Positions 1-64,000 of a DNA stretch of 64,000 bases are shown one piece after another. The notes beneath the pieces were generated by a model that worked only from the letters and a program-made list of their open reading frames with translations, was not told where the DNA came from and made no database searches. The stretch comes from Pirellula sp. (GTDB lineage Bacteria; Planctomycetota; Planctomycetia; Pirellulales; PNKZ01), in assembly GCA_013822735.1 (NCBI GenBank), contig PNKZ01000003.1, positions 62,001 through 126,000 on the forward strand, given 5' to 3'. The first letter of the stretch is position 1, and each line of letters opens with the position of its first letter. The translations under genes and the position numbers were made by a program.

Positions 1-1
1 C

Positions 2-511
2 GCGCCGCAGTTGCTCACGGTGATTCGTCGCTACTTGCCTGAGGAGCACGACGCGCAGGACGCGCTGCAAGAGGCGTTTCTGTCCGTGTTCAAAGCAATC
101 GAGCGGTTTCAAGGGGATTCGAGCTTGGCTACGTGGCTGCACCGTATCGCCGTCAACTCCGCGCTGATGCGGCTGCGCACGCGCCGCCGCCGGCCGGAGA
201 AGGCGATCGAAGACCTGCTGCCCCGCTTTGCCGAAGACGGCCACCGTGCTGACCCGCGAGCCGTGTGGAGCATCCGCCCCGACGAGGCGAGCGTCAATCG
301 CGAGCTGCGTCAGATGGTGCGCGCCGCGATCGACGAACTACCGGAAAGTTATCGCACGATTCTACTGCTGCGCGATATCGAAGAACGAACGACCGAGGAA
401 ACGGCGGACTTGCTCAAGTTGTCGCCGGCCAACGTCAAAACCCGGCTCCATCGGGCACGCCAGGCCTTGCGCGAATTGCTCGACAGCCGGTTGGGAGAGA
501 CGGCACGATGA
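2..511 (+). CDS. ECF-type RNA polymerase sigma factor, 5' end missing
   Basis: The reading frame is open from the first bases of the window, so the start lies upstream and only the last ~169 residues are visible. Region 2 is seen as DAQDALQEAFLSVFKAIERF followed by the TWLHRIAVNSALMRLR stretch used in core binding and -10 recognition. Region 4 near the C-terminus has the LPESYRTILLLRDIEE helix and the helix-turn-helix LLKLSPANVKTRLHRARQ. This is the layout of small extracytoplasmic-function sigma factors, which redirect RNA polymerase and are usually held by an anti-sigma factor. Its stop overlaps the start of the next gene (ATGA), and that gene is a zinc-binding anti-sigma candidate. An internal TTG at 11 is not the natural start. 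Confidence 0.9.
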   Translation, partial: APQLLTVIRRYLPEEHDAQDALQEAFLSVFKAIERFQGDSSLATWLHRIAVNSALMRLRTRRRRPEKAIEDLLPRFAEDGHRADPRAVWSIRPDEASVNRELRQMVRAAIDELPESYRTILLLRDIEERTTEETADLLKLSPANVKTRLHRARQALRELLDSRLGETAR

Positions 512-795
512 ACGAACCACGTTGCGAAGAACATCGTCACGATCTGACCTGTCGCGAAATCTGCGAATTCATGATGGCGTTTCTCGACGGCGAGCTGCCG
601 CCGGAAGAACGGGCCGTGTTTGAAGAGCATCTATCGCTCTGTCCGCCGTGCGTGCAGTATCTCGATAGCTACAAGAAGACTATCGCACTGGGCAAGCAGG
701 CGATGGCCGATCCGTGCGGCATCGACGCCCCGCGCCCGCCGGTGCCCGACGATCTGGTGAAGGCGATCCTCGCGGCCCGCAAGAAGCAAGCGTAA
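508..795 (+). CDS. Zinc-finger (ZAS/zf-HC2-like) anti-sigma factor
   Basis: A 95-residue protein whose ATG overlaps the sigma-factor stop by four bases, which suggests translational coupling. Residues 15-50 carry the anti-sigma zinc pattern, with Cys15/Cys19 followed by His41-x3-Cys45-x2-Cys48 (HLSLCPPC) inside a short helical domain. There is no membrane segment, so it looks like a soluble, possibly redox- or zinc-responsive inhibitor of the sigma factor encoded just before it. The pairing follows from known sigma/anti-sigma gene order. Direct inhibition is inferred. A longer in-frame extension from 265 runs antiparallel to nothing and only overlaps the sigma gene, so the ATG at 508 is preferred. 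Confidence 0.85.
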   Translation: MNEPRCEEHRHDLTCREICEFMMAFLDGELPPEERAVFEEHLSLCPPCVQYLDSYKKTIALGKQAMADPCGIDAPRPPVPDDLVKAILAARKKQA

Positions 796-908
796 GCCCT
801 GGTGCATGCGTTCACGCGCCCGCAGCGGCTAGTAGCAAGCCCCCCGCGCCGCGGAATATACTGACGCTGTCCCAACACGTCCGTATTCCCACCGCGAGAT
901 TCATTTCT

Positions 909-2015
909 ATGTCGCTCTCCCGTTCGGTGCTCGTTGGCGCCGTGTTTGTCGTTTTGGCCCATTGCCGGCTGTCGCCGGCCGCCGAGCCTGGGAAACCCGC
1001 TGACGCCGCGACGACCGCTCCGTCCATCGAAAGCCAGTTCCTTTCGAACATGCGGCAAGTAACGAGCGGCTTCACCAAAGCCGGCGAAGGTTACTTCTCG
1101 CCCGACGGCAAGCAGATCGTTTACCAAGCGGTGTCGACCGACTATCCCTTCTACCAGATCTACACGCAACCGCTGCAAGCGGCGGGGGCGCCGTTTCCGA
1201 AGCCGAAGCTCATCAGCACCGGCCGCGGTCGCACGACTTGCGCCTACTTCTCGCCCGACGGGAAGAAGATTCTCTTCGCATCGAGCCACCTCGATCCCGA
1301 CATGAGCAAAGTGGAAGAGGCCGAACGGAAACAGCAGGCCGAAGACGCGAAGGCCGGCCGGCGCCGCCGTTATGAATGGCCGTTTGATCCGGCCACCGAT
1401 ATTTTTGAGGTGTCCATCGACGGCGGGCCGCTCAAGCGCCTTACCGACGCGCCGGGCTACGATGCCGAAGGGGCCTACTCGAAGGACGGTTCGACCATCG
1501 TCTTTTGCAGCACGCGCGACGGCGATCCCGATCTTTACGTGATGAAGAGCGACGGCTCCGACGTGCGGCAACTCACTAACGAGCCCGGCTACGACGGCGG
1601 CCCGTTCCAATCGCCCGACGGCAAATGGGTCGTCTACCGTACCGACCGCAAGAAGGCCGAGCACCTGCAGATTCACGTGATCGGCATCGACGGGAAGCAC
1701 GACACGGCCGTGACCGACGATCCGAATTCCGTGTTCTGGGCGCCGTATTGGCATCCGACGGAGCCGTACATCATTTGGACCGGCGCGGACCACTCCGACC
1801 CGACGGCTCGCCCGAACTACGACCTCTGGCTGATGAAGTACGAAGTGAAAGACGGCGAGTTTAAGCCGGGCAAACGTTGGCGCGTGACCGACCATCCGAC
1901 GGGCGACGTCCTGCCGGTGTTCTCGCCCGACGGCAAGCAGCTGATGTGGACGAGCAACCGGACGCCCGAACATCAGAGCCAGCTTTTTATTGCCGACTTT
2001 AAGTTGCCGGAATAA
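909..2015 (+). CDS. Secreted TolB/WD40-like (PD40) beta-propeller protein
   Basis: A 368-residue protein beginning with a signal peptide (hydrophobic VLVGAVFVVLAH, then SPAAEP as a likely cleavage region). The body is a series of PD40-type propeller blades marked by repeats such as YFSPDGKQIVYQ, YFSPDGKKILFAS, YSKDGSTIVFCSTRDGDPDLY, SPDGKWVVYRT and FSPDGKQLMWTSNR. This matches TolB-like periplasmic propellers that bind other proteins or ligands. No catalytic domain is fused to it, so the specific role is unknown. The start at 909 is chosen because the signal peptide begins there; the frame upstream is open to 714 but is low-quality and overlaps the anti-sigma gene. Confidence 0.8.
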   Translation: MSLSRSVLVGAVFVVLAHCRLSPAAEPGKPADAATTAPSIESQFLSNMRQVTSGFTKAGEGYFSPDGKQIVYQAVSTDYPFYQIYTQPLQAAGAPFPKPKLISTGRGRTTCAYFSPDGKKILFASSHLDPDMSKVEEAERKQQAEDAKAGRRRRYEWPFDPATDIFEVSIDGGPLKRLTDAPGYDAEGAYSKDGSTIVFCSTRDGDPDLYVMKSDGSDVRQLTNEPGYDGGPFQSPDGKWVVYRTDRKKAEHLQIHVIGIDGKHDTAVTDDPNSVFWAPYWHPTEPYIIWTGADHSDPTARPNYDLWLMKYEVKDGEFKPGKRWRVTDHPTGDVLPVFSPDGKQLMWTSNRTPEHQSQLFIADFKLPE

Positions 2016-2093
2016 ATCGTTGCTTCGGCGCGTCGTAATATCGATAGCGGCGCGCGGAGACTTTTCTCCGCGGCTAAATGGTTTCTTCTTTGA

Positions 2094-3620
<1,527 letters not shown>

Positions 3621-3654
3621 TTGAACTGCCGGACGACTCGCCTACTAAGCTTAG

Positions 3655-3674
3655 CCCGATCGTCCACGATCGGG
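3655..3674. terminator. Hairpin between convergent genes (possible terminator)
   Basis: A perfect 8-bp inverted repeat, CCCGATCG-TCCA-CGATCGGG, lies in the 74-bp gap between the convergent sulfatase and metalloprotease genes. There is no clear T-run on either side, so termination is inferred from position and structure only. Confidence 0.4.
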
Positions 3675-3694
3675 AAACTACATCGGCACCGCAA

Positions 3695-4858
3695 CTACTT
3701 CACCCACTTCCCCACATACGCGCGCCAATCGGCTTCGACCCTTGCCAGGTCCCGGCCGACGAAACGTTCGAAGCGTCGCACGGGGTCGGCGTCGCCGTCG
3801 GCCGCGTAGGCGTCGAGCGTCGAGCGCTTCGCGAAAGCGCCGATGCTCGCGAGATACTGCGTCAGGCTCCAGGCCGCTAAGTATGTACGGCGGGCGTCAT
3901 CAGACGCGGCCGCGCCGTGGGCGAGAAACTGCGCATCGTCGGCCGTGAGCAGCGTGCGCAAATCAAAGAGGGCCGGGGCGCCGTTGCCGCCGGGCTTCAA
4001 CTGCCGCAGAAGTTCCGGCGGCGGCGCAACGTCCGTGAGCAATCGGTCGTTACGCCAGCGGCCGTATTCGACGGTTTGCGCCAGCCCTTCGTGGAGCCAC
4101 GCGGGAAGTCGATCCGCCGGCGTGCGATACAGCCGCGTCGCCACGTAGGCGTGGAACAGTTCATGCGAGCCGTTGGCGAGGATGCGTTCGATGGCGCTAT
4201 CGAGCACTTCTTGATTGGCGTCTTCGGCCTGTCGCTGCGCGGCGGCCGCCTCGGCCTGGGCCTTTTGGAAATCGCGCCGCCGCCGCAACTGCAACTCCTT
4301 GCGAACGGCTTCCGGAGTTTGCTCGCGCTGAAAGCGGGCATTGTCCGCCTTCTGCTGCGCTGCGAATGCGCGCGAGTGCGTCTCGATTTCGGCCTTGCGT
4401 TGCGCTACCCGCTTCTGCGCGTCGTCCAAGGCCGCGTCGAACCGAGCGCCGTCGAAGCCGAGCAGAATCAGTCGGGCGTCCGTCAGATAAACCGCGGGGT
4501 TCTCCAGCCGCAGACCATGCTCCGCCAGCGCCGCGCGATAGTCGGCGAGCGTGCCGTACAGCCGGACTTCGAAAAGCGGTTCTTCGCTGCTCGACGGCGG
4601 AAATCGCGGCGGCAGCAGCAGCGCGTAACGCTTCCATTGCAGGCGGAGCCGAGCCTCGACTTCTTTCCCGACCTCGGGCGCCGCGTGGTTGACGAACTTG
4701 GCCGGCAGCCCGTTGTTGATCGCCGCAGCCATCGGTTCGCTTGCCGAAGCCCGCTCGCCTGCCGAGGCTTGGGCGCCGAAGACGAGCGTTGCGAGGAGGC
4801 ATGCGCGCACGAAGCGGCAAGCGGCGCAAGAATCGGCGGAGCGGCGGACGAAGAGCAT
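3695..4858 (-). CDS. Secreted DUF1570-like zinc metalloprotease (gluzincin-type motif)
   Basis: A 387-residue protein with an N-terminal hydrophobic signal (FVRACLLATLVFGAQASA). Residues about 140-220 are a long charged, Ala/Gln/Arg-rich helical stretch, probably coiled coil. The catalytic motif is SHELFHAYV, in which His232-Glu233-x-x-His236 is an HExxH site. WLHEGLAQ follows about 20 residues later, with Glu257 as the likely third zinc ligand of gluzincins. This arrangement is typical of DUF1570 proteins common in planctomycetes. The substrate is unknown. It converges with the sulfatase gene. The start at 4858 is the ORF ATG; the next Met, at residue 43, would remove the signal peptide. Confidence 0.72.
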   Translation of the reverse strand: MLFVRRSADSCAACRFVRACLLATLVFGAQASAGERASASEPMAAAINNGLPAKFVNHAAPEVGKEVEARLRLQWKRYALLLPPRFPPSSSEEPLFEVRLYGTLADYRAALAEHGLRLENPAVYLTDARLILLGFDGARFDAALDDAQKRVAQRKAEIETHSRAFAAQQKADNARFQREQTPEAVRKELQLRRRRDFQKAQAEAAAAQRQAEDANQEVLDSAIERILANGSHELFHAYVATRLYRTPADRLPAWLHEGLAQTVEYGRWRNDRLLTDVAPPPELLRQLKPGGNGAPALFDLRTLLTADDAQFLAHGAAASDDARRTYLAAWSLTQYLASIGAFAKRSTLDAYAADGDADPVRRFERFVGRDLARVEADWRAYVGKWVK

Positions 4859-4971
4859 CGCGACGGCCGGGGAGTGAGCAAGCGGAGGGGCGGCAACGAC
4901 TCACACCTTCGCGCGCCCCGCGCGGCTTGTCAAGCAATTACGGCCTCGCGGCGCGACCGGCCGGCGATGCG

Positions 4972-5352
4972 TTAAGACCCGACGCGGCCGAGAAACTTGC
5001 AACCGATCAGGAACGCCGGGCCGTCGTCCGTATCGCAAGGGCGGCAATGCACGACGCCGGCGGTGAGAAAGACCCAACCCTCGGCCTTGCCGAGTCGAAC
5101 CGAAAGCTTCTCGCAACTCGGTACGGCGGCACTCACGTAGGAAAAGCCGCCGGTCGAAATGTCGCGGCATTCCACTTCTTGAAACGCGCTCGCCGCCGGC
5201 ACGCCGTCGGCCGGGAGCGGGGCGATCCACTGCCGGCAGGCAAACGTTTGGCGATCTTGCGTCCGTCGACAATCGTCATCAGCGCGCGAGGAGCGCAAGA
5301 CTTCGTACACCATGTTGTAGAAATCGACGTCGCATTGCAGCGTGGTAGGCAT
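4972..5352 (-). CDS. PilZ-like domain protein
   Basis: A 126-residue soluble protein. An arginine-containing N-terminal half (DDDCRRTQDRQTF) precedes the segment CRDISTGGFSYV, which resembles the D/NxSxxG core of PilZ domains, and a beta-rich C-terminal half. PilZ proteins bind cyclic-di-GMP, but the canonical RxxxR arginine pair is not clearly intact here (CRRTQDR), so ligand binding is uncertain. The ATG at 5352 is preferred over an upstream frame extension because a good AGGAG site lies eight bases before it (5360-5364 on the plus strand). The protein has no fused output domain, so it may act as a single-domain adaptor. Confidence 0.55.
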   Translation of the reverse strand: MPTTLQCDVDFYNMVYEVLRSSRADDDCRRTQDRQTFACRQWIAPLPADGVPAASAFQEVECRDISTGGFSYVSAAVPSCEKLSVRLGKAEGWVFLTAGVVHCRPCDTDDGPAFLIGCKFLGRVGS

Positions 5353-5580
5353 GACGGAGCTCCTAGAGGAAGAAATCCTCGGCGGGGCAGGTGTGGTGGG
5401 CGGGATCGATGGCGAGAGGCGGGGGCAAACAGGCGGGGTGAGCAGCGTACGCAGGCAAACGCCGTGCTCAATCGAAACCGTAGGTCGAAAACGGACGCTT
5501 GGCAAATCATCCCCGAGAAGACGGGCTTTTCCGCAGCGTTTTGATTCGGTTGTTCCGAGCATAGCGATTGCGACGCCGTC
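5353..5580. other. Leader region of the PilZ-like gene
   Basis: No gene is supported here. It holds the ribosome-binding site of the minus-strand PilZ-like gene and presumably its promoter. It leads directly into the palindromic element at 5581. Confidence 0.4.
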
Positions 5581-5793
5581 TGTAGGGAACGCCCTCCGTG
5601 GCGTTCCGCGCGCCGGATAAAAATTCCAATGACCAAGCACCAAATTCCAAACAAATCCCAAACCAAAAATTCCAATAACCCGTGCGGCGCACGCTGGATC
5701 ATTGGAATTTATTCCTTGTTTAGAATTTGGTGCTTGGTCATCGGACATTCCGATTGCAGCACGGGCGGAACGCCACAGAGGGCGTTCCCTACA
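5581..5793. repeat. 213-bp nested palindromic intergenic element
   Basis: The outer arms (5581-5611 and 5763-5793) begin with TGTAGGGAACGCC and match as inverted repeats at 29 of 31 positions. Inside them a second inverted pair (5625-5654 and 5716-5745, core GACCAAGCACCAAATTC) matches at 28 of 30. A third pair, AAATTCCAAT/ATTGGAATTT (5667-5676 and 5701-5710), is perfect. The inner arms are AT-rich, unlike the GC-rich outer arms and flanks. This suggests one element nested within another, or a MITE-like composite. It ends just before the stop of the downstream minus-strand gene. No transposase or coding capacity is present. Confidence 0.85.
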
Positions 5794-5799
5794 GAGCCA

Positions 5800-7188
5800 T
5801 TACAGCTCCGACGCCAAGAGCTCGACCATGCGGCGGGCCGTCCGTTTCGCGGCCTCGTCCGCCGCGCCGACGAACTGAAATTCTTGTACGCGACCTTTGA
5901 TCGCGTCCCCCGGCTCCAGAGCTTCCAGGTGCTTGTCGAACTCGGCCCGCTGCTGGGCGGTGAGCGTGCGATGCATGGCCGCGAACTGCGCGAGTTCGTC
6001 TCCTTCGATCACCGTGCGGCCGAAATGCTTGAGCTGGAATTTCTCGTCGGCAACCGTCCACAAGGCGTAGCAGACCGTCGGGCTCCCCCCCTTCTTGCGC
6101 AGCCGACCTTTCCAATACACGGACATCTCCGACGGCTCCCAATCGCCGTTCGTCTCATGCGGCGCGACGGGCAGCACCAGTGCCAAACGCAATTCGTCGG
6201 CACTTCCCCAATTGATCGTGGCCATGAAATCTTCGAGCGTCGGCTCCAGCAATTGCTCCAACACGACCTTCGGCTCCGGCCCGTCGCTCTCTCCGTCCTT
6301 CGAAGGTCGCCCCTGCGCTTGTTTGCGAATTCGCGCATACTCGGGCGTGGCACGGAGATGCTCGTTCCAGGAGGCATACAGCGATTCCGACTCCTCCAAG
6401 AACGCAAACGTCCGGTCCGCCGCACTCGGCTCCAGGCCCGACTTGCGGGCCAACATGCGGCGGAGCCACTGCCATCGATCGACGTCGTCTTGAAGTTCGG
6501 CAGCGATGGAACGCGTTTCGTGTGCGGCAAGGTAATCGTGTTCGACCAAGTAGGCGAGCATCCGCACGACGACGGTGGGAAGCAGTTGCACATCTTCGTC
6601 CGCCTTGTCGTCGTCTTTGGTCGCCGTGCTTCTCTCTGCGGCGGCCAACCAAGCGATGGCCGCCAAATTGCGCAGGTCTTCGCGAAACTCCTGATTCAAG
6701 AATCGTCGCACCGCTTGGCGCTCGGGCGCGTCGGCCAGTTGTTTATCGAACCAAGCGACGACAAGATCGCAGCAGCGATCCGCCGCGGCCCGACGATCGT
6801 AGAGTTCGGCGTCGAGAGCGGTGGCGCCGCGAAACCGTTCGAGATACGTGTAGCTCGTGCCGAGCACCGTGGCGGCGACTTCGTACGATCCGCGACCGCC
6901 GACGTCGGCCGGCAGTTTGCCGAGAAAGACGCCGCGAAACGATTGCCGAATGTCGGCGTCGGTCGACACGCGCTTCGGGTAGAACGAGCCGAGCCGCTTC
7001 AGCTCTTCGTCCGAGAGCGGCTTGTTCGGCTGGTCGATTCCCCCCTGCTCTCGCCATGCGGTGAGCGTGCGCTGGAGCCCGTCGGCCGTCGGCGCCAGAC
7101 GCAGGTCGTAGATCGCGACCTGCGTTTCACAGCCGACCAGCGCCGCCGTCAGCAGCACCGGCGCCCACCAATAGCGGCCGCGCATCAC
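5800..7188 (-). CDS. Predicted lipoprotein of unknown function
   Basis: A 462-residue protein with an N-terminal lipoprotein signal (WWAPVLLTAALVGC; Cys20 is the lipidation candidate). The mature part is rich in charged helices, with no recognised enzyme motif. Residues about 300-400 include DFMATINWGSADELRLALVL and a beta-containing segment. I do not recognise the family. It lies 12 bp downstream of the TIM-barrel isomerase gene on the same strand and is probably co-transcribed with it. The adjacent Met at 7185 is an alternative start. Its 3' end sits only six bases from the 5581-5793 palindrome, which could serve as its transcription end. Confidence 0.6.
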   Translation of the reverse strand: MMRGRYWWAPVLLTAALVGCETQVAIYDLRLAPTADGLQRTLTAWREQGGIDQPNKPLSDEELKRLGSFYPKRVSTDADIRQSFRGVFLGKLPADVGGRGSYEVAATVLGTSYTYLERFRGATALDAELYDRRAAADRCCDLVVAWFDKQLADAPERQAVRRFLNQEFREDLRNLAAIAWLAAAERSTATKDDDKADEDVQLLPTVVVRMLAYLVEHDYLAAHETRSIAAELQDDVDRWQWLRRMLARKSGLEPSAADRTFAFLEESESLYASWNEHLRATPEYARIRKQAQGRPSKDGESDGPEPKVVLEQLLEPTLEDFMATINWGSADELRLALVLPVAPHETNGDWEPSEMSVYWKGRLRKKGGSPTVCYALWTVADEKFQLKHFGRTVIEGDELAQFAAMHRTLTAQQRAEFDKHLEALEPGDAIKGRVQEFQFVGAADEAAKRTARRMVELLASEL

Positions 7189-7200
7189 GATGACTCCCTA

Positions 7201-8103
7201 TCAGGCTTTGCCCAATGCCTTGGCCATTCGGTTGTAGATTTCGGTCAATTCCGGTTCGCCGCCGCCGGACACTTCGCTGGTCGCCCAACCGTCGTAGCCG
7301 ACGTCGGCCAGGGCCTTGAGCACTTCCGGCCAGTTCTCGTCGCCTTCGCCGATCGGAGTTTTGAACCCGGTCTTGTGGCTGTACCCTTTGAAATCGAACT
7401 TCACCATGCGCTTGCCGAGGGCCCGAATCCAGTCGGCGCTGGAGACGCCGTACTTGAGCATGTTGCTGCAATCGAAATACGCGCCGCACCAGGGGCTGTT
7501 GATCTCGTCGACGTAGCGAATCATGTGTTCCGGCTTCGTGATGAAGTCGTTCCACACGGTTTCGATGGCGATGATCACCTTGCATTCTTCGGCTAGGGCC
7601 AAGCATTCGCGCACGCCGGCTTGCGAACGCTCCCAGCATTGCTCGAAGTTCTCATTTTTCGGATCGCTCACCTTGCCCGGGACCAGCAAACAGGTATCGG
7701 CCCCGACGGTCTTCGCCGCGCGAATCGCTTCCTTGAGCGCCGCGACGGCTTTCGCGCGCACTTCTTCGTTGGGATCACTGAGCCGTTCTTTCCAGTGCAC
7801 GGAGTCGATCACGCCGTGAATTTTGATGCCCGTGGCCTTGGAGGCGGCGACGGCTTCTTCGAGGTTCACTTCACCCGGCGCTTGAATCTCCAGCCCTTCG
7901 AAGCCGATTTTCTTCACGAGCTCGAACTTCTGCTCGACGGTGGCGCCGGGCACGCGCACCATGCCGTACTTCACGGCCAGGCGAAGCTTCGCGGGTTTCG
8001 TATCGGCGGCGCTGCACATGTGAGGAGCGGCGAGCGCGGCGATCCCGGCCAAGGCGGACGACTCAAGAAACCGGCGACGTGTGATGTAGGGAGTGCTGTC
8101 CAT
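7201..8103 (-). CDS. Tat-exported sugar isomerase/epimerase-like TIM barrel
   Basis: A 300-residue member of the xylose-isomerase-like TIM-barrel (AP endonuclease 2) superfamily. The N-terminus has a twin-arginine signal (TRRRFLESSALAGIAALA followed by a small-residue cleavage site), so the folded, metal-loaded enzyme is probably exported. Barrel strands are visible as KIGFEGLEIQ, IKIHGVID, VIIAIETVWN, GAYFDCSNML and KFDFKGYSH, whose Glu, Asp and His residues sit where such enzymes bind a divalent metal. The substrate is unknown; a sugar or inositol derivative is likely for the family. The divergent hydrolase gene starts 122 bp away, so the two probably share a promoter region. Confidence 0.85.
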   Translation of the reverse strand: MDSTPYITRRRFLESSALAGIAALAAPHMCSAADTKPAKLRLAVKYGMVRVPGATVEQKFELVKKIGFEGLEIQAPGEVNLEEAVAASKATGIKIHGVIDSVHWKERLSDPNEEVRAKAVAALKEAIRAAKTVGADTCLLVPGKVSDPKNENFEQCWERSQAGVRECLALAEECKVIIAIETVWNDFITKPEHMIRYVDEINSPWCGAYFDCSNMLKYGVSSADWIRALGKRMVKFDFKGYSHKTGFKTPIGEGDENWPEVLKALADVGYDGWATSEVSGGGEPELTEIYNRMAKALGKA

Positions 8104-8225
8104 AGTTGTTGCGCGTGTGGGGGAAGAGTATCGTGGCGAACGCTTGGCGAGCCGGGAGCGTAAGCGACCGGAGTCTTTCGACTAAGCAAAATCATAAGTC
8201 CCCGCCTCGCACGGAGCAAACATTC

Positions 8226-10640
8226 ATGCTCTCCCGCGTCACGCTCATCGCGATTGTATTTTGTTGCGGCGTTTCCGGATGGTCCCATGCCGCAGAACCC
8301 CTCGCCGGCACGCAGCCGCTCACGTGGGAAGGGGACCTCTCGGTGCGGATGGTCGACGACCTGCACAAGTTCGCCGACCGTGAAACGGCCGCGAGCATTG
8401 AACGCCGGGCACGGCATTGGCAGCGCGATTTTACGAGCCCCGAGGCATACGACAAAAGCGTGGCGGCGAATCGTACGCGGCTGGCGAAGTATCTCGGCGT
8501 GAAGTATCCGCCGCCGCCGGAAACGGTTGCTCGCGTCGTCGAGCCGCCGCGCGAGGCCGGCTTTGCCGCGATGTCGCCGGCCGTCTCGCTGCTGGGCGAC
8601 GAGGAAATGACGCTCGGCATTCCGTTTCGCTTCGTGCGTTGGCCCGTGCATGTCGATGTCTGGGGCTACGGGTTTCAGGCCCGACCGAAGGGCACGATCA
8701 AAGCGACGGCGATCTTCGTGCTCGACGAGCAGTTCGAATATGAGCTCGGCACGCGTCGACAAAGCATTCTCGACGTCGCGACATCGCTATACGCCGCCGG
8801 TTGCGAGGTGTTTTTCGTGCCGATCATTGATCGCTCCAACGCGCAATCGTTCGTCGCGCTCGGCGCGAAGCAGACCAATCAAACGCATCGCGAGTTCATT
8901 CATCGCCAAGCTTTTGAAATGGGACGGAGCGCGTTAGGTTACGACGTCGATACTGTCCGCGGGCTGCTCAATTCGCGCATAGGCACGGAGAAGCAACCCA
9001 TCGCAGTGCTGGGCACGGGAGTCGGCGGACGCGTCGCGCTATTGACCGGAGCGCTCGATCCGCGCGTCGACGTCACCGGCGTGTGCGGCGCGTTCGGGCC
9101 GCAGGAAACTCTCTTTGAGCGGCCGCTCGACCACGATATCTGGGGCTTCTTGGACGAGTTCGGCGATGCGGAATTGGCGAGTCTCGTCGTGCCGCGTCAT
9201 TTGATTGTCGATGTTGCGACCGGCGGTAAATATCGCGGCAAGGAACTTCAGCCGACGAAGGTACATGGCGCAGCGCCCGGCACGTTGGTCGTGCCGACGT
9301 CGGAACAAGCGCACGCCGAAATCGAGCGGGCCTTGAAGCTGGCTCCGGTGCAGCGCGAGTGGAAGTTGGGAGCGATCGTCGACGGATTGACGGCGGACGC
9401 CGGTACAATGTCGTTCTCTAGCGAGGTGGCGCAGCGTCTCGGACTTTCGCCGGCGACATTGGAAACAGCCGCACCGCCGGAAGCCGGCATCTGGAAAGGT
9501 TTCTGGAATGCACTTCAGGAAGCCGATCGGTTTGCGGAAGCCTACGAAACCGCACAAGCGGAAACGGTTCGACAGTGGATCGAGCACACGCAGGCGTTGA
9601 TGCGCGAGAGTGAGTTCGTACGGAAGGAGTGGTGGAAGGACGCCGATCGTAAGTCGCGTGATCCGGCGAAGTGGCAAGCTTCGTTGACGGGATATAAACA
9701 CTACTTCTACAACGAAGTGCTCGGCCGGTTCGAATACGACTTGCTGCCGCCGAATGCCCGGACACGGCTGATTTACGACACGCCCAAGTATCGCGGCTAC
9801 GACGTGGTGCTCGATGTCTTCGGGGTCGCAGAAAAAGAAACGGGGAAAGACGAAGCGGCCGGCGGCGTCTGGGCCTTGGGCACCCTGCTCGTACCGAAGG
9901 ATCTGATGCCGGGGGAGAAGCGGCCGGTCGTCGTTTGTCAGCATGGGCTCGAAGGGAAGCCGGAAGATACGATTCTCCCGAACCTCAAGGGCTCCAACTA
10001 CTACCACATGTTCGCGGCCCGACTCGCCGAGCGGGGGTTCGTTGTTTTTTCGCCGCAGAACCCGTACATCGGCAAAGATCACTTTCGGCAATTGGTCCGC
10101 AAGCTGCATCCGTTGAAGAAGACGTTGTGGTCGGTGATCGTGCCGCAGCAACAGCAGATCACCGATTGGCTCGCGTCGCTGGAGTTCGTCGACCCGACGC
10201 GGATCGGTTTTTACGGTTTATCGTACGGCGGCAAGACGGCGATGCGCGTGCCGGCACTGGTCGACAACTACTGTCTCTCCATCTGTTCGGGCGACTTCAA
10301 CGAATGGATTCGCAAGTGCACGTCGGTGCGGGAGCCGTTTAGCTACATGGGGACGCATGAGTACGAGATGTTCGAATTCGATCTCGGCCATACGTTCAAC
10401 TACGCGGAGATGGCGTACCTCATCGCGCCGCGACCGTTCATGGTGGAACGCGGCCATCGCGACGGCGTCGGTGTCGACGAATGGGTTTCGTACGAATACG
10501 CGAAAGTGCGGATGCTCTACGCCGACCTGAAGATTCCCGAGCGCACGGAGATCGAATACTTCGACGGCCCGCACGAGATTCACGCGGTGGGAACGTTTGA
10601 TTTTCTGCACCGGCATTTGAATTGGCCGGCGAAGGAGTGA
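8226..10640 (+). CDS. Secreted tandem alpha/beta-hydrolase with one degenerate domain
   Basis: An 804-residue protein with a signal peptide (LIAIVFCCGVSGWSHA). The C-terminal half is an alpha/beta hydrolase of the dienelactone hydrolase/acetyl xylan esterase kind. It has nucleophile elbow GLSYGG in RIGFYGLSYGGKTAM, a QHGLEGKPED loop near the oxyanion hole, and a late His in DGPHEIHAVGTFDFLHRHL. The first half has the same fold signs, but its elbow reads GTGVGG (VLGTGVGGRVALL), so glycine replaces the serine. That half is probably structural or substrate-binding. The start at 8226 is set by the signal peptide; the frame upstream to 8106 is not convincing. It is likely a carbohydrate esterase, substrate unknown. 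Confidence 0.8.
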   Translation: MLSRVTLIAIVFCCGVSGWSHAAEPLAGTQPLTWEGDLSVRMVDDLHKFADRETAASIERRARHWQRDFTSPEAYDKSVAANRTRLAKYLGVKYPPPPETVARVVEPPREAGFAAMSPAVSLLGDEEMTLGIPFRFVRWPVHVDVWGYGFQARPKGTIKATAIFVLDEQFEYELGTRRQSILDVATSLYAAGCEVFFVPIIDRSNAQSFVALGAKQTNQTHREFIHRQAFEMGRSALGYDVDTVRGLLNSRIGTEKQPIAVLGTGVGGRVALLTGALDPRVDVTGVCGAFGPQETLFERPLDHDIWGFLDEFGDAELASLVVPRHLIVDVATGGKYRGKELQPTKVHGAAPGTLVVPTSEQAHAEIERALKLAPVQREWKLGAIVDGLTADAGTMSFSSEVAQRLGLSPATLETAAPPEAGIWKGFWNALQEADRFAEAYETAQAETVRQWIEHTQALMRESEFVRKEWWKDADRKSRDPAKWQASLTGYKHYFYNEVLGRFEYDLLPPNARTRLIYDTPKYRGYDVVLDVFGVAEKETGKDEAAGGVWALGTLLVPKDLMPGEKRPVVVCQHGLEGKPEDTILPNLKGSNYYHMFAARLAERGFVVFSPQNPYIGKDHFRQLVRKLHPLKKTLWSVIVPQQQQITDWLASLEFVDPTRIGFYGLSYGGKTAMRVPALVDNYCLSICSGDFNEWIRKCTSVREPFSYMGTHEYEMFEFDLGHTFNYAEMAYLIAPRPFMVERGHRDGVGVDEWVSYEYAKVRMLYADLKIPERTEIEYFDGPHEIHAVGTFDFLHRHLNWPAKE

Positions 10641-10646
10641 GCAGGC

Positions 10647-10871
10647 CTACTCCCGGAGCATGCGCTCGAAATCCTCTGGACTAATTTCGACATCGCGGAG
10701 AATGCTTCGCAAAGTTCCGATCTTGAGCGGGTGCGAACCGTGTACCGGAACGGATGTTCGCCGGTCACCTTGTTCGAGAAAGTGATGACTTCCTCGAACG
10801 CGCAAGACAACGAAGCCCTGCCGCTGGAGGCGGACCATTTCCGCGCCGGAGATACGCGGAACTCTAGCCAC
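10647..10871 (-). CDS. hicA: HicA-family mRNA interferase toxin
   Basis: A 74-residue protein with the double-stranded-RNA-binding-like HicA fold. GSHHFLEQGDRRTSVPVH contains the catalytic His (the GSHH segment), followed by HPLKIGTLRSILRDVEIS, the standard C-terminal helix motif. HicA toxins cleave mRNA and are neutralised by HicB. It starts with GTG at 10871, inside the end of hicB (GTGGCTAG, eight-base overlap), so translation is coupled. The order antitoxin-then-toxin is the less common arrangement for hicAB loci. The length fits the family. Confidence 0.88.
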   Translation of the reverse strand: MARVPRISGAEMVRLQRQGFVVLRVRGSHHFLEQGDRRTSVPVHGSHPLKIGTLRSILRDVEISPEDFERMLRE

Positions 10872-11097
10872 GGCTTAGCTGCGCCAAATCCCAATCGAGT
10901 TGGCGAACGGCCGGGCTACTGACTCGGGCCAACGCATCCTCGAGGCCGAATGTTTCGATATAGCCTTGCAAAGCCTCGCGAAGATCGGCGATCGCCAAAT
11001 CTTCGGTTTCCCCTTCGCCGTAAGCCGGGATATCGGGCACGCGCGCCGTGTAGCCGCCGAGTTCCGGATCAGCAATCAGTTCGACGACAAGCGACAT
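10864..11097 (-). CDS. hicB: HicB-family antitoxin
   Basis: A 77-residue protein with the HicB partial RNase H fold: MSLVVELIADPELGGYTARV, then VPDIPAYGEGETEDLAIADL, a typical strand-turn-helix of HicB/UPF0150. There is no C-terminal DNA-binding (ribbon-helix-helix or HTH) extension, so any autoregulation would need another element. It is the first gene of the pair, and its stop overlaps the GTG start of the toxin. The gene sits beside a repeat-rich noncoding island, a common setting for mobile toxin-antitoxin cassettes. Confidence 0.87.
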   Translation of the reverse strand: MSLVVELIADPELGGYTARVPDIPAYGEGETEDLAIADLREALQGYIETFGLEDALARVSSPAVRQLDWDLAQLSRG

Positions 11098-11239
11098 CGT
11101 GATGCCTCCACCATTTCCAAATTCAAAGCGTGCCTACTTACTAATTCTAGCATGAGGCAAGCGACGGCGCCGATGTACGTAGCGGAAAGCGATGCGTTGC
11201 GGCGGGCGACGGCACGCGGAGCGTGCCTACTACATCAGT

Positions 11240-11273
11240 CAAGCGCGGATTTGGCCGGCCAAAAATCGCCTGG
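11240..11273 (-). repeat. GGCCGGCC palindrome shared with 48345-48379
   Basis: Read on the minus strand, this contains GCGATTTTTGGCCGGCC followed by AAATCCGCGCTTG. The same text, with about three differences, occurs on the plus strand at 48345-48379. The unit is itself nearly palindromic (GCGATTTTT...AAATCGC arms). Confidence 0.8.
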
Positions 11274-11497
11274 ATTGTGGGCCGGCAGGTTTGGGACAAT
11301 GCGGCGTGATTCTCCGTTTGCTCTTCCTGGGGAGAGACGCCGCGATGTGGAAGTTAGTTGAGCTTGCGAGTAGCGATGAGTTTGCCCCCTCATCCGCCCC
11401 TGCGGGGCACGCTTGCCCGATGCGGGCGAGCCAAGGAACAGGGCTCCCGCGAGGGGAGAAGGGGGCCGGCGCACGATGTCGTAAAGACTTCCAAAAT

Positions 11498-11641
11498 CGA
11501 CGTAAGTCCCGCGCACTAAATCGCGCACATGCGCACAATTGGGGCGTCGGAGTGCGCGTCGGAGCGCTTACCAACAAGGGAGCGCACTACCGGTTCGACT
11601 TAGTGCGCACGGCGCGTTGCATGGCCGGAGTACTTACGTCG
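11498..11641. repeat. Inverted-repeat block with CGACGTAAGT/ACTTACGTCG ends
   Basis: Perfect 10-bp inverted ends (11498-11507 and 11632-11641) enclose a GTGCGC-rich stretch. An inner inverted pair, GCGCACTAA/TTAGTGCGC, lies at 11511-11519 and 11600-11608. The same end sequence bounds the block at 48087-48220, in the opposite arm order. Confidence 0.75.
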
Positions 11642-11755
11642 CTTTGCGGAACGTCGACCGGCGCGATTTGCCGCGTGCGACGCGTCGTCGTCATCGCGCG
11701 GCGTCGCCGACAGGCCGACTCTGCGCACACCGTGCGATTTCACACCGTGCGCATC

Positions 11756-11818
11756 GCGCAGCAAATGGTAGACACTGCGCAGCAAAAAGCAGACACGGCG
11801 CAGCAGATTGCGCGTTCA
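11756..11818 (+). repeat. Three imperfect 21-bp direct repeats
   Basis: The units start at 11756, 11777 and 11798, and each begins GCGCAGCA. Their 21-base period equals seven codons and one frame reads AQQxxDT repeatedly. However, the frame has no credible gene around it, so this is treated as noncoding repeat. Confidence 0.6.
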
Positions 11819-11836
11819 GAGCAGAAGCCTGCGTAT

Positions 11837-13009
11837 TTACTTCGCGAACTCGGTTTCCGCGGCTTTGCGGAAGGCGGCTTGGGCCGATTTGCCGTCGCCC
11901 GGGAAGCCGGCGTGTTGCACGAGCCAGACGGTGACCAAACCGTTCGCGCGGTCGATGTTCATGTTCGTCGCGAACGCGCCGCCGTGGCCGAATTGTTCCC
12001 CGTTTACGGAGCAGCCGAGGCCGTAGCTTTCCTTGAGATTCTCGGGCGTTTGACGCTTGCTCAGTTCGCGTACCGCCTCGACCGAGAGAACCCGCTTCCC
12101 TTCCCACAGGCCGTCGTTGAGGAGCATCCGGCAGAAGCGGCCGATGTCGTCGGCCGTCGAGAAGTAGCCGCCGGCCGGCATCGGTTGGCGCGTCGGCAGA
12201 TCGAGCGGGTAGGTGAGCTGGCTGATCGTGGTTTCTTCCAGGCCGTCTTTCGCGGCGTTCGGTTTGTACCCTTTCGCGAGGCGGCGGAGTTGTTCGCGGC
12301 TCGGGCGGATCACGGTGTCGTTCATGCCGAGCGGTTCGAAGAGCCGCTTCTCCATAAACTGCTCATAGGTCAGGCCGGTGACCACTTCGATGATGCGGCC
12401 GGCCGTGTTGATGCCGGCGTTCGAGTAGCGATAGCCGGTGCTCGGCTGGTAGTCGAGCGGTGTGGCGGCATAGCTTCGCACGGCCACGGCCAGCGGCAAG
12501 CCGTCGAGCGTCGGCGTTTCCAGAGCGCTCTTAAACGGCAGGCCCGAGGTGTGGCTCAGCACGCGGCGGACCGTGATCTTTTCGGCGGGACGCTGGAGCA
12601 GCATATGCTTCGCGTCTTTCTCGACCGCGACCCAAGCGTCGGCGTACTCCGGCAAATACTTTTCGACCGGGTCGTCGAGCTTCACTTTGCCTTCGTCGAC
12701 CAAGATCATGAAGGCCGCGGCCGTGAGCGACTTCGATTGCGACGCGATCCAGAAGAGCGCGTCGGGCGCCATCTCGCGCTTCTCGGCGATATCGGCATAG
12801 CCGACCGTGTCGACGGCGAGCACCTTGTCTTTGTCGGCCACGAGCATGACCGCGCCGGCCAATTCGTTCTGCTTCACGAACGGCTCGACCGATGCGACGA
12901 GCTGCGCGTTCGGCGGATAGGATTCGCTGGGAACTTGTGCCGCAGCGAAACCGGGGGCGAACGACAACAAGATCGTTGCGAACAGCGAACGACGAAGAAG
13001 CGTGAGCAT
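11837..13009 (-). CDS. Secreted serine beta-lactamase/penicillin-binding-protein-like hydrolase
   Basis: A 390-residue protein with a signal peptide (SLFATILLSFAPGFAAA). It carries the class C beta-lactamase/DD-peptidase/esterase catalytic triad of motifs: SQSK (Ser90 nucleophile, Lys93), YSN in GYRYSNAGIN, and HGG in QFGHGGAFATN, which replaces the KTG box. This HGG form is usual in the EstB/esterase branch, so it is more likely an esterase or peptidase than an antibiotic-resistance enzyme. The substrate is unknown. It is the last gene of a minus-strand run, 111 bp after hemA, and may have its own promoter. Confidence 0.88.
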   Translation of the reverse strand: MLTLLRRSLFATILLSFAPGFAAAQVPSESYPPNAQLVASVEPFVKQNELAGAVMLVADKDKVLAVDTVGYADIAEKREMAPDALFWIASQSKSLTAAAFMILVDEGKVKLDDPVEKYLPEYADAWVAVEKDAKHMLLQRPAEKITVRRVLSHTSGLPFKSALETPTLDGLPLAVAVRSYAATPLDYQPSTGYRYSNAGINTAGRIIEVVTGLTYEQFMEKRLFEPLGMNDTVIRPSREQLRRLAKGYKPNAAKDGLEETTISQLTYPLDLPTRQPMPAGGYFSTADDIGRFCRMLLNDGLWEGKRVLSVEAVRELSKRQTPENLKESYGLGCSVNGEQFGHGGAFATNMNIDRANGLVTVWLVQHAGFPGDGKSAQAAFRKAAETEFAK

Positions 13010-13120
13010 GATGGAAATCGCCGAAGGGATGCGAGAGGATCGGAATTGCGATCATCATCGCTGCGCTCGGGCGAAATCACAAGTGTTTCGCGGCGCGGCT
13101 CGCGGGCGCTTGCGTGCTTG

Positions 13121-14395
13121 CTATTCCTTCAGGCGGAAGAGTCGCTTGAGGGCGTCCATAAGGCCGTGCGGCACGCCGTGTCGGGATTCGTCGCGCAGCG
13201 ATTCGAGCGGCGGATGGAGCAGCTTGTTGATGAGCCGTTCGAACGATTCGGCGATTTCGGCGCGGCTCTTGTCATCGAGCTCGGGGAGCTTGTTGAAGAG
13301 CCGGCGGAGTTCGTCTTCTTTCGGTTGCTGCCAACCTTGCTTGAGACGCTTGATGATCGGCGCCGTGGCCCGATGGTGCAAGTCGGCCATGAAGCGGGCC
13401 GTTTCGGTTTCGACGATCGTGAGCGCTTGCGGCAGTTCGCGGTCGCGCTCGGCCCGATTGCGACGGCAGGCTTCTTGCAAGTCGTCGATCGAGTAGAGAT
13501 AAACGCCCGTGCAATCGCCGATCGCAGGATCGAAATCGCGCGGCACGGCCAGATCAAGAATGAACAGGTCGCGCTGGAAGCGCTCGGCTTCGATCTTTTC
13601 GAAGTCGGCCAGGGTGACGATCGGCTCGGTGGCGCCGGTCGTGGTGATCACCAGATCGGCGTCGACCAGAAGCTGCGGAAGAAACTCCCATTGCTCCGCT
13701 CGGCCGCCAAAGTTTTCGGCCAGTGCGACGGCCCGATCGTGGCTGCGGTTGACCACGACGATGTCGCGGGCTCCTTCGGACTTGAGATAAGTGAGAGTTT
13801 CCTCTCCCATTTCGCCGGCACCGATGAGGAGGATGCGCTTGTCGTCGAAGCGTTCAAAGATGTTTTTGGCGAAGTCGCTGACGGCGACGCTTGGAATGCT
13901 GACCCGTTTCTCGTTGATCGAGGTTTCGGTGGCGACGCGCTTGGCGACTTTGAGCGCCGCTTGAAAGGCCTGATTCGTAAGCGGCCCGACCGAGGCTTGT
14001 TTCGTGGCGAGCTCGTAGGCCTGCTTCACTTGCGCGAGGATCTGGGCTTCGCCGAGTACCATGCTGTCGAGGCTGGCGGCGACGGTGAACAGATGCCGCA
14101 CGGCGTCTTCGCCGGAGCGTTCGAAGAGGTCGTCGAAGACGTCGATCGTGGCGAGGCCGTGAAACTCGGCGAAGAACTCGACGACCTGCTGATGCGACGG
14201 CGTGGCGTCGTCTTCTTCGGCGGCCGTGTAAAGCTCGATCCGATTACATGTGCTCAGCAGCACCGCTTCGGTCGCCGGCCAGCGCTCGCGCAGACGCGCC
14301 AGCGCCTCGGCCGCTTGGCTCGGGCTAAATGCAATGCGGCCGCGCGTCTCGGTCGACGCGTTGTGATGGCTACAGCCGACCATTTGGAGCTTCAT
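13121..14395 (-). CDS. hemA: Glutamyl-tRNA reductase
   Basis: A 424-residue enzyme that reduces glutamyl-tRNA(Glu) to glutamate-1-semialdehyde with NADPH, the first committed step of C5 tetrapyrrole synthesis. The catalytic Cys50 lies in LLSTCNRIELY. The GEAQILAQVKQAY block and the Rossmann glycine motif LLIGAGEMGEETL are present, and a C-terminal dimerisation helix follows. The ATG at 14395 gives the expected MKLQMVGCSHH start, and the upstream membrane gene ends on it (ATGA). A perfect 10-bp hairpin sits immediately upstream and may affect initiation. A much longer open frame continues upstream through the neighbouring gene but is a shadow. Confidence 0.95.
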   Translation of the reverse strand: MKLQMVGCSHHNASTETRGRIAFSPSQAAEALARLRERWPATEAVLLSTCNRIELYTAAEEDDATPSHQQVVEFFAEFHGLATIDVFDDLFERSGEDAVRHLFTVAASLDSMVLGEAQILAQVKQAYELATKQASVGPLTNQAFQAALKVAKRVATETSINEKRVSIPSVAVSDFAKNIFERFDDKRILLIGAGEMGEETLTYLKSEGARDIVVVNRSHDRAVALAENFGGRAEQWEFLPQLLVDADLVITTTGATEPIVTLADFEKIEAERFQRDLFILDLAVPRDFDPAIGDCTGVYLYSIDDLQEACRRNRAERDRELPQALTIVETETARFMADLHHRATAPIIKRLKQGWQQPKEDELRRLFNKLPELDDKSRAEIAESFERLINKLLHPPLESLRDESRHGVPHGLMDALKRLFRLKE

Positions 14396-15345
14396 GTTCG
14401 AGTTCCTTCGAGGTTCGAAAGAACTCGAACATGCAGACTGCAGACGGGAGATTGGAGACTGGAGAATTCCGAAGCTCCGGTCTCTAGTCTCCGGTCTCCC
14501 GTCTCTTTCCGAGGCGCCCCATGACGGCTCGGCAGCAGATGGCCCAGGCTGAGCGAGAGCAACACGACCACGGCCGTGGCGATGGTGACGTAGGCGGTCT
14601 TCCTGCCTTGGCGGGCCGGGCGATAGAGCGAAAGGAACGTCGTGGCGGCGGTTTGCCAGGCGACGACCACGGCGAAGCGGAGGACGGTCGGATCGCTCCA
14701 AGGAAATTGGCCGTTGACCATGTTCAAGATCACGCCTGTGAGCAGGCCGAGCGTGAGCAAGACGAACGACGCATACACGCTGCGGACGCCCGCCCGCTCG
14801 AGCCACTCCAAGCTCGGCAAACGCAGGCCTTGCTGCGGAGCAAGTTTGCGCTTCAAGCGATAGGCCTGCACGAGGTCCATGATGCCGGTGACGAAGCCGA
14901 CGAGCACGCTGACGAAGCCGAGCGCGAGGCAAGTGAGATGGATGCGGACCCAGGAGATCGATGCGACTTCGCGAGCCAGCGGTTGCCGGCCGCCGAAGTA
15001 GTAGCCGACCGCCACGAGCCCGAGCACCAGCGGCAAGAGGAAGATGCCGACGGCCGTGCGGCGCTCGTTCACGGCGAGCTGCTGGCGGAAGGTCCAACCG
15101 AGATACACGGCCGCCAAGGCCCAGGCGGCGATCAGATACCAATCGAACTCGCTGGAGAGCGGCGTGCCGATCGATTCGGTCGCCCGCTTGCCGAGGTAGA
15201 TCGTATGCGCAAGGACGCCGGCCGCGGCGAAGCCGAGCATGAGCACGCCGCGCAGCCCGCTGCGAAACCACATGCGGGTGATTTCCAACAGGAGCGCAAC
15301 CGCGTAGCTGGCGGTGAAACAGGTGAGCGAAATGCCGGCGAGCAT
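14392..15345 (-). CDS. HemX/CcsA-like multi-pass membrane protein (cytochrome c assembly family)
   Basis: A 317-residue integral membrane protein with about eight hydrophobic segments, including LLPLVLGLVAVGYYFGG, IHLTCLALGFVSVLVGF and VYASFVLLTLGLLTGVIL. WSDPTVLRFAVVVAWQTAA resembles the tryptophan-containing core of CcsA/CcmC/HemX proteins. HemX is known beside hemA and lowers HemA level in some bacteria, while CcsA handles haem for cytochrome c; the position favours HemX. The last ~34 residues, from about ETGDRRLETG, are encoded by a palindromic repeat and look unrelated to the family. Its stop overlaps the hemA start (ATGA). Confidence 0.82.
   Translation of the reverse strand: MLAGISLTCFTASYAVALLLEITRMWFRSGLRGVLMLGFAAAGVLAHTIYLGKRATESIGTPLSSEFDWYLIAAWALAAVYLGWTFRQQLAVNERRTAVGIFLLPLVLGLVAVGYYFGGRQPLAREVASISWVRIHLTCLALGFVSVLVGFVTGIMDLVQAYRLKRKLAPQQGLRLPSLEWLERAGVRSVYASFVLLTLGLLTGVILNMVNGQFPWSDPTVLRFAVVVAWQTAATTFLSLYRPARQGRKTAYVTIATAVVVLLSLSLGHLLPSRHGAPRKETGDRRLETGASEFSSLQSPVCSLHVRVLSNLEGTRT
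14396..14430 (-). promoter_or_regulatory. Hairpin at the hemA ribosome-binding site
   Basis: GTTCGAGTTC and GAACTCGAAC form a perfect 10-bp stem with a 15-base loop, ending directly on the hemA ATG. The only Shine-Dalgarno-like text (AAGGA) straddles the loop and stem. The region is also coding for the last residues of the upstream membrane protein, so ribosomes finishing that gene would open the hairpin. Translational coupling is inferred. Confidence 0.5.
14442..14504. repeat. Palindrome with GGAGACT-word arms inside the HemX-like gene
   Basis: Left arm 14442-14466 (AGACGGGAGATTGGAGACTGG...) and right arm 14480-14504 match as inverted repeats at about 22 of 25 positions. Each arm is built from imperfect GGAGACY words. 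The element lies in frame in the C-terminus of the membrane protein gene and encodes its atypical tail. Confidence 0.8.
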
Positions 15346-15355
15346 GGGCGTTCCA

Positions 15356-15441
15356 AATGCAGAATGCTGAATGCGGAATGCGGAGCAGTTATTGAGCCGA
15401 ATGCTTACTTGTTCAGCATTCAGCAGTCGGCATTCCGCATT
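15356..15441. repeat. Palindrome with GAATGC-word arms
   Basis: The left arm (15356-15384) and right arm (15412-15441) are imperfect inverted repeats, each made of recurring AATGCTGAATGC/GGAATGC words. It fills the 102-bp gap between the sigma-54 activator gene and the HemX-like gene. Confidence 0.75.
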
Positions 15442-15447
15442 GTGGGC

Positions 15448-16527
15448 CTATTCTTTGGAGTCTTCCTCCAACCCGTAATCCTTCAGCTTCTTGTGCAGCG
15501 TGTTGCGGTTGATGCCGAGGCGGGCCGCGGCTTTGATCTGCACATTGTCGCACGAGGCCAAGACCTGCACGATCAGTTCTTTTTCGACGCGGTCGACGAT
15601 CTTCGCATGGAGGTCGGCCTCGTTCGGCGAGGCGGTGGTGAGGCCGAGTTGCACAAGTTCGAAGGTGAGGGTTTCCAAATCGGTGCCGCGGAAACGCGGG
15701 CTGCGGCCTTTGGCGGCCCCGCCTCCTTGCACGTTTTCCGGCAGCAGGTCGAGCGTGAGTTCGTCGCCCGGCGCCATGACGACCGAGCGCTCGATGTAGT
15801 TTTGCAGCTCGCGGACATTGCCCGGCCAGTGATGGTCTTGCAAGGCTTGCATTGCCCGGGGATCGATATGCACGACGTAGCGGTCGTTTCTCTCATTATA
15901 CATGTTGAGAAAATAGCCGACGAGTTCGGGAATATCTTCCCGACGTTCGCGGAGCGGCGGCAGCGCGATCGGCACGACGTTCAAGCGGTAGTACAAGTCT
16001 TCGCGGAAGCGTTCGTTTTCGACTTCGTCGGCGAGGTCGCGGTTGCTGGCCGCGATGACGCGGACGTCGACGCGGATGGTGGCGGTATCGCCGACCCGTT
16101 CAAACTCGCGCTCCTGCAAGACACGGAGGAGCTTTACTTGCAGCTTCGGCGTCGTGGAGTTGATTTCATCGAGGAACACCGTGCCGGTGTGCGCGGCTTC
16201 GAAGCGGCCGGTGCGGTTGTCGATGGCCCCGGTAAACGAACCGCGGACGTGGCCGAAGAGTTCGCTTTCCAGCAAGCTCTCAGAAAGGGCGCCGCAGTTG
16301 ACGCGTACGAACGGGCCGCTGCCGCGCGGGCTCAACGTGTGCACGGCCTTGGCGATGAGCTCTTTGCCGGTGCCCGTCTCGCCGAGCAAGAGCACGCTGG
16401 CGTTCGACTCGGCCACTTTGCGCGTGAGTTGGTAGACCTTCTCCATGGCCGGGCCCGAGCCGATGAGGCCGGGGATCGGCGGGCCGCGCTGATCGCGAGA
16501 GTCGAAATTGCTGGACAGTCGGCTCAT
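15448..16527 (-). CDS. Sigma-54-dependent transcriptional activator lacking a receiver domain
   Basis: A 359-residue bacterial enhancer-binding protein. The AAA+ domain has Walker A GETGTGKE (residues 49-56), the sigma-54 contact loop as GSFTGA (96-101; GAFTGA is usual), Walker B GTVFLDEI, and arginine-containing LNVVPIALPPLRERREDI. A Fis-type DNA-binding helix-turn-helix closes the protein (IKAAARLGINRNTLHKKL). Only about 20 residues precede the AAA+ domain, so there is no sensory or receiver module and activity must be controlled another way. Its ATG overlaps the stop of the preceding gene (ATGA), so it is co-translated with the 808-residue exported protein. It should activate sigma-54 promoters; targets are unknown. 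Confidence 0.93.
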   Translation of the reverse strand: MSRLSSNFDSRDQRGPPIPGLIGSGPAMEKVYQLTRKVAESNASVLLLGETGTGKELIAKAVHTLSPRGSGPFVRVNCGALSESLLESELFGHVRGSFTGAIDNRTGRFEAAHTGTVFLDEINSTTPKLQVKLLRVLQEREFERVGDTATIRVDVRVIAASNRDLADEVENERFREDLYYRLNVVPIALPPLRERREDIPELVGYFLNMYNERNDRYVVHIDPRAMQALQDHHWPGNVRELQNYIERSVVMAPGDELTLDLLPENVQGGGAAKGRSPRFRGTDLETLTFELVQLGLTTASPNEADLHAKIVDRVEKELIVQVLASCDNVQIKAAARLGINRNTLHKKLKDYGLEEDSKE

Positions 16528-18950
16528 GGATTCGGCGCAGGCTCGGCGGACGGAGGAGTAGCGGGGGGCGCGGCAGGGGGCGCTGCGGCAGGTACCGCAA
16601 AGGGATCGACGACCGCAGCGGGCGCCGCCGGAACAGTTTCCGCAGGTGCGACGGGCTTCGCATCGGCGGGCGCCGGAGTAGCCGGCGTCGGTGCGGCGGC
16701 CGCAGATTTAGCGCGACTTCGTATCGGCGCGTTGCGCGCTTCGACGGCGTCGAGCATCGCGGCGAGGAGTTCTTGGGTCGGGCGATCGGCCGAGGCCGAG
16801 GCGTTGTACCGATCGTATTGGCGGAGTACTTCCGAAGTCGTCAGCAAGATGTTGTGTTTGAGTACGCTATCGCAGAACGACTTCGCGGCGTTTTGGCGTA
16901 CGTCGAGGGGCAGGGATTCACTGCTTGCCACGTCGACCAGCGTGCGCTGTGCCGCGGACGAGCCGAGTAGACCGAGCGCCGTGGTAGCCGCTTTGCTGAC
17001 CGCGGGATTCCAGGCGGCGGCCAGTAGCGCCGGCTCCATTTGCCGCGTGCTGAACAGGCGATTGTTCGACTGCATCAGCTTGCCGATCGTCGTCAAAGCC
17101 CATTGCCCTTGGGCGGCACGTTCGGCGGCGGGGACCAACGAGCCGGCGGATGCCTGCTGCAACTCGGCAAGTTGGGCCGCGAGGGTTTCGGTCATGCGCG
17201 GTTGATAGATGGCCGCGGCGAACGGGTCGCGGTAGAGCGTCGAACGGGTCGAGTCTACATCGTCGGGCTCGCAATACACGGCGACCGGCAATTGCGCCGT
17301 GCGGGGGTCGGCTCGCAGCTGCGCCAGGAGTTGACCGGCGACCGGATCGAGAAAGGTGCGGTACATCAGTACGAGTTCGTAATCGGCATCGCCCGAGACG
17401 AGGCGCACGGCGCTGCGGGCATCGCCGACTGCTTCGCTCTGATAGCCCAGACCGGAGAGAATACCGGCGACGTCGCGAGCGCGAGCGGGACTCGTATCGA
17501 CGGCGAGCGCTTTACGCGCGCCGCCCGAACCGGCGAAGTAATTTAAGGCGTCGCCCACGGCGCTGGAGCCGGCGAACGGCTGTTGCGGGTCGAGGCTCAT
17601 GACCGCTTTCAGCGCGGCGAACCGCAAGCGACGATCGGGGCTTTGCACCGTCTGCACGAGCAGCGACGATTTGCCGCTGCGCGATTCCAAGGCCTTCGAG
17701 CCTGCCGTGGAGGCGAGAAGTCGCACCAGCGCCTCGGCGGTCGTGGTGTGCTGATTCTCGATGCTCAGCTGAAGTAGTCGGCCCAACTCGACCGCGGTCG
17801 GCTTCGTCTCCTGCAACCATTTTGCGGCTGCATTGTTCATTTCGGCTCGGTCGGGTGCCGCGGCCAGCTTACTTTCCAATGAAGCGGCCGAGGCCAGCAA
17901 CTGCGCATTCAAATCGTTGCCCGCCAATTCGGCGGAGGTGCGCGCGAGACTTGCCGCACGGTCGAGCGTGGCGGCGCGCTGTGCAACAAGGGTTTGTACC
18001 GGCTTTTTCGCTGCGTTGTCCCAGCGCCAGACGGCGCTCTTGGCATCGCGCTGCGCTGCAGTCGGCCGAGCGAGATACGCATGACGCGCTTCCAAATAGA
18101 GCTGCGCCGCGGCTTCGACCGGCTTCGGCAACTCTTGCCGACGGCGTACGATCGACCCTTCGGCCGCGGAACGAACGGCCGGCGGCGAAGTCGGATTAAA
18201 GGCCGCGGCGAAGAGCGGCGCATCGGCCAGGGGGCTATCGACATAGCCCAGCGTGTCGAGCGCCAGCTTGCGTTGTGCTTCGTCGCCGTACAGCGCGACT
18301 TCGGTGAGTGCGGCGATCCCTTCATCGCCGCCCCCCGCCAGCGCCGCGATCACGCCCCGATGTTCGCTCGCGCGAGTCGGGTCGGCCAGTACGTCGACCA
18401 AAGCCTGCGCCGCCGCATCACCGCCGGAGCGGAGCGATACGATCGCGCCGGCGCTCGTGCCGACGTCGGGCGATTTCAGCTTCTCGATCAGTTCCGCCAG
18501 TCGGGCCGGATCGCGGTTGGCTCGATTCGTGGCGGCATTTACGCGGCGCACGAAATCGGCCCCCTGCGGTTGAAAGTCTTTGATGCCCGTGAGCCGAGTA
18601 ATTTTGTCGATGCCGGCCTTTTGCCCGAGCGTCGCCAGCTGTTCTTCGTCGACGGCCGTTTCCAGCAACTGCCGAAAATACTTCTTGGCGTGCTTCGGAT
18701 ACTTCAGGTCCGAAAGGAGCAACGAAGTGTTCAACAAATCTTCGGGCGTCGTGGGGTTCGTGGCGATCAGCGCCAAAATCGCGGGGTCGGTCACCTGCGG
18801 CAACGGTTCATCGGCCGCGGGTTCGGCGGCAGGCGCCGCAGCGCCGGCGGGGGGCTCGGCGGCCGGTTGGGCAACGACGGGCGCAGGCTGAGCAGAGACG
18901 AAGTAACACGTCGTCGTGACCAGAGCCAAATATTGCGAAAGGCGTTTCAT
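16524..18950 (-). CDS. Exported helical-repeat protein with embedded receiver-like segment, function unknown
   Basis: An 808-residue protein. Residues 1-28 are a signal-like segment (YLALVTTTCYFVSA), followed by an Ala/Pro linker. Residues about 150-290 and 620-730 are short Ala/Leu-rich helix pairs resembling HEAT-type repeats. Around residues 475-590, KALAVDTSPARARDVAGILS through LPVAVYCEP imitates a response-regulator receiver alpha/beta order, but the phosphoacceptor position reads LVLMYRTF instead of LxLxD. The C-terminus is a long Ala/Pro-rich tail. It precedes, and overlaps by four bases, the sigma-54 activator gene, and follows argH by 53 bp. I do not recognise a family or enzymatic role. 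Confidence 0.7.
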   Translation of the reverse strand: MKRLSQYLALVTTTCYFVSAQPAPVVAQPAAEPPAGAAAPAAEPAADEPLPQVTDPAILALIATNPTTPEDLLNTSLLLSDLKYPKHAKKYFRQLLETAVDEEQLATLGQKAGIDKITRLTGIKDFQPQGADFVRRVNAATNRANRDPARLAELIEKLKSPDVGTSAGAIVSLRSGGDAAAQALVDVLADPTRASEHRGVIAALAGGGDEGIAALTEVALYGDEAQRKLALDTLGYVDSPLADAPLFAAAFNPTSPPAVRSAAEGSIVRRRQELPKPVEAAAQLYLEARHAYLARPTAAQRDAKSAVWRWDNAAKKPVQTLVAQRAATLDRAASLARTSAELAGNDLNAQLLASAASLESKLAAAPDRAEMNNAAAKWLQETKPTAVELGRLLQLSIENQHTTTAEALVRLLASTAGSKALESRSGKSSLLVQTVQSPDRRLRFAALKAVMSLDPQQPFAGSSAVGDALNYFAGSGGARKALAVDTSPARARDVAGILSGLGYQSEAVGDARSAVRLVSGDADYELVLMYRTFLDPVAGQLLAQLRADPRTAQLPVAVYCEPDDVDSTRSTLYRDPFAAAIYQPRMTETLAAQLAELQQASAGSLVPAAERAAQGQWALTTIGKLMQSNNRLFSTRQMEPALLAAAWNPAVSKAATTALGLLGSSAAQRTLVDVASSESLPLDVRQNAAKSFCDSVLKHNILLTTSEVLRQYDRYNASASADRPTQELLAAMLDAVEARNAPIRSRAKSAAAAPTPATPAPADAKPVAPAETVPAAPAAVVDPFAVPAAAPPAAPPATPPSAEPAPNP

Positions 18951-19003
18951 CGGGTGCTACTCAGGAGTGATACCGATCTACGGAACGTGTCGAAGCCGAG
19001 GCG

Positions 19004-20383
19004 TTAAAGGCTCAGCTTGCGTTGCCAAGCTTCCACCTGCCGGGCCACTTCGGCCGGCGCGGTCGAACCATAGCTCACAAATGCCCGCACCGCGGCTTGC
19101 GGCCCGAGCACTTCGTAAACCCGAGCGTCGAGGCTCGGGTGGGCGGCGGAGAATTCCTCCTGCGAGAGATCGGCGAGCCGGCAGCCGCGCTCGAGCGCGG
19201 TGCGTACCAACTTGCCGACGATCTCATGCCCAGTCCGTTGCGGCACTCCTAACTTGATCAACAACTCCATCAATGTCGTGGCGTCGAGATGGCCGCGGTC
19301 GAGCCGCTCGGCGATCACGTCGCGCTTCAGTTCCGCTCCGGCCACGAGCGGAGCGGCCAATTCGAGGCACATTCGCACCGTGTCGGCCGAGTCAAAAAGC
19401 GGTTCTTTGTCTTCTTGCAGGTCGCGGTTATAGGCCAGCGGCAGGCCCTTGATGAGGACGAGCAGTCGGGTGAGGTTGCCGACCACGCGAGCCGTCTTGC
19501 CGCGCGTGAGTTCGAGCACGTCGGGGTTGATCTTCTGCGGCATGATCGATGAGCCGGTGCAGAAGGTCTGCGGAAGCTTGAGGAAGTTGAACTCCGTGGT
19601 GCTCCAGAGAATCCACTCTTCGGCCCAGGTGCTGAGATGTTCAGCGATGAGCGTGAGCACGAAGGCAAACTCGACGGCGAAGTCGCGGTCGCTCGAGACG
19701 TCGAGGCTATTGGCCGCGACCCCTTCGAAGTCGAGCCTGCGGGCGACGTCGAACCGATCGATCGGCAGCGTGGTGCCGGCAAGTGCGGCCGCGCCGAGGC
19801 TGAGGATGTTCACACGCTTACGGCAATCGGCCAGCCGCGCGCGATCGCGCTCCAGCTTTTCGGTGTAGGCGAGCCAGTAGTGCGGAGCGAGCACCGGTTG
19901 AGCCCGCTGCATGTGCGTGTAGCCGGGAAGAATCACGTCGGCGTCGCGTGCGCAACGGCCGACGAACGCCTTCTGTAGATCGACCAGTCGGGCGTCGATT
20001 TCGTCGATGGCGTCGCGGACCCAAACCCGCAGATCGGTGGAAACCTGATCATTGCGGCTGCGGGCCGTGTGGAGTTTGCGGCCCACGTCGCCGGTGCGGT
20101 CCGTAAGGGCCCGCTCGATGTGCATATGGATGTCTTCCAATTCCGTGCGGAATGGAAACTTTCCCTGCTCAATCTCTTGGCGAATCTCTTCTAGGCCTTG
20201 CTCAATCTGGCGGCATTCATCGGCCGAGATCAGGCCGGTTTGGGCCAGCATCTGGGCATGCGCGATGGAGCAACGGATGTCTTGGGCATACAACCGGTGG
20301 TCGAAGCTCACGCTTTCGGTGAACTTCTCGACCCGCTTGTCGGTCGCCTGCTCAAAAACACCGCTCCAAGCCTTGTGGGTCAC
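19004..20383 (-). CDS. argH: Argininosuccinate lyase
   Basis: A 459-residue enzyme of the fumarase/aspartase superfamily that splits argininosuccinate into arginine and fumarate, the last step of arginine synthesis. The family signature GSSIMPQKINPD is intact. The substrate blocks KLHTARSRNDQVSTDLR and GYTHMQRAQPVL are also present. The GTG at 20383 gives VTHKAWSGVFEQATDK, which aligns with the usual N-terminus and length. An ATG at 20476 would add 31 residues that do not look like ArgH. No other arginine-synthesis gene is adjacent, although carB lies 8 kb away on the opposite strand. Confidence 0.95.
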   Translation of the reverse strand: MTHKAWSGVFEQATDKRVEKFTESVSFDHRLYAQDIRCSIAHAQMLAQTGLISADECRQIEQGLEEIRQEIEQGKFPFRTELEDIHMHIERALTDRTGDVGRKLHTARSRNDQVSTDLRVWVRDAIDEIDARLVDLQKAFVGRCARDADVILPGYTHMQRAQPVLAPHYWLAYTEKLERDRARLADCRKRVNILSLGAAALAGTTLPIDRFDVARRLDFEGVAANSLDVSSDRDFAVEFAFVLTLIAEHLSTWAEEWILWSTTEFNFLKLPQTFCTGSSIMPQKINPDVLELTRGKTARVVGNLTRLLVLIKGLPLAYNRDLQEDKEPLFDSADTVRMCLELAAPLVAGAELKRDVIAERLDRGHLDATTLMELLIKLGVPQRTGHEIVGKLVRTALERGCRLADLSQEEFSAAHPSLDARVYEVLGPQAAVRAFVSYGSTAPAEVARQVEAWQRKLSL

Positions 20384-20770
20384 GCCGGGTCCGTCGGAAG
20401 AGAAGATGGATGCGAGATTTCTCGCAGAGAAGTGCACAAACAGTTTAACTCTAAATGGCTTACAGCGGGGCGTCAATCGGCGGCGTTGCCTGGAAACCGG
20501 GCGTTTTACCGACGTGCTACATCGTTTGGCGGCTCGAGGTGGAGCCGTGCGGAGCGTAACGGTTACGCGGTTGCTTCGTTTCGCTCAGTTTTGAGTAACA
20601 AGGCCGAGGGGGACAGCCTTACATCTTGCTCGAACGCGCTAGTTTGTTGGATGATCTGACCGATTCGTTTGCTCAACGGATCGCCTCACCGGTGCGGCCG
20701 CCGCCCGACTATTTGGACTAGCGGCCGTTTAGAAACCGTGCCGCAAAAATTTGCATCGAGAAAGAACTTC
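20384..20770. other. Divergent intergenic region argH / DUF2721 gene
   Basis: No gene is seen in these 387 bases. It must hold the promoters of both divergent genes. Two small structures stand out: a CGGCTC/GAGCCG hairpin (20530-20547) and the near-perfect palindrome GCGTAACGGTTACGC (20554-20568), which has operator-like symmetry. Confidence 0.45.
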
Positions 20771-21274
20771 ATGGATCCGCTGTCGTTTAGTCCGCTTGGG
20801 CTGCTCACCTTCATCGCGGCCCCCGCGATGCTGACGAATGCGTCGTCGATCATGACGCTGGGCACCGGCAATCGGTTTGCTCGGGCCATCGATCGGGCTC
20901 GCAGTTTGTCGGCTCTCGTTCAAGCGGCCGGCGACTCGGATACACCTCAGGCCAAGATGCATCGAAGACAATTGTCGTATGCCGAGCGCCGGGCATTGAT
21001 CCTCGTACGGGCCCTCACGGCGTTCTACGTGTCGGTCGGGTCGTTCGGCGCGGCAAGTCTTATCTCGCTCTTAGGCGCCGTCTTCGTGGTGGCAGGCAGT
21101 GACTTTGTTCATCAACTTTGCTTATCGGTTGCGCTGGTTGCGGGCGTGGCCGGGGTCGGCGGGCTCGTGATTGGTTCGTCGCTGCTCGTTTGGGAAACGC
21201 GGATGGCGCTCTTTATCCTTACGGAAGAAACGCTCGCGATGTGCAGCCCGCACAAGCTTGGCGAGAATCGCTAG
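20771..21274 (+). CDS. DUF2721 family membrane protein
   Basis: A 167-residue membrane protein. The first helix is followed by the family motif LTNASSIMTLGTGNRFARAIDRARSL. After a cytoplasmic-looking charged loop come two long hydrophobic hairpins (FGAASLISLLGAVFVVAG and LVAGVAGVGGLVIGSSLLV). This is the arrangement of DUF2721 proteins, whose function is unknown. The ATG at 20771 is chosen because homologues start close to this first helix; the open frame upstream to 20669 is unconvincing. It has no same-strand partner that suggests a role. Confidence 0.78.
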   Translation: MDPLSFSPLGLLTFIAAPAMLTNASSIMTLGTGNRFARAIDRARSLSALVQAAGDSDTPQAKMHRRQLSYAERRALILVRALTAFYVSVGSFGAASLISLLGAVFVVAGSDFVHQLCLSVALVAGVAGVGGLVIGSSLLVWETRMALFILTEETLAMCSPHKLGENR

Positions 21275-21372
21275 CTCACGCGATTCCATATTCTTTGTCG
21301 CCACGGCGAAGGCCGACTAGGCTGGCGGCCGACGTCGTCTTCTTCTCCAGGTTGTCTCCGCGAGACGTTCTC

Positions 21373-22281
21373 ATGCTTCGGCCGCTTGCTCTTGGTGCGA
21401 TTGCACTGCCGCTGGTCTTCATTGGCGTGACGATGGTTCACGCCGCGGATGCTCCAGCGCCGGCCGCTCCTGCAAAAACGCCGGACTATGCCCTGGCCCG
21501 ATCGAAGATCGCCCTGCCGACGCGGAGTCTGATTTATAAGAAGGTCGGCGATCGAGAATTGGCGATGTACATCTTCGAACCGGCCGGCCACCAGCCGACG
21601 GATCGTCGACCCTGTTTCGTAGCGATTCACGGCGGCGGTTGGGTCGCAGGGACGCCGACGATCATGAATTGCGTCGGCGAGGCGTTCGCCCAGCAAGGTT
21701 GGGTCGTCGCGAATATTCGCTACCGCTTGCACAAGCCTGTGGAAGGAACGACGGTGTTCGACTCCGTGAAGGATGCGAAGTCGGCAGTGCGCTACTTGCG
21801 CAGCCATGCACGGGAACTCGGGATCGATTCGGAGAAGATCGTTGCCGGCGGCCGCTCGGCGGGCGGGCACCTTGCGGCGGCGACGGCCCTATTCCCCGAC
21901 ATCGAGGAAGAATCTGACGATAAGAGTGTGTCCTGTGTGCCGAATGCGCTCGTGCTTTGCTCGCCGGTGATCGACACTTCGGCCGAAGGCTACGGCTTTG
22001 CACTACTCGGCGAACAGTGGCAGGAACTTTCGCCGCTCCACCACGTACGCCCCGGTCTGCCGCCGACGATCATCCTCCACGGCATGCGTGACACGATCAC
22101 CCCCTTCGCCGGAGCGAAAGCGTTCGACGAAGGGATGCGTGCCGCCGGTAACAAGATTCAGCTGATCGCCCACGAGCGCGGCGGCCACAGCTACATGATG
22201 CGCACGAAGGAACTCTTCGACGAAGCGATGGGTCAGATCCTGCCGTTTCTGATGAAGAATGGAATCGAAGGAACGAAATGA
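21373..22281 (+). CDS. Secreted alpha/beta-hydrolase (BD-FAE/carboxylesterase type)
   Basis: A 302-residue hydrolase with a signal peptide (LALGAIALPLVFIGVTMVHA). The oxyanion-hole motif HGGGW is in FVAIHGGGWVAGTP, and the nucleophile elbow is GRSAGG (IVAGGRSAGGHLAAA). An acid residue is expected in HGMRDTITPF, and the catalytic His in HERGGHSYMM. This is the pattern of hormone-sensitive-lipase/BD-FAE-like esterases acting on short-chain or carbohydrate-linked esters. The substrate is unknown. The ATG at 21373 starts the signal peptide; the longer frame begins inside the previous gene and is rejected. A similar but separate esterase is at 54150. Confidence 0.88.
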   Translation: MLRPLALGAIALPLVFIGVTMVHAADAPAPAAPAKTPDYALARSKIALPTRSLIYKKVGDRELAMYIFEPAGHQPTDRRPCFVAIHGGGWVAGTPTIMNCVGEAFAQQGWVVANIRYRLHKPVEGTTVFDSVKDAKSAVRYLRSHARELGIDSEKIVAGGRSAGGHLAAATALFPDIEEESDDKSVSCVPNALVLCSPVIDTSAEGYGFALLGEQWQELSPLHHVRPGLPPTIILHGMRDTITPFAGAKAFDEGMRAAGNKIQLIAHERGGHSYMMRTKELFDEAMGQILPFLMKNGIEGTK

Positions 22282-22298
22282 GACGAGTTGTCGAATCG

Positions 22299-23324
22299 TT
22301 ACCGCTTCTTCCCTTCCACGATGCTCACCGGCGACGTTGTTTTCACCACACGCGTGAGTTGGAACCCTGCGGCGGCGAATAGTTCGCGGAATTCCGCTTC
22401 CGTCCGTTCCTTGCCGCCCGGCATTGTGAGCATCGTGATATCGAGGAACTTCGAAAACTGCGGGCCGTTGCCCGGCTCGATCACCGCGTCGATCACCAGA
22501 AGTTTGGCGTCGGGCCGCATCACGGCGGCGCAGTTTTTCAGAATCGCGAGCGACTCCGGATCGTACCAGTCGTGAATGATGTGTCGCATCATGTAAGCGT
22601 CGCCTCCGGAAGGAGCGCTTTCGAAGAAGCTGCCGCCGACGAGCTTCAGCCGGCTTGCGACGCTTGATTTCTCCAGCGCAGGTCGGGCCCGTTCGACGAC
22701 GTGCGGCATGTCGTACAGGATGCCCTGCACGTTGGGATTCTTTTCCAGCACGGTTCGGATCACGGTGCCGTTGCCGCCGCCGATATCCACCACGGTGCCG
22801 AACTGCGCGAAGTCGTAAGCGTCGATCATGGCGGCCGTTTCCGCGCCATGAATGCCCGTCATCGCCTCATCGAACAGCGCCGCTTGCGCCGGATGATTCG
22901 AGAGATACTCGAAGATAGGCGCGCCGAAAACATGCGCGAAGCTCGGCTTGCCGGTCTCGACGCTGTAGAGAAGTTCGCCGTAGGCCCGATAATGTTCTTC
23001 CCCCATCATCAGCACCATCGCGCGCTGTGAGCCGGGACGATTGAGCAAACATTCGGCCGCCGGCGTCAGTCCGAAGCGGTGCTCGCCATCTTCCGCAAAC
23101 ACTCCCTTGCTCGCCAGCGCGCGGAGCACGCGATGTAGCGACGGCCCGTGCATCTTGGTCACGGCGGCAAGTTCCTCCGCGGTTTTCGGTCCGTCAGCCA
23201 CGAGGTCGGCGATGCCCAGCTTCGCCGCCACATAAAGCGATTGCGAAACCCAATATCCGCAAGCCATTTCGAAGATCGCGTACTGAGCCGGCTTGGCGGC
23301 GGAACTGTTTTGAGCTTGATCCAT
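22299..23324 (-). CDS. SAM-dependent O-methyltransferase (Methyltransf_2 / ASMT-like)
   Basis: A 341-residue class I methyltransferase. The N-terminal winged-helix dimerisation domain (residues about 15-100) contains KLGIADLVADGPKTAEELA and LHRVLRALASKGVF. The SAM-binding motif is VVDIGGGNGTVI, followed by the conserved block HIIHDWYDPESLAILKNCA, with the catalytic His in the DW context, and by LVIDAVIEPGNG. Family members methylate hydroxyls of small aromatic or polyketide-like metabolites. No secondary-metabolite cluster surrounds it, so the substrate cannot be named. It converges with the esterase gene and is divergent from the RND operon. Confidence 0.92.
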   Translation of the reverse strand: MDQAQNSSAAKPAQYAIFEMACGYWVSQSLYVAAKLGIADLVADGPKTAEELAAVTKMHGPSLHRVLRALASKGVFAEDGEHRFGLTPAAECLLNRPGSQRAMVLMMGEEHYRAYGELLYSVETGKPSFAHVFGAPIFEYLSNHPAQAALFDEAMTGIHGAETAAMIDAYDFAQFGTVVDIGGGNGTVIRTVLEKNPNVQGILYDMPHVVERARPALEKSSVASRLKLVGGSFFESAPSGGDAYMMRHIIHDWYDPESLAILKNCAAVMRPDAKLLVIDAVIEPGNGPQFSKFLDITMLTMPGGKERTEAEFRELFAAAGFQLTRVVKTTSPVSIVEGKKR

Positions 23325-23639
23325 GACTAATTGTCGTAGTGATGAAGTCGAGGTTACTTATGCGATGCCGCTCAGAAACGAGCGTAGCTGCGGCATTGTA
23401 AAGCGCGCAAGAAAAGTCGGCGACCATTGAGCTAAACGCATTGTGCAAAATCCGACCACCGGCCGGCGGGTGGAGTTCACAAGTTCGCAAGGTCGGGTGC
23501 GAATGCCCTGCTTGGGCGGTCGAGAGTTTTCCTTTGCTCCGAAGAATCAACATGGCACACTCCGCGGCCTCGCATTTGCATTGATTGGCAACGAGCTGCG
23601 ACGCTCCCATGCGGCAGCGGGATTTCGTAGGACGACATC
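23325..23639. other. Divergent promoter region: methyltransferase / RND efflux operon
   Basis: No gene is seen in 315 bases. A CCACC-(GGCCGGC)-GGGTGG-type hairpin lies at about 23456-23473. Both divergent promoters must be here, but no convincing -10/-35 pair or regulator site was identified. No adjacent TetR- or MarR-type regulator gene exists. Confidence 0.4.
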
Positions 23640-25016
23640 ATGATGCAAAAACGAGGCGACGACGCGGGCCGACTTTCGAGGGGGCGGTTGCCGACGTTCG
23701 TCGGTCTGACGCTTCTCGTGTTGCCGGCACTTCTCGCCGGCGGTTGTCGTCCCAACAATCAATTCGTGCCGCCGCCGCCGCCGAAAGTCACGGTAGCCAA
23801 GCCGCTACGGCAAGACGTGCTCGACTCGATCGACTTCACCGGCACGACGCGGGCGATGGCGACCGTGGAGTTGCGGACACGCGTCGACGGCTACTTGGAG
23901 AAGATCGCGTTTACCGACGGCGTCACCGTGAACGCGGGCGATCTACTCTTTGTCATTGAAAAGGCCCCCTATCAAGCGGCCCTGGAGGCGGCGAAGGCGA
24001 GCGTGCAGAAGGCCGAAGCCGCTTTGCAACTTTCCGACGCGAATCTGGCTCGCACGAAGCAACTCGTCGAAAGCAATTCCGCTTCGCAGCAGCAACTCGA
24101 CGTCGATGCGGCGCAACGAGCCTCGTCGGCCGCCGATTTGGCCTCGGCCAAGGCGGCGCTAAAGCAAGCCGAGTTGAACTTAGGTTATACGGAAATCCGT
24201 GCACCGATCGCAGGCCGAATCGGCCGGCACCTCGTCGACTTCGGCAACTTGGTGCATGCCGAAACGTCGCTGCTGGGCATCATTGAGAGCGTGCAGCCGA
24301 TCTATGCGTACTTCAATGTGAGTGAGCGCGACCTGTTACGGTTTATGGAAATGATGCGGGAACACAAACTTCCCGATCCGACGCAAAATCCGCCGACGAT
24401 CTACTTGGGCCTGGAGAACGAGCGCGGCTATCCGCACGAAGGACGGTTGGACTTTCGGCAACTCGGCGTCGATCCCGGCACCGGCACCATCGAACGTCGG
24501 GCCGTGTATGAAAACGGCGATCAGAAGCTGATACCCGGTTTGAACGTGCGGCTGCGCGCGGGGATCGGCGAACCGCAGCCGAAGCTGCTCGTCGAACGTC
24601 GGGCCGTGGGGACGGACCAGCGCGGCGATTTTTTGCTGGTCGTCAATGAGAAAAACATCGTTGAATATCGCAATGTGCGACTGGGGATTGCCGTCGGCGA
24701 TTTGCAGGTGATTGAAGAGGGCGTCGGGCCGGACGACCGTGTCGTCGTTAACGGCTTGCAGCGTGCGCGGCCGGGAGCCCAGGTTGATCCGCAAGCGGCG
24801 GAGACTCCGAAGCCGCCGCAGGACGACGCCGTCGAACGCTTGCTCGCTCCCACAACGCCCGCCGCTTCAATGCCCTCCGGCACTGCGAAGCCCGTCGACA
24901 CTGCGAAGCCCGCCGACACTGCGAAGCCCGCCGACACTGCCAAACCATTGGGGACGGCGCAACCGACGTCGACTTCCACTTCGCCGTCGCGACGGACGGA
25001 AAGCGTAAGCGAGTAG
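23640..25016 (+). CDS. RND efflux periplasmic adaptor lipoprotein
   Basis: A 458-residue membrane fusion protein of the AcrA/MexA type. The lipoprotein signal ends LLVLPALLAGGC. The lipoyl-like half (TVELRTRVDGYLEKIAF with VNAGDLLFVIEKAPYQAAL), the alpha-helical hairpin of Ala/Gln-rich helices, and the second half GYTEIRAPIAGRIGRHLVDF are all in order. The beta-barrel segment follows with GLENERGYPHEGRL. The last ~50 residues are a Thr/Ala/Lys/Pro repeat (24882-24953). It couples the inner-membrane pump encoded nine bases downstream to an outer-membrane channel; no TolC-like gene is in the window. ATGs at 23640 and 23643 are both possible. Confidence 0.93.
   Translation: MMQKRGDDAGRLSRGRLPTFVGLTLLVLPALLAGGCRPNNQFVPPPPPKVTVAKPLRQDVLDSIDFTGTTRAMATVELRTRVDGYLEKIAFTDGVTVNAGDLLFVIEKAPYQAALEAAKASVQKAEAALQLSDANLARTKQLVESNSASQQQLDVDAAQRASSAADLASAKAALKQAELNLGYTEIRAPIAGRIGRHLVDFGNLVHAETSLLGIIESVQPIYAYFNVSERDLLRFMEMMREHKLPDPTQNPPTIYLGLENERGYPHEGRLDFRQLGVDPGTGTIERRAVYENGDQKLIPGLNVRLRAGIGEPQPKLLVERRAVGTDQRGDFLLVVNEKNIVEYRNVRLGIAVGDLQVIEEGVGPDDRVVVNGLQRARPGAQVDPQAAETPKPPQDDAVERLLAPTTPAASMPSGTAKPVDTAKPADTAKPADTAKPLGTAQPTSTSTSPSRRTESVSE
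24882..24953 (+). repeat. Four 18-bp tandem repeats encoding TAKPAD units
   Basis: Units start at 24882, 24900, 24918 and 24936, with core ACTGCGAAGCCCGCCGAC; the last unit is degenerate. They lie in frame near the 3' end of the adaptor gene and encode a six-residue Pro/Lys/Thr repeat. Unit number is likely variable between strains. Confidence 0.85.
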
Positions 25017-25025
25017 CGCCGTTCT

Positions 25026-28000
25026 ATGCTTTCTAACTTCTTCATCCAACGGCCGATCTTCGCCAACGTAATCGCGATCGTCACGATCCTGATCGGCGCA
25101 GTGGCGTTGCGCGGTCTGCCCATCGAGCAGTATCCCGAGATCACGCCGCCGACCGTGCGCGTCTCGGCCACATATCCGGGCGCCGATGCACAGGTGGTGT
25201 CGGATACCGTTGCCGCGCCGATTGAGCAGCAGGTCAACGGCGTTGAGAACATGCTGTATATGACATCGACCTGTTCGGCCGACGGCTCCTACTCGCTGAC
25301 TGTGACGTTTGAAATCGGCACGGATCTCGACGACGCGCAAGTGCTCGTGCAAAACCGCGTTGCGCTGGCCGAGGCGCTTCTGCCCGAAGACGTGAAGCGG
25401 CAAGGGGTGACCGTCCGTAAGCAATCGACGAACATCATTCTGATCCTGTCGCTGATCTCGCCTGAAAACCAATATGACAACCTATTCCTCTCTAATTACG
25501 CGACGCTCCGCCTCCGTGATGAATTGAGCCGCGTGCCGGGCGTCGGCGATGTGACGGTATTCGGCACCGGGCAATACAGCATGCGCATCTGGCTCGACCC
25601 TGAGAAACTCAAAGGGCGCGGGCTGACGACGCAAGAAGTCACGGCGGCGATTCAAGAGCAGAACGTGCAGGTGGCGGCCGGCCGCATCGGGCAGCCGCCG
25701 TCGCCGGATGACCAGACGTTTCAATACACCGTCACCGTGCTGGGGCGGCTCACCGACGTCGAGCAATTCGAGAACATCATCGTGAAGCGCGCCGAGGGCT
25801 CGCGCAATACTTATCTCAAAGACGTGGCTCGAGTGGAGCTCGGAGCGCAGACGTACGATCAATTCAACCTTAAGAAGGGGTTGCCGACCGCCAATATCGG
25901 CATCTATCAGCTACCGGGGGCCAACGCGCTCGACGTCGCCGATCAAGTGCGGGCCGCGATGGATCGCCTGAGCGGGTCGTTCCCGGAGGGGATCAAATAC
26001 GAAGTGCCGCTCGACACGACGAAGTTCGTCGCCGCATCCATTCACGAAGTGTATCGGACGTTGTTCGAAGCGGGCGTACTCGTGCTAATCGTCATCTTGG
26101 TGTTTCTACAAGATTGGCGGGCGATCCTCATTCCGGCCACGACGGTGCCGGTCACCATCGTGGGGGCATTTGCCGCGATGTGGGCGCTCGGCTTCACGGT
26201 GAACATTCTCACGCTCTTCGGGCTGGTGCTGGCGATCGGTATCGTCGTCGACGACGCAATTGTGATCGTCGAAAACACGACGCACCATCTCGAGCAAGGG
26301 ATGCCGCCGAAACAAGCGACTATCCAGGCGATGTCGGAAGTGCTGGGGCCGATCATCGGCATTACGCTCGTGCTTTTGGCGGTGTTCGTGCCGAGCGCCT
26401 TCCTCGGCGGCATTACCGGCCGGCTTTATCGGCAGTTTGCACTAACGATTGCCGCCACGGCGCTCATTAGCGCGATCAACGCGGTAACGCTCAAGCCGGC
26501 GCAAAGCGCTCTCTGGCTCCGCCCGCCGGCGAAGCAGAAGAACGTCTTCTATCGCGGCTTCAACGCAGGCTACAACTTCGTCGAACGCGTTTACACGTCG
26601 ATCGTCGGTTTTTTCGTGCGGCACGTCGTGATCGTGGTCGTGCTCTTCATCGCTCTTATCGGCCTCACGGGTTGGCTTTACCAACGGGTGCCGACCGGTT
26701 TCTTTCCAATCGAAGACCAAGGCTATCTCTACGTCAGCGTCCAGTTGCCGGACGCTTCCTCGCAGCAGCGTACGCAAGATGTCATGCGGCAGATCGACCA
26801 AGTGCTTACCGATACGCCGGGCGTCGCTGATTGGATCACCATCGGCGGGCTCTCGTTGTTAGACAACAGCAACGCGTCGAATGCCGGGACGCTGTTCGTC
26901 ACGCTCAAAGATTGGGGCGAGCGCATTCCTCAAGGGCAAACAATGGATGCGTTAATCAAGCAACTCGGCGGCCGGATGGCGACGATTCAAGAAGCGATTG
27001 TCTTTCCCTTTCCGCCGCCGGCAATTCGCGGTCTCGGAGTACGCGCGGGTTTTCAAATGCAGGTGGAAGATCGCGCCGACGTCGGCCTCGCCGAACTCAA
27101 CTCCGTCACGCAATCGATCATCGACGATGCCCGCACGCAAACCGGACTGTCCGGCCTCAATACGACGTTCCGCTCGGGCGTGCCGCAGCTATTCGTCGAC
27201 GTCGATCGTGTGAAGGTCAAAGCCCTCGATATTCCGCTCGCGAGCGTGTTCGCGACGTTGCAAGCGTATCTCGGGTCGACATACGTCAACGATTTCAACA
27301 AGTTCGGCCGGACCTATCAGGTGCGCGTGCAGGCGGAAGCGGCTTTTCGCTCCGAGCCGGAAGATATCCGAAAGCTGGAAGTGCGCAATCGGGCCGGCGC
27401 GATGGTGCCGCTCGGCACGGTGGTCACCGTTCGCAAGTCGTTCGGTCCGCAGATTATCAACCGTCATAATTTGTACCCGACGTCGTCGATCACCGGCGAA
27501 GCGGCGCCGGGCTACAGTTCCGGCGAAGCGCTCGACCTCATGGAGCAAATCGCGCAGCGCAGCCTGCCGAACACCATGGGTTACGACTGGTCCGGCATGG
27601 CATATCAGGAAGTCAAAGTGCGCGGCGGGGCCGTCGGCATTTTCGGCCTGGCGGTATTGCTCGTGTATCTCGTGCTGGCGGCGCAGTATGAGAGCTGGTT
27701 CACGCCGCTGGCGGTCATCGTCATCGTGCCGCTCGGGCTCCTGGGAGCCGTCGCGGCCGTGGCCATCCGCGGCCTCGACAATAACCTCTTCACGCAAATC
27801 GGCATCGTGCTCATCATCGCGCTGGCAAGTAAGAATGCGATTCTCGTCGTCGAGTTTTCGCGCGATCTACGAATGCAGGGCAAGTCGATCTTGGAGGCAT
27901 CGGTGGAAGCGGCCCGGCTCCGGCTGCGGCCGATCCTCATGACCTCGTTCGCGTTCATACTCGGCGTGGTTCCGCTGGTGATCGCCGACGGGCCCGGCGC

Positions 28001-28217
28001 CGCCGGTCAGCAGGCGCTCGGCACGGCCGTATTCGGCGGCATGCTCGCCTCGACGGTGCTCACCGTGTTCTTCGTGCCGGTGTTTTTCGTGTTGTTTCAG
28101 CGGCTGAGTGAATGGTGGAAACCGCCCGTGGTCGACCCTGTTCGCACCGAGGCGCACGAACCGCTGCCGCCGTCGCACCAACGCGTCGGCCCGGTCGCCA
28201 CGGGAAATTTGCACTAA
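25026..28217 (+). CDS. RND multidrug efflux pump, HAE1 (AcrB/MexB-like)
   Basis: A 1063-residue inner-membrane transporter of the hydrophobe/amphiphile efflux-1 family. The first helix starts FFIQRPIFANVIAIVTIL. The proton-relay pair Asp-Asp is in GIVVDDAIVIVEN, and the matching Lys is in ALASKNAILVVEF. Twelve membrane helices and two large periplasmic loops are arranged as in AcrB, including the EQYPEITPPTVRV motif near the N-terminus. It works as a trimer driven by protons, with the adaptor encoded just upstream. Substrates are not predictable. The length is standard, and no frameshift is seen. Confidence 0.95.
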   Translation: MLSNFFIQRPIFANVIAIVTILIGAVALRGLPIEQYPEITPPTVRVSATYPGADAQVVSDTVAAPIEQQVNGVENMLYMTSTCSADGSYSLTVTFEIGTDLDDAQVLVQNRVALAEALLPEDVKRQGVTVRKQSTNIILILSLISPENQYDNLFLSNYATLRLRDELSRVPGVGDVTVFGTGQYSMRIWLDPEKLKGRGLTTQEVTAAIQEQNVQVAAGRIGQPPSPDDQTFQYTVTVLGRLTDVEQFENIIVKRAEGSRNTYLKDVARVELGAQTYDQFNLKKGLPTANIGIYQLPGANALDVADQVRAAMDRLSGSFPEGIKYEVPLDTTKFVAASIHEVYRTLFEAGVLVLIVILVFLQDWRAILIPATTVPVTIVGAFAAMWALGFTVNILTLFGLVLAIGIVVDDAIVIVENTTHHLEQGMPPKQATIQAMSEVLGPIIGITLVLLAVFVPSAFLGGITGRLYRQFALTIAATALISAINAVTLKPAQSALWLRPPAKQKNVFYRGFNAGYNFVERVYTSIVGFFVRHVVIVVVLFIALIGLTGWLYQRVPTGFFPIEDQGYLYVSVQLPDASSQQRTQDVMRQIDQVLTDTPGVADWITIGGLSLLDNSNASNAGTLFVTLKDWGERIPQGQTMDALIKQLGGRMATIQEAIVFPFPPPAIRGLGVRAGFQMQVEDRADVGLAELNSVTQSIIDDARTQTGLSGLNTTFRSGVPQLFVDVDRVKVKALDIPLASVFATLQAYLGSTYVNDFNKFGRTYQVRVQAEAAFRSEPEDIRKLEVRNRAGAMVPLGTVVTVRKSFGPQIINRHNLYPTSSITGEAAPGYSSGEALDLMEQIAQRSLPNTMGYDWSGMAYQEVKVRGGAVGIFGLAVLLVYLVLAAQYESWFTPLAVIVIVPLGLLGAVAAVAIRGLDNNLFTQIGIVLIIALASKNAILVVEFSRDLRMQGKSILEASVEAARLRLRPILMTSFAFILGVVPLVIADGPGAAGQQALGTAVFGGMLASTVLTVFFVPVFFVLFQRLSEWWKPPVVDPVRTEAHEPLPPSHQRVGPVATGNLH

Positions 28218-28416
28218 CTGGGCCTGCAGGCTCGGCTTCCGACGAACACGCGGTGCTGACCATCCCGGCCCTTGAATGCGCGCACTCGATCGTGGTAACT
28301 TGGTGGGATTTTACACGTAAGCCGACGCCCGCTAGAGGAGCCGTAGCTCCCGGCCGGCCAACGGTTTGCGATGCGTACGCCATCACCGCCAGCCCCAGTT
28401 CGCGAGGTTTTCCGCC
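28218..28416. other. Gap between RND pump gene and carB
   Basis: A 199-base gap with a GAGCCGTAGCTCCCGGCCGG-type partly palindromic stretch near 28340-28362. No gene is supported. The frame upstream of carB is open from 28366 but does not look like CarB. Confidence 0.35.
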
Positions 28417-31400
28417 GTGCCACGTCGTGACGATCTACACAAGATTCTGCTCATCGGCTCCGGACCCATCATCATCGGTCAGGCCTGCGAGTTCGACTAC
28501 TCCGGCACGCAGGCCTGTAAAGCGCTGCGCGAAGAGGGATACGAGGTCGTATTGGTGAATTCCAACCCGGCCACGATCATGACCGATCCCGCGACGGCCG
28601 ATCGCACGTATATCGAGCCGCTTACGGTGGAAATCGTCGAGAAGGTCATTGAGCGCGAACGGCCCGATGCGTTGCTGCCGACCCTCGGCGGCCAAACCGG
28701 CTTGAACCTGGCGATGGCCTTGGCGAAGCGCGGCATTCTCGAAAAGTACGGCGTCGAGATGATCGGAGCCCGGCCGGACGTCATTGCGAAGGCCGAAGAG
28801 CGCGAGCTCTTCAAGCAAGCGATGCACAAAATCGGGCTGGAAGTTTGCCGCGGCAAGACCGTGCATACGTTTGAAGAAGCGCAACGCGTGGTGCAAGAGA
28901 TCGGCCTGCCGTGCGTAATTCGCCCCAGCTTCACCCTGGCGGGTTCCGGTTCCGGCATCGCCTACAACAAGGCCGAGTTCGAGCGGATGGTGCGCCACGG
29001 TCTCGACCTCTCGCCGACGAGCGAAGTGTTGCTCGAAGAGTCGATCGTCGGTTGGAAAGAATACGAAATGGAAGTCATGCGCGATGCCGACGACAACGTC
29101 GTGATCATCTGCGCGATTGAGAATTTCGATCCGATGGGCGTGCATACCGGCGACTCGATCACGGTCGCCCCCGCGCAAACGCTCAGCGACAAAGAATATC
29201 AGCGAATGCGCGACGCTTCGCTCGCCGTCATTCGCGAGATCGGCGTCGAGACCGGCGGCTCAAACATTCAGTTCGCCATCGATCCGAAAAACGGTCGGAT
29301 GATCGTCATCGAAATGAACCCGCGCGTGAGCCGCTCCAGCGCGCTCGCCTCGAAGGCCACCGGTTTCCCGATCGCCAAGATCGCCGCAAAGCTGGCCGTC
29401 GGGTACCGGCTGCACGAATTGCAGAACGACATCACGCGCGAAACCAGGGCCTGCTTCGAACCGTCGATCGATTACGTCGTCACGAAGATCCCGCGGTTCG
29501 CCTTCGAAAAATTCCCCGACGCCGACAACCTGCTCACCACGCAAATGAAGAGCGTCGGCGAGACGATGGCGATCGGTCGGACCTTCAAAGAGAGCTTCCA
29601 GAAGGCCTTGCGCGGCTTGGAGGTCGGCGCGTTCGGCTTCGGTTGCGACAACAAAGACCTGTGGGACACCGATCGTCGTCCTTCAGCCGATGAAATTCGC
29701 GCCAAGATCAGCAAGCCGAATCCGGATCGCGTCTGGTACCTCCGCTACGCGCTAAAGAGCGGCATGTCGATTGAAGACATTTTCGCTCTCACCTACATCG
29801 ACCCTTGGTTCCTCGACAACCTGCAGCAGATCGTGCAGATGGAAGAGTCGCTGCGAAAGATCGGCTCGCTCGAAGACCTCGACGATGTGATGCTCCGCCG
29901 CGCGAAGCAGTTCGGCTTCTCCGATCGGCAACTCGGCCACATTTTCGACGTGAACGAAAACGTCGTCCGCGCCGATCGCAAACGTCGCGGCATTCGGGCC
30001 GTGTTCAAGTCGGTGGATACCTGCGCCGCCGAATTCGCGGCCTTTACGCCTTATTACTACTCGACGTACGAAGACGAAAACGAAACCCCGAAGAAGAAGC
30101 CCGGCGCGAAGCGGATTATGATTCTCGGCGGCGGCCCAAACCGCATCGGCCAAGGTATCGAGTTCGATTATTGCTGCTGCCATGCGAGCTATGCGCTCCG
30201 TGAGTTGGGCATTGAATCGGTGATGGTGAACTCCAACCCCGAAACGGTGAGCACCGATTACGACACGAGCGACATGCTGTTCTTCGAACCGCTCACGGTG
30301 GAAGACGTGCTCAATATTTGCGACGTCGTGGAGCCCGACGGCGTGATCGTGCAGTTCGGCGGGCAGACGCCGCTCAACCTCGCGCGCGCCCTCGCCTCGA
30401 ATGGCGTACCGATCATCGGCACCAGCGTCGACACGATTGAAGACGCTGAAGACCGCGAGAAGTTCCAACGACTGTTGCACCGCGTCGACCTGAAGCAACC
30501 GGCCAACGGCATCGCTCGCAACATGAGCGAAGCCCGGGCCGAAGCGGCGAAGATCGGCTATCCGGCCCTTGTGCGACCGAGCTTCGTGCTCGGCGGTCGG
30601 GCCATGGAAATCTGCTACGACAACGCTCAGCTCGAGAAGTTCGCGGTCGAGGCGTTTACCGTTTCGCAAGGCCAGCCGGTGCTGATCGACCGCTTCTTGG
30701 AAGATGCCATCGAGGTCGACGTCGATTGCATCTGCGACGGCGTGAATGTCGTCGTCCCGGGTATCATGGAGCATATTGAAGAAGCCGGCGTTCACTCGGG
30801 CGACTCGGCCTGCGCCATTCCTCCCTATAGCTTGCAAGGCCCCATCCTGGCCGAGATCCGTGAAGCGGCCCGCCGGCTGGCGATGACGATGAACGTCCGC
30901 GGCTTGATGAACATTCAGTTCGCCATCAAGCGCGAAGAGGGGAAGCAAACGGTATACGTGCTGGAAGTGAACCCGCGCGCGAGCCGCACGGTGCCGTTCG
31001 TCGCCAAGGCGACCGGCATGCCCGTGGCTGCAATTGCCGCGAAGATCATGGCCGGCGTATCGCTCGCAGAGCAAGGAGTGCTCGAAGACCCGATTCCGGC
31101 CGTATGCAGTGTGAAAGAAAGCGTCTTCCCTTTCATCAAGTTCCACGGCGTCGATATCGTGCTCGGCCCCGAAATGCGTTCGACCGGCGAGGTGATGGGA
31201 ACCAGCGAACGGTTTAGCATCGCCTTCGCGAAGGCGCAACTCGGCGCGGGCGTAGTACTGCCGAAAGACGGCATGATCTTCATGAGCCTTGCCGCGCCGA
31301 CGAAGAAGCATGCGGCCCGCATCGGCGGCAAGCTCCGCGAACTCGGCTTCCAGATTCTGGCGACCGAGGGCACGGCCAAACTTCTGGAAGAGGCCGGCCT

Positions 31401-31698
31401 AGAAGTGAAGCGCGTGAAGAAGCTGCAAGAAGGGAACCCGAACCTCATCGACTACTTGGTCGACGGCGCGGTGAAACTCATCATCAACACGCCGAGCGGT
31501 AAGGGAGCTCGCACCGACGAAGGAAAAATTCGCGCCGCGGCCGTGTCGCACGGCGTGCCGTGCATCACGACGATCCCGGCCGTCGATGCCGCGCTCTTGG
31601 CGATTGAAGCCTTGCGTTCGGAAGAGATGACCGTGCAAGCCCTGCAGGACCGCTTCCCCTTGGCCGGCCCGAAGCGGCTACAGAGCGCGGGGAAGTGA
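28417..31698 (+). CDS. carB: Carbamoyl-phosphate synthase large subunit
   Basis: A 1093-residue protein that makes carbamoyl phosphate from ammonia, bicarbonate and two ATP, for pyrimidines and arginine. Both homologous halves are seen: the first opens [24 protein letters not shown] and the second [20 protein letters not shown]. Each is followed by an ATP-grasp domain with [18 protein letters not shown] or [18 protein letters not shown]. The C-terminal MGS-like allosteric domain runs from about residue 945. The GTG at 28417 yields [14 protein letters not shown], matching the usual start; the ATG-less extension upstream is rejected. No carA is adjacent. Confidence 0.97.
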
Positions 31699-31737
31699 GA
31701 GCTTGCGTAACGACGGAACACGCTCAAACGGTTCGTG

Positions 31738-31806
31738 TGGGGCGGCTGGGGCAGAACGCAGTGATGCCCCAGAAACTGGGGCTTCTCCTTCGGCTCCAGC
31801 CCCAGG
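31738..31806. terminator. Double-hairpin GGCTGGGGCAGAAC repeat between convergent genes
   Basis: Two stems follow carB: TGGGGC/GCCCCA (31747-31752 with 31766-31771) and the perfect 8-bp CTGGGGCT/AGCCCCAG (31776-31783 with 31798-31805). The convergent sulfatase ends at 31816. The first half recurs inverted between another convergent pair at 44044-44082. A bidirectional terminator role is inferred. Confidence 0.55.
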
Positions 31807-31815
31807 CACCCGAAG

Positions 31816-33315
31816 CTATTTCCGTTTGCCTGTCGCTTGGCTTTTGAGCGGCCAATCGGCGTTTTCGCCGTGGGCCGTCGCCAATACTTCTTCGATCCGG
31901 TAAACGACGTCGGGATGTTCCGCCGCCACGTCGCGCGTCTCGCCGATGTCGGTCGCCAGGTCATACAGCGCCAACCGGCCGCCGTAGGTCCGAATCCCCT
32001 TCCAGTTCTGAAATCGCACGGCTTGCTGCGATGCGCCCCCTTCGTGGAACTCCCAATAAAGGTACGGATGAACGGCTTGCTGACGACGCGATTCGGAACC
32101 GAGCAACGTCGGCAGAAAACTGATGCTGTCGCAACCGTCGGGCATCTTGGCTCCGGCAAGTTCCGCGCACGTGGCCATCATGTCGCCGAAATAGCCGACG
32201 TGATCCGACGTCCGCCCCGGCTCAATCACCCCCGGCCAGCGCGCGATCATCGGCACGCGAATGCCGCCGTCGGTGAGGCTGCGCTTGTAGCCGGATAGCG
32301 GACCGTTGGGGTCAAATCGCTCCGGATCGTGCCCGGCTTCTTTGTGCGGGCCGTTGTCGCTGGAAAACATCACAAGCGTGCGATCGTCGAGTCGCAGTTC
32401 CTTGATGTGCGCCAACAGCTTGCCGATGTGGGCGTCCATCCGCGTAATCATCGCCGCTTGCCCTTTGTCGGCGGCAGGCCACGGCTCCTTCGCATATGGA
32501 CCGTAGTCGGGTACTTCTGCCCCGTCCTTCAGTTCGCGCGTTCGTTCGTTGTTGGCGTGCGGTACCGTGAGTGCGAGGAACAGAAAGAACGGCCGCTCAC
32601 GGTTCGCTTCGACGAACTTCAAGGATTCGTCGGCGAAGAGATCGGTCGCATATTGCTTGCGCACCGTCGCATAGCCGCCCCCTCCCTCGCCGACCGGCGT
32701 CACGACGTTCGGCAGCGCGACGCGCGCGTCGTTTCGCCAGAGATAGTCGGGGTAGTGGTTATGAGCGTGCGTTTGGCTCAGGAATCCGAAGAAGTCGTCG
32801 AAGCCTTGGCGATTGGGAACTCCCTCGTCTCCCGGCAATCCCAATCCCCACTTGCCGATCAGGCCGGTATGGTAGCCGGCCGAGTGAAGCACTTCGGCGA
32901 CCGTAACGTCGGCGTCGCGCAGCATCTGCGCGGCGGGATTTGTTTTGCCGGAGTTGCCGCGGACGCGCGTATGGCCGACGTGCTGCCCGGTCATGAGCAC
33001 GCTGCGCGACGGGGCACACACGGTGCTGCCGGCATAGAACTGCGTGAACCGCAGTCCTTCGGCCGCCATCCGATCGAGATGCGGCGTCTGAATGATTCGC
33101 TGCCCGTAACAGCCGAGATCGCCGTAGCCGAGGTCGTCCGCAAGAATAAAGACGATGTTCGGTCGTCGCGGCTGTTCGCCGGATTCCGCGGCGAAGAGGT
33201 CGCTGCCGTTCGACGTCGCAACGAATGCCGCGCAGAACAACGCTAAGCCGGCACGAACGAGTCGACCCCGAGGAACGGACTTCGCGCACGGAGGAGAAAA
33301 CATCACGACTTGCAT
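31816..33315 (-). CDS. Secreted arylsulfatase-like sulfatase
   Basis: A 499-residue type I sulfatase with a signal peptide after a basic N-region (ALFCAAFVATSNGSDLFAAE). The metal site begins NIVFILADDLGYGDLGCYG, and the formylglycine signature is CAPSR with Cys100. The activating Lys/His context GKWGLGLPG, the DNGPHKEAGH block and KRSLTDGGIRVPMIARWPG are also present. It resembles arylsulfatase A/N-acetylgalactosamine-6-sulfatase types; the true substrate is unknown. The start at 33315 is favoured by a GGAGA site five bases upstream (33321-33325). An ATG at 33303 would also keep the signal. It lies convergent with carB. Confidence 0.93.
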   Translation of the reverse strand: MQVVMFSPPCAKSVPRGRLVRAGLALFCAAFVATSNGSDLFAAESGEQPRRPNIVFILADDLGYGDLGCYGQRIIQTPHLDRMAAEGLRFTQFYAGSTVCAPSRSVLMTGQHVGHTRVRGNSGKTNPAAQMLRDADVTVAEVLHSAGYHTGLIGKWGLGLPGDEGVPNRQGFDDFFGFLSQTHAHNHYPDYLWRNDARVALPNVVTPVGEGGGGYATVRKQYATDLFADESLKFVEANRERPFFLFLALTVPHANNERTRELKDGAEVPDYGPYAKEPWPAADKGQAAMITRMDAHIGKLLAHIKELRLDDRTLVMFSSDNGPHKEAGHDPERFDPNGPLSGYKRSLTDGGIRVPMIARWPGVIEPGRTSDHVGYFGDMMATCAELAGAKMPDGCDSISFLPTLLGSESRRQQAVHPYLYWEFHEGGASQQAVRFQNWKGIRTYGGRLALYDLATDIGETRDVAAEHPDVVYRIEEVLATAHGENADWPLKSQATGKRK

Positions 33316-33365
33316 ACAAATCTCCGTGGTGCGCGGTTGTATCGTGCGCCCGCCGGAGCGCAAAC

Positions 33366-33959
33366 TTATTGCGGTTCGCGCGGCAGGCGGCGCGGGAACG
33401 GCGGCTCTTCCGAAGGGGGCATTTCCTCTTCAAATTCGAGCGACCAATGTTCGCGGTCTTCTTGGTTCGCGTAGTAGCGAAGCCAAACTTCGGGATCGCC
33501 CGAGGCGTCGGAGCAGTCCCAATGAAGATACGATTGGGCCGAGTCGATCTTCTTTTCCGGCGACGGCAGAATGTCGCGATAGACGAGGCAGTAAAGTTGC
33601 CGGTCGGTCAGGTGATCCGTGAAGTCGAGCACGATCCGCTTGTCGTAAAGCTTCTGTACGACGTCCCACAGCGCGTCGTGCAATTGTTCGTCATTGAGCG
33701 TCTCGGGGCTCGGCAGCGCCAGCGGCGGATCGAACCATTGGGCGATCGGCAGTACGGGGGCATGTTCCCAAGCGAGCATGCTTTCCAGGTACTCGTTTTC
33801 GACCTCGGTCGGCACTTCGCCCGAATCGATGCGCGTGATCGCGTCGTCGAAGTAGGGCTCCAAGGCGTTGCGCAATTCCGCGTTCCGCAGAAGGGCGTCG
33901 AGGTCGTGCGAGGGGGTCGCGCCGAAGTCTGTCATGGTCATCGAGGGGAGCTGTTTCAC
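33366..33959 (-). CDS. Conserved hypothetical protein, function unknown
   Basis: A 197-residue acidic soluble protein with no signal or membrane segment. Notable stretches are EVENEYLESMLAWEHAPVLP near residue 55, then KRIVLDFTDHLTDRQLYCLV. The Trp/His/Asp-rich SYLHWDCSDASGDPEVWLRY and an acidic-proline C-terminus follow. I do not recognise a named domain. The composition and conserved-looking aromatic residues suggest a real gene, and it lies on the same strand as, and just upstream of, the sulfatase gene. Met7 or Met9 could be the start instead of Met1. Confidence 0.6.
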   Translation of the reverse strand: MKQLPSMTMTDFGATPSHDLDALLRNAELRNALEPYFDDAITRIDSGEVPTEVENEYLESMLAWEHAPVLPIAQWFDPPLALPSPETLNDEQLHDALWDVVQKLYDKRIVLDFTDHLTDRQLYCLVYRDILPSPEKKIDSAQSYLHWDCSDASGDPEVWLRYYANQEDREHWSLEFEEEMPPSEEPPFPRRLPREPQ

Positions 33960-34254
33960 AGGGGAGAATTGAGTCGAGCAGTTCCACTGCCGAGCGGCTC
34001 GTGCGTGCTATTAAGAATCGACTCTACCAAGCGATGTGTGCGTTTCAAGACGCGGCGCGGGGTGAAAGCTTCAAACTTTTTTTGGCCCGTCGTACAACCG
34101 TCACGATCGTTACGGTTTTGCATAAAACGCTTGAAATCACGGCGTTTCAGCAGTCATTGCCGGCAACTCGCTCCGCCGGAAATCGGCAAGCGTCCGTGGA
34201 ATTCGGCAAGTCGGCGGCGACGAAAAGGCATGCCATCCGCCTGGAGGGGATCCT
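33960..34254. other. Noncoding gap upstream of the hypothetical gene
   Basis: No gene or strong repeat is seen in these 295 bases. An A/T-richer patch near 34065-34145 (AAACTTTTTTTGGCC and a GTTACGGTTTTGC stretch) is the most promoter- or terminator-like part, with rpiB ending at 34255 on the same strand. Confidence 0.35.
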
Positions 34255-34710
34255 CTATGATCCCGACGCCTGATTCTTCTCTTGCTGCATGATTTTCTCG
34301 ATGCGGCGCGCGTGCCGGCCGCCGTCAAACGGCGTCGTCAACCAGATCTCGACCATCCGATGAATGAGTTTCTCGCCGAGGAGATCGGCCGACAGGCAGA
34401 GGACGTTCAAGTCGTTGTGCCGGCGGCTCATTTCGGCCGTGAGATCGTCGTGGCACGGGGCGGCGCGCACGCCTGCATACTTGTTGGCGGCGATCGCCAT
34501 GCCGATGCCGGTGCCGCAAATGAGGATGCCGCGGTCGATGGCGCCGCTGCTCACTTGCGACGCCACGGCGCCGGCGATATCCGGATAGTCGATCGCCTCG
34601 CAATCGGCGGGACCGGCGTCGACCCCTTCGTGCCCGAGTTTTTGAAGTTGCTCGAGAATGTGCTTCTTGATTTCGAAGCCGCGATGGTCGCAACCGACTG
34701 CAATTTTCAT
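34255..34710 (-). CDS. rpiB: Ribose-5-phosphate isomerase B
   Basis: A 151-residue RpiB/LacAB-type isomerase that interconverts ribose-5-phosphate and ribulose-5-phosphate in the pentose phosphate pathway. The N-terminal phosphate and substrate site is KIAVGCDHRGFEIKK, the catalytic Cys65 is in GILICGTGIGMAIAANK, and the HNDLNVLCLSADLLG block is conserved. It lies 57 bp downstream of the YrdC-phosphatase fusion gene on the same strand. The same three functions are neighbours in Bacillus (ywlC, ywlE, ywlF), so this is a conserved block with two genes fused. Confidence 0.94.
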   Translation of the reverse strand: MKIAVGCDHRGFEIKKHILEQLQKLGHEGVDAGPADCEAIDYPDIAGAVASQVSSGAIDRGILICGTGIGMAIAANKYAGVRAAPCHDDLTAEMSRRHNDLNVLCLSADLLGEKLIHRMVEIWLTTPFDGGRHARRIEKIMQQEKNQASGS

Positions 34711-34767
34711 AGCTGCCTCAACTTCCCATACGTAACGATCGCGGACACGCCTATTTCGGCGCGCCGA

Positions 34768-35901
34768 CTATGCCGAACCGGAGCCTAAAAGTTCATCCAC
34801 CCAACGTTCCAATTCGCCGCCGATTTGCGTCGCGCAGCGGCGATATGCTTCGATCGGTCCGCCGATCGGGTCGGCTACGTCGCCGCCGTTGCCGCAGAGC
34901 AACTTGACGCGCGGCGCCGCATCAGGCCATTCGGCGACGATCGCGTGGCGATGCGAGCGCGTCATCGTAATCAGGAGATCGGCGTTGCGCACCAGAGCGT
35001 CGGTGAGGGGTTGGCTTTCATGGCTCCGAAGATCCAATTCGTGCTCCATCATCACGGCATGCGCTTCGGTCGCCGCCCGGCTTCCCATCATCGCCGCAAT
35101 TCCCGCCGACATGACGAGAAAGCCGCGGTCTTCCAACTCGTCGAGCGTGCAGCCGAGCCGAGCCGCCAAGCATTTACGAAACAGCGCCTCGGCCATCGGA
35201 CTGCGGCAGGTGTTGCCGGTGCAGACGAACAGCACCATAGCGCTCGCGAGCCGCTTCAGCGTTTGTAACGAAACGACGCCGCTACGAACCACGTCGAATC
35301 CGGCGCCATTTAAATGAACGGCGCTCGATGGTTGGCCGAATCGGCTCGGTCCGTCGTCGATAATCAGTTGCACACCGTCGCCGTGCCGCTGAATGACTTC
35401 CGCGGCGGTAACCGCGTGCGTCGACTCTCCGCCCCCCGCGCCGACCATCACGATCGGCCCCGCCAGCAAGCGAAGCACGTCTTGAATAATGGGATGGGCA
35501 GGCACGCGCATCGCCAGTCGCCCTTCGCGGGAAACAGCCTGCTGCACCTTGGCGGGAAGCTGGCGCAACAGGCCGTCGGGATGATGATCGTCGACGATCA
35601 GCGTCACCGGGCCGGGCCAGCAGCGGCGGGCCAATCTGCGGCCCAGCACGCTCATGTTGGGGACATAATCGAGCGAATCGTCGGCGCTTTTCACGGCCAA
35701 AGTCAGCGGCATCTTCGCGTCGATGCCGGCCATCTGACGCAGCCGCAGGACGGCCTTCTCCTGCAAACCGCCGGCCGCCAGCACGTAAACCGTCTCGGTC
35801 GGAAACGCCACGATGCAGCCTTCGGCGAGCGCCTGAACCGCTAGGTGCACGACGTCGCGCGTGTCTTCAGTATTTCGCAGGTCGATGACGCGAGGAGGCA
35901 T
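34768..35901 (-). CDS. Fusion: degenerate YrdC/Sua5 domain + YwlE-like low-molecular-weight phosphatase
   Basis: A 377-residue fusion. Residues 10-210 are a YrdC/Sua5 (threonylcarbamoyl-AMP synthase) domain with FPTETVYVL and WPGPVTLIV. However, the KxR motif is replaced near AGIDAKMPLTLAV, and the SAN motif region reads VMVGAGGGEST. Residues about 220-375 are a low-molecular-weight phosphatase with P-loop VCTGNTCRSPMAEALF (Cys-x5-Arg) and a DPIGG acid loop. A threonine inside the P-loop (CTGNTCR) and the DPxGG form match the protein-arginine phosphatase YwlE; classical tyrosine phosphatases have Ile (CLGNICR) there. Arginine-phosphatase activity is therefore inferred, and tRNA t6A synthesis by the first domain is doubtful. 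Confidence 0.85.
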   Translation of the reverse strand: MPPRVIDLRNTEDTRDVVHLAVQALAEGCIVAFPTETVYVLAAGGLQEKAVLRLRQMAGIDAKMPLTLAVKSADDSLDYVPNMSVLGRRLARRCWPGPVTLIVDDHHPDGLLRQLPAKVQQAVSREGRLAMRVPAHPIIQDVLRLLAGPIVMVGAGGGESTHAVTAAEVIQRHGDGVQLIIDDGPSRFGQPSSAVHLNGAGFDVVRSGVVSLQTLKRLASAMVLFVCTGNTCRSPMAEALFRKCLAARLGCTLDELEDRGFLVMSAGIAAMMGSRAATEAHAVMMEHELDLRSHESQPLTDALVRNADLLITMTRSHRHAIVAEWPDAAPRVKLLCGNGGDVADPIGGPIEAYRRCATQIGGELERWVDELLGSGSA

Positions 35902-36212
35902 GCGGCTTCCGGCCGGGCCAAGTGTGAAATAAGAGCAAGCGACCGCGCTACGGCTAGCGACAGACGCACTCCGCGGCCGCCTCCCGAGTCCTAACTCTTA
36001 AGAAATTAGGCACTTAAGTATAGGAATCGATTCCCGCACCGGTCAAGGAGCGAACCCCGCGGAATGACGACGCCCGAATTGTTGAATTCGAGATCGAGGC
36101 GAACATCCGTGCGGCGACTTGCGCAAAATCGACTAGATTGAGCAATGCAGCTCGCACCTCGGATATCCCCGCCGCGCGGCAATTCGACACGACTCTTCTT
36201 GGTGGATTCTTC
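35902..36212. other. Divergent region upstream of the YrdC fusion and VWA genes
   Basis: 311 bases without a supported gene. An AT-richer patch (CTTAAGAAATTAGGCACTTA, about 35996-36016) is the likeliest promoter area. No strong repeat is seen. The 5' limit depends on the uncertain TTG start of the VWA gene. Confidence 0.35.
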
Positions 36213-39200
36213 TTGAACTCGGGCTGGATTTCTCTCGATTTCGATCGGCCGGCGTTCCTCGCGCTCGTGGCCGTCGTGCCGCTGTTCTGGCTTTGGGGAC
36301 GGGGCGGCCTTGCCGGACTCGGCCGGTGGCGCGCGGCGCTCGCCTTCGGGCTGCGAGCTCTCTTGTGGCTGTTGCTCGTCGCCGCTTGCGCTGAAATGCA
36401 GTGGGTGCGGACCGATGATCGGCTCACGGTGATCTACGTGCTCGATCGTTCGCTCAGCGTGCCCGAGCCGCAGCGCAAGGCGATGATCGAGTATGTGAAT
36501 CGTTCGATCGAGCAGCGCAAAGGGCAGGACGATTTGGTCGGAGTGATCGCGTTTGGCCGCGAGGCCCGCACCGAAGCGCCGCCGGCGAAGGTCGAGCTTC
36601 ACCTGCCGGCCGCCCTGGAAACTTCCGTCGATCCGCAATACACGAACCTCGCCGAGGCGCTCCGGCTCGCGCAGGCCTCGTTTCCGGAAGACTCGGCCCG
36701 ACGGATCGTCCTCGTGACCGACGGCAACTCGAACCTCGGCGACGTGTACGCCGAGGCGCGGCAAGCGGTCGAGCAAGGAATCGGCCTCGACGTGGTGCCT
36801 ATCAAGTATCAGGCGCGCGGCGAAGTGCTGGTGGAGAAAGTCTCGTTGCCTGCGATCGCGCGACGGGGGGAGCCGTTCGACGTGCAGGTGCTGTTGAACA
36901 ATGTCGGCCGTGGCGATGGTGCGGCGGCACCGGTCGGCGGCACGTTGGAATTGCTGCGCCGCCGGGGCGATCAAACAACGATGCTTAGTCGGCAGAAGGT
37001 GGAGCTTCCGGCCGGTAAGCGACCGTTTGCCGTGCGGCAGACGTTGGAAGACGCCGACTTCTACGTGTATGAAGCGGTGTTTACGCCCGACGATCCGCAG
37101 GCCGACACGCACGTGCTCAACAACAAGGCGCTGAACTTCACGCAGCTCGAAGGCTCCGGCCGAATTCTCTTCATTGAAAACTTTCAACATCGCGGTCGCC
37201 ACGATCGGCTGATCGAAGCGTTGCGGCGCGAAAAGCTCGAAGTGGTCGTGATGCCGAGCAGCCGGCTGTTTGAGTCGCCGGCGGAGTTGATTGCGTTCGA
37301 CACGGTGATCATCGCCGACGTGCCGCGCTCCGGCGGCGAGAACGCCGACGATGTCGTGACCTTTAGCGACGAGCAGGTCCGGATGCTCGCCTCGAACGTA
37401 CAAGACATGGGTTGCGGACTAGTGATGCTCGGCGGCCCGAATTCTTTCGGCGCCGGCGGGTGGGCGAATTCGGCCGTCGAAGCGGCGATGCCGGTCGACT
37501 TTCAGATCAAGAATGTCAACGTGGTACCGAGCGGTGCGTTGGCGCTGGTCATCGACAGTTCCGGCTCGATGAGCGGCCAAAAGCTCGATATGGCGCGGCA
37601 AGCGGCGGTCGCGGCCGTGCGCGTGCTTTCGAGCAAAGACTTTCTGGGCGTCTGTACGTTCGACTCGATCTCGCACTGGGTCGTGCCGATGCACCAGGTG
37701 CAATCGATTCGTGCGGTTGTCGACAAGTTGGGCCGAATTACTTCCGGCGGCGGCACGAATATGCAGCCCGCGATGGACGAGGCTTATGAATCGCTGCAAA
37801 AGACAAAAGCTTCGGTGAAGCATCTGATCGCACTCACCGACGGCATGACCGAAGGCTCCGGCTACGAAAAGCAGGCAGCCGAGATGAAGCGGCAAGGAAT
37901 CACGACGACGACCGTGGCCATTGGCGACGGCGCGGCGGATAAACTGCTCGACGATATCGCGCGGGCGGGGGGCGGGAAGTTTTACATGGTGAAAAACCCG
38001 CGGGCCATTCCGAAGATCTTCATGATGGAAGCGCTCCGGATCGCCCGGCCGCTCCTGTTTGAAAAGCCGGAAGGATTTGCCGTGCGACGCGAATCGGCGA
38101 GCCATGAAATTCTGCGCGGTATCGACGGCGAACTCCCCTCGCTTACCGGCTTCGTGTTGACGCAGCGTAAGACGAGCCCGCTGGTGACGCAACTCATCAC
38201 CAACCCGACGTTTGCCGCAGAAGGAACCGGCACCATTGCGGCGGCGTGGACTTACGGGCTCGGCCGGACCGCGGTGTGGACGACCGACGCCGGAGGCGCT
38301 TGGGCGCAGCAATGGAACGCTTGGCCGCAATTCGATCGGCTGCTGACGAGCCTCATCCGCTGGACGATGCGACCGCCGGTGACGAGCGGTCGATTCACGG
38401 TGCATGCCGACGTGCAAGACGGCCAAGGGCGCATGGTGGTTACGGCCGTGGACGAAGCCGGGGAGTATGTGAACTTGCTCGATCCGCAAGGAACGGTCGT
38501 CGGGCCGGACCTCGTTGCGCGACCGATTCAGCTCGAGCAAACCGCGCCAGGGCGCTATGCCGCATTATTCGATACCGAGAAGGTCGGCAGTTACTTCCTC
38601 GTCGTACGGCCGGGGCCCGGACAGCCGACGCTTCGGGCCGGCGTGAACGTATCGTACTCGCCGGAGTTGCGCGATCGCGAACCGAACTTGGCGATGCTCG
38701 ACGGGCTGGCCGCGCTCAAGGCGCGCGGCGGCGGTGCGGGAATCGTCGCTCCTGCTCTAGCAACGGCACCGCCGAACTCCGGCGTCGCGGGCATCGATTT
38801 CTTTCGCCACGACTTGCCGCCTGCCACCGGCCGGCGCGATCTGTGGCCGGAGCTCGTGTTGGTGGCGGTGATCATATTCGTGTTCGACGTCTTCTTACGC
38901 CGCGTGGCGTTCGACATGCGGATGCTGCTCGTACCGCTGACGGCTTTGCAAACGTGGTGGGCGCGGCAACGCGGAATGGTGCCCGCGGTCGAAACGATGC
39001 AGCGGTTGAAAAGTCGGAAACAGGAAGTGGTGCAGCAGGTCGAGCAACGACGAGCGACGGTTGCCGCACGCCCTGCACCGGCAAAACCAAACGCGGTAAA
39101 CGCCGCCGAAGCGGCTCCTGTCGTGGAAGTCGCCGTGAAACCGCGAGCGGTAGAGCCGGCATTGCCGATCGCTCCGCCAGCAACGCCGCCGGCCGTGCCT

Positions 39201-39320
39201 GACGAAGCCGGCTATACTTCTCGGCTCTTGGCGGCCAAGCGCAAGATGTGGCAAGACCGCCAAACCGGCGCGCCGACGGACCCTTCAACACCTGAGACTC
39301 CACCGAAAGACCGAGCATGA
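36213..39320 (+). CDS. Membrane protein with two VWA domains and a GATase1-like domain
   Basis: About 1035 residues. Two N-terminal membrane helices (FLALVAVVPLFWLWG and ALLWLLLVAACAEMQ) precede a first VWA domain with MIDAS DRSLS. The middle is a class I glutamine-amidotransferase-like fold (ILFIENFQHRGRH ... GLVMLGGPNSFGAGGW). A second VWA has DSSGSMSG, and a final helix (LVLVAVIIFVFDVFL) leads to a charged coiled-coil and Pro/Ala tail. Such proteins act with MoxR ATPases as metal-dependent chaperone-like complexes in the membrane. No ATG is usable; TTG at 36213 fits homologues, and TTG at 36138 is the alternative. The stop overlaps the MoxR start (ATGA). Confidence 0.85.
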   Translation: MNSGWISLDFDRPAFLALVAVVPLFWLWGRGGLAGLGRWRAALAFGLRALLWLLLVAACAEMQWVRTDDRLTVIYVLDRSLSVPEPQRKAMIEYVNRSIEQRKGQDDLVGVIAFGREARTEAPPAKVELHLPAALETSVDPQYTNLAEALRLAQASFPEDSARRIVLVTDGNSNLGDVYAEARQAVEQGIGLDVVPIKYQARGEVLVEKVSLPAIARRGEPFDVQVLLNNVGRGDGAAAPVGGTLELLRRRGDQTTMLSRQKVELPAGKRPFAVRQTLEDADFYVYEAVFTPDDPQADTHVLNNKALNFTQLEGSGRILFIENFQHRGRHDRLIEALRREKLEVVVMPSSRLFESPAELIAFDTVIIADVPRSGGENADDVVTFSDEQVRMLASNVQDMGCGLVMLGGPNSFGAGGWANSAVEAAMPVDFQIKNVNVVPSGALALVIDSSGSMSGQKLDMARQAAVAAVRVLSSKDFLGVCTFDSISHWVVPMHQVQSIRAVVDKLGRITSGGGTNMQPAMDEAYESLQKTKASVKHLIALTDGMTEGSGYEKQAAEMKRQGITTTTVAIGDGAADKLLDDIARAGGGKFYMVKNPRAIPKIFMMEALRIARPLLFEKPEGFAVRRESASHEILRGIDGELPSLTGFVLTQRKTSPLVTQLITNPTFAAEGTGTIAAAWTYGLGRTAVWTTDAGGAWAQQWNAWPQFDRLLTSLIRWTMRPPVTSGRFTVHADVQDGQGRMVVTAVDEAGEYVNLLDPQGTVVGPDLVARPIQLEQTAPGRYAALFDTEKVGSYFLVVRPGPGQPTLRAGVNVSYSPELRDREPNLAMLDGLAALKARGGGAGIVAPALATAPPNSGVAGIDFFRHDLPPATGRRDLWPELVLVAVIIFVFDVFLRRVAFDMRMLLVPLTALQTWWARQRGMVPAVETMQRLKSRKQEVVQQVEQRRATVAARPAPAKPNAVNAAEAAPVVEVAVKPRAVEPALPIAPPATPPAVPDEAGYTSRLLAAKRKMWQDRQTGAPTDPSTPETPPKDRA

Positions 39321-40321
39321 CGACGACGGCTGATGCATTACAGGATGCCGCCCGCAGTTTCTTGCGCGACTACCACGCTCTACGCGAACAGGTGCGGCGC
39401 ATTATCGTCGGCCAAGACCAAGTGCTCGACGGCGTCCTCACCTGTTTGTTCGTCGGCGGACATTGCTTGCTTGAAGGCGTGCCCGGCCTCGGCAAGACGC
39501 TGCTCGTGCGTACGCTCGCGCAAGCGATGACGCTCGACTTCTCACGCATTCAATTCACGCCCGACCTGATGCCGGCCGATATCCTCGGCACGAGCATGAT
39601 CGCCGAAACGGCCGACGGACGGCGGGTCTTCGAGTTTCGCCGCGGTCCGATCTTCACGCAGGTGCTCCTGGCCGACGAAATCAATCGGGCCACGCCGAAG
39701 ACGCAATCGGCGCTGTTGGAAACCATGCAAGAGGCTTCGGTAACCATCGGCGGCACGACGCACCGTTTGCAGGCGCCCTTCTTCGTGTTGGCGACGCAGA
39801 ATCCGATTGAACAAGAGGGAACCTACCCGCTACCGGAAGCGCAGCTCGATCGTTTCTTCTTTAAGGTGTTGGCGGATTACCCGACGCGCGAAGAGTTGCA
39901 TACGGTGCTCGATCGCACGACGCGCGGCGTGCACGACGAGCCCGTTGCGGTGCTGGCCGGCCCTCGGATTCTGGAGATGCAGCGACTCGTGCGCGATGTG
40001 ATTATCGCTCCCCACGTGCAGGACTTTGCCGTGCGACTGGTGCTGGCCACGCAGCCTCAGGGAGCAACCGCCGGAGAAGCGGCGACGCGTTGGCTGCGCT
40101 ATGGGGCCGGGCCTCGAGGAGCCCAGGCCTTGGTGTTGGCCGCGAAGGTGAAGGCGCTTCTGAATGAGCGGCTGAACGTCAGCTTCGACGATCTCCGCTC
40201 GGTGGCGCTGCCCGCCCTGCGGCATCGCGTGCTGCTCAACTTCGAAGCACAGGCGGAAGGCGTCGATACCGATCGCGTCTTGCGGGAACTGCTGGAGAAA
40301 GTTCCGCAAACGGTGAAGTAG
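39317..40321 (+). CDS. MoxR family AAA+ ATPase
   Basis: A 334-residue MoxR ATPase. Walker A is GVPGLGKT, and the Walker B/sensor area is LADEINRATPKTQSALLETM. Sensor 1 reads FVLATQNPIEQEGTYPLPEA, and the C-terminal lid domain ends LNFEAQAEGV. MoxR proteins remodel or activate partner complexes through VWA-domain proteins, and the VWA gene here overlaps it by four bases, a strong operon sign. A role in metal insertion or stress tolerance is typical for the family; the particular client is unknown. Confidence 0.94.
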   Translation: MTTTADALQDAARSFLRDYHALREQVRRIIVGQDQVLDGVLTCLFVGGHCLLEGVPGLGKTLLVRTLAQAMTLDFSRIQFTPDLMPADILGTSMIAETADGRRVFEFRRGPIFTQVLLADEINRATPKTQSALLETMQEASVTIGGTTHRLQAPFFVLATQNPIEQEGTYPLPEAQLDRFFFKVLADYPTREELHTVLDRTTRGVHDEPVAVLAGPRILEMQRLVRDVIIAPHVQDFAVRLVLATQPQGATAGEAATRWLRYGAGPRGAQALVLAAKVKALLNERLNVSFDDLRSVALPALRHRVLLNFEAQAEGVDTDRVLRELLEKVPQTVK

Positions 40322-40336
40322 CGGCGGCCCCCGGAC

Positions 40337-40981
40337 TTAGTCGGCGGCTTGATCGTCATCCGGACCGCGCAGGTAATCGCTTTCCAGAATCCGCGCGTTT
40401 TGGTTGCACGTCTTGCGGCGTTCGATCGAGTGCCACGACGTCACGCCCTTGAGCTCCGGCATCACTTCGACGAGTTGGTGCGCCAAAGTTTCGGCGAGGC
40501 GGTGAACCGTTGGTTGGTTCGAACGTTCGATGATCGCCTGAACCGTTTTCATCAACCGCACCATGCGGGCCCGTTGCAACACCGGCGGCGAAAGGGCTTC
40601 GTCGGGTTCGACCAACAGATCGGCCACCGGCACGTCGAGCACGTGCTGCCAGTCGTAGAGTTGCGACAGGGTCAAGTCGACCGTCGGCTGCTCCATCGTC
40701 CGAGCTTGCTCGGCCGTGCATTCCATCAATTGTGCCGCGCGACGGATCGAAATCCCTTGCTCGCGCCGCACTTCTTGAATGCGATGCAATTCCTTGAGTG
40801 GAGCGCGGGTGCGCGGCGCCTCGGCGTCTTCGCAGGACTCTGCGTCTAATTCGATGCGGCGTGCCGCGAACGCCTGTTGAGCGTCGGGCAATCGCGGATC
40901 GGCGACGGCACGCGACGGAGCAACGGGCGGAAGTGGGACCGTCGGGGAGACGGCGGGCAAATCGAAATCGATAATGCTCAT
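40337..40981 (-). CDS. HTH-domain protein (Xre-like), function unknown
   Basis: A 214-residue protein. Residues 1-75 are a Pro/Ala-rich region, and residues about 80-140 form a helix-turn-helix of the Cro/C1 type (IQEVRREQGISIRRAAQLMECTAEQARTMEQP). The following helices contain LYDWQHVLDVPVADLLV, as in Xre-family repressors. The C-terminal ~70 residues are helical (LMKTVQAIIERSNQPTVHRL). It is probably a DNA-binding regulator, but its targets are unknown. The ATG at 40981 is preferred over an upstream in-frame start at 41008, which would add nine residues. It converges with moxR only 15 bp away. Confidence 0.7.
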   Translation of the reverse strand: MSIIDFDLPAVSPTVPLPPVAPSRAVADPRLPDAQQAFAARRIELDAESCEDAEAPRTRAPLKELHRIQEVRREQGISIRRAAQLMECTAEQARTMEQPTVDLTLSQLYDWQHVLDVPVADLLVEPDEALSPPVLQRARMVRLMKTVQAIIERSNQPTVHRLAETLAHQLVEVMPELKGVTSWHSIERRKTCNQNARILESDYLRGPDDDQAAD

Positions 40982-41345
40982 GAAGGGGTAGCGATGGTTC
41001 CGCTGCAACGACAGACGATGGAAAGCTTACGTAGTGCGCAACGATCCTGACGAGTCGGGACGCTAACGCGCAAACGTTGATGCATTACGCAAACAACACC
41101 GTGCGATCGATCAGTAGGAACTTCTTGGAGAACGACGCTTGCCCTTCGTCGTTCGGCCGTCGGCGGACTGATCCGTGGATTTGTGTTCTACGCGAGAAAG
41201 CCTTCGCGAGTTCAAAATCCGAGTAGGAAATCGGCGAACTCCGAAGGTCCGCCAACCCCTGGGTGAATAATAGCGCTTTCGAGGGACCGCGGCAATATGT
41301 CGGCCGCGAATTCTTGCGCGTCGCCGGTTTCCCGCCGACTGTCCG
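40982..41345. other. Noncoding region upstream of the HTH gene
   Basis: 364 bases between the HTH gene start and the 3' end of the minus-strand glycosyltransferase gene. No gene is supported. A TTACGTAGTGCGCA stretch near 41027 resembles the GTGCGC words of the 11.5-kb repeat block but has no inverted partner. Confidence 0.35.
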
Positions 41346-42101
41346 CTACTCGCCCCAGGCGAAGGCCCGCAATCGCGACATCAGGTGCTTGGGGCTCCGT
41401 GGTCGGGCGGCGTGCGCGTCGGTCACAGAGTATGTGGACACTGCGACATCTCGTCGCGGTGCCGTGCCCCCGGCTGCCGATTGCTCGCTGTACCGGCGCT
41501 CTAGGAGGTTGACCAGCGCGGCGGGAGCGCGACGTTGACGTCGGGGCCGCAGCGTCACACTCGGAAGGAGATAACCTCGCGACTTGAGATAGCCGAACAG
41601 ATTGTCGTGTCCGCCCGATTGCCGCCAGCCGACCAGCAACCGACGCGGCACCAGGAGCACATCCGGAAACGGTTGCGGCGCAGGCTTACCCGCGAGCGCC
41701 GGAGCGCGAGGAATCGAACCGAGCGGAGCGCCCGATTGCCAATATCCCGCCACCGCGACATCGGCCGCCAGCGACGACCAGAGCTTGTGCAGCTCATGTG
41801 GATCAAGATCGCCGGCATCGCGGCACGCCAACAGCGTCTCGCCGCGGGCATAGCGCATGGCACTTCGCAGCGACTCCTCGGCCCCCAGCGTTGCGGGGTG
41901 CACGAGCAAAAGAACCTGCGGAAAGTTCAACGACAGTTCTTGTGCGACTTCGACGGTTGCGTCGGTCGAGCCGTCGTCGACGAGGATAATCTCGGTATCA
42001 CCCGCCAACTCCGGCATGACTTCCAGGAGCTCTTCCGTCAGACGAGCGACGACCGATTGCGAGTTGTAAAGCGGTACGACTACGGAGAGGGACGGTGTCA
42101 A
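41346..42101 (-). CDS. Glycosyltransferase family 2
   Basis: About 251 residues. It has a GT-A fold with the nucleotide-binding strand LSVVVPLYN and the DDGSTDATVEVA motif, whose aspartates bind the NDP-sugar metal. The middle reads MRYARGETLLACRDAGDLDP, and the acceptor half is short and Arg-rich with no membrane helices. It should transfer a sugar to an unknown acceptor. The frame continues to an ATG at 42248, but the added residues are Arg/Pro-rich. The TTG at 42101 follows an AAGGA site (about 42107-42113) and begins exactly at the GT2 fold, so it is preferred with moderate certainty. Confidence 0.75.
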   Translation of the reverse strand: MTPSLSVVVPLYNSQSVVARLTEELLEVMPELAGDTEIILVDDGSTDATVEVAQELSLNFPQVLLLVHPATLGAEESLRSAMRYARGETLLACRDAGDLDPHELHKLWSSLAADVAVAGYWQSGAPLGSIPRAPALAGKPAPQPFPDVLLVPRRLLVGWRQSGGHDNLFGYLKSRGYLLPSVTLRPRRQRRAPAALVNLLERRYSEQSAAGGTAPRRDVAVSTYSVTDAHAARPRSPKHLMSRLRAFAWGE

Positions 42102-42496
42102 AACCGAGTTCCTTCGACTGGGGCGGCCTTGCCGGTGGGTTCCTACGCGCGGGGTCGGAGCACGATTCGAGCGAGATTCGACCACCCATGGCATCGGCAG
42201 CCGACGGCGCGCAACTCTAGTCGCCTCAAGGACAAACAGGCTTCGCACGACCTTAACGGTCGCTCATTGTGTAATGGACCGAACATGTAGCCGTCTGACG
42301 ACGTCTAGATCGGTTGTAGGCCCCCGGCAATCGGCGGCATCGTGCTCGTGCAACTCGAGAGATGCCGGCGACCCTGGCGACCCGAAGGGGTAGAAGTATT
42401 CTGAGGGCGCGTCGGAACGCGGAGACTGGCTTCGCGGCTAAATGGTCGCCACTCGCCACCCACAACTCATCACTGATCACCTGCCACTTATCCGCC
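42102..42496. other. Divergent region GT2 / hisI, with a quasi-repetitive stretch
   Basis: 395 bases without a supported gene, assuming the TTG start of the glycosyltransferase and the GTG start of hisI. The last 50 bases (about 42446-42494) consist of recurring CAC/CCAC words (for example CGCCACTCGCCACCCAC). They abut the hisI start and are read by an open frame that is not HisI-like. Confidence 0.45.
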
Positions 42497-42898
42497 GTGT
42501 CAAAAGCCCCCGCCGCTATTCCTGATTTCTCCGCCTCGGCCGATGGCCTACTTCCGGCCATTGCGCAAGATGCCGAAACCGGCGTCGTGCTGATGCTCGC
42601 CTATATGAACGCCGAAAGTTTCGCGGAAACGCTGGCGACCGGTCGGGCCGTGTATTACAGTCGCAGCCGCCGTCGGCTGTGGCGCAAGGGGGAAGAAAGC
42701 GGCAACTACCAAGAGGTGCAAGAAATCCTCGTCGATTGCGACGGCGATACCCTGCTGCTCAAGGTTCGCCAACAAGGCGGAGCAGCTTGCCACACCGGCC
42801 GGGTCAGTTGCTTCTTTCACCAAGTGACTCCCGACGGAGTTCGCATCACCGCCGAGCCGATCTTCGACCCCGCCGAGCGCTACGGCAAGCACGACTAA
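42497..42898 (+). CDS. hisI: Phosphoribosyl-AMP cyclohydrolase
   Basis: A 133-residue enzyme of histidine biosynthesis that opens the purine ring of phosphoribosyl-AMP. Conserved parts are [38 protein letters not shown] and the metal-binding [11 protein letters not shown] with [11 protein letters not shown], whose cysteines bind zinc. The monofunctional form has no HisE domain. The GTG at 42497 gives [11 protein letters not shown] and a normal length. The frame is open upstream to 42362, but that part is encoded by the CAC-word repeat. Other his genes are not in the window. Confidence 0.94.
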
Positions 42899-42923
42899 CG
42901 TCCGACACCAGGAATCACACGCC

Positions 42924-43592
42924 ATGCCATTTCGTTTTGCTCTCGCCGCACTACTCCTCGCCTGCGGCCTCTCCGCCGCTCCGCAATATGCGGCCGCCGC
43001 CGAGCTTCAGCTTCTCTTCGAAGAGGGCTTCGAAAACGGCGCCGACCATTGGAAGCCGACCGACGCGGCCGCTTGGAAGATCATCGACTCCGGCAAGAGC
43101 GGCAAGGCCTACAGCCTATTCCAGCAGAGCAAATACAAGCCGCCGCATCGCAGCCCGTTCAACATCGCGCTGCTCGACGACGTCGAAGTGACCGAGTTCC
43201 GCATCGAGGCCGACGTCCTTTCGACGGCCCGCGAGTACGGACATCGCTCGATGGTGATGGTGTTCGGCTATCAAGATCCGGCGCACTTCTACTACGTGCA
43301 CTTCGGCAAGCAGATGGACGACCACGCGAACCAGATCTTCATCGTCAATGACGCCCCGCGCATCAAGATTTCCAAGACGACGACCGAAGGTACGCCGTGG
43401 AACGACGAGTGGCATCATGTGAAGATCGAGCGCAATCCCGGCACCGGCGACATTAAGATCTTCTTCGACGACATGGAAAAGCCGACGATGACGGCCGTCG
43501 ATAAGACGTTTACTTGGGGCAAGGTCGGCCTCGGCTCGTTTGACGACGTCGGCAACTGGGACAATGTCAAGCTGTGGGGCGCAAAGAAGTAA
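42924..43592 (+). CDS. Secreted concanavalin-like (DUF1080/LamG-type) protein
   Basis: A 222-residue protein with a signal peptide (FALAALLLACGLSAAPQYAAA). The mature part is a beta-jelly-roll of the 3-keto-disaccharide hydrolase (DUF1080)/LamG kind: LFEEGFENGADHW, HRSMVMVFGYQDPAHFYYVHFG, EWHHVKIERNPGTGDIKIFF and FTWGKVGLGSFDD. Related planctomycete proteins act on or bind carbohydrate outside the cell. Whether this one is an enzyme or only a binding domain is not decidable from the motifs. It follows hisI by 25 bp but is functionally unrelated. Confidence 0.75.
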   Translation: MPFRFALAALLLACGLSAAPQYAAAAELQLLFEEGFENGADHWKPTDAAAWKIIDSGKSGKAYSLFQQSKYKPPHRSPFNIALLDDVEVTEFRIEADVLSTAREYGHRSMVMVFGYQDPAHFYYVHFGKQMDDHANQIFIVNDAPRIKISKTTTEGTPWNDEWHHVKIERNPGTGDIKIFFDDMEKPTMTAVDKTFTWGKVGLGSFDDVGNWDNVKLWGAKK

Positions 43593-43609
43593 CGCACCAC
43601 CCCATAAAG

Positions 43610-43628
43610 CCGCGACCGGTGGTCGCGG
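43610..43628. terminator. Hairpin after the secreted jelly-roll gene
   Basis: CCGCGACC-GGT-GGTCGCGG forms a perfect 8-bp stem with a 3-base loop between the stop at 43592 and the cdd start. No T-run follows, so termination is inferred. Confidence 0.45.
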
Positions 43629-43637
43629 TCCGGGCGC

Positions 43638-44042
43638 ATGAACATGACGATAGTAATTGATCGCAACGCCCTGATCGCCGCCGCGCTCGCGGCACGCGAG
43701 CGTTCGTACTCCCCCTACTCGAAGTTCGCCGTCGGCGCGGCGCTACTTACGAGCAAGGGCGAGGTTTTCACCGGCTGCAACGTCGAGAACTGCTCCTACG
43801 GTCTCACGATCTGTGCCGAGCGCACCGCCGCATGTACGGCAGTGGCGGCCGGCCGGCGCGAGTTCACGGCGCTGGCCCTGGCCCTTTCCGGCGGCGGCAC
43901 GCCGTGCGGGGCGTGTCGGCAGTTCCTGGCCGAGTTTAGCCCGAACTTGCCGATTTATATTGTCGATGCCGACGCGCCGGGCAAAATCATGGAGACGTCG
44001 CTCGACGTACTTCTGCCCGGGCGCTTCGAGTTGCCGACGTAG
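43638..44042 (+). CDS. cdd: Cytidine deaminase
   Basis: A 134-residue homotetrameric-type cytidine deaminase that converts cytidine and deoxycytidine to uridine forms. The zinc site is complete: CAER, with the proton-shuttling Glu, in GLTICAERTA, and PCGACRQ in GGGTPCGACRQFLAEF. The N-terminal AREERSYSPYSKF-like block (ARERSYSPYSKFAVGAA) is conserved. The ATG at 43644 is two codons downstream and equally possible. It belongs to pyrimidine salvage. A repeat element lies in the gap between its stop and the convergent PDZ gene. Confidence 0.95.
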   Translation: MNMTIVIDRNALIAAALAARERSYSPYSKFAVGAALLTSKGEVFTGCNVENCSYGLTICAERTAACTAVAAGRREFTALALALSGGGTPCGACRQFLAEFSPNLPIYIVDADAPGKIMETSLDVLLPGRFELPT

Positions 44043-44043
44043 C

Positions 44044-44082
44044 GGTGCTCTAGGGCACCACATTGTTCTGCCCCAGCCACCC
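44044..44082. repeat. Inverted copy of the 31.7-kb GGCTGGGGCAGAAC repeat
   Basis: Read on the minus strand it is GGGTGGCTGGGGCAGAAC followed by AATGTGGTGCCC, nearly the same as 31738-31772. It also contains a GGTGC/GCACC stem (44044-44048 with 44055-44059). Like its partner, it sits between convergent genes. Confidence 0.7.
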
Positions 44083-44099
44083 GAGTCGTCGCGTTCACG

Positions 44100-45263
44100 C
44101 TACGCCTGATCTTTCTTCGCCGCCGCGTCCTTCTTGGGCGGCTTCAGTGCGCCGGCTTTCTCCTGCAGCTTGCGGAGGTCGTCCATCTGCTTCTGCAATT
44201 GGCCCTGCAGCGCCTCGACCTGCTTACGCAACTGTTCGACCTCGCCCCGCAGTTGTTGTTGCGCGCCGTCGAGTCCTTGCGGGCCGACGACGATTGCGCG
44301 CCGGTCCCCTTCGTCGGTGCGGATCTCAACCTGCATCTTTCCCGTTCCGCCGGTGCCGCCGGCGATTGCGGTGGCCGCGCCCCCGCCCGGAGTACCGATT
44401 ACGAGCGCTCCGGGCGGATTCAATACCGCGCCGATCGGGCCACGTAAGTCTTCCGGTAGTTGATCGAGCTCCTTATCGGTCACATCCCACTTTTCATCAC
44501 CGCGCTCGACGTGAATCTTCGTCGGACCGTTGGCTTCCCGCTCAATCCGCACGTTGACGCCGGCCGGAAGTGCCGGGGCCAAGGGTTGTCGCATCACCAC
44601 GCCGGGCCCAAACACCTGCATGCGAAACGGCTCGTTTTCGCCGCGGCGCGTCTTTTCAAGCCACTCTTCCATGCGCTTCACTTCCGCCTCGGGGAGGCGA
44701 TCGCGCAGTTCGTCGAGGTGCTTCTGCATGCGCTCGAGATGATCCTTCGTCGGCCCGAGGTCGACCGGCTCTTTCTCGCCGGCCCCGCGCGGCACTCGGA
44801 AAAACACGCGGTCGGCATCCGGCCGCGGCGCAGGCTTCACGGCAATCGTCTGCCGCTTCCCGCCGCGAATCACGTCGAGCTTTAGCTCCTTCTCGCCGCC
44901 GTTGTGCACGGCCTGCATCAGTTCGTGCAAGCCATCGAGCGATTCGCCGTCGATCGCCGTCACCACGTCGAACTGCTGCAGCCCTGCCTTTGCCGCCGGG
45001 CTTTCCGGCAAGATGTTGGCGACGACGAGCCCTTCATGATCTTTCAGATTGAGTTGCGCACGCAGCGCCGCATCGGCCGGCACGCACATCGCGCCGATCC
45101 AAAACTGCCCCCCTGCAAAGCCCTCGGGCAAACGCATGGTAAACGGGCGGATATCGCCGTCGTCGCGGCGCGGCTTCTCGCCGTCTTCGTCCGCTCGCAC
45201 AACGCCGGTCACCGGCACGGCCAAAGCCAATAGCGCCGCCAAGAATTTATTCTTCGCCGACAT
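44100..45263 (-). CDS. Exported PDZ-domain protein
   Basis: A 387-residue protein with a signal peptide (FLAALLALAVPVTGVVRA). Residues about 60-150 form a PDZ domain with WIGAMCVPADAALRAQL, the ligand-binding loop area, and SPAAKAGLQQFDVVTAIDGE. No serine-protease domain is attached, so it is a PDZ-only, probably periplasmic, binding protein. The C-terminal region has a Gly/Ala linker and then a coiled coil (about 325-385, LRGEVEQLRKQVEALQGQ). The start at 45263 has an AAGGAG site seven bases upstream. It is the third gene of the sigma/anti-sigma operon, so it may take part in envelope stress sensing. Confidence 0.82.
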   Translation of the reverse strand: MSAKNKFLAALLALAVPVTGVVRADEDGEKPRRDDGDIRPFTMRLPEGFAGGQFWIGAMCVPADAALRAQLNLKDHEGLVVANILPESPAAKAGLQQFDVVTAIDGESLDGLHELMQAVHNGGEKELKLDVIRGGKRQTIAVKPAPRPDADRVFFRVPRGAGEKEPVDLGPTKDHLERMQKHLDELRDRLPEAEVKRMEEWLEKTRRGENEPFRMQVFGPGVVMRQPLAPALPAGVNVRIEREANGPTKIHVERGDEKWDVTDKELDQLPEDLRGPIGAVLNPPGALVIGTPGGGAATAIAGGTGGTGKMQVEIRTDEGDRRAIVVGPQGLDGAQQQLRGEVEQLRKQVEALQGQLQKQMDDLRKLQEKAGALKPPKKDAAAKKDQA

Positions 45264-45301
45264 GAGTCTACTCCTTAACGCGTTGACGGCACACAAACCG
45301 C

Positions 45302-46036
45302 TTACTGAAAGGCCTGGGTTCCCACCGGACGAATTTCCACCTGATCCATCGGGACGACCACGCGGCGGCCGTCTTCGAGATCGATCGGCACCAAGCGACG
45401 TTCGCGCACCACTTGGTTCCCCTGCTGCTCCAGCATCCGCACGACTTCGGGGGGCAGTTGCTGCGCCATCGGACCGAAGAGCGTTTCTTGCATCCGGCCC
45501 GCTTCGACCAGCGGCACGTCGACTACCTGTCGTTCGCCGTCGGGTCCGGGGGCGACGACCAATCGCAAATTGTCGCCGCCTGCTGCGGCCTGGCGAGTGT
45601 CGCCCGGCGCTACGAGGCGCGCGTCCGGAACCCGTTGACCCGCCAGCATTCGTAGGTTCTGCGGATCGCTCGGGTCAACACCGGGCGTCGACGAAAACCA
45701 GTTCACATAGCCGAGCGCCAAGAGAAAGCCCGCGGCCGTCGCAATCGGCAGCCAAATCCCCAGCCCGCCCCAAGCGGCTCTGGCGTGCGCGGCAGGCTGC
45801 AGCCTCGGCGAAGCGGCGGCATACGCCGGTTCCGTCGCCATAGCTCGGGCTTCACCGCGCCACGCTTGCGCTTCTAAGAACGCCAGCGCACAACGGCGCC
45901 ACCCTTCAGGCGAGCGCTCGAGCCGGAGCAAGAGATCGCGTCGCTCGGTTTCCGTAACCTCGCCGTCGACCAACCGGTCGAGCAGCATTTGATCTTCGGG
46001 CGTCAGCGCCCCGTCGTGCATCGCTTCTTCGTTCAT
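45302..46036 (-). CDS. Transmembrane anti-sigma-like factor
   Basis: A 244-residue protein whose N-terminal ~70 residues (LLDRLVDGEVTETERRDLLL and GWRRCALAFLEAQAWR) resemble the short helical anti-sigma N-domain of planctomycete ECF partners. One membrane segment follows (WLPIATAAGFLLALGYVNWF), and a ~110-residue extracytoplasmic domain containing VDVPLVEAGRMQETLF is exposed outside. The H-x3-C-x2-C zinc motif is not present, so the name is based mostly on operon position and topology. The gene starts four bases after the sigma-factor stop and is followed by the PDZ gene. Confidence 0.68.
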   Translation of the reverse strand: MNEEAMHDGALTPEDQMLLDRLVDGEVTETERRDLLLRLERSPEGWRRCALAFLEAQAWRGEARAMATEPAYAAASPRLQPAAHARAAWGGLGIWLPIATAAGFLLALGYVNWFSSTPGVDPSDPQNLRMLAGQRVPDARLVAPGDTRQAAAGGDNLRLVVAPGPDGERQVVDVPLVEAGRMQETLFGPMAQQLPPEVVRMLEQQGNQVVRERRLVPIDLEDGRRVVVPMDQVEIRPVGTQAFQ

Positions 46037-46040
46037 CGTA

Positions 46041-46586
46041 CTAGCTCTCCACCACTTGCAATTCCGTTAGAGCCGTTCGCATCCGAGCGCGGGCTCTGTG
46101 CAATCTTGTTTCGACGGCGCTATGACTGATTCCCAGTCGCGCGGCAATCTGGTGATAGTTCCAATCTTCCACGTACTTCAGCAGCAAGATTTCGGCGTCG
46201 CGCGGCGGCAGTTGTTTCAGCGCGGTGCGAATCAACTTGCGGCGCTCGTCGCTCAGCAACCAATCGAGCGGATCGTCAAATCTCGAGTTCCCTTCCATCG
46301 GCCGCACTTGCTCGGCGTAGCGTTCGACCAGCTTGCGCTTTCGGCCGAGCTTGCGGCGATGCATGAGCGACTGCACGACCGCCAAGCGATAGAGCCAAGG
46401 CCCGACCTTCGTCGGATCTTGAATCGGCGCTTGCTGTCGCACGGCCGCCATGGCGACCTCTTGCAACACTTCGTCGACTCCCTGCCGTTCGCCGAGGCGC
46501 GCAAGCACGACGCAGCGCAGCCAGCGGTCGTGGCGCGCTAGTTCGGCCGACCAGTCGATCGACGGCTTCGCGGCGGGTTGTCCCAT
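46041..46586 (-). CDS. ECF-type RNA polymerase sigma factor
   Basis: A 181-residue sigma factor. Region 2 has VLARLGERQGVDEVLQEVAM and WLYRLAVVQSLMHRRKLGRK. Region 4 has ALKQLPPRDAEILLLKYVED, then the recognition helix-turn-helix IAARLGISHSAVETRLHRAR. Its family role is to direct RNA polymerase to a small regulon when its anti-sigma factor releases it. The operon order sigma, membrane anti-sigma candidate and PDZ protein resembles envelope-stress systems. The ATG at 46586 gives a typical length; upstream sequence is noncoding. Confidence 0.93.
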   Translation of the reverse strand: MGQPAAKPSIDWSAELARHDRWLRCVVLARLGERQGVDEVLQEVAMAAVRQQAPIQDPTKVGPWLYRLAVVQSLMHRRKLGRKRKLVERYAEQVRPMEGNSRFDDPLDWLLSDERRKLIRTALKQLPPRDAEILLLKYVEDWNYHQIAARLGISHSAVETRLHRARARMRTALTELQVVES

Positions 46587-46985
46587 CGGGTTTCCTTACT
46601 TGGCGACGGCCTAGTTGCCCGGGCATGCGGCCAACATGCCTTGTCCTAAGCCTCGCGGGAGAATAGTTGCCGTCGGCGGAAATGTCTTGCAAGCCGATGC
46701 CGACGGCAGGGCCCAACCCCCGGCGGGGGTGCAACTTACGCTATTCGCAAGTTGGGACGCCGTCTTCCATCCTACGCGGCTCAGGGCCCGCCGGCCGAGC
46801 GGGGCCGTAAATTCGTTACGTTCGCACCACGAACGCCCCGGGAGGGGTAAGTCATCGTGTTCGGGTAGCCGGAAAGTTCGCTGAACCCTGCGGTCGCCCG
46901 TCGCGGCATAGTTCTGCGCCCTAGGCTTGTTCAACCGATTCGCACACATCCGCAACCTTCCGTCGTTTGCTTGGGGACTCTTCGT
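46587..46985. other. Divergent noncoding region with several hairpins
   Basis: 399 bases without a gene. Structures seen: GGCATG/CATGCC stem (46622-46640), ACCCCC/GGGGGT stem (46716-46730), and a CGTTCG-rich stretch near 46818-46850. It should contain the promoters of the sigma-factor operon and of the small membrane protein gene. No consensus ECF promoter was recognised. Confidence 0.4.
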
Positions 46986-47171
46986 ATGGCCGCCTTCACC
47001 GTGATTGTCGCCGTCGCTAATTTGGCGCTCGGATTTCTGCTCGCGGTCTATTCCGGCGCGGCTCCGCGTTATTACAACCCCCGCTTTCCGATCTTGCGCG
47101 AAGGTCTGCGTGAACCGACCGGCTTCGTGGCGCGCATCGTGGCGTTGATCCGCCCGCGCCGCAGCGCCTAG
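46986..47171 (+). CDS. Small single-pass membrane protein
   Basis: A 61-residue protein. Residues 2-24 are one hydrophobic helix (FTVIVAVANLALGFLLAVYSG), followed by an Arg-rich basic tail (LIRPRRSA) on the likely cytoplasmic side. I do not recognise a family. It is kept because the hydrophobic-plus-basic pattern is coherent, the ATG is followed by an uninterrupted small frame, and nothing overlaps it on the other strand. A TTG at 46971 could extend it by five residues. The function is unknown. Confidence 0.5.
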   Translation: MAAFTVIVAVANLALGFLLAVYSGAAPRYYNPRFPILREGLREPTGFVARIVALIRPRRSA

Positions 47172-47318
47172 TCGATTCGTACGACTTCCTTCGCACGGCT
47201 TCCTTTGCACTGCGTCGCCCCTCTTGCTCAGTTGCGACCGCGCCGGTTCTAATCTCACCGTCGCCTTTCCCTTCAAGGGTTCTGCCTTCGACGAACTCCG
47301 CTGCGGTTCGATTTGCTC

Positions 47319-47951
47319 ATGCTCCTGTACGTCATCCGTCACGGCGAAACCACGTTCAACGCCGAAGGACGCATTCAAGGTCAGCTCGACACGCAACTCT
47401 CGCCGCTCGGGCGCGCCCAAGCCGAAGCGATTGCGCGAGGCATGGCCGGCTCCGACATCGAAGCGGTGTTCGCCAGTCCGCTCAGTCGGGCTTACGAAAC
47501 GGCTCGACCGGTCGCCGCCGCATGCCGCTTGGAAATTCGGACCGACGACCGCCTGAAAGAACTCAACGCCGGCGTCTTTCAAAACCTGCTGCCGGCGGAA
47601 ATGGCCGAGCAGTATCCGGAAGCGACCGCCCGGTGGAAATCGCACGATCCCGACTACCGCATTCCCGGAGGGGAATCGCGGCGCGATCTGATGGTCCGCG
47701 GCGCCGCGGCCTTTGAGGCGATCTTCGCGTCGGGCCTGCAGACCGTCGCAGTCGTCGCTCACGGCGGCTTGCTCACGGCCGCATTGAAGGCGCTGCTCGG
47801 CATTCCCGCCGATCGCCATCCGTTCATGCTCTACAACGGCTCGATCAGCCGGTTGGCCCACGATACGCAAGTGCGTCTCCTCACGTTGAATGAAATCGAC
47901 CATCTCCGCGGCCCCGACGGCAAACTGCAAACCCGCATGGGCGATTTGTAG
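47319..47951 (+). CDS. Histidine phosphatase (phosphoglycerate-mutase-like) family protein
   Basis: A 210-residue member of histidine phosphatase clade 1. The catalytic RHGE is in YVIRHGETTFNAEGRIQGQ, followed by the phosphate-binding arginine in SPLSRAYETARP, an acid residue in KELNAGVFQ, and the second catalytic His in VAHGGLLTAAL. These motifs fit phosphatases such as CobC or PhoE, and no cobalamin gene is nearby, so the substrate is open. The ATG at 47319 is preferred; a TTG at 47313 adds two residues. A repeat island follows within 20 bases of the stop. Confidence 0.9.
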   Translation: MLLYVIRHGETTFNAEGRIQGQLDTQLSPLGRAQAEAIARGMAGSDIEAVFASPLSRAYETARPVAAACRLEIRTDDRLKELNAGVFQNLLPAEMAEQYPEATARWKSHDPDYRIPGGESRRDLMVRGAAAFEAIFASGLQTVAVVAHGGLLTAALKALLGIPADRHPFMLYNGSISRLAHDTQVRLLTLNEIDHLRGPDGKLQTRMGDL

Positions 47952-47965
47952 AGCAGGCGCTAGGC

Positions 47966-48052
47966 GTAGGGTGGGTCGAGCAACGCGAGGCCCACGCGGC
48001 ACGTCGACCCGCCGCCGCCCGCGTGGGCCTCACTTCGTTCGACCCACCCTAC
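47966..48052. repeat. GTAGGGTGGGTCGA palindrome
   Basis: Left arm 47966-48000 and right arm 48017-48052 are inverted repeats over about 35 bases with few mismatches; both end in GTAGGGTGGGTCGA and share GAGGCCCACGCGG. It lies 14 bases after the histidine-phosphatase stop, with an unpaired 16-base centre. No protein is encoded. Confidence 0.85.
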
Positions 48053-48086
48053 CAACTGACACCTGCCGTCCATCGCCTGTTCGGCC

Positions 48087-48220
48087 ACTTACGTCGATTG
48101 GTCCGACCACCGACTGCGCAGATAACTCCCGCTATCTGCGCACCCCTTGTGGGTTTCGAGGTTGTGCGCAGATAACCCCGAGTTATCTGCGCAGTGCCGA
48201 TCTGGCGCGTCGACGTAAGT
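48087..48220. repeat. Inverted-repeat block with two TGCGCAGATA hairpins
   Basis: The outer arms ACTTACGTCGA (48087-48097) and TCGACGTAAGT (48210-48220) are perfect. Inside are two hairpins: TGCGCAGATA/TATCTGCGCA (48115-48124 with 48133-48142) and TGCGCAGATAAC/GTTATCTGCGCA (48165-48176 with 48182-48193). All stems are perfect. The same end sequence bounds the block at 11498-11641. Confidence 0.85.
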
Positions 48221-48229
48221 CATGGAAAA

Positions 48230-48303
48230 GGTTCAGGGTTCGAGGTTCAGAGTTCAGCGTTGAGACGTCGCTAACCCCGAACCTTGAACCTGTACCCCGA
48301 ACC
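48230..48303. repeat. Palindrome with GGTTCAG-word arms
   Basis: The left arm begins GGTTCAGGGTTCGAGGTTC, and the right arm (48271-48303) is its imperfect inverse at about three quarters of positions. Each arm is a run of GGTTCRG/GAACCT words. No coding sense in any frame. Confidence 0.75.
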
Positions 48304-48344
48304 GAATTGCCATCCTGCACCGTACCAACCGCAGTGCCGCAACT

Positions 48345-48379
48345 CCAGGCGATTTTTGGCCGGCCCAAATCGCGGCTTG
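48345..48379 (+). repeat. GGCCGGCC palindrome shared with 11240-11273
   Basis: The segment contains GCGATTTTTGGCCGGCC and then CAAATCGCGGCTTG. It is the plus-strand partner of the minus-strand copy at 11240-11273. It ends nine bases from the stop of the hybrid-kinase gene. Confidence 0.8.
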
Positions 48380-48387
48380 ACGGGCAA

Positions 48388-50826
48388 CTAAGATGCGGCA
48401 ACGCGCCCGCCGATGCTGGAAACCACGGCGATGAGTTCGGCCGGCTCGACCGGCTTGGCAAGGTGGTGCGTGAAGCCGGCGACGATGGCGCTGATGCGAT
48501 CTTCGCTGCGCGCATATGCCGTGAGCGCCACGGCCGGAATACCGCCGCCTCGGTCGGCGGGCAGAGCGCGCACGCGGCGAATGAGCGAGTAGCCGTCTTC
48601 GCCCGGCATGCCGATATCGCTAATGATGACGTCCGGCTGCTCTTGAGCGATCAGTTCGAGAGCGTCGTCGACCGTGCTTGCAACGAAGACGATCGCTCCG
48701 CACCCTTCCAATAACCGACGCAACAGCGCGCGCGCGTCGGCCTCATCATCAACGACCAAAATCTTCAATCCGACGAACCGACTTTCCGACTTGGGAACGG
48801 TGAGCTTCGCCGCATCGCCCGATCGGCGACGCTCCGGCGTCGGACTCGGCGCCGTTTGCACGGCGGAGAGGGGCAACGAAACGACGAACGTCGAACCTTT
48901 CCCGAGACCGGCGCTTTCGGCGCGGATACTTCCGCCGTGAAGTTCGACCAATTGCTTCACGATCGCCAGTCCGAGCCCGAGGCCGCCGTGGCGTCGCGTC
49001 GTCGTCGCGTCGGCTTGCCGAAAGCGATCGAAAACATGCGGTAGGAACGCGGGATCAATTCCCTCGCCGCTATCGATGACGCGGATCTCGATATGCGAAT
49101 CGACGCGCTGCAGTGCGACCCGAACCAAACCTCCGCGCGAGGTGAATTTCACGGCGTTGCTCAGAAGATTCCAAAATACCTGCTGCAGGCGATTGGTATC
49201 GGCGAGAATCGACGTCGCACGCGCGTCCAGCTTGGTCTCGATGTGAATTTCCTTCGCATCGGCGGCAGGCTGCATCGTGTGGACCGACGAACGCACGACC
49301 GCCGCAAGATCGACATGCTGCACGTCGAGCTCGATTTTGCCCGAGATGATGCGACTCATGTCCAGCAGGTCTTCGATAATCTGCGCCTGAGCCCGCGCGT
49401 TGCGCTCGATAACGTCGACTCCTTCCGCCGCTTCGGCGGAGTCGGTTCCGGTCATCTTAAGGATTTGCGACCAGCCGAGAATGGCGTTGAGCGGCGTGCG
49501 CAACTCATGGCTGAGCGTCGCGAGAAACTCATCTTTCATCCGTCCGGCGCGCTCGGCCGATGATCGCGCGGAACGCTCCGCCTCGAGCAAGGCGGAGCGT
49601 CGATCTTCGTCATGCTTGCGATCGGTGATGTCCAACGTTACGCCGATCATGCGTTGCGGCGTCCCCAAAGCGTCGTAGGAGGCGCGGCCGCGGGCCAACA
49701 CCCAATGCGTGGAGCCGTCCGGCCAGATGTTGCGATACTCGGTGTCGTACTCCGCGTTCTGTTCAATGCTCCCCTGCACCGCGTCTCGCACGCGCCGGAC
49801 GTCGTCGGGATGGACCGAGGCCCAAAGATCTTCGTAGGAAAAGAGGTCGTCGGGCGATCGGCCGAAGTTGGCTTTGCAAATGGGCGAGCTGGTCATGTGC
49901 CGAGTCGATAGATCCATTTCCCAAACTCCGAGCCGACCGGTCTCGACCGCCAGGCGAAGCCGCTCTTCTCCCGCACGCAGTTCTTCTTGCACGCGCACGC
50001 GTTCGGTCACGTCGATCGTAATGCCGTCGAATCGCACGACTTCTCCTGCCGCGTCGGCGACCGCGCGACCGCTGGCCCGAATCCAATGAGTATTGCGACC
50101 GTCGGGCGAGACCGTGCGGTAGTCGATGTCGTACGGTTCTCGTCGCGAAATGCTTTCCGCGATCGCGGCGCGCGTTCGCTCCCGGTCTTCCGGGTGCAGA
50201 CGTTCGTAGAACGTGTCGATCGTTATCGGGGCGTCGGCCGGCAGGTGAAAATGAGCTTTAACGGTCGCATCCCAATTCAACACGTCGAACGGCAGCGGGC
50301 AGAACCAAACGCCCACGTTCGCTCCATGCACGACGATTTCCAGTTGTTCGCGACTCTCGCGGAGCGCCGTTTCCGCGCTCTCGCGCCCCGCCAGGTGGTC
50401 GCGCACCTGATACTGTCGCTCGCGCGCTCGCAATGCCGAACGGACGACGCTGACGAGCGTCGTCACGCGCACCGGCCTTTCCAAAACGCTGACGTTTCCA
50501 AGCTGCGCCAGAGCGCGCTCCAGCGACGGTCGTTCCTTACCGGAACGCGAGAGTACGATGATCGGGAGATCCGACCAGACCGGCTGGGTGGCGACGACCT
50601 CGATCAGAAACGAGGCATCCCCCGTGATCGCCTCTTCCGACACCATGGCGACGCCCCCGTGGCGCCGAAGCTCGTCGCAGAGCGACTCCATCGTCGGGTA
50701 GACGGCGCAGACGATGCCGTGGTTCGCCAGCACTTGGCACACGGCTTCGGCGTCACGCGTGGTCGGCGGAAGCAGCAACACGCGCTGGTCGCCGGCGCGC
50801 ACTTCCATCACGGCGTCACTTGCCAT
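48388..50826 (-). CDS. Hybrid sensor histidine kinase with N-terminal pseudo-receiver
   Basis: An 812-residue soluble kinase. Residues about 15-130 form a receiver-like fold whose phosphoacceptor position reads VAMVSEEAIT and whose signature Lys is Arg (LERPVRV). Two PAS domains follow: GANVGVWFCPLPFDVLNW to TERV, and GRLGVWEMDLSTRHMTS to DITDRK. The dimerisation and phosphotransfer His is in HELRTPLNAILGW. The HATPase motifs are N-box NLLSNAVKF, DSGEGIDP and GGLGLGLAIVKQ. A true receiver with phosphoacceptor IISDIGMPG and KPVEP lies at 690-800. No membrane segment is present, so the signal is intracellular. It starts 11 bases inside the KaiC gene end, so the two form one operon and probably one signalling unit. 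Confidence 0.93.
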   Translation of the reverse strand: MASDAVMEVRAGDQRVLLLPPTTRDAEAVCQVLANHGIVCAVYPTMESLCDELRRHGGVAMVSEEAITGDASFLIEVVATQPVWSDLPIIVLSRSGKERPSLERALAQLGNVSVLERPVRVTTLVSVVRSALRARERQYQVRDHLAGRESAETALRESREQLEIVVHGANVGVWFCPLPFDVLNWDATVKAHFHLPADAPITIDTFYERLHPEDRERTRAAIAESISRREPYDIDYRTVSPDGRNTHWIRASGRAVADAAGEVVRFDGITIDVTERVRVQEELRAGEERLRLAVETGRLGVWEMDLSTRHMTSSPICKANFGRSPDDLFSYEDLWASVHPDDVRRVRDAVQGSIEQNAEYDTEYRNIWPDGSTHWVLARGRASYDALGTPQRMIGVTLDITDRKHDEDRRSALLEAERSARSSAERAGRMKDEFLATLSHELRTPLNAILGWSQILKMTGTDSAEAAEGVDVIERNARAQAQIIEDLLDMSRIISGKIELDVQHVDLAAVVRSSVHTMQPAADAKEIHIETKLDARATSILADTNRLQQVFWNLLSNAVKFTSRGGLVRVALQRVDSHIEIRVIDSGEGIDPAFLPHVFDRFRQADATTTRRHGGLGLGLAIVKQLVELHGGSIRAESAGLGKGSTFVVSLPLSAVQTAPSPTPERRRSGDAAKLTVPKSESRFVGLKILVVDDEADARALLRRLLEGCGAIVFVASTVDDALELIAQEQPDVIISDIGMPGEDGYSLIRRVRALPADRGGGIPAVALTAYARSEDRISAIVAGFTHHLAKPVEPAELIAVVSSIGGRVAAS

Positions 50827-52333
50827 CGGCGACCTTCTTTAGCAAATGGCTCGCATCGCCCATGAATGTAGGGATGCCGCTCAAGACTCCCTGGAACTCT
50901 TCCAAGGGTTCGCCGATATGAATGCCCAGATCATCGACGTGCATTTCGCGAATGGTCGTTTCATGCTTGCCGCTGCGTTTCTTGACGACGGAAATCGCGC
51001 GGCGGACGCGGCCGCGCGCCTCGAAGTAGCGAAACAAGATCACGTTGTCGGCCAGGTAGGTCGTGTCGACCGGAGAATGCATGTTGCTGCCCACCATGCC
51101 GGATTGCGTCACCGTGAGCAGCGTTACGACTCCTTTCTGGCCCAAGTAGGCGAGTAGTTCGTGCAATTGTGCCGTGAGAAACTTCTCCTCCGGCATCGCA
51201 TTCAAGTAGCCGTTGAGACTATCGACGACGATCACCTTGGCGGGGCGATCGCCGTGCGTGCCGTCGACGGCGCGGCGTACGATCGTGGCGAATTCTCCCG
51301 AAGACAGTTCCGCCGGGTCGACTTGCTGCACCGAAAGGTGCCCGCTTTCCATAAAGGAATCGACGGCGAAGCCGAGCTTCCGAGAGCGCGAGCGAAACGT
51401 GCCGATATTTTCATCGAACACGAACATCACGGTTCGCAATCCTTGTCTGGCCGCGGCGACGGCGAACTGCGTCGATACGGTCGATTTACCGGTTCCGGCA
51501 GGACCGAGCAAGAGCGTACTGGTGCCGAAGGGAAGGCCTCCGCAGAGCAACGCGTCGAGTCCTGCATTGCCGCTGGCGAGGTCCTTTTCCGGAAACTCGC
51601 CGTGATGCTCGTTGGCGACGAGCCGTGGAAAGACGTCGAGTCCTCCTTTGCGAATCACGAAATCGTGATAGCCGCCGCGAAACGACACGCCGCGCATTTT
51701 CACAATGCGCAGCCGCCGTCGTTCGGCGCCGTATTGATTCGCCAATTGTTCCAGCAGGATGACGCCGTGAGCGATGCTTTCCATCTGACCGTCTCCTTCG
51801 GAGTCGGCCTTGTCGTCGAGCATGAGCACCGTGCAATCTCGGCCGGCAAAGTATTGCTTCAGCGCCAGAATCTGGCGGCGATACCGAATCGGATTCTGTG
51901 CTACCAGCCGCAACTCCGACAACGAATCAAGCACCACGCGCTTCGGGCGGCACCGATCGACCTCGGAGATCATCGCCTCGGTCGTCTCTCCCAACTCAAG
52001 CTCCGAGGGGTGAAAGACCGTAAGCTGAGAATCCGCGCCGAGATTTTTTTCGGAAGGAATCAGTTCACAGATATGAATCGACGACAAATCCCAGCCGTGA
52101 CTTTTTGCGACCTTAAGAATCTCTCGTCGTGTTTCTGAAAGCGTGACGTAGAGCGATGATTCTCCGCGCTGGGCTCCCTCCATGAGAAACTGCAACGCCA
52201 GCGTCGTTTTGCCCGAGCCGGGCGTTCCCGTCACCATGTACACGCAGTCCGACGGCAACCCGCCGCGGAGGATGTTATCCAGCCCCGGCACCCCCATGTT
52301 GAGCAGCAATTCAGGCTCGTCGGAAACGTCCAT
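50816..52333 (-). CDS. KaiC-family two-domain ATPase
   Basis: A 505-residue protein with two RecA-like KaiC domains. Walker A1 is GTPGSGKT (residues 36-43) and A2 is GPAGTGKST (near 278-286). In KaiC the CI and CII catalytic glutamate pairs are EE. Here the first reads LSET (one Glu, residue 67) and the second FDENI (Asp307-Glu308). The phosphorylation loop (SPVDTTYLADNVILFRYFE) keeps the TxxDxxILxxY frame of KaiC, but Thr-Tyr takes the place of Ser-Thr. KaiC is known as a clock ATPase/autokinase; relatives in non-cyanobacteria work as signalling ATPases. No KaiA or KaiB gene is seen. The gene heads the kinase operon. Confidence 0.9.
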   Translation of the reverse strand: MDVSDEPELLLNMGVPGLDNILRGGLPSDCVYMVTGTPGSGKTTLALQFLMEGAQRGESSLYVTLSETRREILKVAKSHGWDLSSIHICELIPSEKNLGADSQLTVFHPSELELGETTEAMISEVDRCRPKRVVLDSLSELRLVAQNPIRYRRQILALKQYFAGRDCTVLMLDDKADSEGDGQMESIAHGVILLEQLANQYGAERRRLRIVKMRGVSFRGGYHDFVIRKGGLDVFPRLVANEHHGEFPEKDLASGNAGLDALLCGGLPFGTSTLLLGPAGTGKSTVSTQFAVAAARQGLRTVMFVFDENIGTFRSRSRKLGFAVDSFMESGHLSVQQVDPAELSSGEFATIVRRAVDGTHGDRPAKVIVVDSLNGYLNAMPEEKFLTAQLHELLAYLGQKGVVTLLTVTQSGMVGSNMHSPVDTTYLADNVILFRYFEARGRVRRAISVVKKRSGKHETTIREMHVDDLGIHIGEPLEEFQGVLSGIPTFMGDASHLLKKVADGK

Positions 52334-52538
52334 CGCAACACCTTGAATGCGGCGTTCTCATTGGGTTTAAGTTCCTGTGCTCCTTAAGGATAGGCGCCTC
52401 AAATCGTTTGTCGACGGCGTGAATTCTGGTCACGTCGTGGTCGAAAGGTGACCGGCGTTTTCCCGTTCTTCGTGAGCGATTGGTTGGTCTTTGACCACAA
52501 CCGCGGAGCGCCGGCGTCCGGCGCGTTGTAAGGCCGAG

Positions 52539-53993
52539 CTATTTCGCCGCCGGTACGTCGGCAAAGCGATCGGCCAAGAGTTTTGTTAAACGCGCGAGCT
52601 CCGCGGCATGTGCCGGATCGTCGGCTAGATTCGTGTACTCGTGCGGGTCGGTCGCGTGGTCGTAGAGTTCGGTCCCCGCGCGACCTTCGTCCCATTGCGT
52701 GCATCGATAGCGCGCAGTGCGGATGCTCCGTCCCCAATGCTCGGCCTGCGCGCCGCGACGAGCTTGCGTAAACGCCCCTTCGTGCAACGAGTGCTTCGGA
52801 TCATGGAGTAGCGTCCGCAAGCTTGCGCCTTGCAAGTGCTTCGGCGTAGGAACGTCGCAGAGGTCGCATAAGGTCGGATAGACGTCGAGCAGTTCGATGA
52901 GGCCGTCGCATTCTTGCCCGTTGGCCGGCATGCCGGGCGCATGCAGGATAAACGGCACGCGGGCCGACTCTTCGAACAAGCTGCGCTTGTGCCACAGGCC
53001 ATGCTCGCCGAGATGCCAGCCGTGGTCGCTCGTGAAGATCACAATCGTATTGTCGCGCAGCTGGAGCTCGTCGAGCGCTTGCAGAATGCGACCGGCCTGC
53101 GCATCGACATAACTTACGCATGCGAGATAGGCCCGAATCGCCGCGCGGCGCTGTTCGGGGGTCGTCGACAGCGTATAGCCCGGCACGGCGCCGTTGCGCG
53201 CGGGCGGCGGAATGTCGGCCTCGTCATCGGCCGGAGCGTCGGGCAGCCGGATCGCGTCGAACGAATACCGATCGAAATACTTTGCCGGCGCCACGAGGGG
53301 CGTGTGCGGACGATGAAAGCCGACCGCGAGAAAGAACGGTCGTGATGGATCGCGCTTCTTGAGCCAGGCCACGGCCGTCTGGGCGAAATCGCCGTCGCAA
53401 AGTTGGTCGTCGTCGCCGGGAATTTCCTGCCAGCCGAGCCCCTGCCCTTTCTTCGTCGCCACGTCGACGACGCTTGCACGCTTCTTCGGATACGGCAATT
53501 CCGATCGAAACGGCGTACCGAACTCCCAGGCCTGCGGATCGTCCATGCTTTCCAAGCCGGTCGGCACGCCGAGGTGAAAGATCTTGCCGCAACGGGCCGT
53601 CGCGTAGCCGTGTTTGCGGAAGTGATGCGGCAGCGTCAGCACGTCGGGAATATTGGTGTAGAGATTGTCTTCGTTGTTCGTCACGCGCGTAGTGCCGGGC
53701 CGCAAGCCGCTGAGCATCGACGAGCGCGACGGATTGCAATGCGGAAACTGACAGTAGGCCCCGCGAAACAACACCCCGCGCGCCGCCAAGGCGTCGAGAT
53801 TCGGAGTTTGCGCATACGGGTGGCCGTAGCAAGCAAGCGTCGCCGCCAGATCATCGGCCATGAGCAACAGCACGTTCGGCCGCGCCGCTGCCGCGGGCTT
53901 CGCGCTCGGTTCGGCCGCGTCAACTTGCGCAGCAGCAAATACGGCCACGACTACAAACGTCGGAGCTACGCGAAGGAACCTTTGACTCATCAT
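52539..53993 (-). CDS. Secreted iduronate-2-sulfatase-like sulfatase
   Basis: A 484-residue type I sulfatase with a signal peptide (PTFVVVAVFAAAQVDA). The metal block is NVLLLMADDLAATLACYG, and the active-site Cys86 is in CNPSRSS. Iduronate-2-sulfatase-type features follow: PDVLTLPHHFRKHGYAT, then GKIFHLG, PRPHTPL-like FHRPHTPLVAPAKYFD, and TSDHGWHLGEHGLWHKRS with the metal-binding Asp-His pair. The final section reads ELYDHATDPHEYTNLADDP. It should desulfate a sulfated glycan outside the cytoplasm. The Met at 53993 is preferred; Met at 53990 is next to it. Confidence 0.93.
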   Translation of the reverse strand: MMSQRFLRVAPTFVVVAVFAAAQVDAAEPSAKPAAAARPNVLLLMADDLAATLACYGHPYAQTPNLDALAARGVLFRGAYCQFPHCNPSRSSMLSGLRPGTTRVTNNEDNLYTNIPDVLTLPHHFRKHGYATARCGKIFHLGVPTGLESMDDPQAWEFGTPFRSELPYPKKRASVVDVATKKGQGLGWQEIPGDDDQLCDGDFAQTAVAWLKKRDPSRPFFLAVGFHRPHTPLVAPAKYFDRYSFDAIRLPDAPADDEADIPPPARNGAVPGYTLSTTPEQRRAAIRAYLACVSYVDAQAGRILQALDELQLRDNTIVIFTSDHGWHLGEHGLWHKRSLFEESARVPFILHAPGMPANGQECDGLIELLDVYPTLCDLCDVPTPKHLQGASLRTLLHDPKHSLHEGAFTQARRGAQAEHWGRSIRTARYRCTQWDEGRAGTELYDHATDPHEYTNLADDPAHAAELARLTKLLADRFADVPAAK

Positions 53994-54149
53994 GGAACTC
54001 GCCTTGGTTGCTAGGGGCACCGCCAGTCTACCGCTACGCGATACGGCGGGGAAATGTTGCGCCGGGAAATCACGCGGCCGGCCTTCTTATGTTGTGGAAG
54101 TTAGACTAAGCGTCCGCACTCGCCTCCGCCAATTAGTAAAGGGCCCGCC

Positions 54150-55034
54150 ATGAAAGCCGTCGCCTTCCTCATCGCGTCCGCCTTGCCCGCGTTGCTCTTT
54201 GCCGAAGTCCCCAAACTGCACGTGGTGCGCGATATCGCGTACGCCGAACCTGCCCACGAACGGAACACGCTCGACATCTATGCCCCGGCAGGCGCTAAGG
54301 ATCTGCCCGTCGTGTTTTGGATTCACGGTGGCGGCTGGCAAACAGGCGATAAGGCAAACGTCCAGCAGAAGCCGCAGGCGTTCGTCGATCACGGGTTCGT
54401 CTTCGTTTCCACCAACTACCGGCTGTTGCCGAATGTCGACATGGGAACGATCGTGCGCGACGTCGCGCATTCGATTCGTTGGGTGCATGACCATATTGCC
54501 GAGCATGGCGGCGACCCGACGCGGATATTCATCATGGGGCATTCGGCAGGGGCCCAACTTGCCGCGCTCGTGTCGACGGACGAGCGCTATCTCAAGGCGG
54601 AGGGACTTTCGCTCGACATCGTGCGCGGCTGCGTGCCTGTCGACGGCGACACGTACGACGTGCCGCTGATGATCGCGACCGGCGAGGCGCGGCGCAAAGA
54701 GCTCGGCCAACCGGAACCGAAGTTCGGGCACCGGGCCAAGTTTGGCACGCCCGAGCAGCATCGCGATTACTCGGCCGTGACGCACGTGGCAAAAGACAAA
54801 GGCATTCCGCCGTTCTTTTTGCTCTACGTCGCCGCGCATCAAGATACGACGGCTCAGGCCCGACGCCTCGGCGACGTGCTCACGCAGGCCGGTATTCCCA
54901 CGACGCTTTTTGGCGCGGCGAACACGGATCACACGAAGATCAACGCCAACCTCGGCGCGCCGGACGATCCGGCGACGAAAGCGCTCTTCGAGTTCGTGGA
55001 GACGTGCTTGCGCAAGCCCGCCGCGACAAAGTAG
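54150..55034 (+). CDS. Secreted alpha/beta-hydrolase (BD-FAE type)
   Basis: A 294-residue esterase with a short signal peptide ([15 protein letters not shown]). The oxyanion-hole motif is HGGGW in [14 protein letters not shown], the nucleophile elbow GHSAGA in [15 protein letters not shown], and the late catalytic His is in [13 protein letters not shown]. It belongs with BD-FAE/para-nitrobenzyl-esterase-like enzymes, and the substrate is not predictable. It diverges from the sulfatase gene by 156 bp. A related enzyme is encoded at 21373. Confidence 0.9.
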
Positions 55035-55052
55035 CCTAGCCACGAAACGTCG

Positions 55053-56453
55053 CTACCGCGTGAGCGAAAGCGACGGATGGCCCGGCGTAAGATGCAGCGG
55101 CACGGTGGGGACGAGCGCCGGTTGTTTCGTTTCGGCCGGACGTCGTCGCGGCAGGCTCGCCGATATGCCGAACATCACCAGCAGCACGAAGCGATAGTCG
55201 GATGCGAGCCAGACTGTGAAGACTAAGACGGCCACGGCCACGAACATGGCCGCGAAATAGGCGCCGAAGTAGCCCCGATTTTCCGTGCCGCCGACGGCCG
55301 ATGTCGCGGCAGTGTACGCGCTGGTCAGGCAAAGGAGCAAGAAGAGCGTAATGCCGACATAGCCGGTCTGCAGCACGAACTGCAAATAGTGGTTGTCGAT
55401 CGAAAAGAACATCTGCCGCAGGTGCTCTTCGATGTACGGAATCTTCACGCCGGTCGCGGCCAAGGCGACCGAACCGTAGCCGAACCAGCCGGCGTTGGCG
55501 ACCGCTTCCTCGTACACGCGCAACTGCAGCAAGCGATGCGACGTGCCGGTGTAGTGCACCGGTTCCCCTTTGATTACCAGCAGCATCGACGAATCTTCGC
55601 CCGACCACACTTGCAAGAGTTCGACGGCCCGATTGATATTGAGCCCGACGAGGCCGATTGCGCAGACGAGCGGCACAAGCACCGCGCGCCGATAACGGGG
55701 AAACCGCACGGCATACGCGACGGCCAGTGTCAGCAGAATTGCCAACTGCGGACCGCGCGACATCGTGAAAAACGTTCCTGCGCCGACGATCCAAGGCGCA
55801 TAGCGCCACCATGCCGGGCCATGCCCTTCGCGGCTTTGACGAGCCGCGGCCATGGCGAAAGGGAACAGCATCGCGAGTTGGAGACCAAAAAAGATCGGAT
55901 GCGTCAAGTTTCCTTCCGCACGCCGCAATCCCCAGCGAATATCGTTCATCGCTTGGATCGAACCGTCGAACCCGAGGAGTTTTCCGACGGGATTCATCCG
56001 CGTAACCGACTCGATCGCGGCCCAAACGCTGAGCACCACGCAAACGGTGACGATCGCGGAAAAGTTCCGACTTTGGTCTTCCGTCGATCGCCAAACAATG
56101 CGGCCGAAGAGATACGGCGCGCCCCATTGCAAAATGATGTCGGGCATAACGGAAACCGCCGTGGCGCTGGTGAGAAACTCCGACGTGATCTGCGCCGCAA
56201 TCAGCGCTACAATCACGAAATCGGCCGCCGTGAACCGTAGGTGGTAAGACGTGCTCGGATGCAGGGCCAAGCCTGCCAAGAAGACGAGAGCGACGCCCAT
56301 CCGGAGGTCGATGCGAATTGCGCCGATGTCGGTGTAAATCCAACACGGAGCGAGTAGCACCAGCGTCAGTGCGAGCGCCGCCGACACGCGCTTGTTTAGC
56401 GTCGTGTTGGTTACGAGGAGCCCTGTCGCCGCGAGTAAGAGTACGAAGAACAT
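55053..56453 (-). CDS. O-antigen ligase-like (Wzy_C-type) membrane protein
   Basis: A 466-residue multi-pass membrane protein. About ten hydrophobic segments surround a large loop containing GYGSVALAATGVK and SIDNHYLQFVLQTGYVGITL, the Wzy/WaaL-type loop with its conserved His and Gly residues. It would polymerise or ligate lipid-linked glycan at the outer face of the inner membrane. The C-terminal 40 residues are a charged, Pro-rich tail. Another membrane GT2 lies just upstream on the same strand, so the two may serve one exopolysaccharide system. Confidence 0.82.
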   Translation of the reverse strand: MFFVLLLAATGLLVTNTTLNKRVSAALALTLVLLAPCWIYTDIGAIRIDLRMGVALVFLAGLALHPSTSYHLRFTAADFVIVALIAAQITSEFLTSATAVSVMPDIILQWGAPYLFGRIVWRSTEDQSRNFSAIVTVCVVLSVWAAIESVTRMNPVGKLLGFDGSIQAMNDIRWGLRRAEGNLTHPIFFGLQLAMLFPFAMAAARQSREGHGPAWWRYAPWIVGAGTFFTMSRGPQLAILLTLAVAYAVRFPRYRRAVLVPLVCAIGLVGLNINRAVELLQVWSGEDSSMLLVIKGEPVHYTGTSHRLLQLRVYEEAVANAGWFGYGSVALAATGVKIPYIEEHLRQMFFSIDNHYLQFVLQTGYVGITLFLLLCLTSAYTAATSAVGGTENRGYFGAYFAAMFVAVAVLVFTVWLASDYRFVLLVMFGISASLPRRRPAETKQPALVPTVPLHLTPGHPSLSLTR

Positions 56454-56654
56454 GCGCGCTCAGAATCAGCGGACGGAAAAGCGAGTCGTGGTGCACGACG
56501 ATAATGACGTCGCGTGACTGAGGAGTGCAGGACGAAAATCCGGCAACAATCCGAGACCATCAATCCATAGCATTATTAAGCGAGCGGCCGAGCCGAATCG
56601 CATCGCCGACGAGTTCGGCCTCGGTATAACCGGCATATCCGTCAGGGGATGTCG

Positions 56655-57965
56655 CTATTCGACGGAGAGAGGGCGCACCGGGATCGCCTCTTCCTGCGGC
56701 TTCGCAATCGGCCGCTTCCAGGGGCGGTAACCGGTCATTCGAATCTTGCCGCCGGCCATGACGAGGTAGCGGATCCCGCGCCAGACGATCGCCGCCGCGA
56801 ATTGCGCTCTTACTAGCGCAAACAGATAAACGCCCAACGTGCACAGGAGCCCTGCAAAGAGTTCGAGCGCACGCGGCGGTGTGAGGTGCGGTAGAAGGCG
56901 CCCCTGCCGCGAGAATACATGCTGCCGCAACGTTTCATGCAAACGTTCAAGCGCCACCACGATGCTTCCGGCAAACACCAGCGCCGCTACGAGCGGAAAC
57001 GTCCAAAGCAGCTTGCCCGCGACGATCGCCGCCGCGGCGAGCAATAGCGACAATGCGACCGCGCACGCCATCGCGCCGGTGCCGAACAAGATCGATCCCC
57101 AAGAGGGATAGAACAAGCGCGACCAAGCAAGTTGACGAAACAGGTGCGTTTCAGCTCCGGCGAAGTCGGCCGACTCGGAATTCCATTGGATGAGTCGCGA
57201 CGCGAAGTACATCGATCTTCCGAGCGTCGGCAATATTTCAAAGCAGGTCTGCTCTTCCGTCGGCGTCCGTGCAAAGGCCGTTAAGAATTGGTCCGAACAA
57301 GCGATCTCGCGGCGGATCGCCAAAGTTCCTCCCCAAGAGAAATGCCGCCGCCACATCTCGGGGAGCGAAAAGGCCGTGAATGCGAAGCGGCACCAAGCCG
57401 CCAATCCCCCGGCGCGCGGAAAGTACCAGCGATTGCCGGTGACGCCGCCGACCCGGGGATCGGCAAACGGAGCGACCGCATCGTGCAGCCAAAGCGGGTA
57501 CGGATCAGAATCGCCGTCGACCAATACAATCACGCCGACTTCCGGACCGGTGCTGCGCAAGACCTGATGCACCGAACTACATTTCAACGTGCAATTCGGG
57601 AGCGTTCGTCCCAGATATTCCACCTGCAGCGGCGCATTCGGGTGCGTTTGTTGCCAACTCTTTACGACCTCGTCGACTTCATCGCTAGGGTTGTCGATTA
57701 CGAGCCGAATCCGATAGCGTGGGTAGTCTTGTGAAGCCAGCCCGTTGAGGGTCTTGCAGAGCGACATGTCGCCGCCGCGCAAGCTCATGATCACGAGTGC
57801 TTCCGGCCAAGCATCTTCGGCAAAGCCGCGAGGCGCGTCCGTCGTCGTCGATCGCTTCACGTGTCGGCGAAAGGATTCCAGATAGTAAATCGTGGCGAAC
57901 GTCGCCGCCGACCAGAAACCGATCGTGAGCCAAGATCCTAGCGTTGCGAAGTCGTACAGATCCAT
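56655..57965 (-). CDS. Membrane-bound GT2 (ceramide glucosyltransferase/cellulose synthase-like)
   Basis: About 436 residues. One N-terminal helix (WLTIGFWSAATFATIYYLE) precedes a GT-A domain (LVIMSLRGGDMSLCKTLNGL, then VGVIVLVDGDSDPYPLW as the DxD-like metal site). The TPTEEQTCFEILP stretch follows in the acceptor region. Three or four C-terminal membrane helices (SLLLAAAAIVAGKLL, FPLVAALVFAGSIV) match integral-membrane GT2s that build glycolipids or polysaccharides. The ATG at 57965 is preferred. An in-frame ATG at 58031 adds 22 residues beginning MICDQCHERR, which resemble a zinc-knuckle of another family. It is same-strand with the O-antigen-ligase-like gene. Confidence 0.78.
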   Translation of the reverse strand: MDLYDFATLGSWLTIGFWSAATFATIYYLESFRRHVKRSTTTDAPRGFAEDAWPEALVIMSLRGGDMSLCKTLNGLASQDYPRYRIRLVIDNPSDEVDEVVKSWQQTHPNAPLQVEYLGRTLPNCTLKCSSVHQVLRSTGPEVGVIVLVDGDSDPYPLWLHDAVAPFADPRVGGVTGNRWYFPRAGGLAAWCRFAFTAFSLPEMWRRHFSWGGTLAIRREIACSDQFLTAFARTPTEEQTCFEILPTLGRSMYFASRLIQWNSESADFAGAETHLFRQLAWSRLFYPSWGSILFGTGAMACAVALSLLLAAAAIVAGKLLWTFPLVAALVFAGSIVVALERLHETLRQHVFSRQGRLLPHLTPPRALELFAGLLCTLGVYLFALVRAQFAAAIVWRGIRYLVMAGGKIRMTGYRPWKRPIAKPQEEAIPVRPLSVE

Positions 57966-58238
57966 AAAGCCGCCGCGAACAAGCGAGTATGCGAATGCGA
58001 ACCGTCTCTCATGACACTGGTCGCAAATCATGGGCCGCATCTGCTGAGGTACAGGTCGGCTGGAGAACGCGACGAAATATCCAGACATCCCATGGTCGAA
58101 ATGTCGCCGGCGAGAACGCCGGAGCTTCATCTTTTTGCGGTCTTGGGTAGTGCCGGCAACTGTCGTTTCGCTTAGGATAAAGATCCCGCTGAATCCACTC
58201 TCGCCCTCTTGTGCCGCCTAGCGCCCGGAGCCTTTTCC
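57966..58238. other. Divergent region GT2 / MocA oxidoreductase
   Basis: 273 bases. On the minus strand an open frame continues from the GT2 gene to 58130, including a MICDQCHER start at 58031. No other gene is supported. The plus-strand oxidoreductase promoter must lie here. Confidence 0.35.
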
Positions 58239-59714
58239 ATGCATCTCAATCGCCGCGATTTCGTCGAACATGCCCTCCAAGCCGCTGCTGCGGCGCTCGC
58301 CGTCGGCTCCGGCCTCAAGGTTTCCGTTGCCGAAGACGCGGCTCCGGCTCGCACGCCCGGCCCGAACGACAAGCTCCGCGTCGCCGTGATCGGCGTCAAC
58401 GGCCAAGGCGGTTCGCATCTGGGCGAATGGTTGAAGAATCCGGACGTCGACCTCGTTGCGGTATGCGATTGTGATCCGAACGCGTATCAAAAGCAGGTCG
58501 GCAAATTTAAGAACATGGCGCACCAGCCCGAATATGTGCAGGACGTCCGCAAACTGCTTGAGCGGAAAGACATCGACGCCGTGTCGATCGCCACGCCGAA
58601 TCACTGGCACGCCCTGATGGCGGTGTGGGCGATGCAATCCGGCAAAGACGTGTATGTCGAGAAGCCGTGCAGCCACAACGTCCACGAAGGGCGCGTGATG
58701 ACGCAATGGGCTCGCAAGCTCGGCCGCATGTGCCAGATGGGGGTGCAAAGCCGCAGCATGACCGGTATGCGCGAAACGCTCGACTTCATTCACAGCGGCA
58801 AAGTCGGCAAGATCACCGCCGCACGAGCCATCTGCTACCGCAACCGCGCGAGCATCGGCTTGGTCGAAACGCCGGCGCCGATTCCCGAAGGCTTGGACTT
58901 CGATCTCTGGTGCGGCCCGGCGCCGAAGGTCGTGCCGACGCGCAAGCGGCTTCATTACGATTGGCACTGGGTGCAAGTCACCGGCAACGGCGACCTCGGC
59001 AATCAGAATCCGCACGAGCTCGATAAGGCCCGCTGGGGTCTGCAAAAGCAAGAGCTGCCGAAGCGCGTCGTGAGCCTCGGCGGCCGGCTCGGTTACGTCG
59101 ACAACGGCGACGTGGCCAATAGCCAAGTGACGGCGTTTCTCTGGGACGACGCCCTGCTGATCTCCGACGTCCGCGGGTTGCCGATCAAAACACCCGTGAC
59201 CTTCGGCCTCAAGGGAGGCCCGTTCAAGGGCGCTTGCAACATTTGGCACGGCACCGAAGGCTATGTCGTCGGGCCCAACTACAACTCCGGCGTCGCCTTT
59301 GATAACGACGGCAACGAGGTCGGCAAGTGGAGCGGCGGGGCGTACCAAGCGCACTTTGCCAATTTCGTGAAGGCGATCCGCAGCCGCAACTACAAAGACT
59401 TGCATCTCGACATCGAAGACGGCCACCTCTCGAGCGCGCTGGCCCATTTAGGAAACGTGTCGTGGAAACTCGGTAAGCCGGTGCCGCAAGGAACCCGTCC
59501 GAGCGAGTTCTCCGACAGCCCGCACGTAACGCAGACGTATGAGAGCTTCGAAGAGCACCTGAAAGAGAATAACGTCGACTTCGATGCGACCAAGCTCTAT
59601 CTGGGTCGCGAACTCGTCATCGATCCCAAGACCGAACGTTCGAACGACGAAGAAGCGAACCGGCTCTTCACGCGCGAATACCGCGAAGGATTTGTGCTGC
59701 CCGAAGTTGCGTAA
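58239..59714 (+). CDS. Tat-exported Gfo/Idh/MocA family oxidoreductase
   Basis: A 491-residue NAD(P)-dependent oxidoreductase. The N-terminus is a twin-arginine signal (LNRRDFVEHALQAAAAALAV). The Rossmann domain starts KLRVAVIGVNGQGGSHLGEW, the substrate-site strand is DIDAVSIATPNHWHALMAVW, and the catalytic Lys is in KDVYVEKPCSHN. The long C-terminal part (about residues 180-440, including GNGDLGNQNPHELDKARWG) is typical of planctomycete paralogues. The substrate is an unknown sugar or inositol derivative. The ATG at 58239 is used because it starts the Tat signal. Confidence 0.93.
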   Translation: MHLNRRDFVEHALQAAAAALAVGSGLKVSVAEDAAPARTPGPNDKLRVAVIGVNGQGGSHLGEWLKNPDVDLVAVCDCDPNAYQKQVGKFKNMAHQPEYVQDVRKLLERKDIDAVSIATPNHWHALMAVWAMQSGKDVYVEKPCSHNVHEGRVMTQWARKLGRMCQMGVQSRSMTGMRETLDFIHSGKVGKITAARAICYRNRASIGLVETPAPIPEGLDFDLWCGPAPKVVPTRKRLHYDWHWVQVTGNGDLGNQNPHELDKARWGLQKQELPKRVVSLGGRLGYVDNGDVANSQVTAFLWDDALLISDVRGLPIKTPVTFGLKGGPFKGACNIWHGTEGYVVGPNYNSGVAFDNDGNEVGKWSGGAYQAHFANFVKAIRSRNYKDLHLDIEDGHLSSALAHLGNVSWKLGKPVPQGTRPSEFSDSPHVTQTYESFEEHLKENNVDFDATKLYLGRELVIDPKTERSNDEEANRLFTREYREGFVLPEVA

Positions 59715-59724
59715 AGGTGCGAGG

Positions 59725-59738
59725 CGAACCGCGGTTCG
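59725..59738. terminator. Palindrome between convergent genes
   Basis: CGAACCG directly abuts CGGTTCG in the 37-base gap between the MocA gene and the convergent SelO gene. A loop-less palindrome would have to open a few base pairs, so terminator function is only suggested. Confidence 0.3.
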
Positions 59739-59751
59739 GCCGGTGTCGGGC

Positions 59752-61230
59752 TTACGTACCGCAGAACGTCTTGTAACGGGCGGTAAACGTGAGGGGCGCG
59801 GGTTCGGCGAAGTTGCCGAGCTCGGGCCGCTCGTCGAAGGGGCGCGTCACGGCGTCGAGCAGCCGTTCAAACGGCTCAAGGTCTCCGCGATCTGATGCTG
59901 CGGACAAGGCCTCTTCGACGAGATGATTGCGAGGAATATAGAGCGGGTTCGACGCGCGCATCGCCGCGGCGCAGGCCGCCGCTGTTGAGCCTTCCTGGTC
60001 GACACGATTCTGCCAACGAGTGAGCCATGATTGCAGCGCCGCGCCGTCGCGAAACATCGCTTCGAGCGCCGTCGCGTCGCCTGCGGCCGCATCGGCAAGC
60101 CGCCGCCAAGCCAAGGTGAAGTCCACGGAGTTCTGCTCCAGCAGGGCGAGCCAATCGTCGACCAAGTCGGCGTCCCCTGCGGCGACGGTCGTCAGCCCGA
60201 GCTTCGCGCCGAATCGCTCGAGTCGTCGGCCTTCGTAAACGTCGGAAAACGCGTTAAGAACCTCCATCGCTTGCGCAACGGCCCGATCCGACGACTCGGC
60301 ATCGATGAGCGGCAGCAAGGTTTCGGCGAGTCGCGCCAGGTTCCAGCGCGCGATCATCGGCTGGTTGCCGTAGGCGTAGCGCCCTTGAGCGTCGATGGAG
60401 CTGAACACGGCCGCCGAGTTGTAGGCTTCCATAAACGCGCAAGGGCCGTAGTCGATCGTCTCGCCCGACACTGCCATGTTGTCGGTATTCATCACGCCGT
60501 GAATAAAGCCGACCGCCATCCATTGGGCCAGCAGCGCCGCTTGTCGTTGGGCCGTGCTTTCGAGCAGCGCCAGATAACGATCGGGCCGATCCTGGAGCGA
60601 CGGATAATGACGCGTGAGGACGTAGTCCGCCAACGTGCGCAACTTCTCCGTGTCGCCGCGGGCCGCAAAGTATTGGAACGTCCCGACACGCACATGGCTC
60701 GCGCCGACGCGCGTGAGTACGGCGCCCGGCAGCGAGCGCTCGCGGCGCACCGGCTCACCCGTGCTCACCGCCGCCAGCGCGCGTGTCGTGGGAATGCCGA
60801 GAGCATGCATGGCTTCGCCGATCAGATACTCGCGCAGCACCGGCCCGACCGCCGCCTTGCCGTCGCCGCCGCGCGAGAAAGGCGTAGGGCCGGAACCTTT
60901 AAACGCGATGTCGCGGCGATTCCCTTGGCGGTCGATCACTTCGCCTAAGAGCAGAGCACGCCCGTCGCCGAGCTGCGGTACAAAGCCGCCGAACTGGTGA
61001 CCGGCGTACGCTTGCGCAATCGGCTGAGCTCCGGCCGGCTCTTCATTGCCCGAAAAAATCTCGGCCAACCGCTCGGCTTCCGGCGACGCGAGATCGAGGC
61101 CGAGTTCGTCGGCCAAGCCGTCATTGAACCGGAGCATGACCGGCTGCGAAACCTTCGTCGGCTCGCAAGGCACATAGAACCCTTCCAGGCACCGCGCGTA
61201 CGTGTTGTCGAACGGGAAGAGGGGCGTCAC
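59752..61230 (-). CDS. selO: SelO (YdiU) pseudokinase, protein AMPylase
   Basis: A 492-residue SelO. Kinase-like SelO transfers AMP, not phosphate, to Ser, Thr or Tyr of proteins. Conserved blocks are AYAGHQFGGFVPQLGDGRA, KGSGPTPFSRGGDGKA, GFIHGVMNTDNMAVSG (the catalytic-loop Asn-Asp) and YNSAAVFSSIDAQGRYAYG. The protein ends FCGT, so a cysteine occupies the third-from-last position, where eukaryotic SelO has selenocysteine. The GTG at 61230 overlaps the upstream stop (GTGA), supporting that start and co-translation with the SGNH hydrolase; the longer frame to 61527 is rejected. Confidence 0.94.
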   Translation of the reverse strand: MTPLFPFDNTYARCLEGFYVPCEPTKVSQPVMLRFNDGLADELGLDLASPEAERLAEIFSGNEEPAGAQPIAQAYAGHQFGGFVPQLGDGRALLLGEVIDRQGNRRDIAFKGSGPTPFSRGGDGKAAVGPVLREYLIGEAMHALGIPTTRALAAVSTGEPVRRERSLPGAVLTRVGASHVRVGTFQYFAARGDTEKLRTLADYVLTRHYPSLQDRPDRYLALLESTAQRQAALLAQWMAVGFIHGVMNTDNMAVSGETIDYGPCAFMEAYNSAAVFSSIDAQGRYAYGNQPMIARWNLARLAETLLPLIDAESSDRAVAQAMEVLNAFSDVYEGRRLERFGAKLGLTTVAAGDADLVDDWLALLEQNSVDFTLAWRRLADAAAGDATALEAMFRDGAALQSWLTRWQNRVDQEGSTAAACAAAMRASNPLYIPRNHLVEEALSAASDRGDLEPFERLLDAVTRPFDERPELGNFAEPAPLTFTARYKTFCGT

Positions 61231-62534
61231 TTTACGATCTCCCCCACGAGCAACAGCGCGCCGGGATAAAGGGCCGTTCCCTCGAAGCGCTCCGGCTTGT
61301 CCATCTTGTTGCCGATCTTGGCGAGCGTCGCCGCTTTGTTCGGCATCTCCGGATGGATTTCGATCGTTACTTCGTGCACCGTATTGGGCAGACGATCGCC
61401 GATCACAAGCGTATTGAGTCGGTGATACATGCAGTACGGATCGAAGCAGGAGCGAACGGTCTTCACGCCGTCGAGCGTGATGGTCACTTGCCCGCTGTCC
61501 GGCCCGACCACGTGATACAGCGCGCATCGCACTCCCTTAAACTTAAACCGAATCGTTTCCCCCGGCTTAGTCGCGGCCTGCAGGTCGGGCAACCGTTTCG
61601 CAAAGTTCTTGGCAAACGGCTGTTGCTTGTCGTCGGCCTTGGCGAAGCCGGCCGAGAGCTTGGCCGCGCCGGTAATCGGCACCAGCTTCGCTTGTTCGTA
61701 GTTCTCCGGGTCGAGCGGGGCCGAGAGTTTGTGCGCGCCGGGCTCGCCCGAGGCTTCGGCGATCGGCTCGAGCGAACGTACGATCGCTTGCAGATAAAGC
61801 TCATGGCCGGTTTCCGTGTAGGGATGCACGCCGTCGCCGGCGAATACGAGCGGAACGGCGGCGGCATTCTGCGATGCTTTGTCTTTCGGCAGCGGCGCTT
61901 TCCAGAGCAGCTGCCCGGCCTTGGCGAGCTTCGCGACTTCCATTCCCATGTGAATCGTCGGAATGCCGTAATGATCGGCCACGCTTTCCATGGCGCTGGC
62001 CGAGCGTTGAAACTTACCTTCGAGCATCGGCGGCGAGAGCGCTTCGGTAAGCGTATACACGAAGCAAATGTCGCACTCCGGCAGAGCCCGCCACGTTTGC
62101 CGTACGATCCCCTCCATGCAACGAATGATCTGCGTCGGGGCCGCGCCGCCGTCGTTCACCGCGAACTCCACGAACAACAGATCCGGTTTCTGCGCGAGCA
62201 CGTCCTGCTGCAACCGGCAAACGCCGAGGTCGGAGCCCGTGCCGCCGATCGCCGCATTGATTTCGGTGAACTTGGCGTCGGGGTAGGCCTTTTGAAAATG
62301 GGCGAGCGTCTTCACACGCCACCCTTGCTGCGCTGTAATCGAACCGCCGAGATAACCGATCCGCACCTCGGCGCCTTTCTGCGTTGCCTTCTTGAAGAAG
62401 TTCGACAAGCCGGCGCGCGGCCGGCATTCTTCGGCCTTGACCAGCGCAAACTCCGGCTCGGCCCCCTGCAGAGTTGCAGGCACGGTCGACGTAATGGTCC
62501 AGCAAACAACAAACGTGGTGATGAAAGTCTTCAT
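61227..62534 (-). CDS. Secreted SGNH/GDSL-type hydrolase
   Basis: A 435-residue protein with a signal peptide (FITTFVVCWTITSTVPATLQGA). The SGNH hydrolase blocks are block I YLGGSITAQQGW (Ser nucleophile), block II-like GGTGSD, block III FVEFAVNDG (Asn oxyanion), and block V GDGVHPYTETG with the Asp-His dyad. A ~140-residue beta-rich C-terminal region follows (KFKGVRCALYHVVG). It is probably a carbohydrate or lipid esterase; the substrate is unknown. The ATG at 62534 lies seven bases after the stop of the upstream gene, making one operon with it and with selO. An ATG-like start at 62555 is rejected as it would overlap that gene. Confidence 0.87.
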   Translation of the reverse strand: MKTFITTFVVCWTITSTVPATLQGAEPEFALVKAEECRPRAGLSNFFKKATQKGAEVRIGYLGGSITAQQGWRVKTLAHFQKAYPDAKFTEINAAIGGTGSDLGVCRLQQDVLAQKPDLLFVEFAVNDGGAAPTQIIRCMEGIVRQTWRALPECDICFVYTLTEALSPPMLEGKFQRSASAMESVADHYGIPTIHMGMEVAKLAKAGQLLWKAPLPKDKASQNAAAVPLVFAGDGVHPYTETGHELYLQAIVRSLEPIAEASGEPGAHKLSAPLDPENYEQAKLVPITGAAKLSAGFAKADDKQQPFAKNFAKRLPDLQAATKPGETIRFKFKGVRCALYHVVGPDSGQVTITLDGVKTVRSCFDPYCMYHRLNTLVIGDRLPNTVHEVTIEIHPEMPNKAATLAKIGNKMDKPERFEGTALYPGALLLVGEIVK

Positions 62535-62541
62535 AGGCGCA

Positions 62542-64000
62542 TTATTCGTACACAAACTTTGCAGTCGCAGTACAGTCGCCGGCGGGGACCAAGCGCACCC
62601 AATACGCGGCGAACATTTCGGAGAAATGATGTTCGAACTTTTCGCCAGGCTTCACGGTGAGGGTGGCCACGGCCGACCACGAACCGATGCCGGTAAAGTC
62701 GGCTTCTAAACGGAAATCGATCGGGCCCGCGGCATCGTGTGCGAGCGTCAATCGCTTGCGATCGTAACCAGTCATCAAGTACGGGTCGCTTGGCTTGCCG
62801 GCCTGCACGGCCTTGTTCTTCCACGGGCCGCCGACGCCGCGCGGCTTGCCGAATTGCCAGAGCTCGTCGACGCTGCCGACCCAAACGGCGGCGCGATTGT
62901 CGTCGGAGCGGATGATGCGCGGGTTATCGGCCCCGTCCAAGTTCGTCACTCCGCTTAACACGAGTAAGCCGCGATAGGAGGCGTAGTCATGAATGCGATG
63001 ATTATGGGTGGCGATCGGCCGCACCTTGGCGATGCCGCCGGCGTTCTCGGCCGGCAGTTCGTAGAACGTGCCATGCACATTGAGCAGATCGCGCTCGGTG
63101 CAGACCTCGCGGCAGACGCGCTCGACGCCCAACGCGCCGGACCGGTCGAACGCCGGATCTCCCTTGGGCAACCGCCAACGCTTCCCTTGTTCGTCGACGA
63201 ACAGCACGGAAGCTTCGTCGATCGAAATCACGTCGCGCGGAATGGCGACGTTCTTCTGCATAAACGACATCGCCGCCGAGTCGTCGATGCGTCGAAGTTT
63301 TAGATCGGCGTCGAGTTCGTACGGCCCGACGTCGCCCGACGAATCTTCGGCCGCCAGCAGCAACGTCCGCAGGTTCTCGCCACGTGCCCGGAGCAAACCG
63401 CCGACGATCTGCTTATCGCTCGGCTGGGCGAGCCCGGCATAAATCTTCGCCGGCTCCGTGCCGCGCAGGTCGGCATTGCTGAAATGAAACATCGCGGTGG
63501 CTTGCGAGCAGTCGCGATCGGTCTTGATGCGCAACCACGCTCCGACATCTGCCGGCGGGAACTCGATCCAAGCATTGCCGCCGCCGGCAACGTCGACTGC
63601 TCGTAATGCTTCCCATCTTCCGTCCCCGCGTCGATCGACTTCGAGTGTAAACGTCGCGGCCTCGGTGCCGGCGTGCGCCAAGTGCAGCGCGCGGCGCTCG
63701 TAGCCGGCAAACAGGAACGGGTCGCTCGGCACGCCGGCTTTCACATCGTCGTTGAGCCAGACCGCGCCGCGCCCGAGCGCCGGCCCGAATTGGTCGAGTT
63801 GCGCCGGTTCTAAAAATGCCAGGTTCGATTGCGATTGCCCCGGCCCGGCGATTTCTCCCTTGAGCTTGCGCTTGTTGAGAAACTCGCTCTTGGCGGTGTC
63901 GTCGCAACCCAATACGACGCGATCTCCCCAGCGACAAAAGTCGCCGACCACTTTGAGATAGGTCGAACGCGGGGCGATGCCTGCGGAATTGGCTTGCGAA
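62542..64000 (-). CDS. Large hypothetical protein, 5' end beyond window
   Basis: The frame is open to the window edge, so the start is missing; at least 486 residues are visible. The visible part is beta-rich and has repeated Asp/Gly/Trp blocks: SDPFLFAGYERRALHLAHAG at one end and SDPYLMTGYDRKRLTLAHDA at the other. These are two copies of the same motif in one protein, and WVGSVDELWQFGKPRGVGG precedes the second. This suggests duplicated jelly-roll-like modules around a propeller-like middle. I do not recognise a named family. It is the first visible gene of the operon with the SGNH hydrolase and selO, suggesting a carbohydrate-related role. Confidence 0.65.
   Translation of the reverse strand, partial: SQANSAGIAPRSTYLKVVGDFCRWGDRVVLGCDDTAKSEFLNKRKLKGEIAGPGQSQSNLAFLEPAQLDQFGPALGRGAVWLNDDVKAGVPSDPFLFAGYERRALHLAHAGTEAATFTLEVDRRGDGRWEALRAVDVAGGGNAWIEFPPADVGAWLRIKTDRDCSQATAMFHFSNADLRGTEPAKIYAGLAQPSDKQIVGGLLRARGENLRTLLLAAEDSSGDVGPYELDADLKLRRIDDSAAMSFMQKNVAIPRDVISIDEASVLFVDEQGKRWRLPKGDPAFDRSGALGVERVCREVCTERDLLNVHGTFYELPAENAGGIAKVRPIATHNHRIHDYASYRGLLVLSGVTNLDGADNPRIIRSDDNRAAVWVGSVDELWQFGKPRGVGGPWKNKAVQAGKPSDPYLMTGYDRKRLTLAHDAAGPIDFRLEADFTGIGSWSAVATLTVKPGEKFEHHFSEMFAAYWVRLVPAGDCTATAKFVYE

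Follow-up and report, generated by a model that had tools for sequence, protein, structure and literature searches.

A putative protein-arginine phosphatase fused to a TsaC-like domain, predicted to be a pseudoenzyme in Pirellula, in Planctomycetota and Omnitrophota

TsaC/Sua5 enzymes are defined by the catalytic tetrad KxR...SxN (PMC9654439, PMC10321239). In the phosphatases YwlE and PtpB, a threonine of the P-loop selects phosphoarginine (pArg) over phosphotyrosine, while tyrosine phosphatases carry isoleucine at this position (PMC8001253). These two fields have met in Bacillus, where TsaD is a client of McsB and YwlE whose stability depends on Arg282 (PMC7546277). Protein-arginine phosphorylation is usually treated as a Gram-positive quality control system, and McsA and McsB have also been reported in Chlamydia (PMC11708050). 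The phosphatase and TsaC folds are thus already known, as are McsB homologues outside the Gram-positives, at least in Chlamydia.

Here, we analysed a window of 64,000 nucleotides from a Pirellula sp. contig (PNKZ01000003.1), in which the two folds are found within a single gene. The relevant features are as follows.

34768..35901, minus strand: fused gene, predicted pseudo-TsaC (Sua5/YrdC-like) plus YwlE-type phosphatase, 377 aa in one uninterrupted frame
35245..35898, minus strand: TsaC/Sua5-like domain, aa 2-219 (Pfam, AlphaFold2 superposition, alignment)
34771..35241, minus strand: YwlE-type low-molecular-weight phosphatase domain, aa 221-377 (Pfam, structure matches)
35203..35223, minus strand: codons of the P-loop CTGNTCR, aa 227-233, with Thr231 at the specificity position
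34255..34710, minus strand: rpiB (ribose-5-phosphate isomerase B), 57 bp downstream of the fused gene

The original prediction of a YwlE-type phosphatase fused to a YrdC/Sua5 domain was confirmed by the open reading frame, by Pfam matches to PF01300 Sua5_yciO_yrdC (aa 24-208, E 2e-31) and PF01451 LMWPc (aa 223-367, E 2e-26), and by the fold matches of an AlphaFold2 model. This model, for which 54 homologues were used as input, is confident over the full length of the protein (mean pLDDT 95.4, pTM 0.91). Residues 2-219 show the Sua5/TsaC fold (Z 27.9, 2.0 Å to P. abyssi Sua5, 6f89) and residues 221-377 the YwlE fold (Z 25.8, 1.3 Å to 4kk4, 35% identity). In the comparison of the phosphatase half with YwlE and other low-molecular-weight phosphatase (LMW-PTP) structures, YwlE was the best fold match, and the tyrosine phosphatases ranked below it, yet with Z >21, as expected for the same fold family. 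Since all seven genomes of the same family and dozens of other lineages hold the fusion, it is not a sequencing accident.

The phosphatase half combines the LMW-PTP fold with a C(X)5R(S/T) P-loop of the sequence VCTGNTCRSPMAEALF, in which the catalytic loop spans C227-TGNTC-R233 (CTGNTCRS). The acid loop is DPIGG with D344 as the acid, so both loops read as first described. The Asp, Pro and GG of the acid loop are retained, with Ile in place of the B. subtilis YwlE Phe; a Phe at this position, as in DPFGG, was found in 13 of 81 relatives. The Thr required by the pArg rule at position 5 of the P-loop is present. Among solved structures, the top matches were T. tengcongensis LMW-PTP (4egs) and B. 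subtilis YwlE (1zgg, 4kk3), followed by Wzb and other tyrosine phosphatases. The genome encodes two other members of the LMW phosphatase family; because their loops differ (CVENSNRSQ, which is arsenate-reductase-like, and CTGNYYRSR), the fused protein is the only YwlE-like protein of this genome. These features suggest that the phosphatase half probably prefers pArg and is a putative protein-arginine phosphatase.

The genome (6.9 Mb, 99% complete) was also searched for the partners of such a phosphatase. One McsB is encoded on contig C1, scoring 476 bits against a cut-off of 385 with the NCBIfam protein arginine kinase equivalog. Its top PDB matches are bacterial McsB structures, and its R(D/N)xxRA motif is RNIERA, compared with RDVRRA in the McsB of known structure. 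Directly upstream of mcsB lies a gene for McsA with its Cys pairs, which matches the NCBIfam model under the cut-off. The N-domain of ClpC contains two GTEH motifs (YIGTEHVLLGL and YVGTEHILLGL), the motifs in which the two pArg-docking glutamates of B. subtilis ClpC, presumably E32 and E106, are situated; as such motifs are common in ClpC, this evidence is weak. Taken together, a complete McsA/McsB/ClpC set is encoded in the same genome. The lack of an McsB homologue, named in the original prediction as the finding that would speak against it, does not apply here, because McsB is encoded beside McsA. The mcsA-mcsB pair (L002:5442-11088) is located near coaD-like and trpE-like genes and, unlike in Bacillus, clpC lies on another contig (C4).

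The distribution of these genes was determined in 294 Planctomycetota genomes of at least 90% completeness. McsB is present in 288 of them and the CTGNTCR codon pattern in 175. When 109 CTGNTCR ORFs of this phylum were read, 82 proved to be fused to a Sua5-like domain and 27 to be stand-alone phosphatases, so some lineages can do without the N domain. In Omnitrophota, a full-length fusion was found in 99 of 145 genomes and McsB in 143. The fusion is therefore an established protein type and not a local oddity. However, McsB is nearly universal in both phyla, so that its occurrence alongside the fusion is of little statistical value, and no correlation can be computed. The pArg system that had been proposed is supported as to its YwlE-like half and its McsA/McsB/ClpC partners. 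The fused copy turned out to be no peculiarity; it is the usual form in both phyla. Several near-complete Planctomycetota genomes (G066, G079, G115, G161, G100, G120, G140, G169 and G196; families f37, f58 and f63) contain McsB and lack any gene of the LMW phosphatase family. In these genomes the kinase has no recognisable eraser, so an eraser is not strictly required.

The gene order around the fusion is conserved as well. In Planctomycetota, rpiB is on the same strand in 85 of the 109 CTGNTCR loci and directly downstream in 75; in Omnitrophota it adjoins the fusion at each of the 30 loci. Two genes downstream of the fusion in the window, a 197-aa ORF (33366-33959, minus strand) gave no Pfam or NCBIfam match. 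In seven Omnitrophota genomes (G308, G358, G360, G366, G387, G418 and G436), the TsaC-like and YwlE-like genes are adjacent and separate, which represents the unfused state. Neither the downstream rpiB nor the wide spread of the fusion was mentioned in the original prediction, and the same holds for the tetrad loss and the purifying selection on the dead half described below.

The P-loop invariance in 80 contig-derived relatives was not counted as evidence, since FVCTGNTC was a search pattern. A Pfam-based survey of 36 genomes without CTGNTCR revealed the variants CSGNTCR, CAGNTCR, CTGNSCR, CKGNSCR, CSANRCR and CT/CAGNTDR in fused proteins, most of which keep Thr or Ser as the selective residue. 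Two fusions of family f46 (L256 and L257) have the P-loop CTGNTDR or CAGNTDR, with Asp replacing the second Cys, together with an apparently intact TsaC tetrad. The Omnitrophota fusions (L264-L291) mostly contain Ser instead of Thr (CTGNSCRSV), and nearly all of their genomes encode McsB. The P-loop Thr, put forward originally as the marker of pArg specificity, is thus present and remains strong evidence, but it is not exclusive. It is this Ser, shared with arsenate reductases, that lends something to a rival identity of the phosphatase half, either a plain tyrosine phosphatase or an arsenate reductase, along with the fold and P-loop common to the LMW-PTP family, the NCBIfam matches to Wzb-like and ArsC models (all far under cut-off) and the acid-loop Ile. 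Nevertheless, we regard this identity as unlikely, given the Thr at the selective position, the top sequence and structure matches to YwlE and a close relative, the McsB, McsA and ClpC genes in the genome, and the occurrence of the tyrosine-phosphatase Ile at this position in just one of the fusions inspected.

In the TsaC half, the PTETVY and WPGP motifs are retained. However, KxR is replaced by AGI at aa 58-60 and SxN by GAG at aa 154-156, so that all four tetrad residues are gone. The NCBIfam TsaC equivalog scores the fused protein at 110.8, under its cut-off of 123.2. At the same time, the genome encodes a separate, stand-alone 348-aa Sua5 in which the KGRP and PSAN motifs are intact. Judged by these residues, the TsaC half of the fused protein is catalytically dead. 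The tetrad was then scored as lost when three or all four residues were missing, and three ORFs with a non-Sua5 extension were left out of both the counts and the tree. Among 83 Planctomycetota fusions (82 and that of the window), the tetrad is intact in 35, lost in 39 and partial in 9. Every one of the 39 tetrad-lost fusions is found in a genome with a further PF01300 gene: 35 of these genomes have at least two PF01300 matches, and the other four (G124, G214, G254 and G258) have a single match at a site other than the fusion. In contrast, 19 of the 35 intact fusions come from genomes with one PF01300 match. Coordinates show directly that this match is the fusion in G004, and the same was seen for four further fusions (G016, G046, G061 and G074); we infer that it is the fusion itself, and so apparently the only copy, in all 19.

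On the best tree of the phosphatase half, the tetrad label changes 8 times; counting well-supported branches only, a minimum of 4 independent changes remains. Within a supported clade that includes 12 intact fusions, only the window protein has a lost tetrad. In paired independent contrasts between tetrad loss and a separate Sua5, the informative pairs all point in the same direction, though they are too few for significance.

For the relatives, a bifunctional enzyme, with an active threonylcarbamoyl-AMP (TC-AMP) synthase and a phosphatase in one chain, is plausible in view of the 35 Planctomycetota fusions with KxR...SxN, 19 of them in single-PF01300 genomes, and of the full tetrad in 27 of 28 aligned Omnitrophota fusions. 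For the window protein, the same reading is highly improbable: all four residues are absent here and throughout its family, the equivalog score is under the cut-off, and an intact Sua5 is available in the genome. As its Sua5/YrdC half appears dead, the fused protein would not be a bifunctional t6A/phosphatase enzyme. A bifunctional window protein was rejected on account of the missing tetrad and the separate Sua5.

In the family of the window's genome, all seven genomes (four genera) contain the fusion with a lost tetrad and keep a separate Sua5. Within this family, dN/dS is 0.11-0.21 for the dead N half and 0.09-0.20 for the phosphatase C half, calculated for the window gene against its nearest relatives, with which it shares 69-85% protein identity, as well as for pairs among those relatives; these values are rough, as dS is high and near saturation in most pairs. 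In the 39 tetrad-less fusions, G28, P34, Y39, R93, W95-P98 and G208 are kept in 85-100%, while K58, R60, S154 and N156 are missing from most. The mean identities of the N and C halves are 27% and 46% in the tetrad-less fusions, compared with 35% and 40% in the intact ones. With a dN/dS like that of the phosphatase half, the dead half evolves under purifying selection. It therefore has the marks of a retained pseudoenzyme, and we regard the TsaC half as a putative pseudoenzyme under selection. The faster divergence of the N half in tetrad-less lineages, and the stand-alone YwlE-type genes of the phylum, would also fit a passive relic, left after displacement by Sua5 and retained merely through its linkage to a needed phosphatase. 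This explanation is improbable, since the dN/dS of the dead half is near that of the phosphatase half, and the frame and the fold residues listed above, including the WPGP motif, persist in most of the 39 tetrad-less proteins across several independent losses. A neutral relic was disfavoured by the dN/dS within the window's own genus and family.

Combined, these results make it likely that the fused gene encodes the pArg phosphatase, or 'eraser', of the McsA/McsB/ClpC system, with the TsaC half as a structural or regulatory pseudoenzyme maintained by selection. In the proposed scenario, a tsaC-ywlE-rpiB gene row would be ancestral, and tsaC and ywlE would have merged into one ORF. In many fusion lineages, the TsaC half would keep the residues for making threonylcarbamoyl-AMP for the tRNA modification t6A, often as the only TsaC of the genome. 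In the window's family, a separate Sua5 presumably assumed this task, and the fused TsaC half then would have lost its four catalytic residues. Displacement by Sua5 followed by decay, repeated across lineages, seems the simplest reading. McsB would tag proteins with pArg for ClpC, and the fused protein would strip the tag. The pseudo-TsaC, folded and packed against the phosphatase, may stabilise it or may bind a ligand or a protein partner; most likely, the present role of the dead domain is structural or regulatory. It may also steer the phosphatase to clients in the t6A machinery such as TsaD. A partner in this pathway is attractive because TsaD of Bacillus is a client of McsB and YwlE and because the intact relatives join both activities. 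A targeting or ligand-sensing domain that physically couples pArg erasure to the t6A machinery is thus suggested tentatively, with the odds rather against it. In Bacillus, the McsB/YwlE pair governs the stability of TsaD, the user of the TsaC product (PMC7546277); if the suggestion proved true, pArg erasure and the t6A pathway would be tied together in one chain in Planctomycetota and Omnitrophota.

In the open-access literature, to which the search was confined, we found no paper that treats Sua5 and YwlE, or ywlC and ywlE, together, and none on a fusion of TsaC with YwlE, on a pseudoenzyme version of it or on pArg in Planctomycetota or Omnitrophota. The survey of TsaC/Sua5 proteins (PMC10321239) mentions neither a phosphatase nor planctomycetes. 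With the kinase in nearly every sampled genome of the two phyla, the 'Gram-positive' arginine-phosphate system looks like standard equipment of Planctomycetota. The fusion links two normally separate cell systems, putative pArg erasure and tRNA modification, and provides a separate argument from genomes that the pArg-t6A link of Bacillus deserves serious attention. It raises the testable question of whether pArg erasure responds to, or acts on, the t6A machinery. The tetrad-less fusions are natural pseudoenzymes with known catalytic relatives, and these pseudoenzymes risk being misannotated as TC-AMP synthases. The Ser-loop fusions of Omnitrophota are a natural experiment on the strictness of the Thr rule.

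In comparison with B. subtilis YwlE and S. aureus PtpB, the window protein shares the LMW-PTP fold, the CTGNTCRS loop with its specificity Thr, the DPxGG motif and about 35% domain identity, as well as the McsA/McsB/ClpC partners encoded in its genome. It differs in the TsaC-like N domain, the acid-loop Ile instead of Phe and the planctomycete host. With the TC-AMP synthases TsaC/Sua5 (YrdC), it has the fold of the N domain and the PTETVY and WPGP motifs in common, but it lacks KxR...SxN, and its C-terminal partner is a phosphatase instead of a SUA5 domain. The gene row of Bacillus, which we take to be ywlC ... ywlE-ywlF(rpiB), has the identical order of tsaC, ywlE-type and rpiB genes, the first two being merged in the genome studied here. 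In T. tengcongensis, the YwlE-like domain of the LMW-PTP 4egs was deposited under the name RpiB; going by that name, it may represent a joining to RpiB, on the opposite side, within the same gene row. HypF, TobZ and TsaN (8ide) likewise use a TsaC-like domain as a module of a larger enzyme; however, in these proteins the module is catalytic, its partner is a Kae1/TsaD-type domain, and no phosphatase is present.
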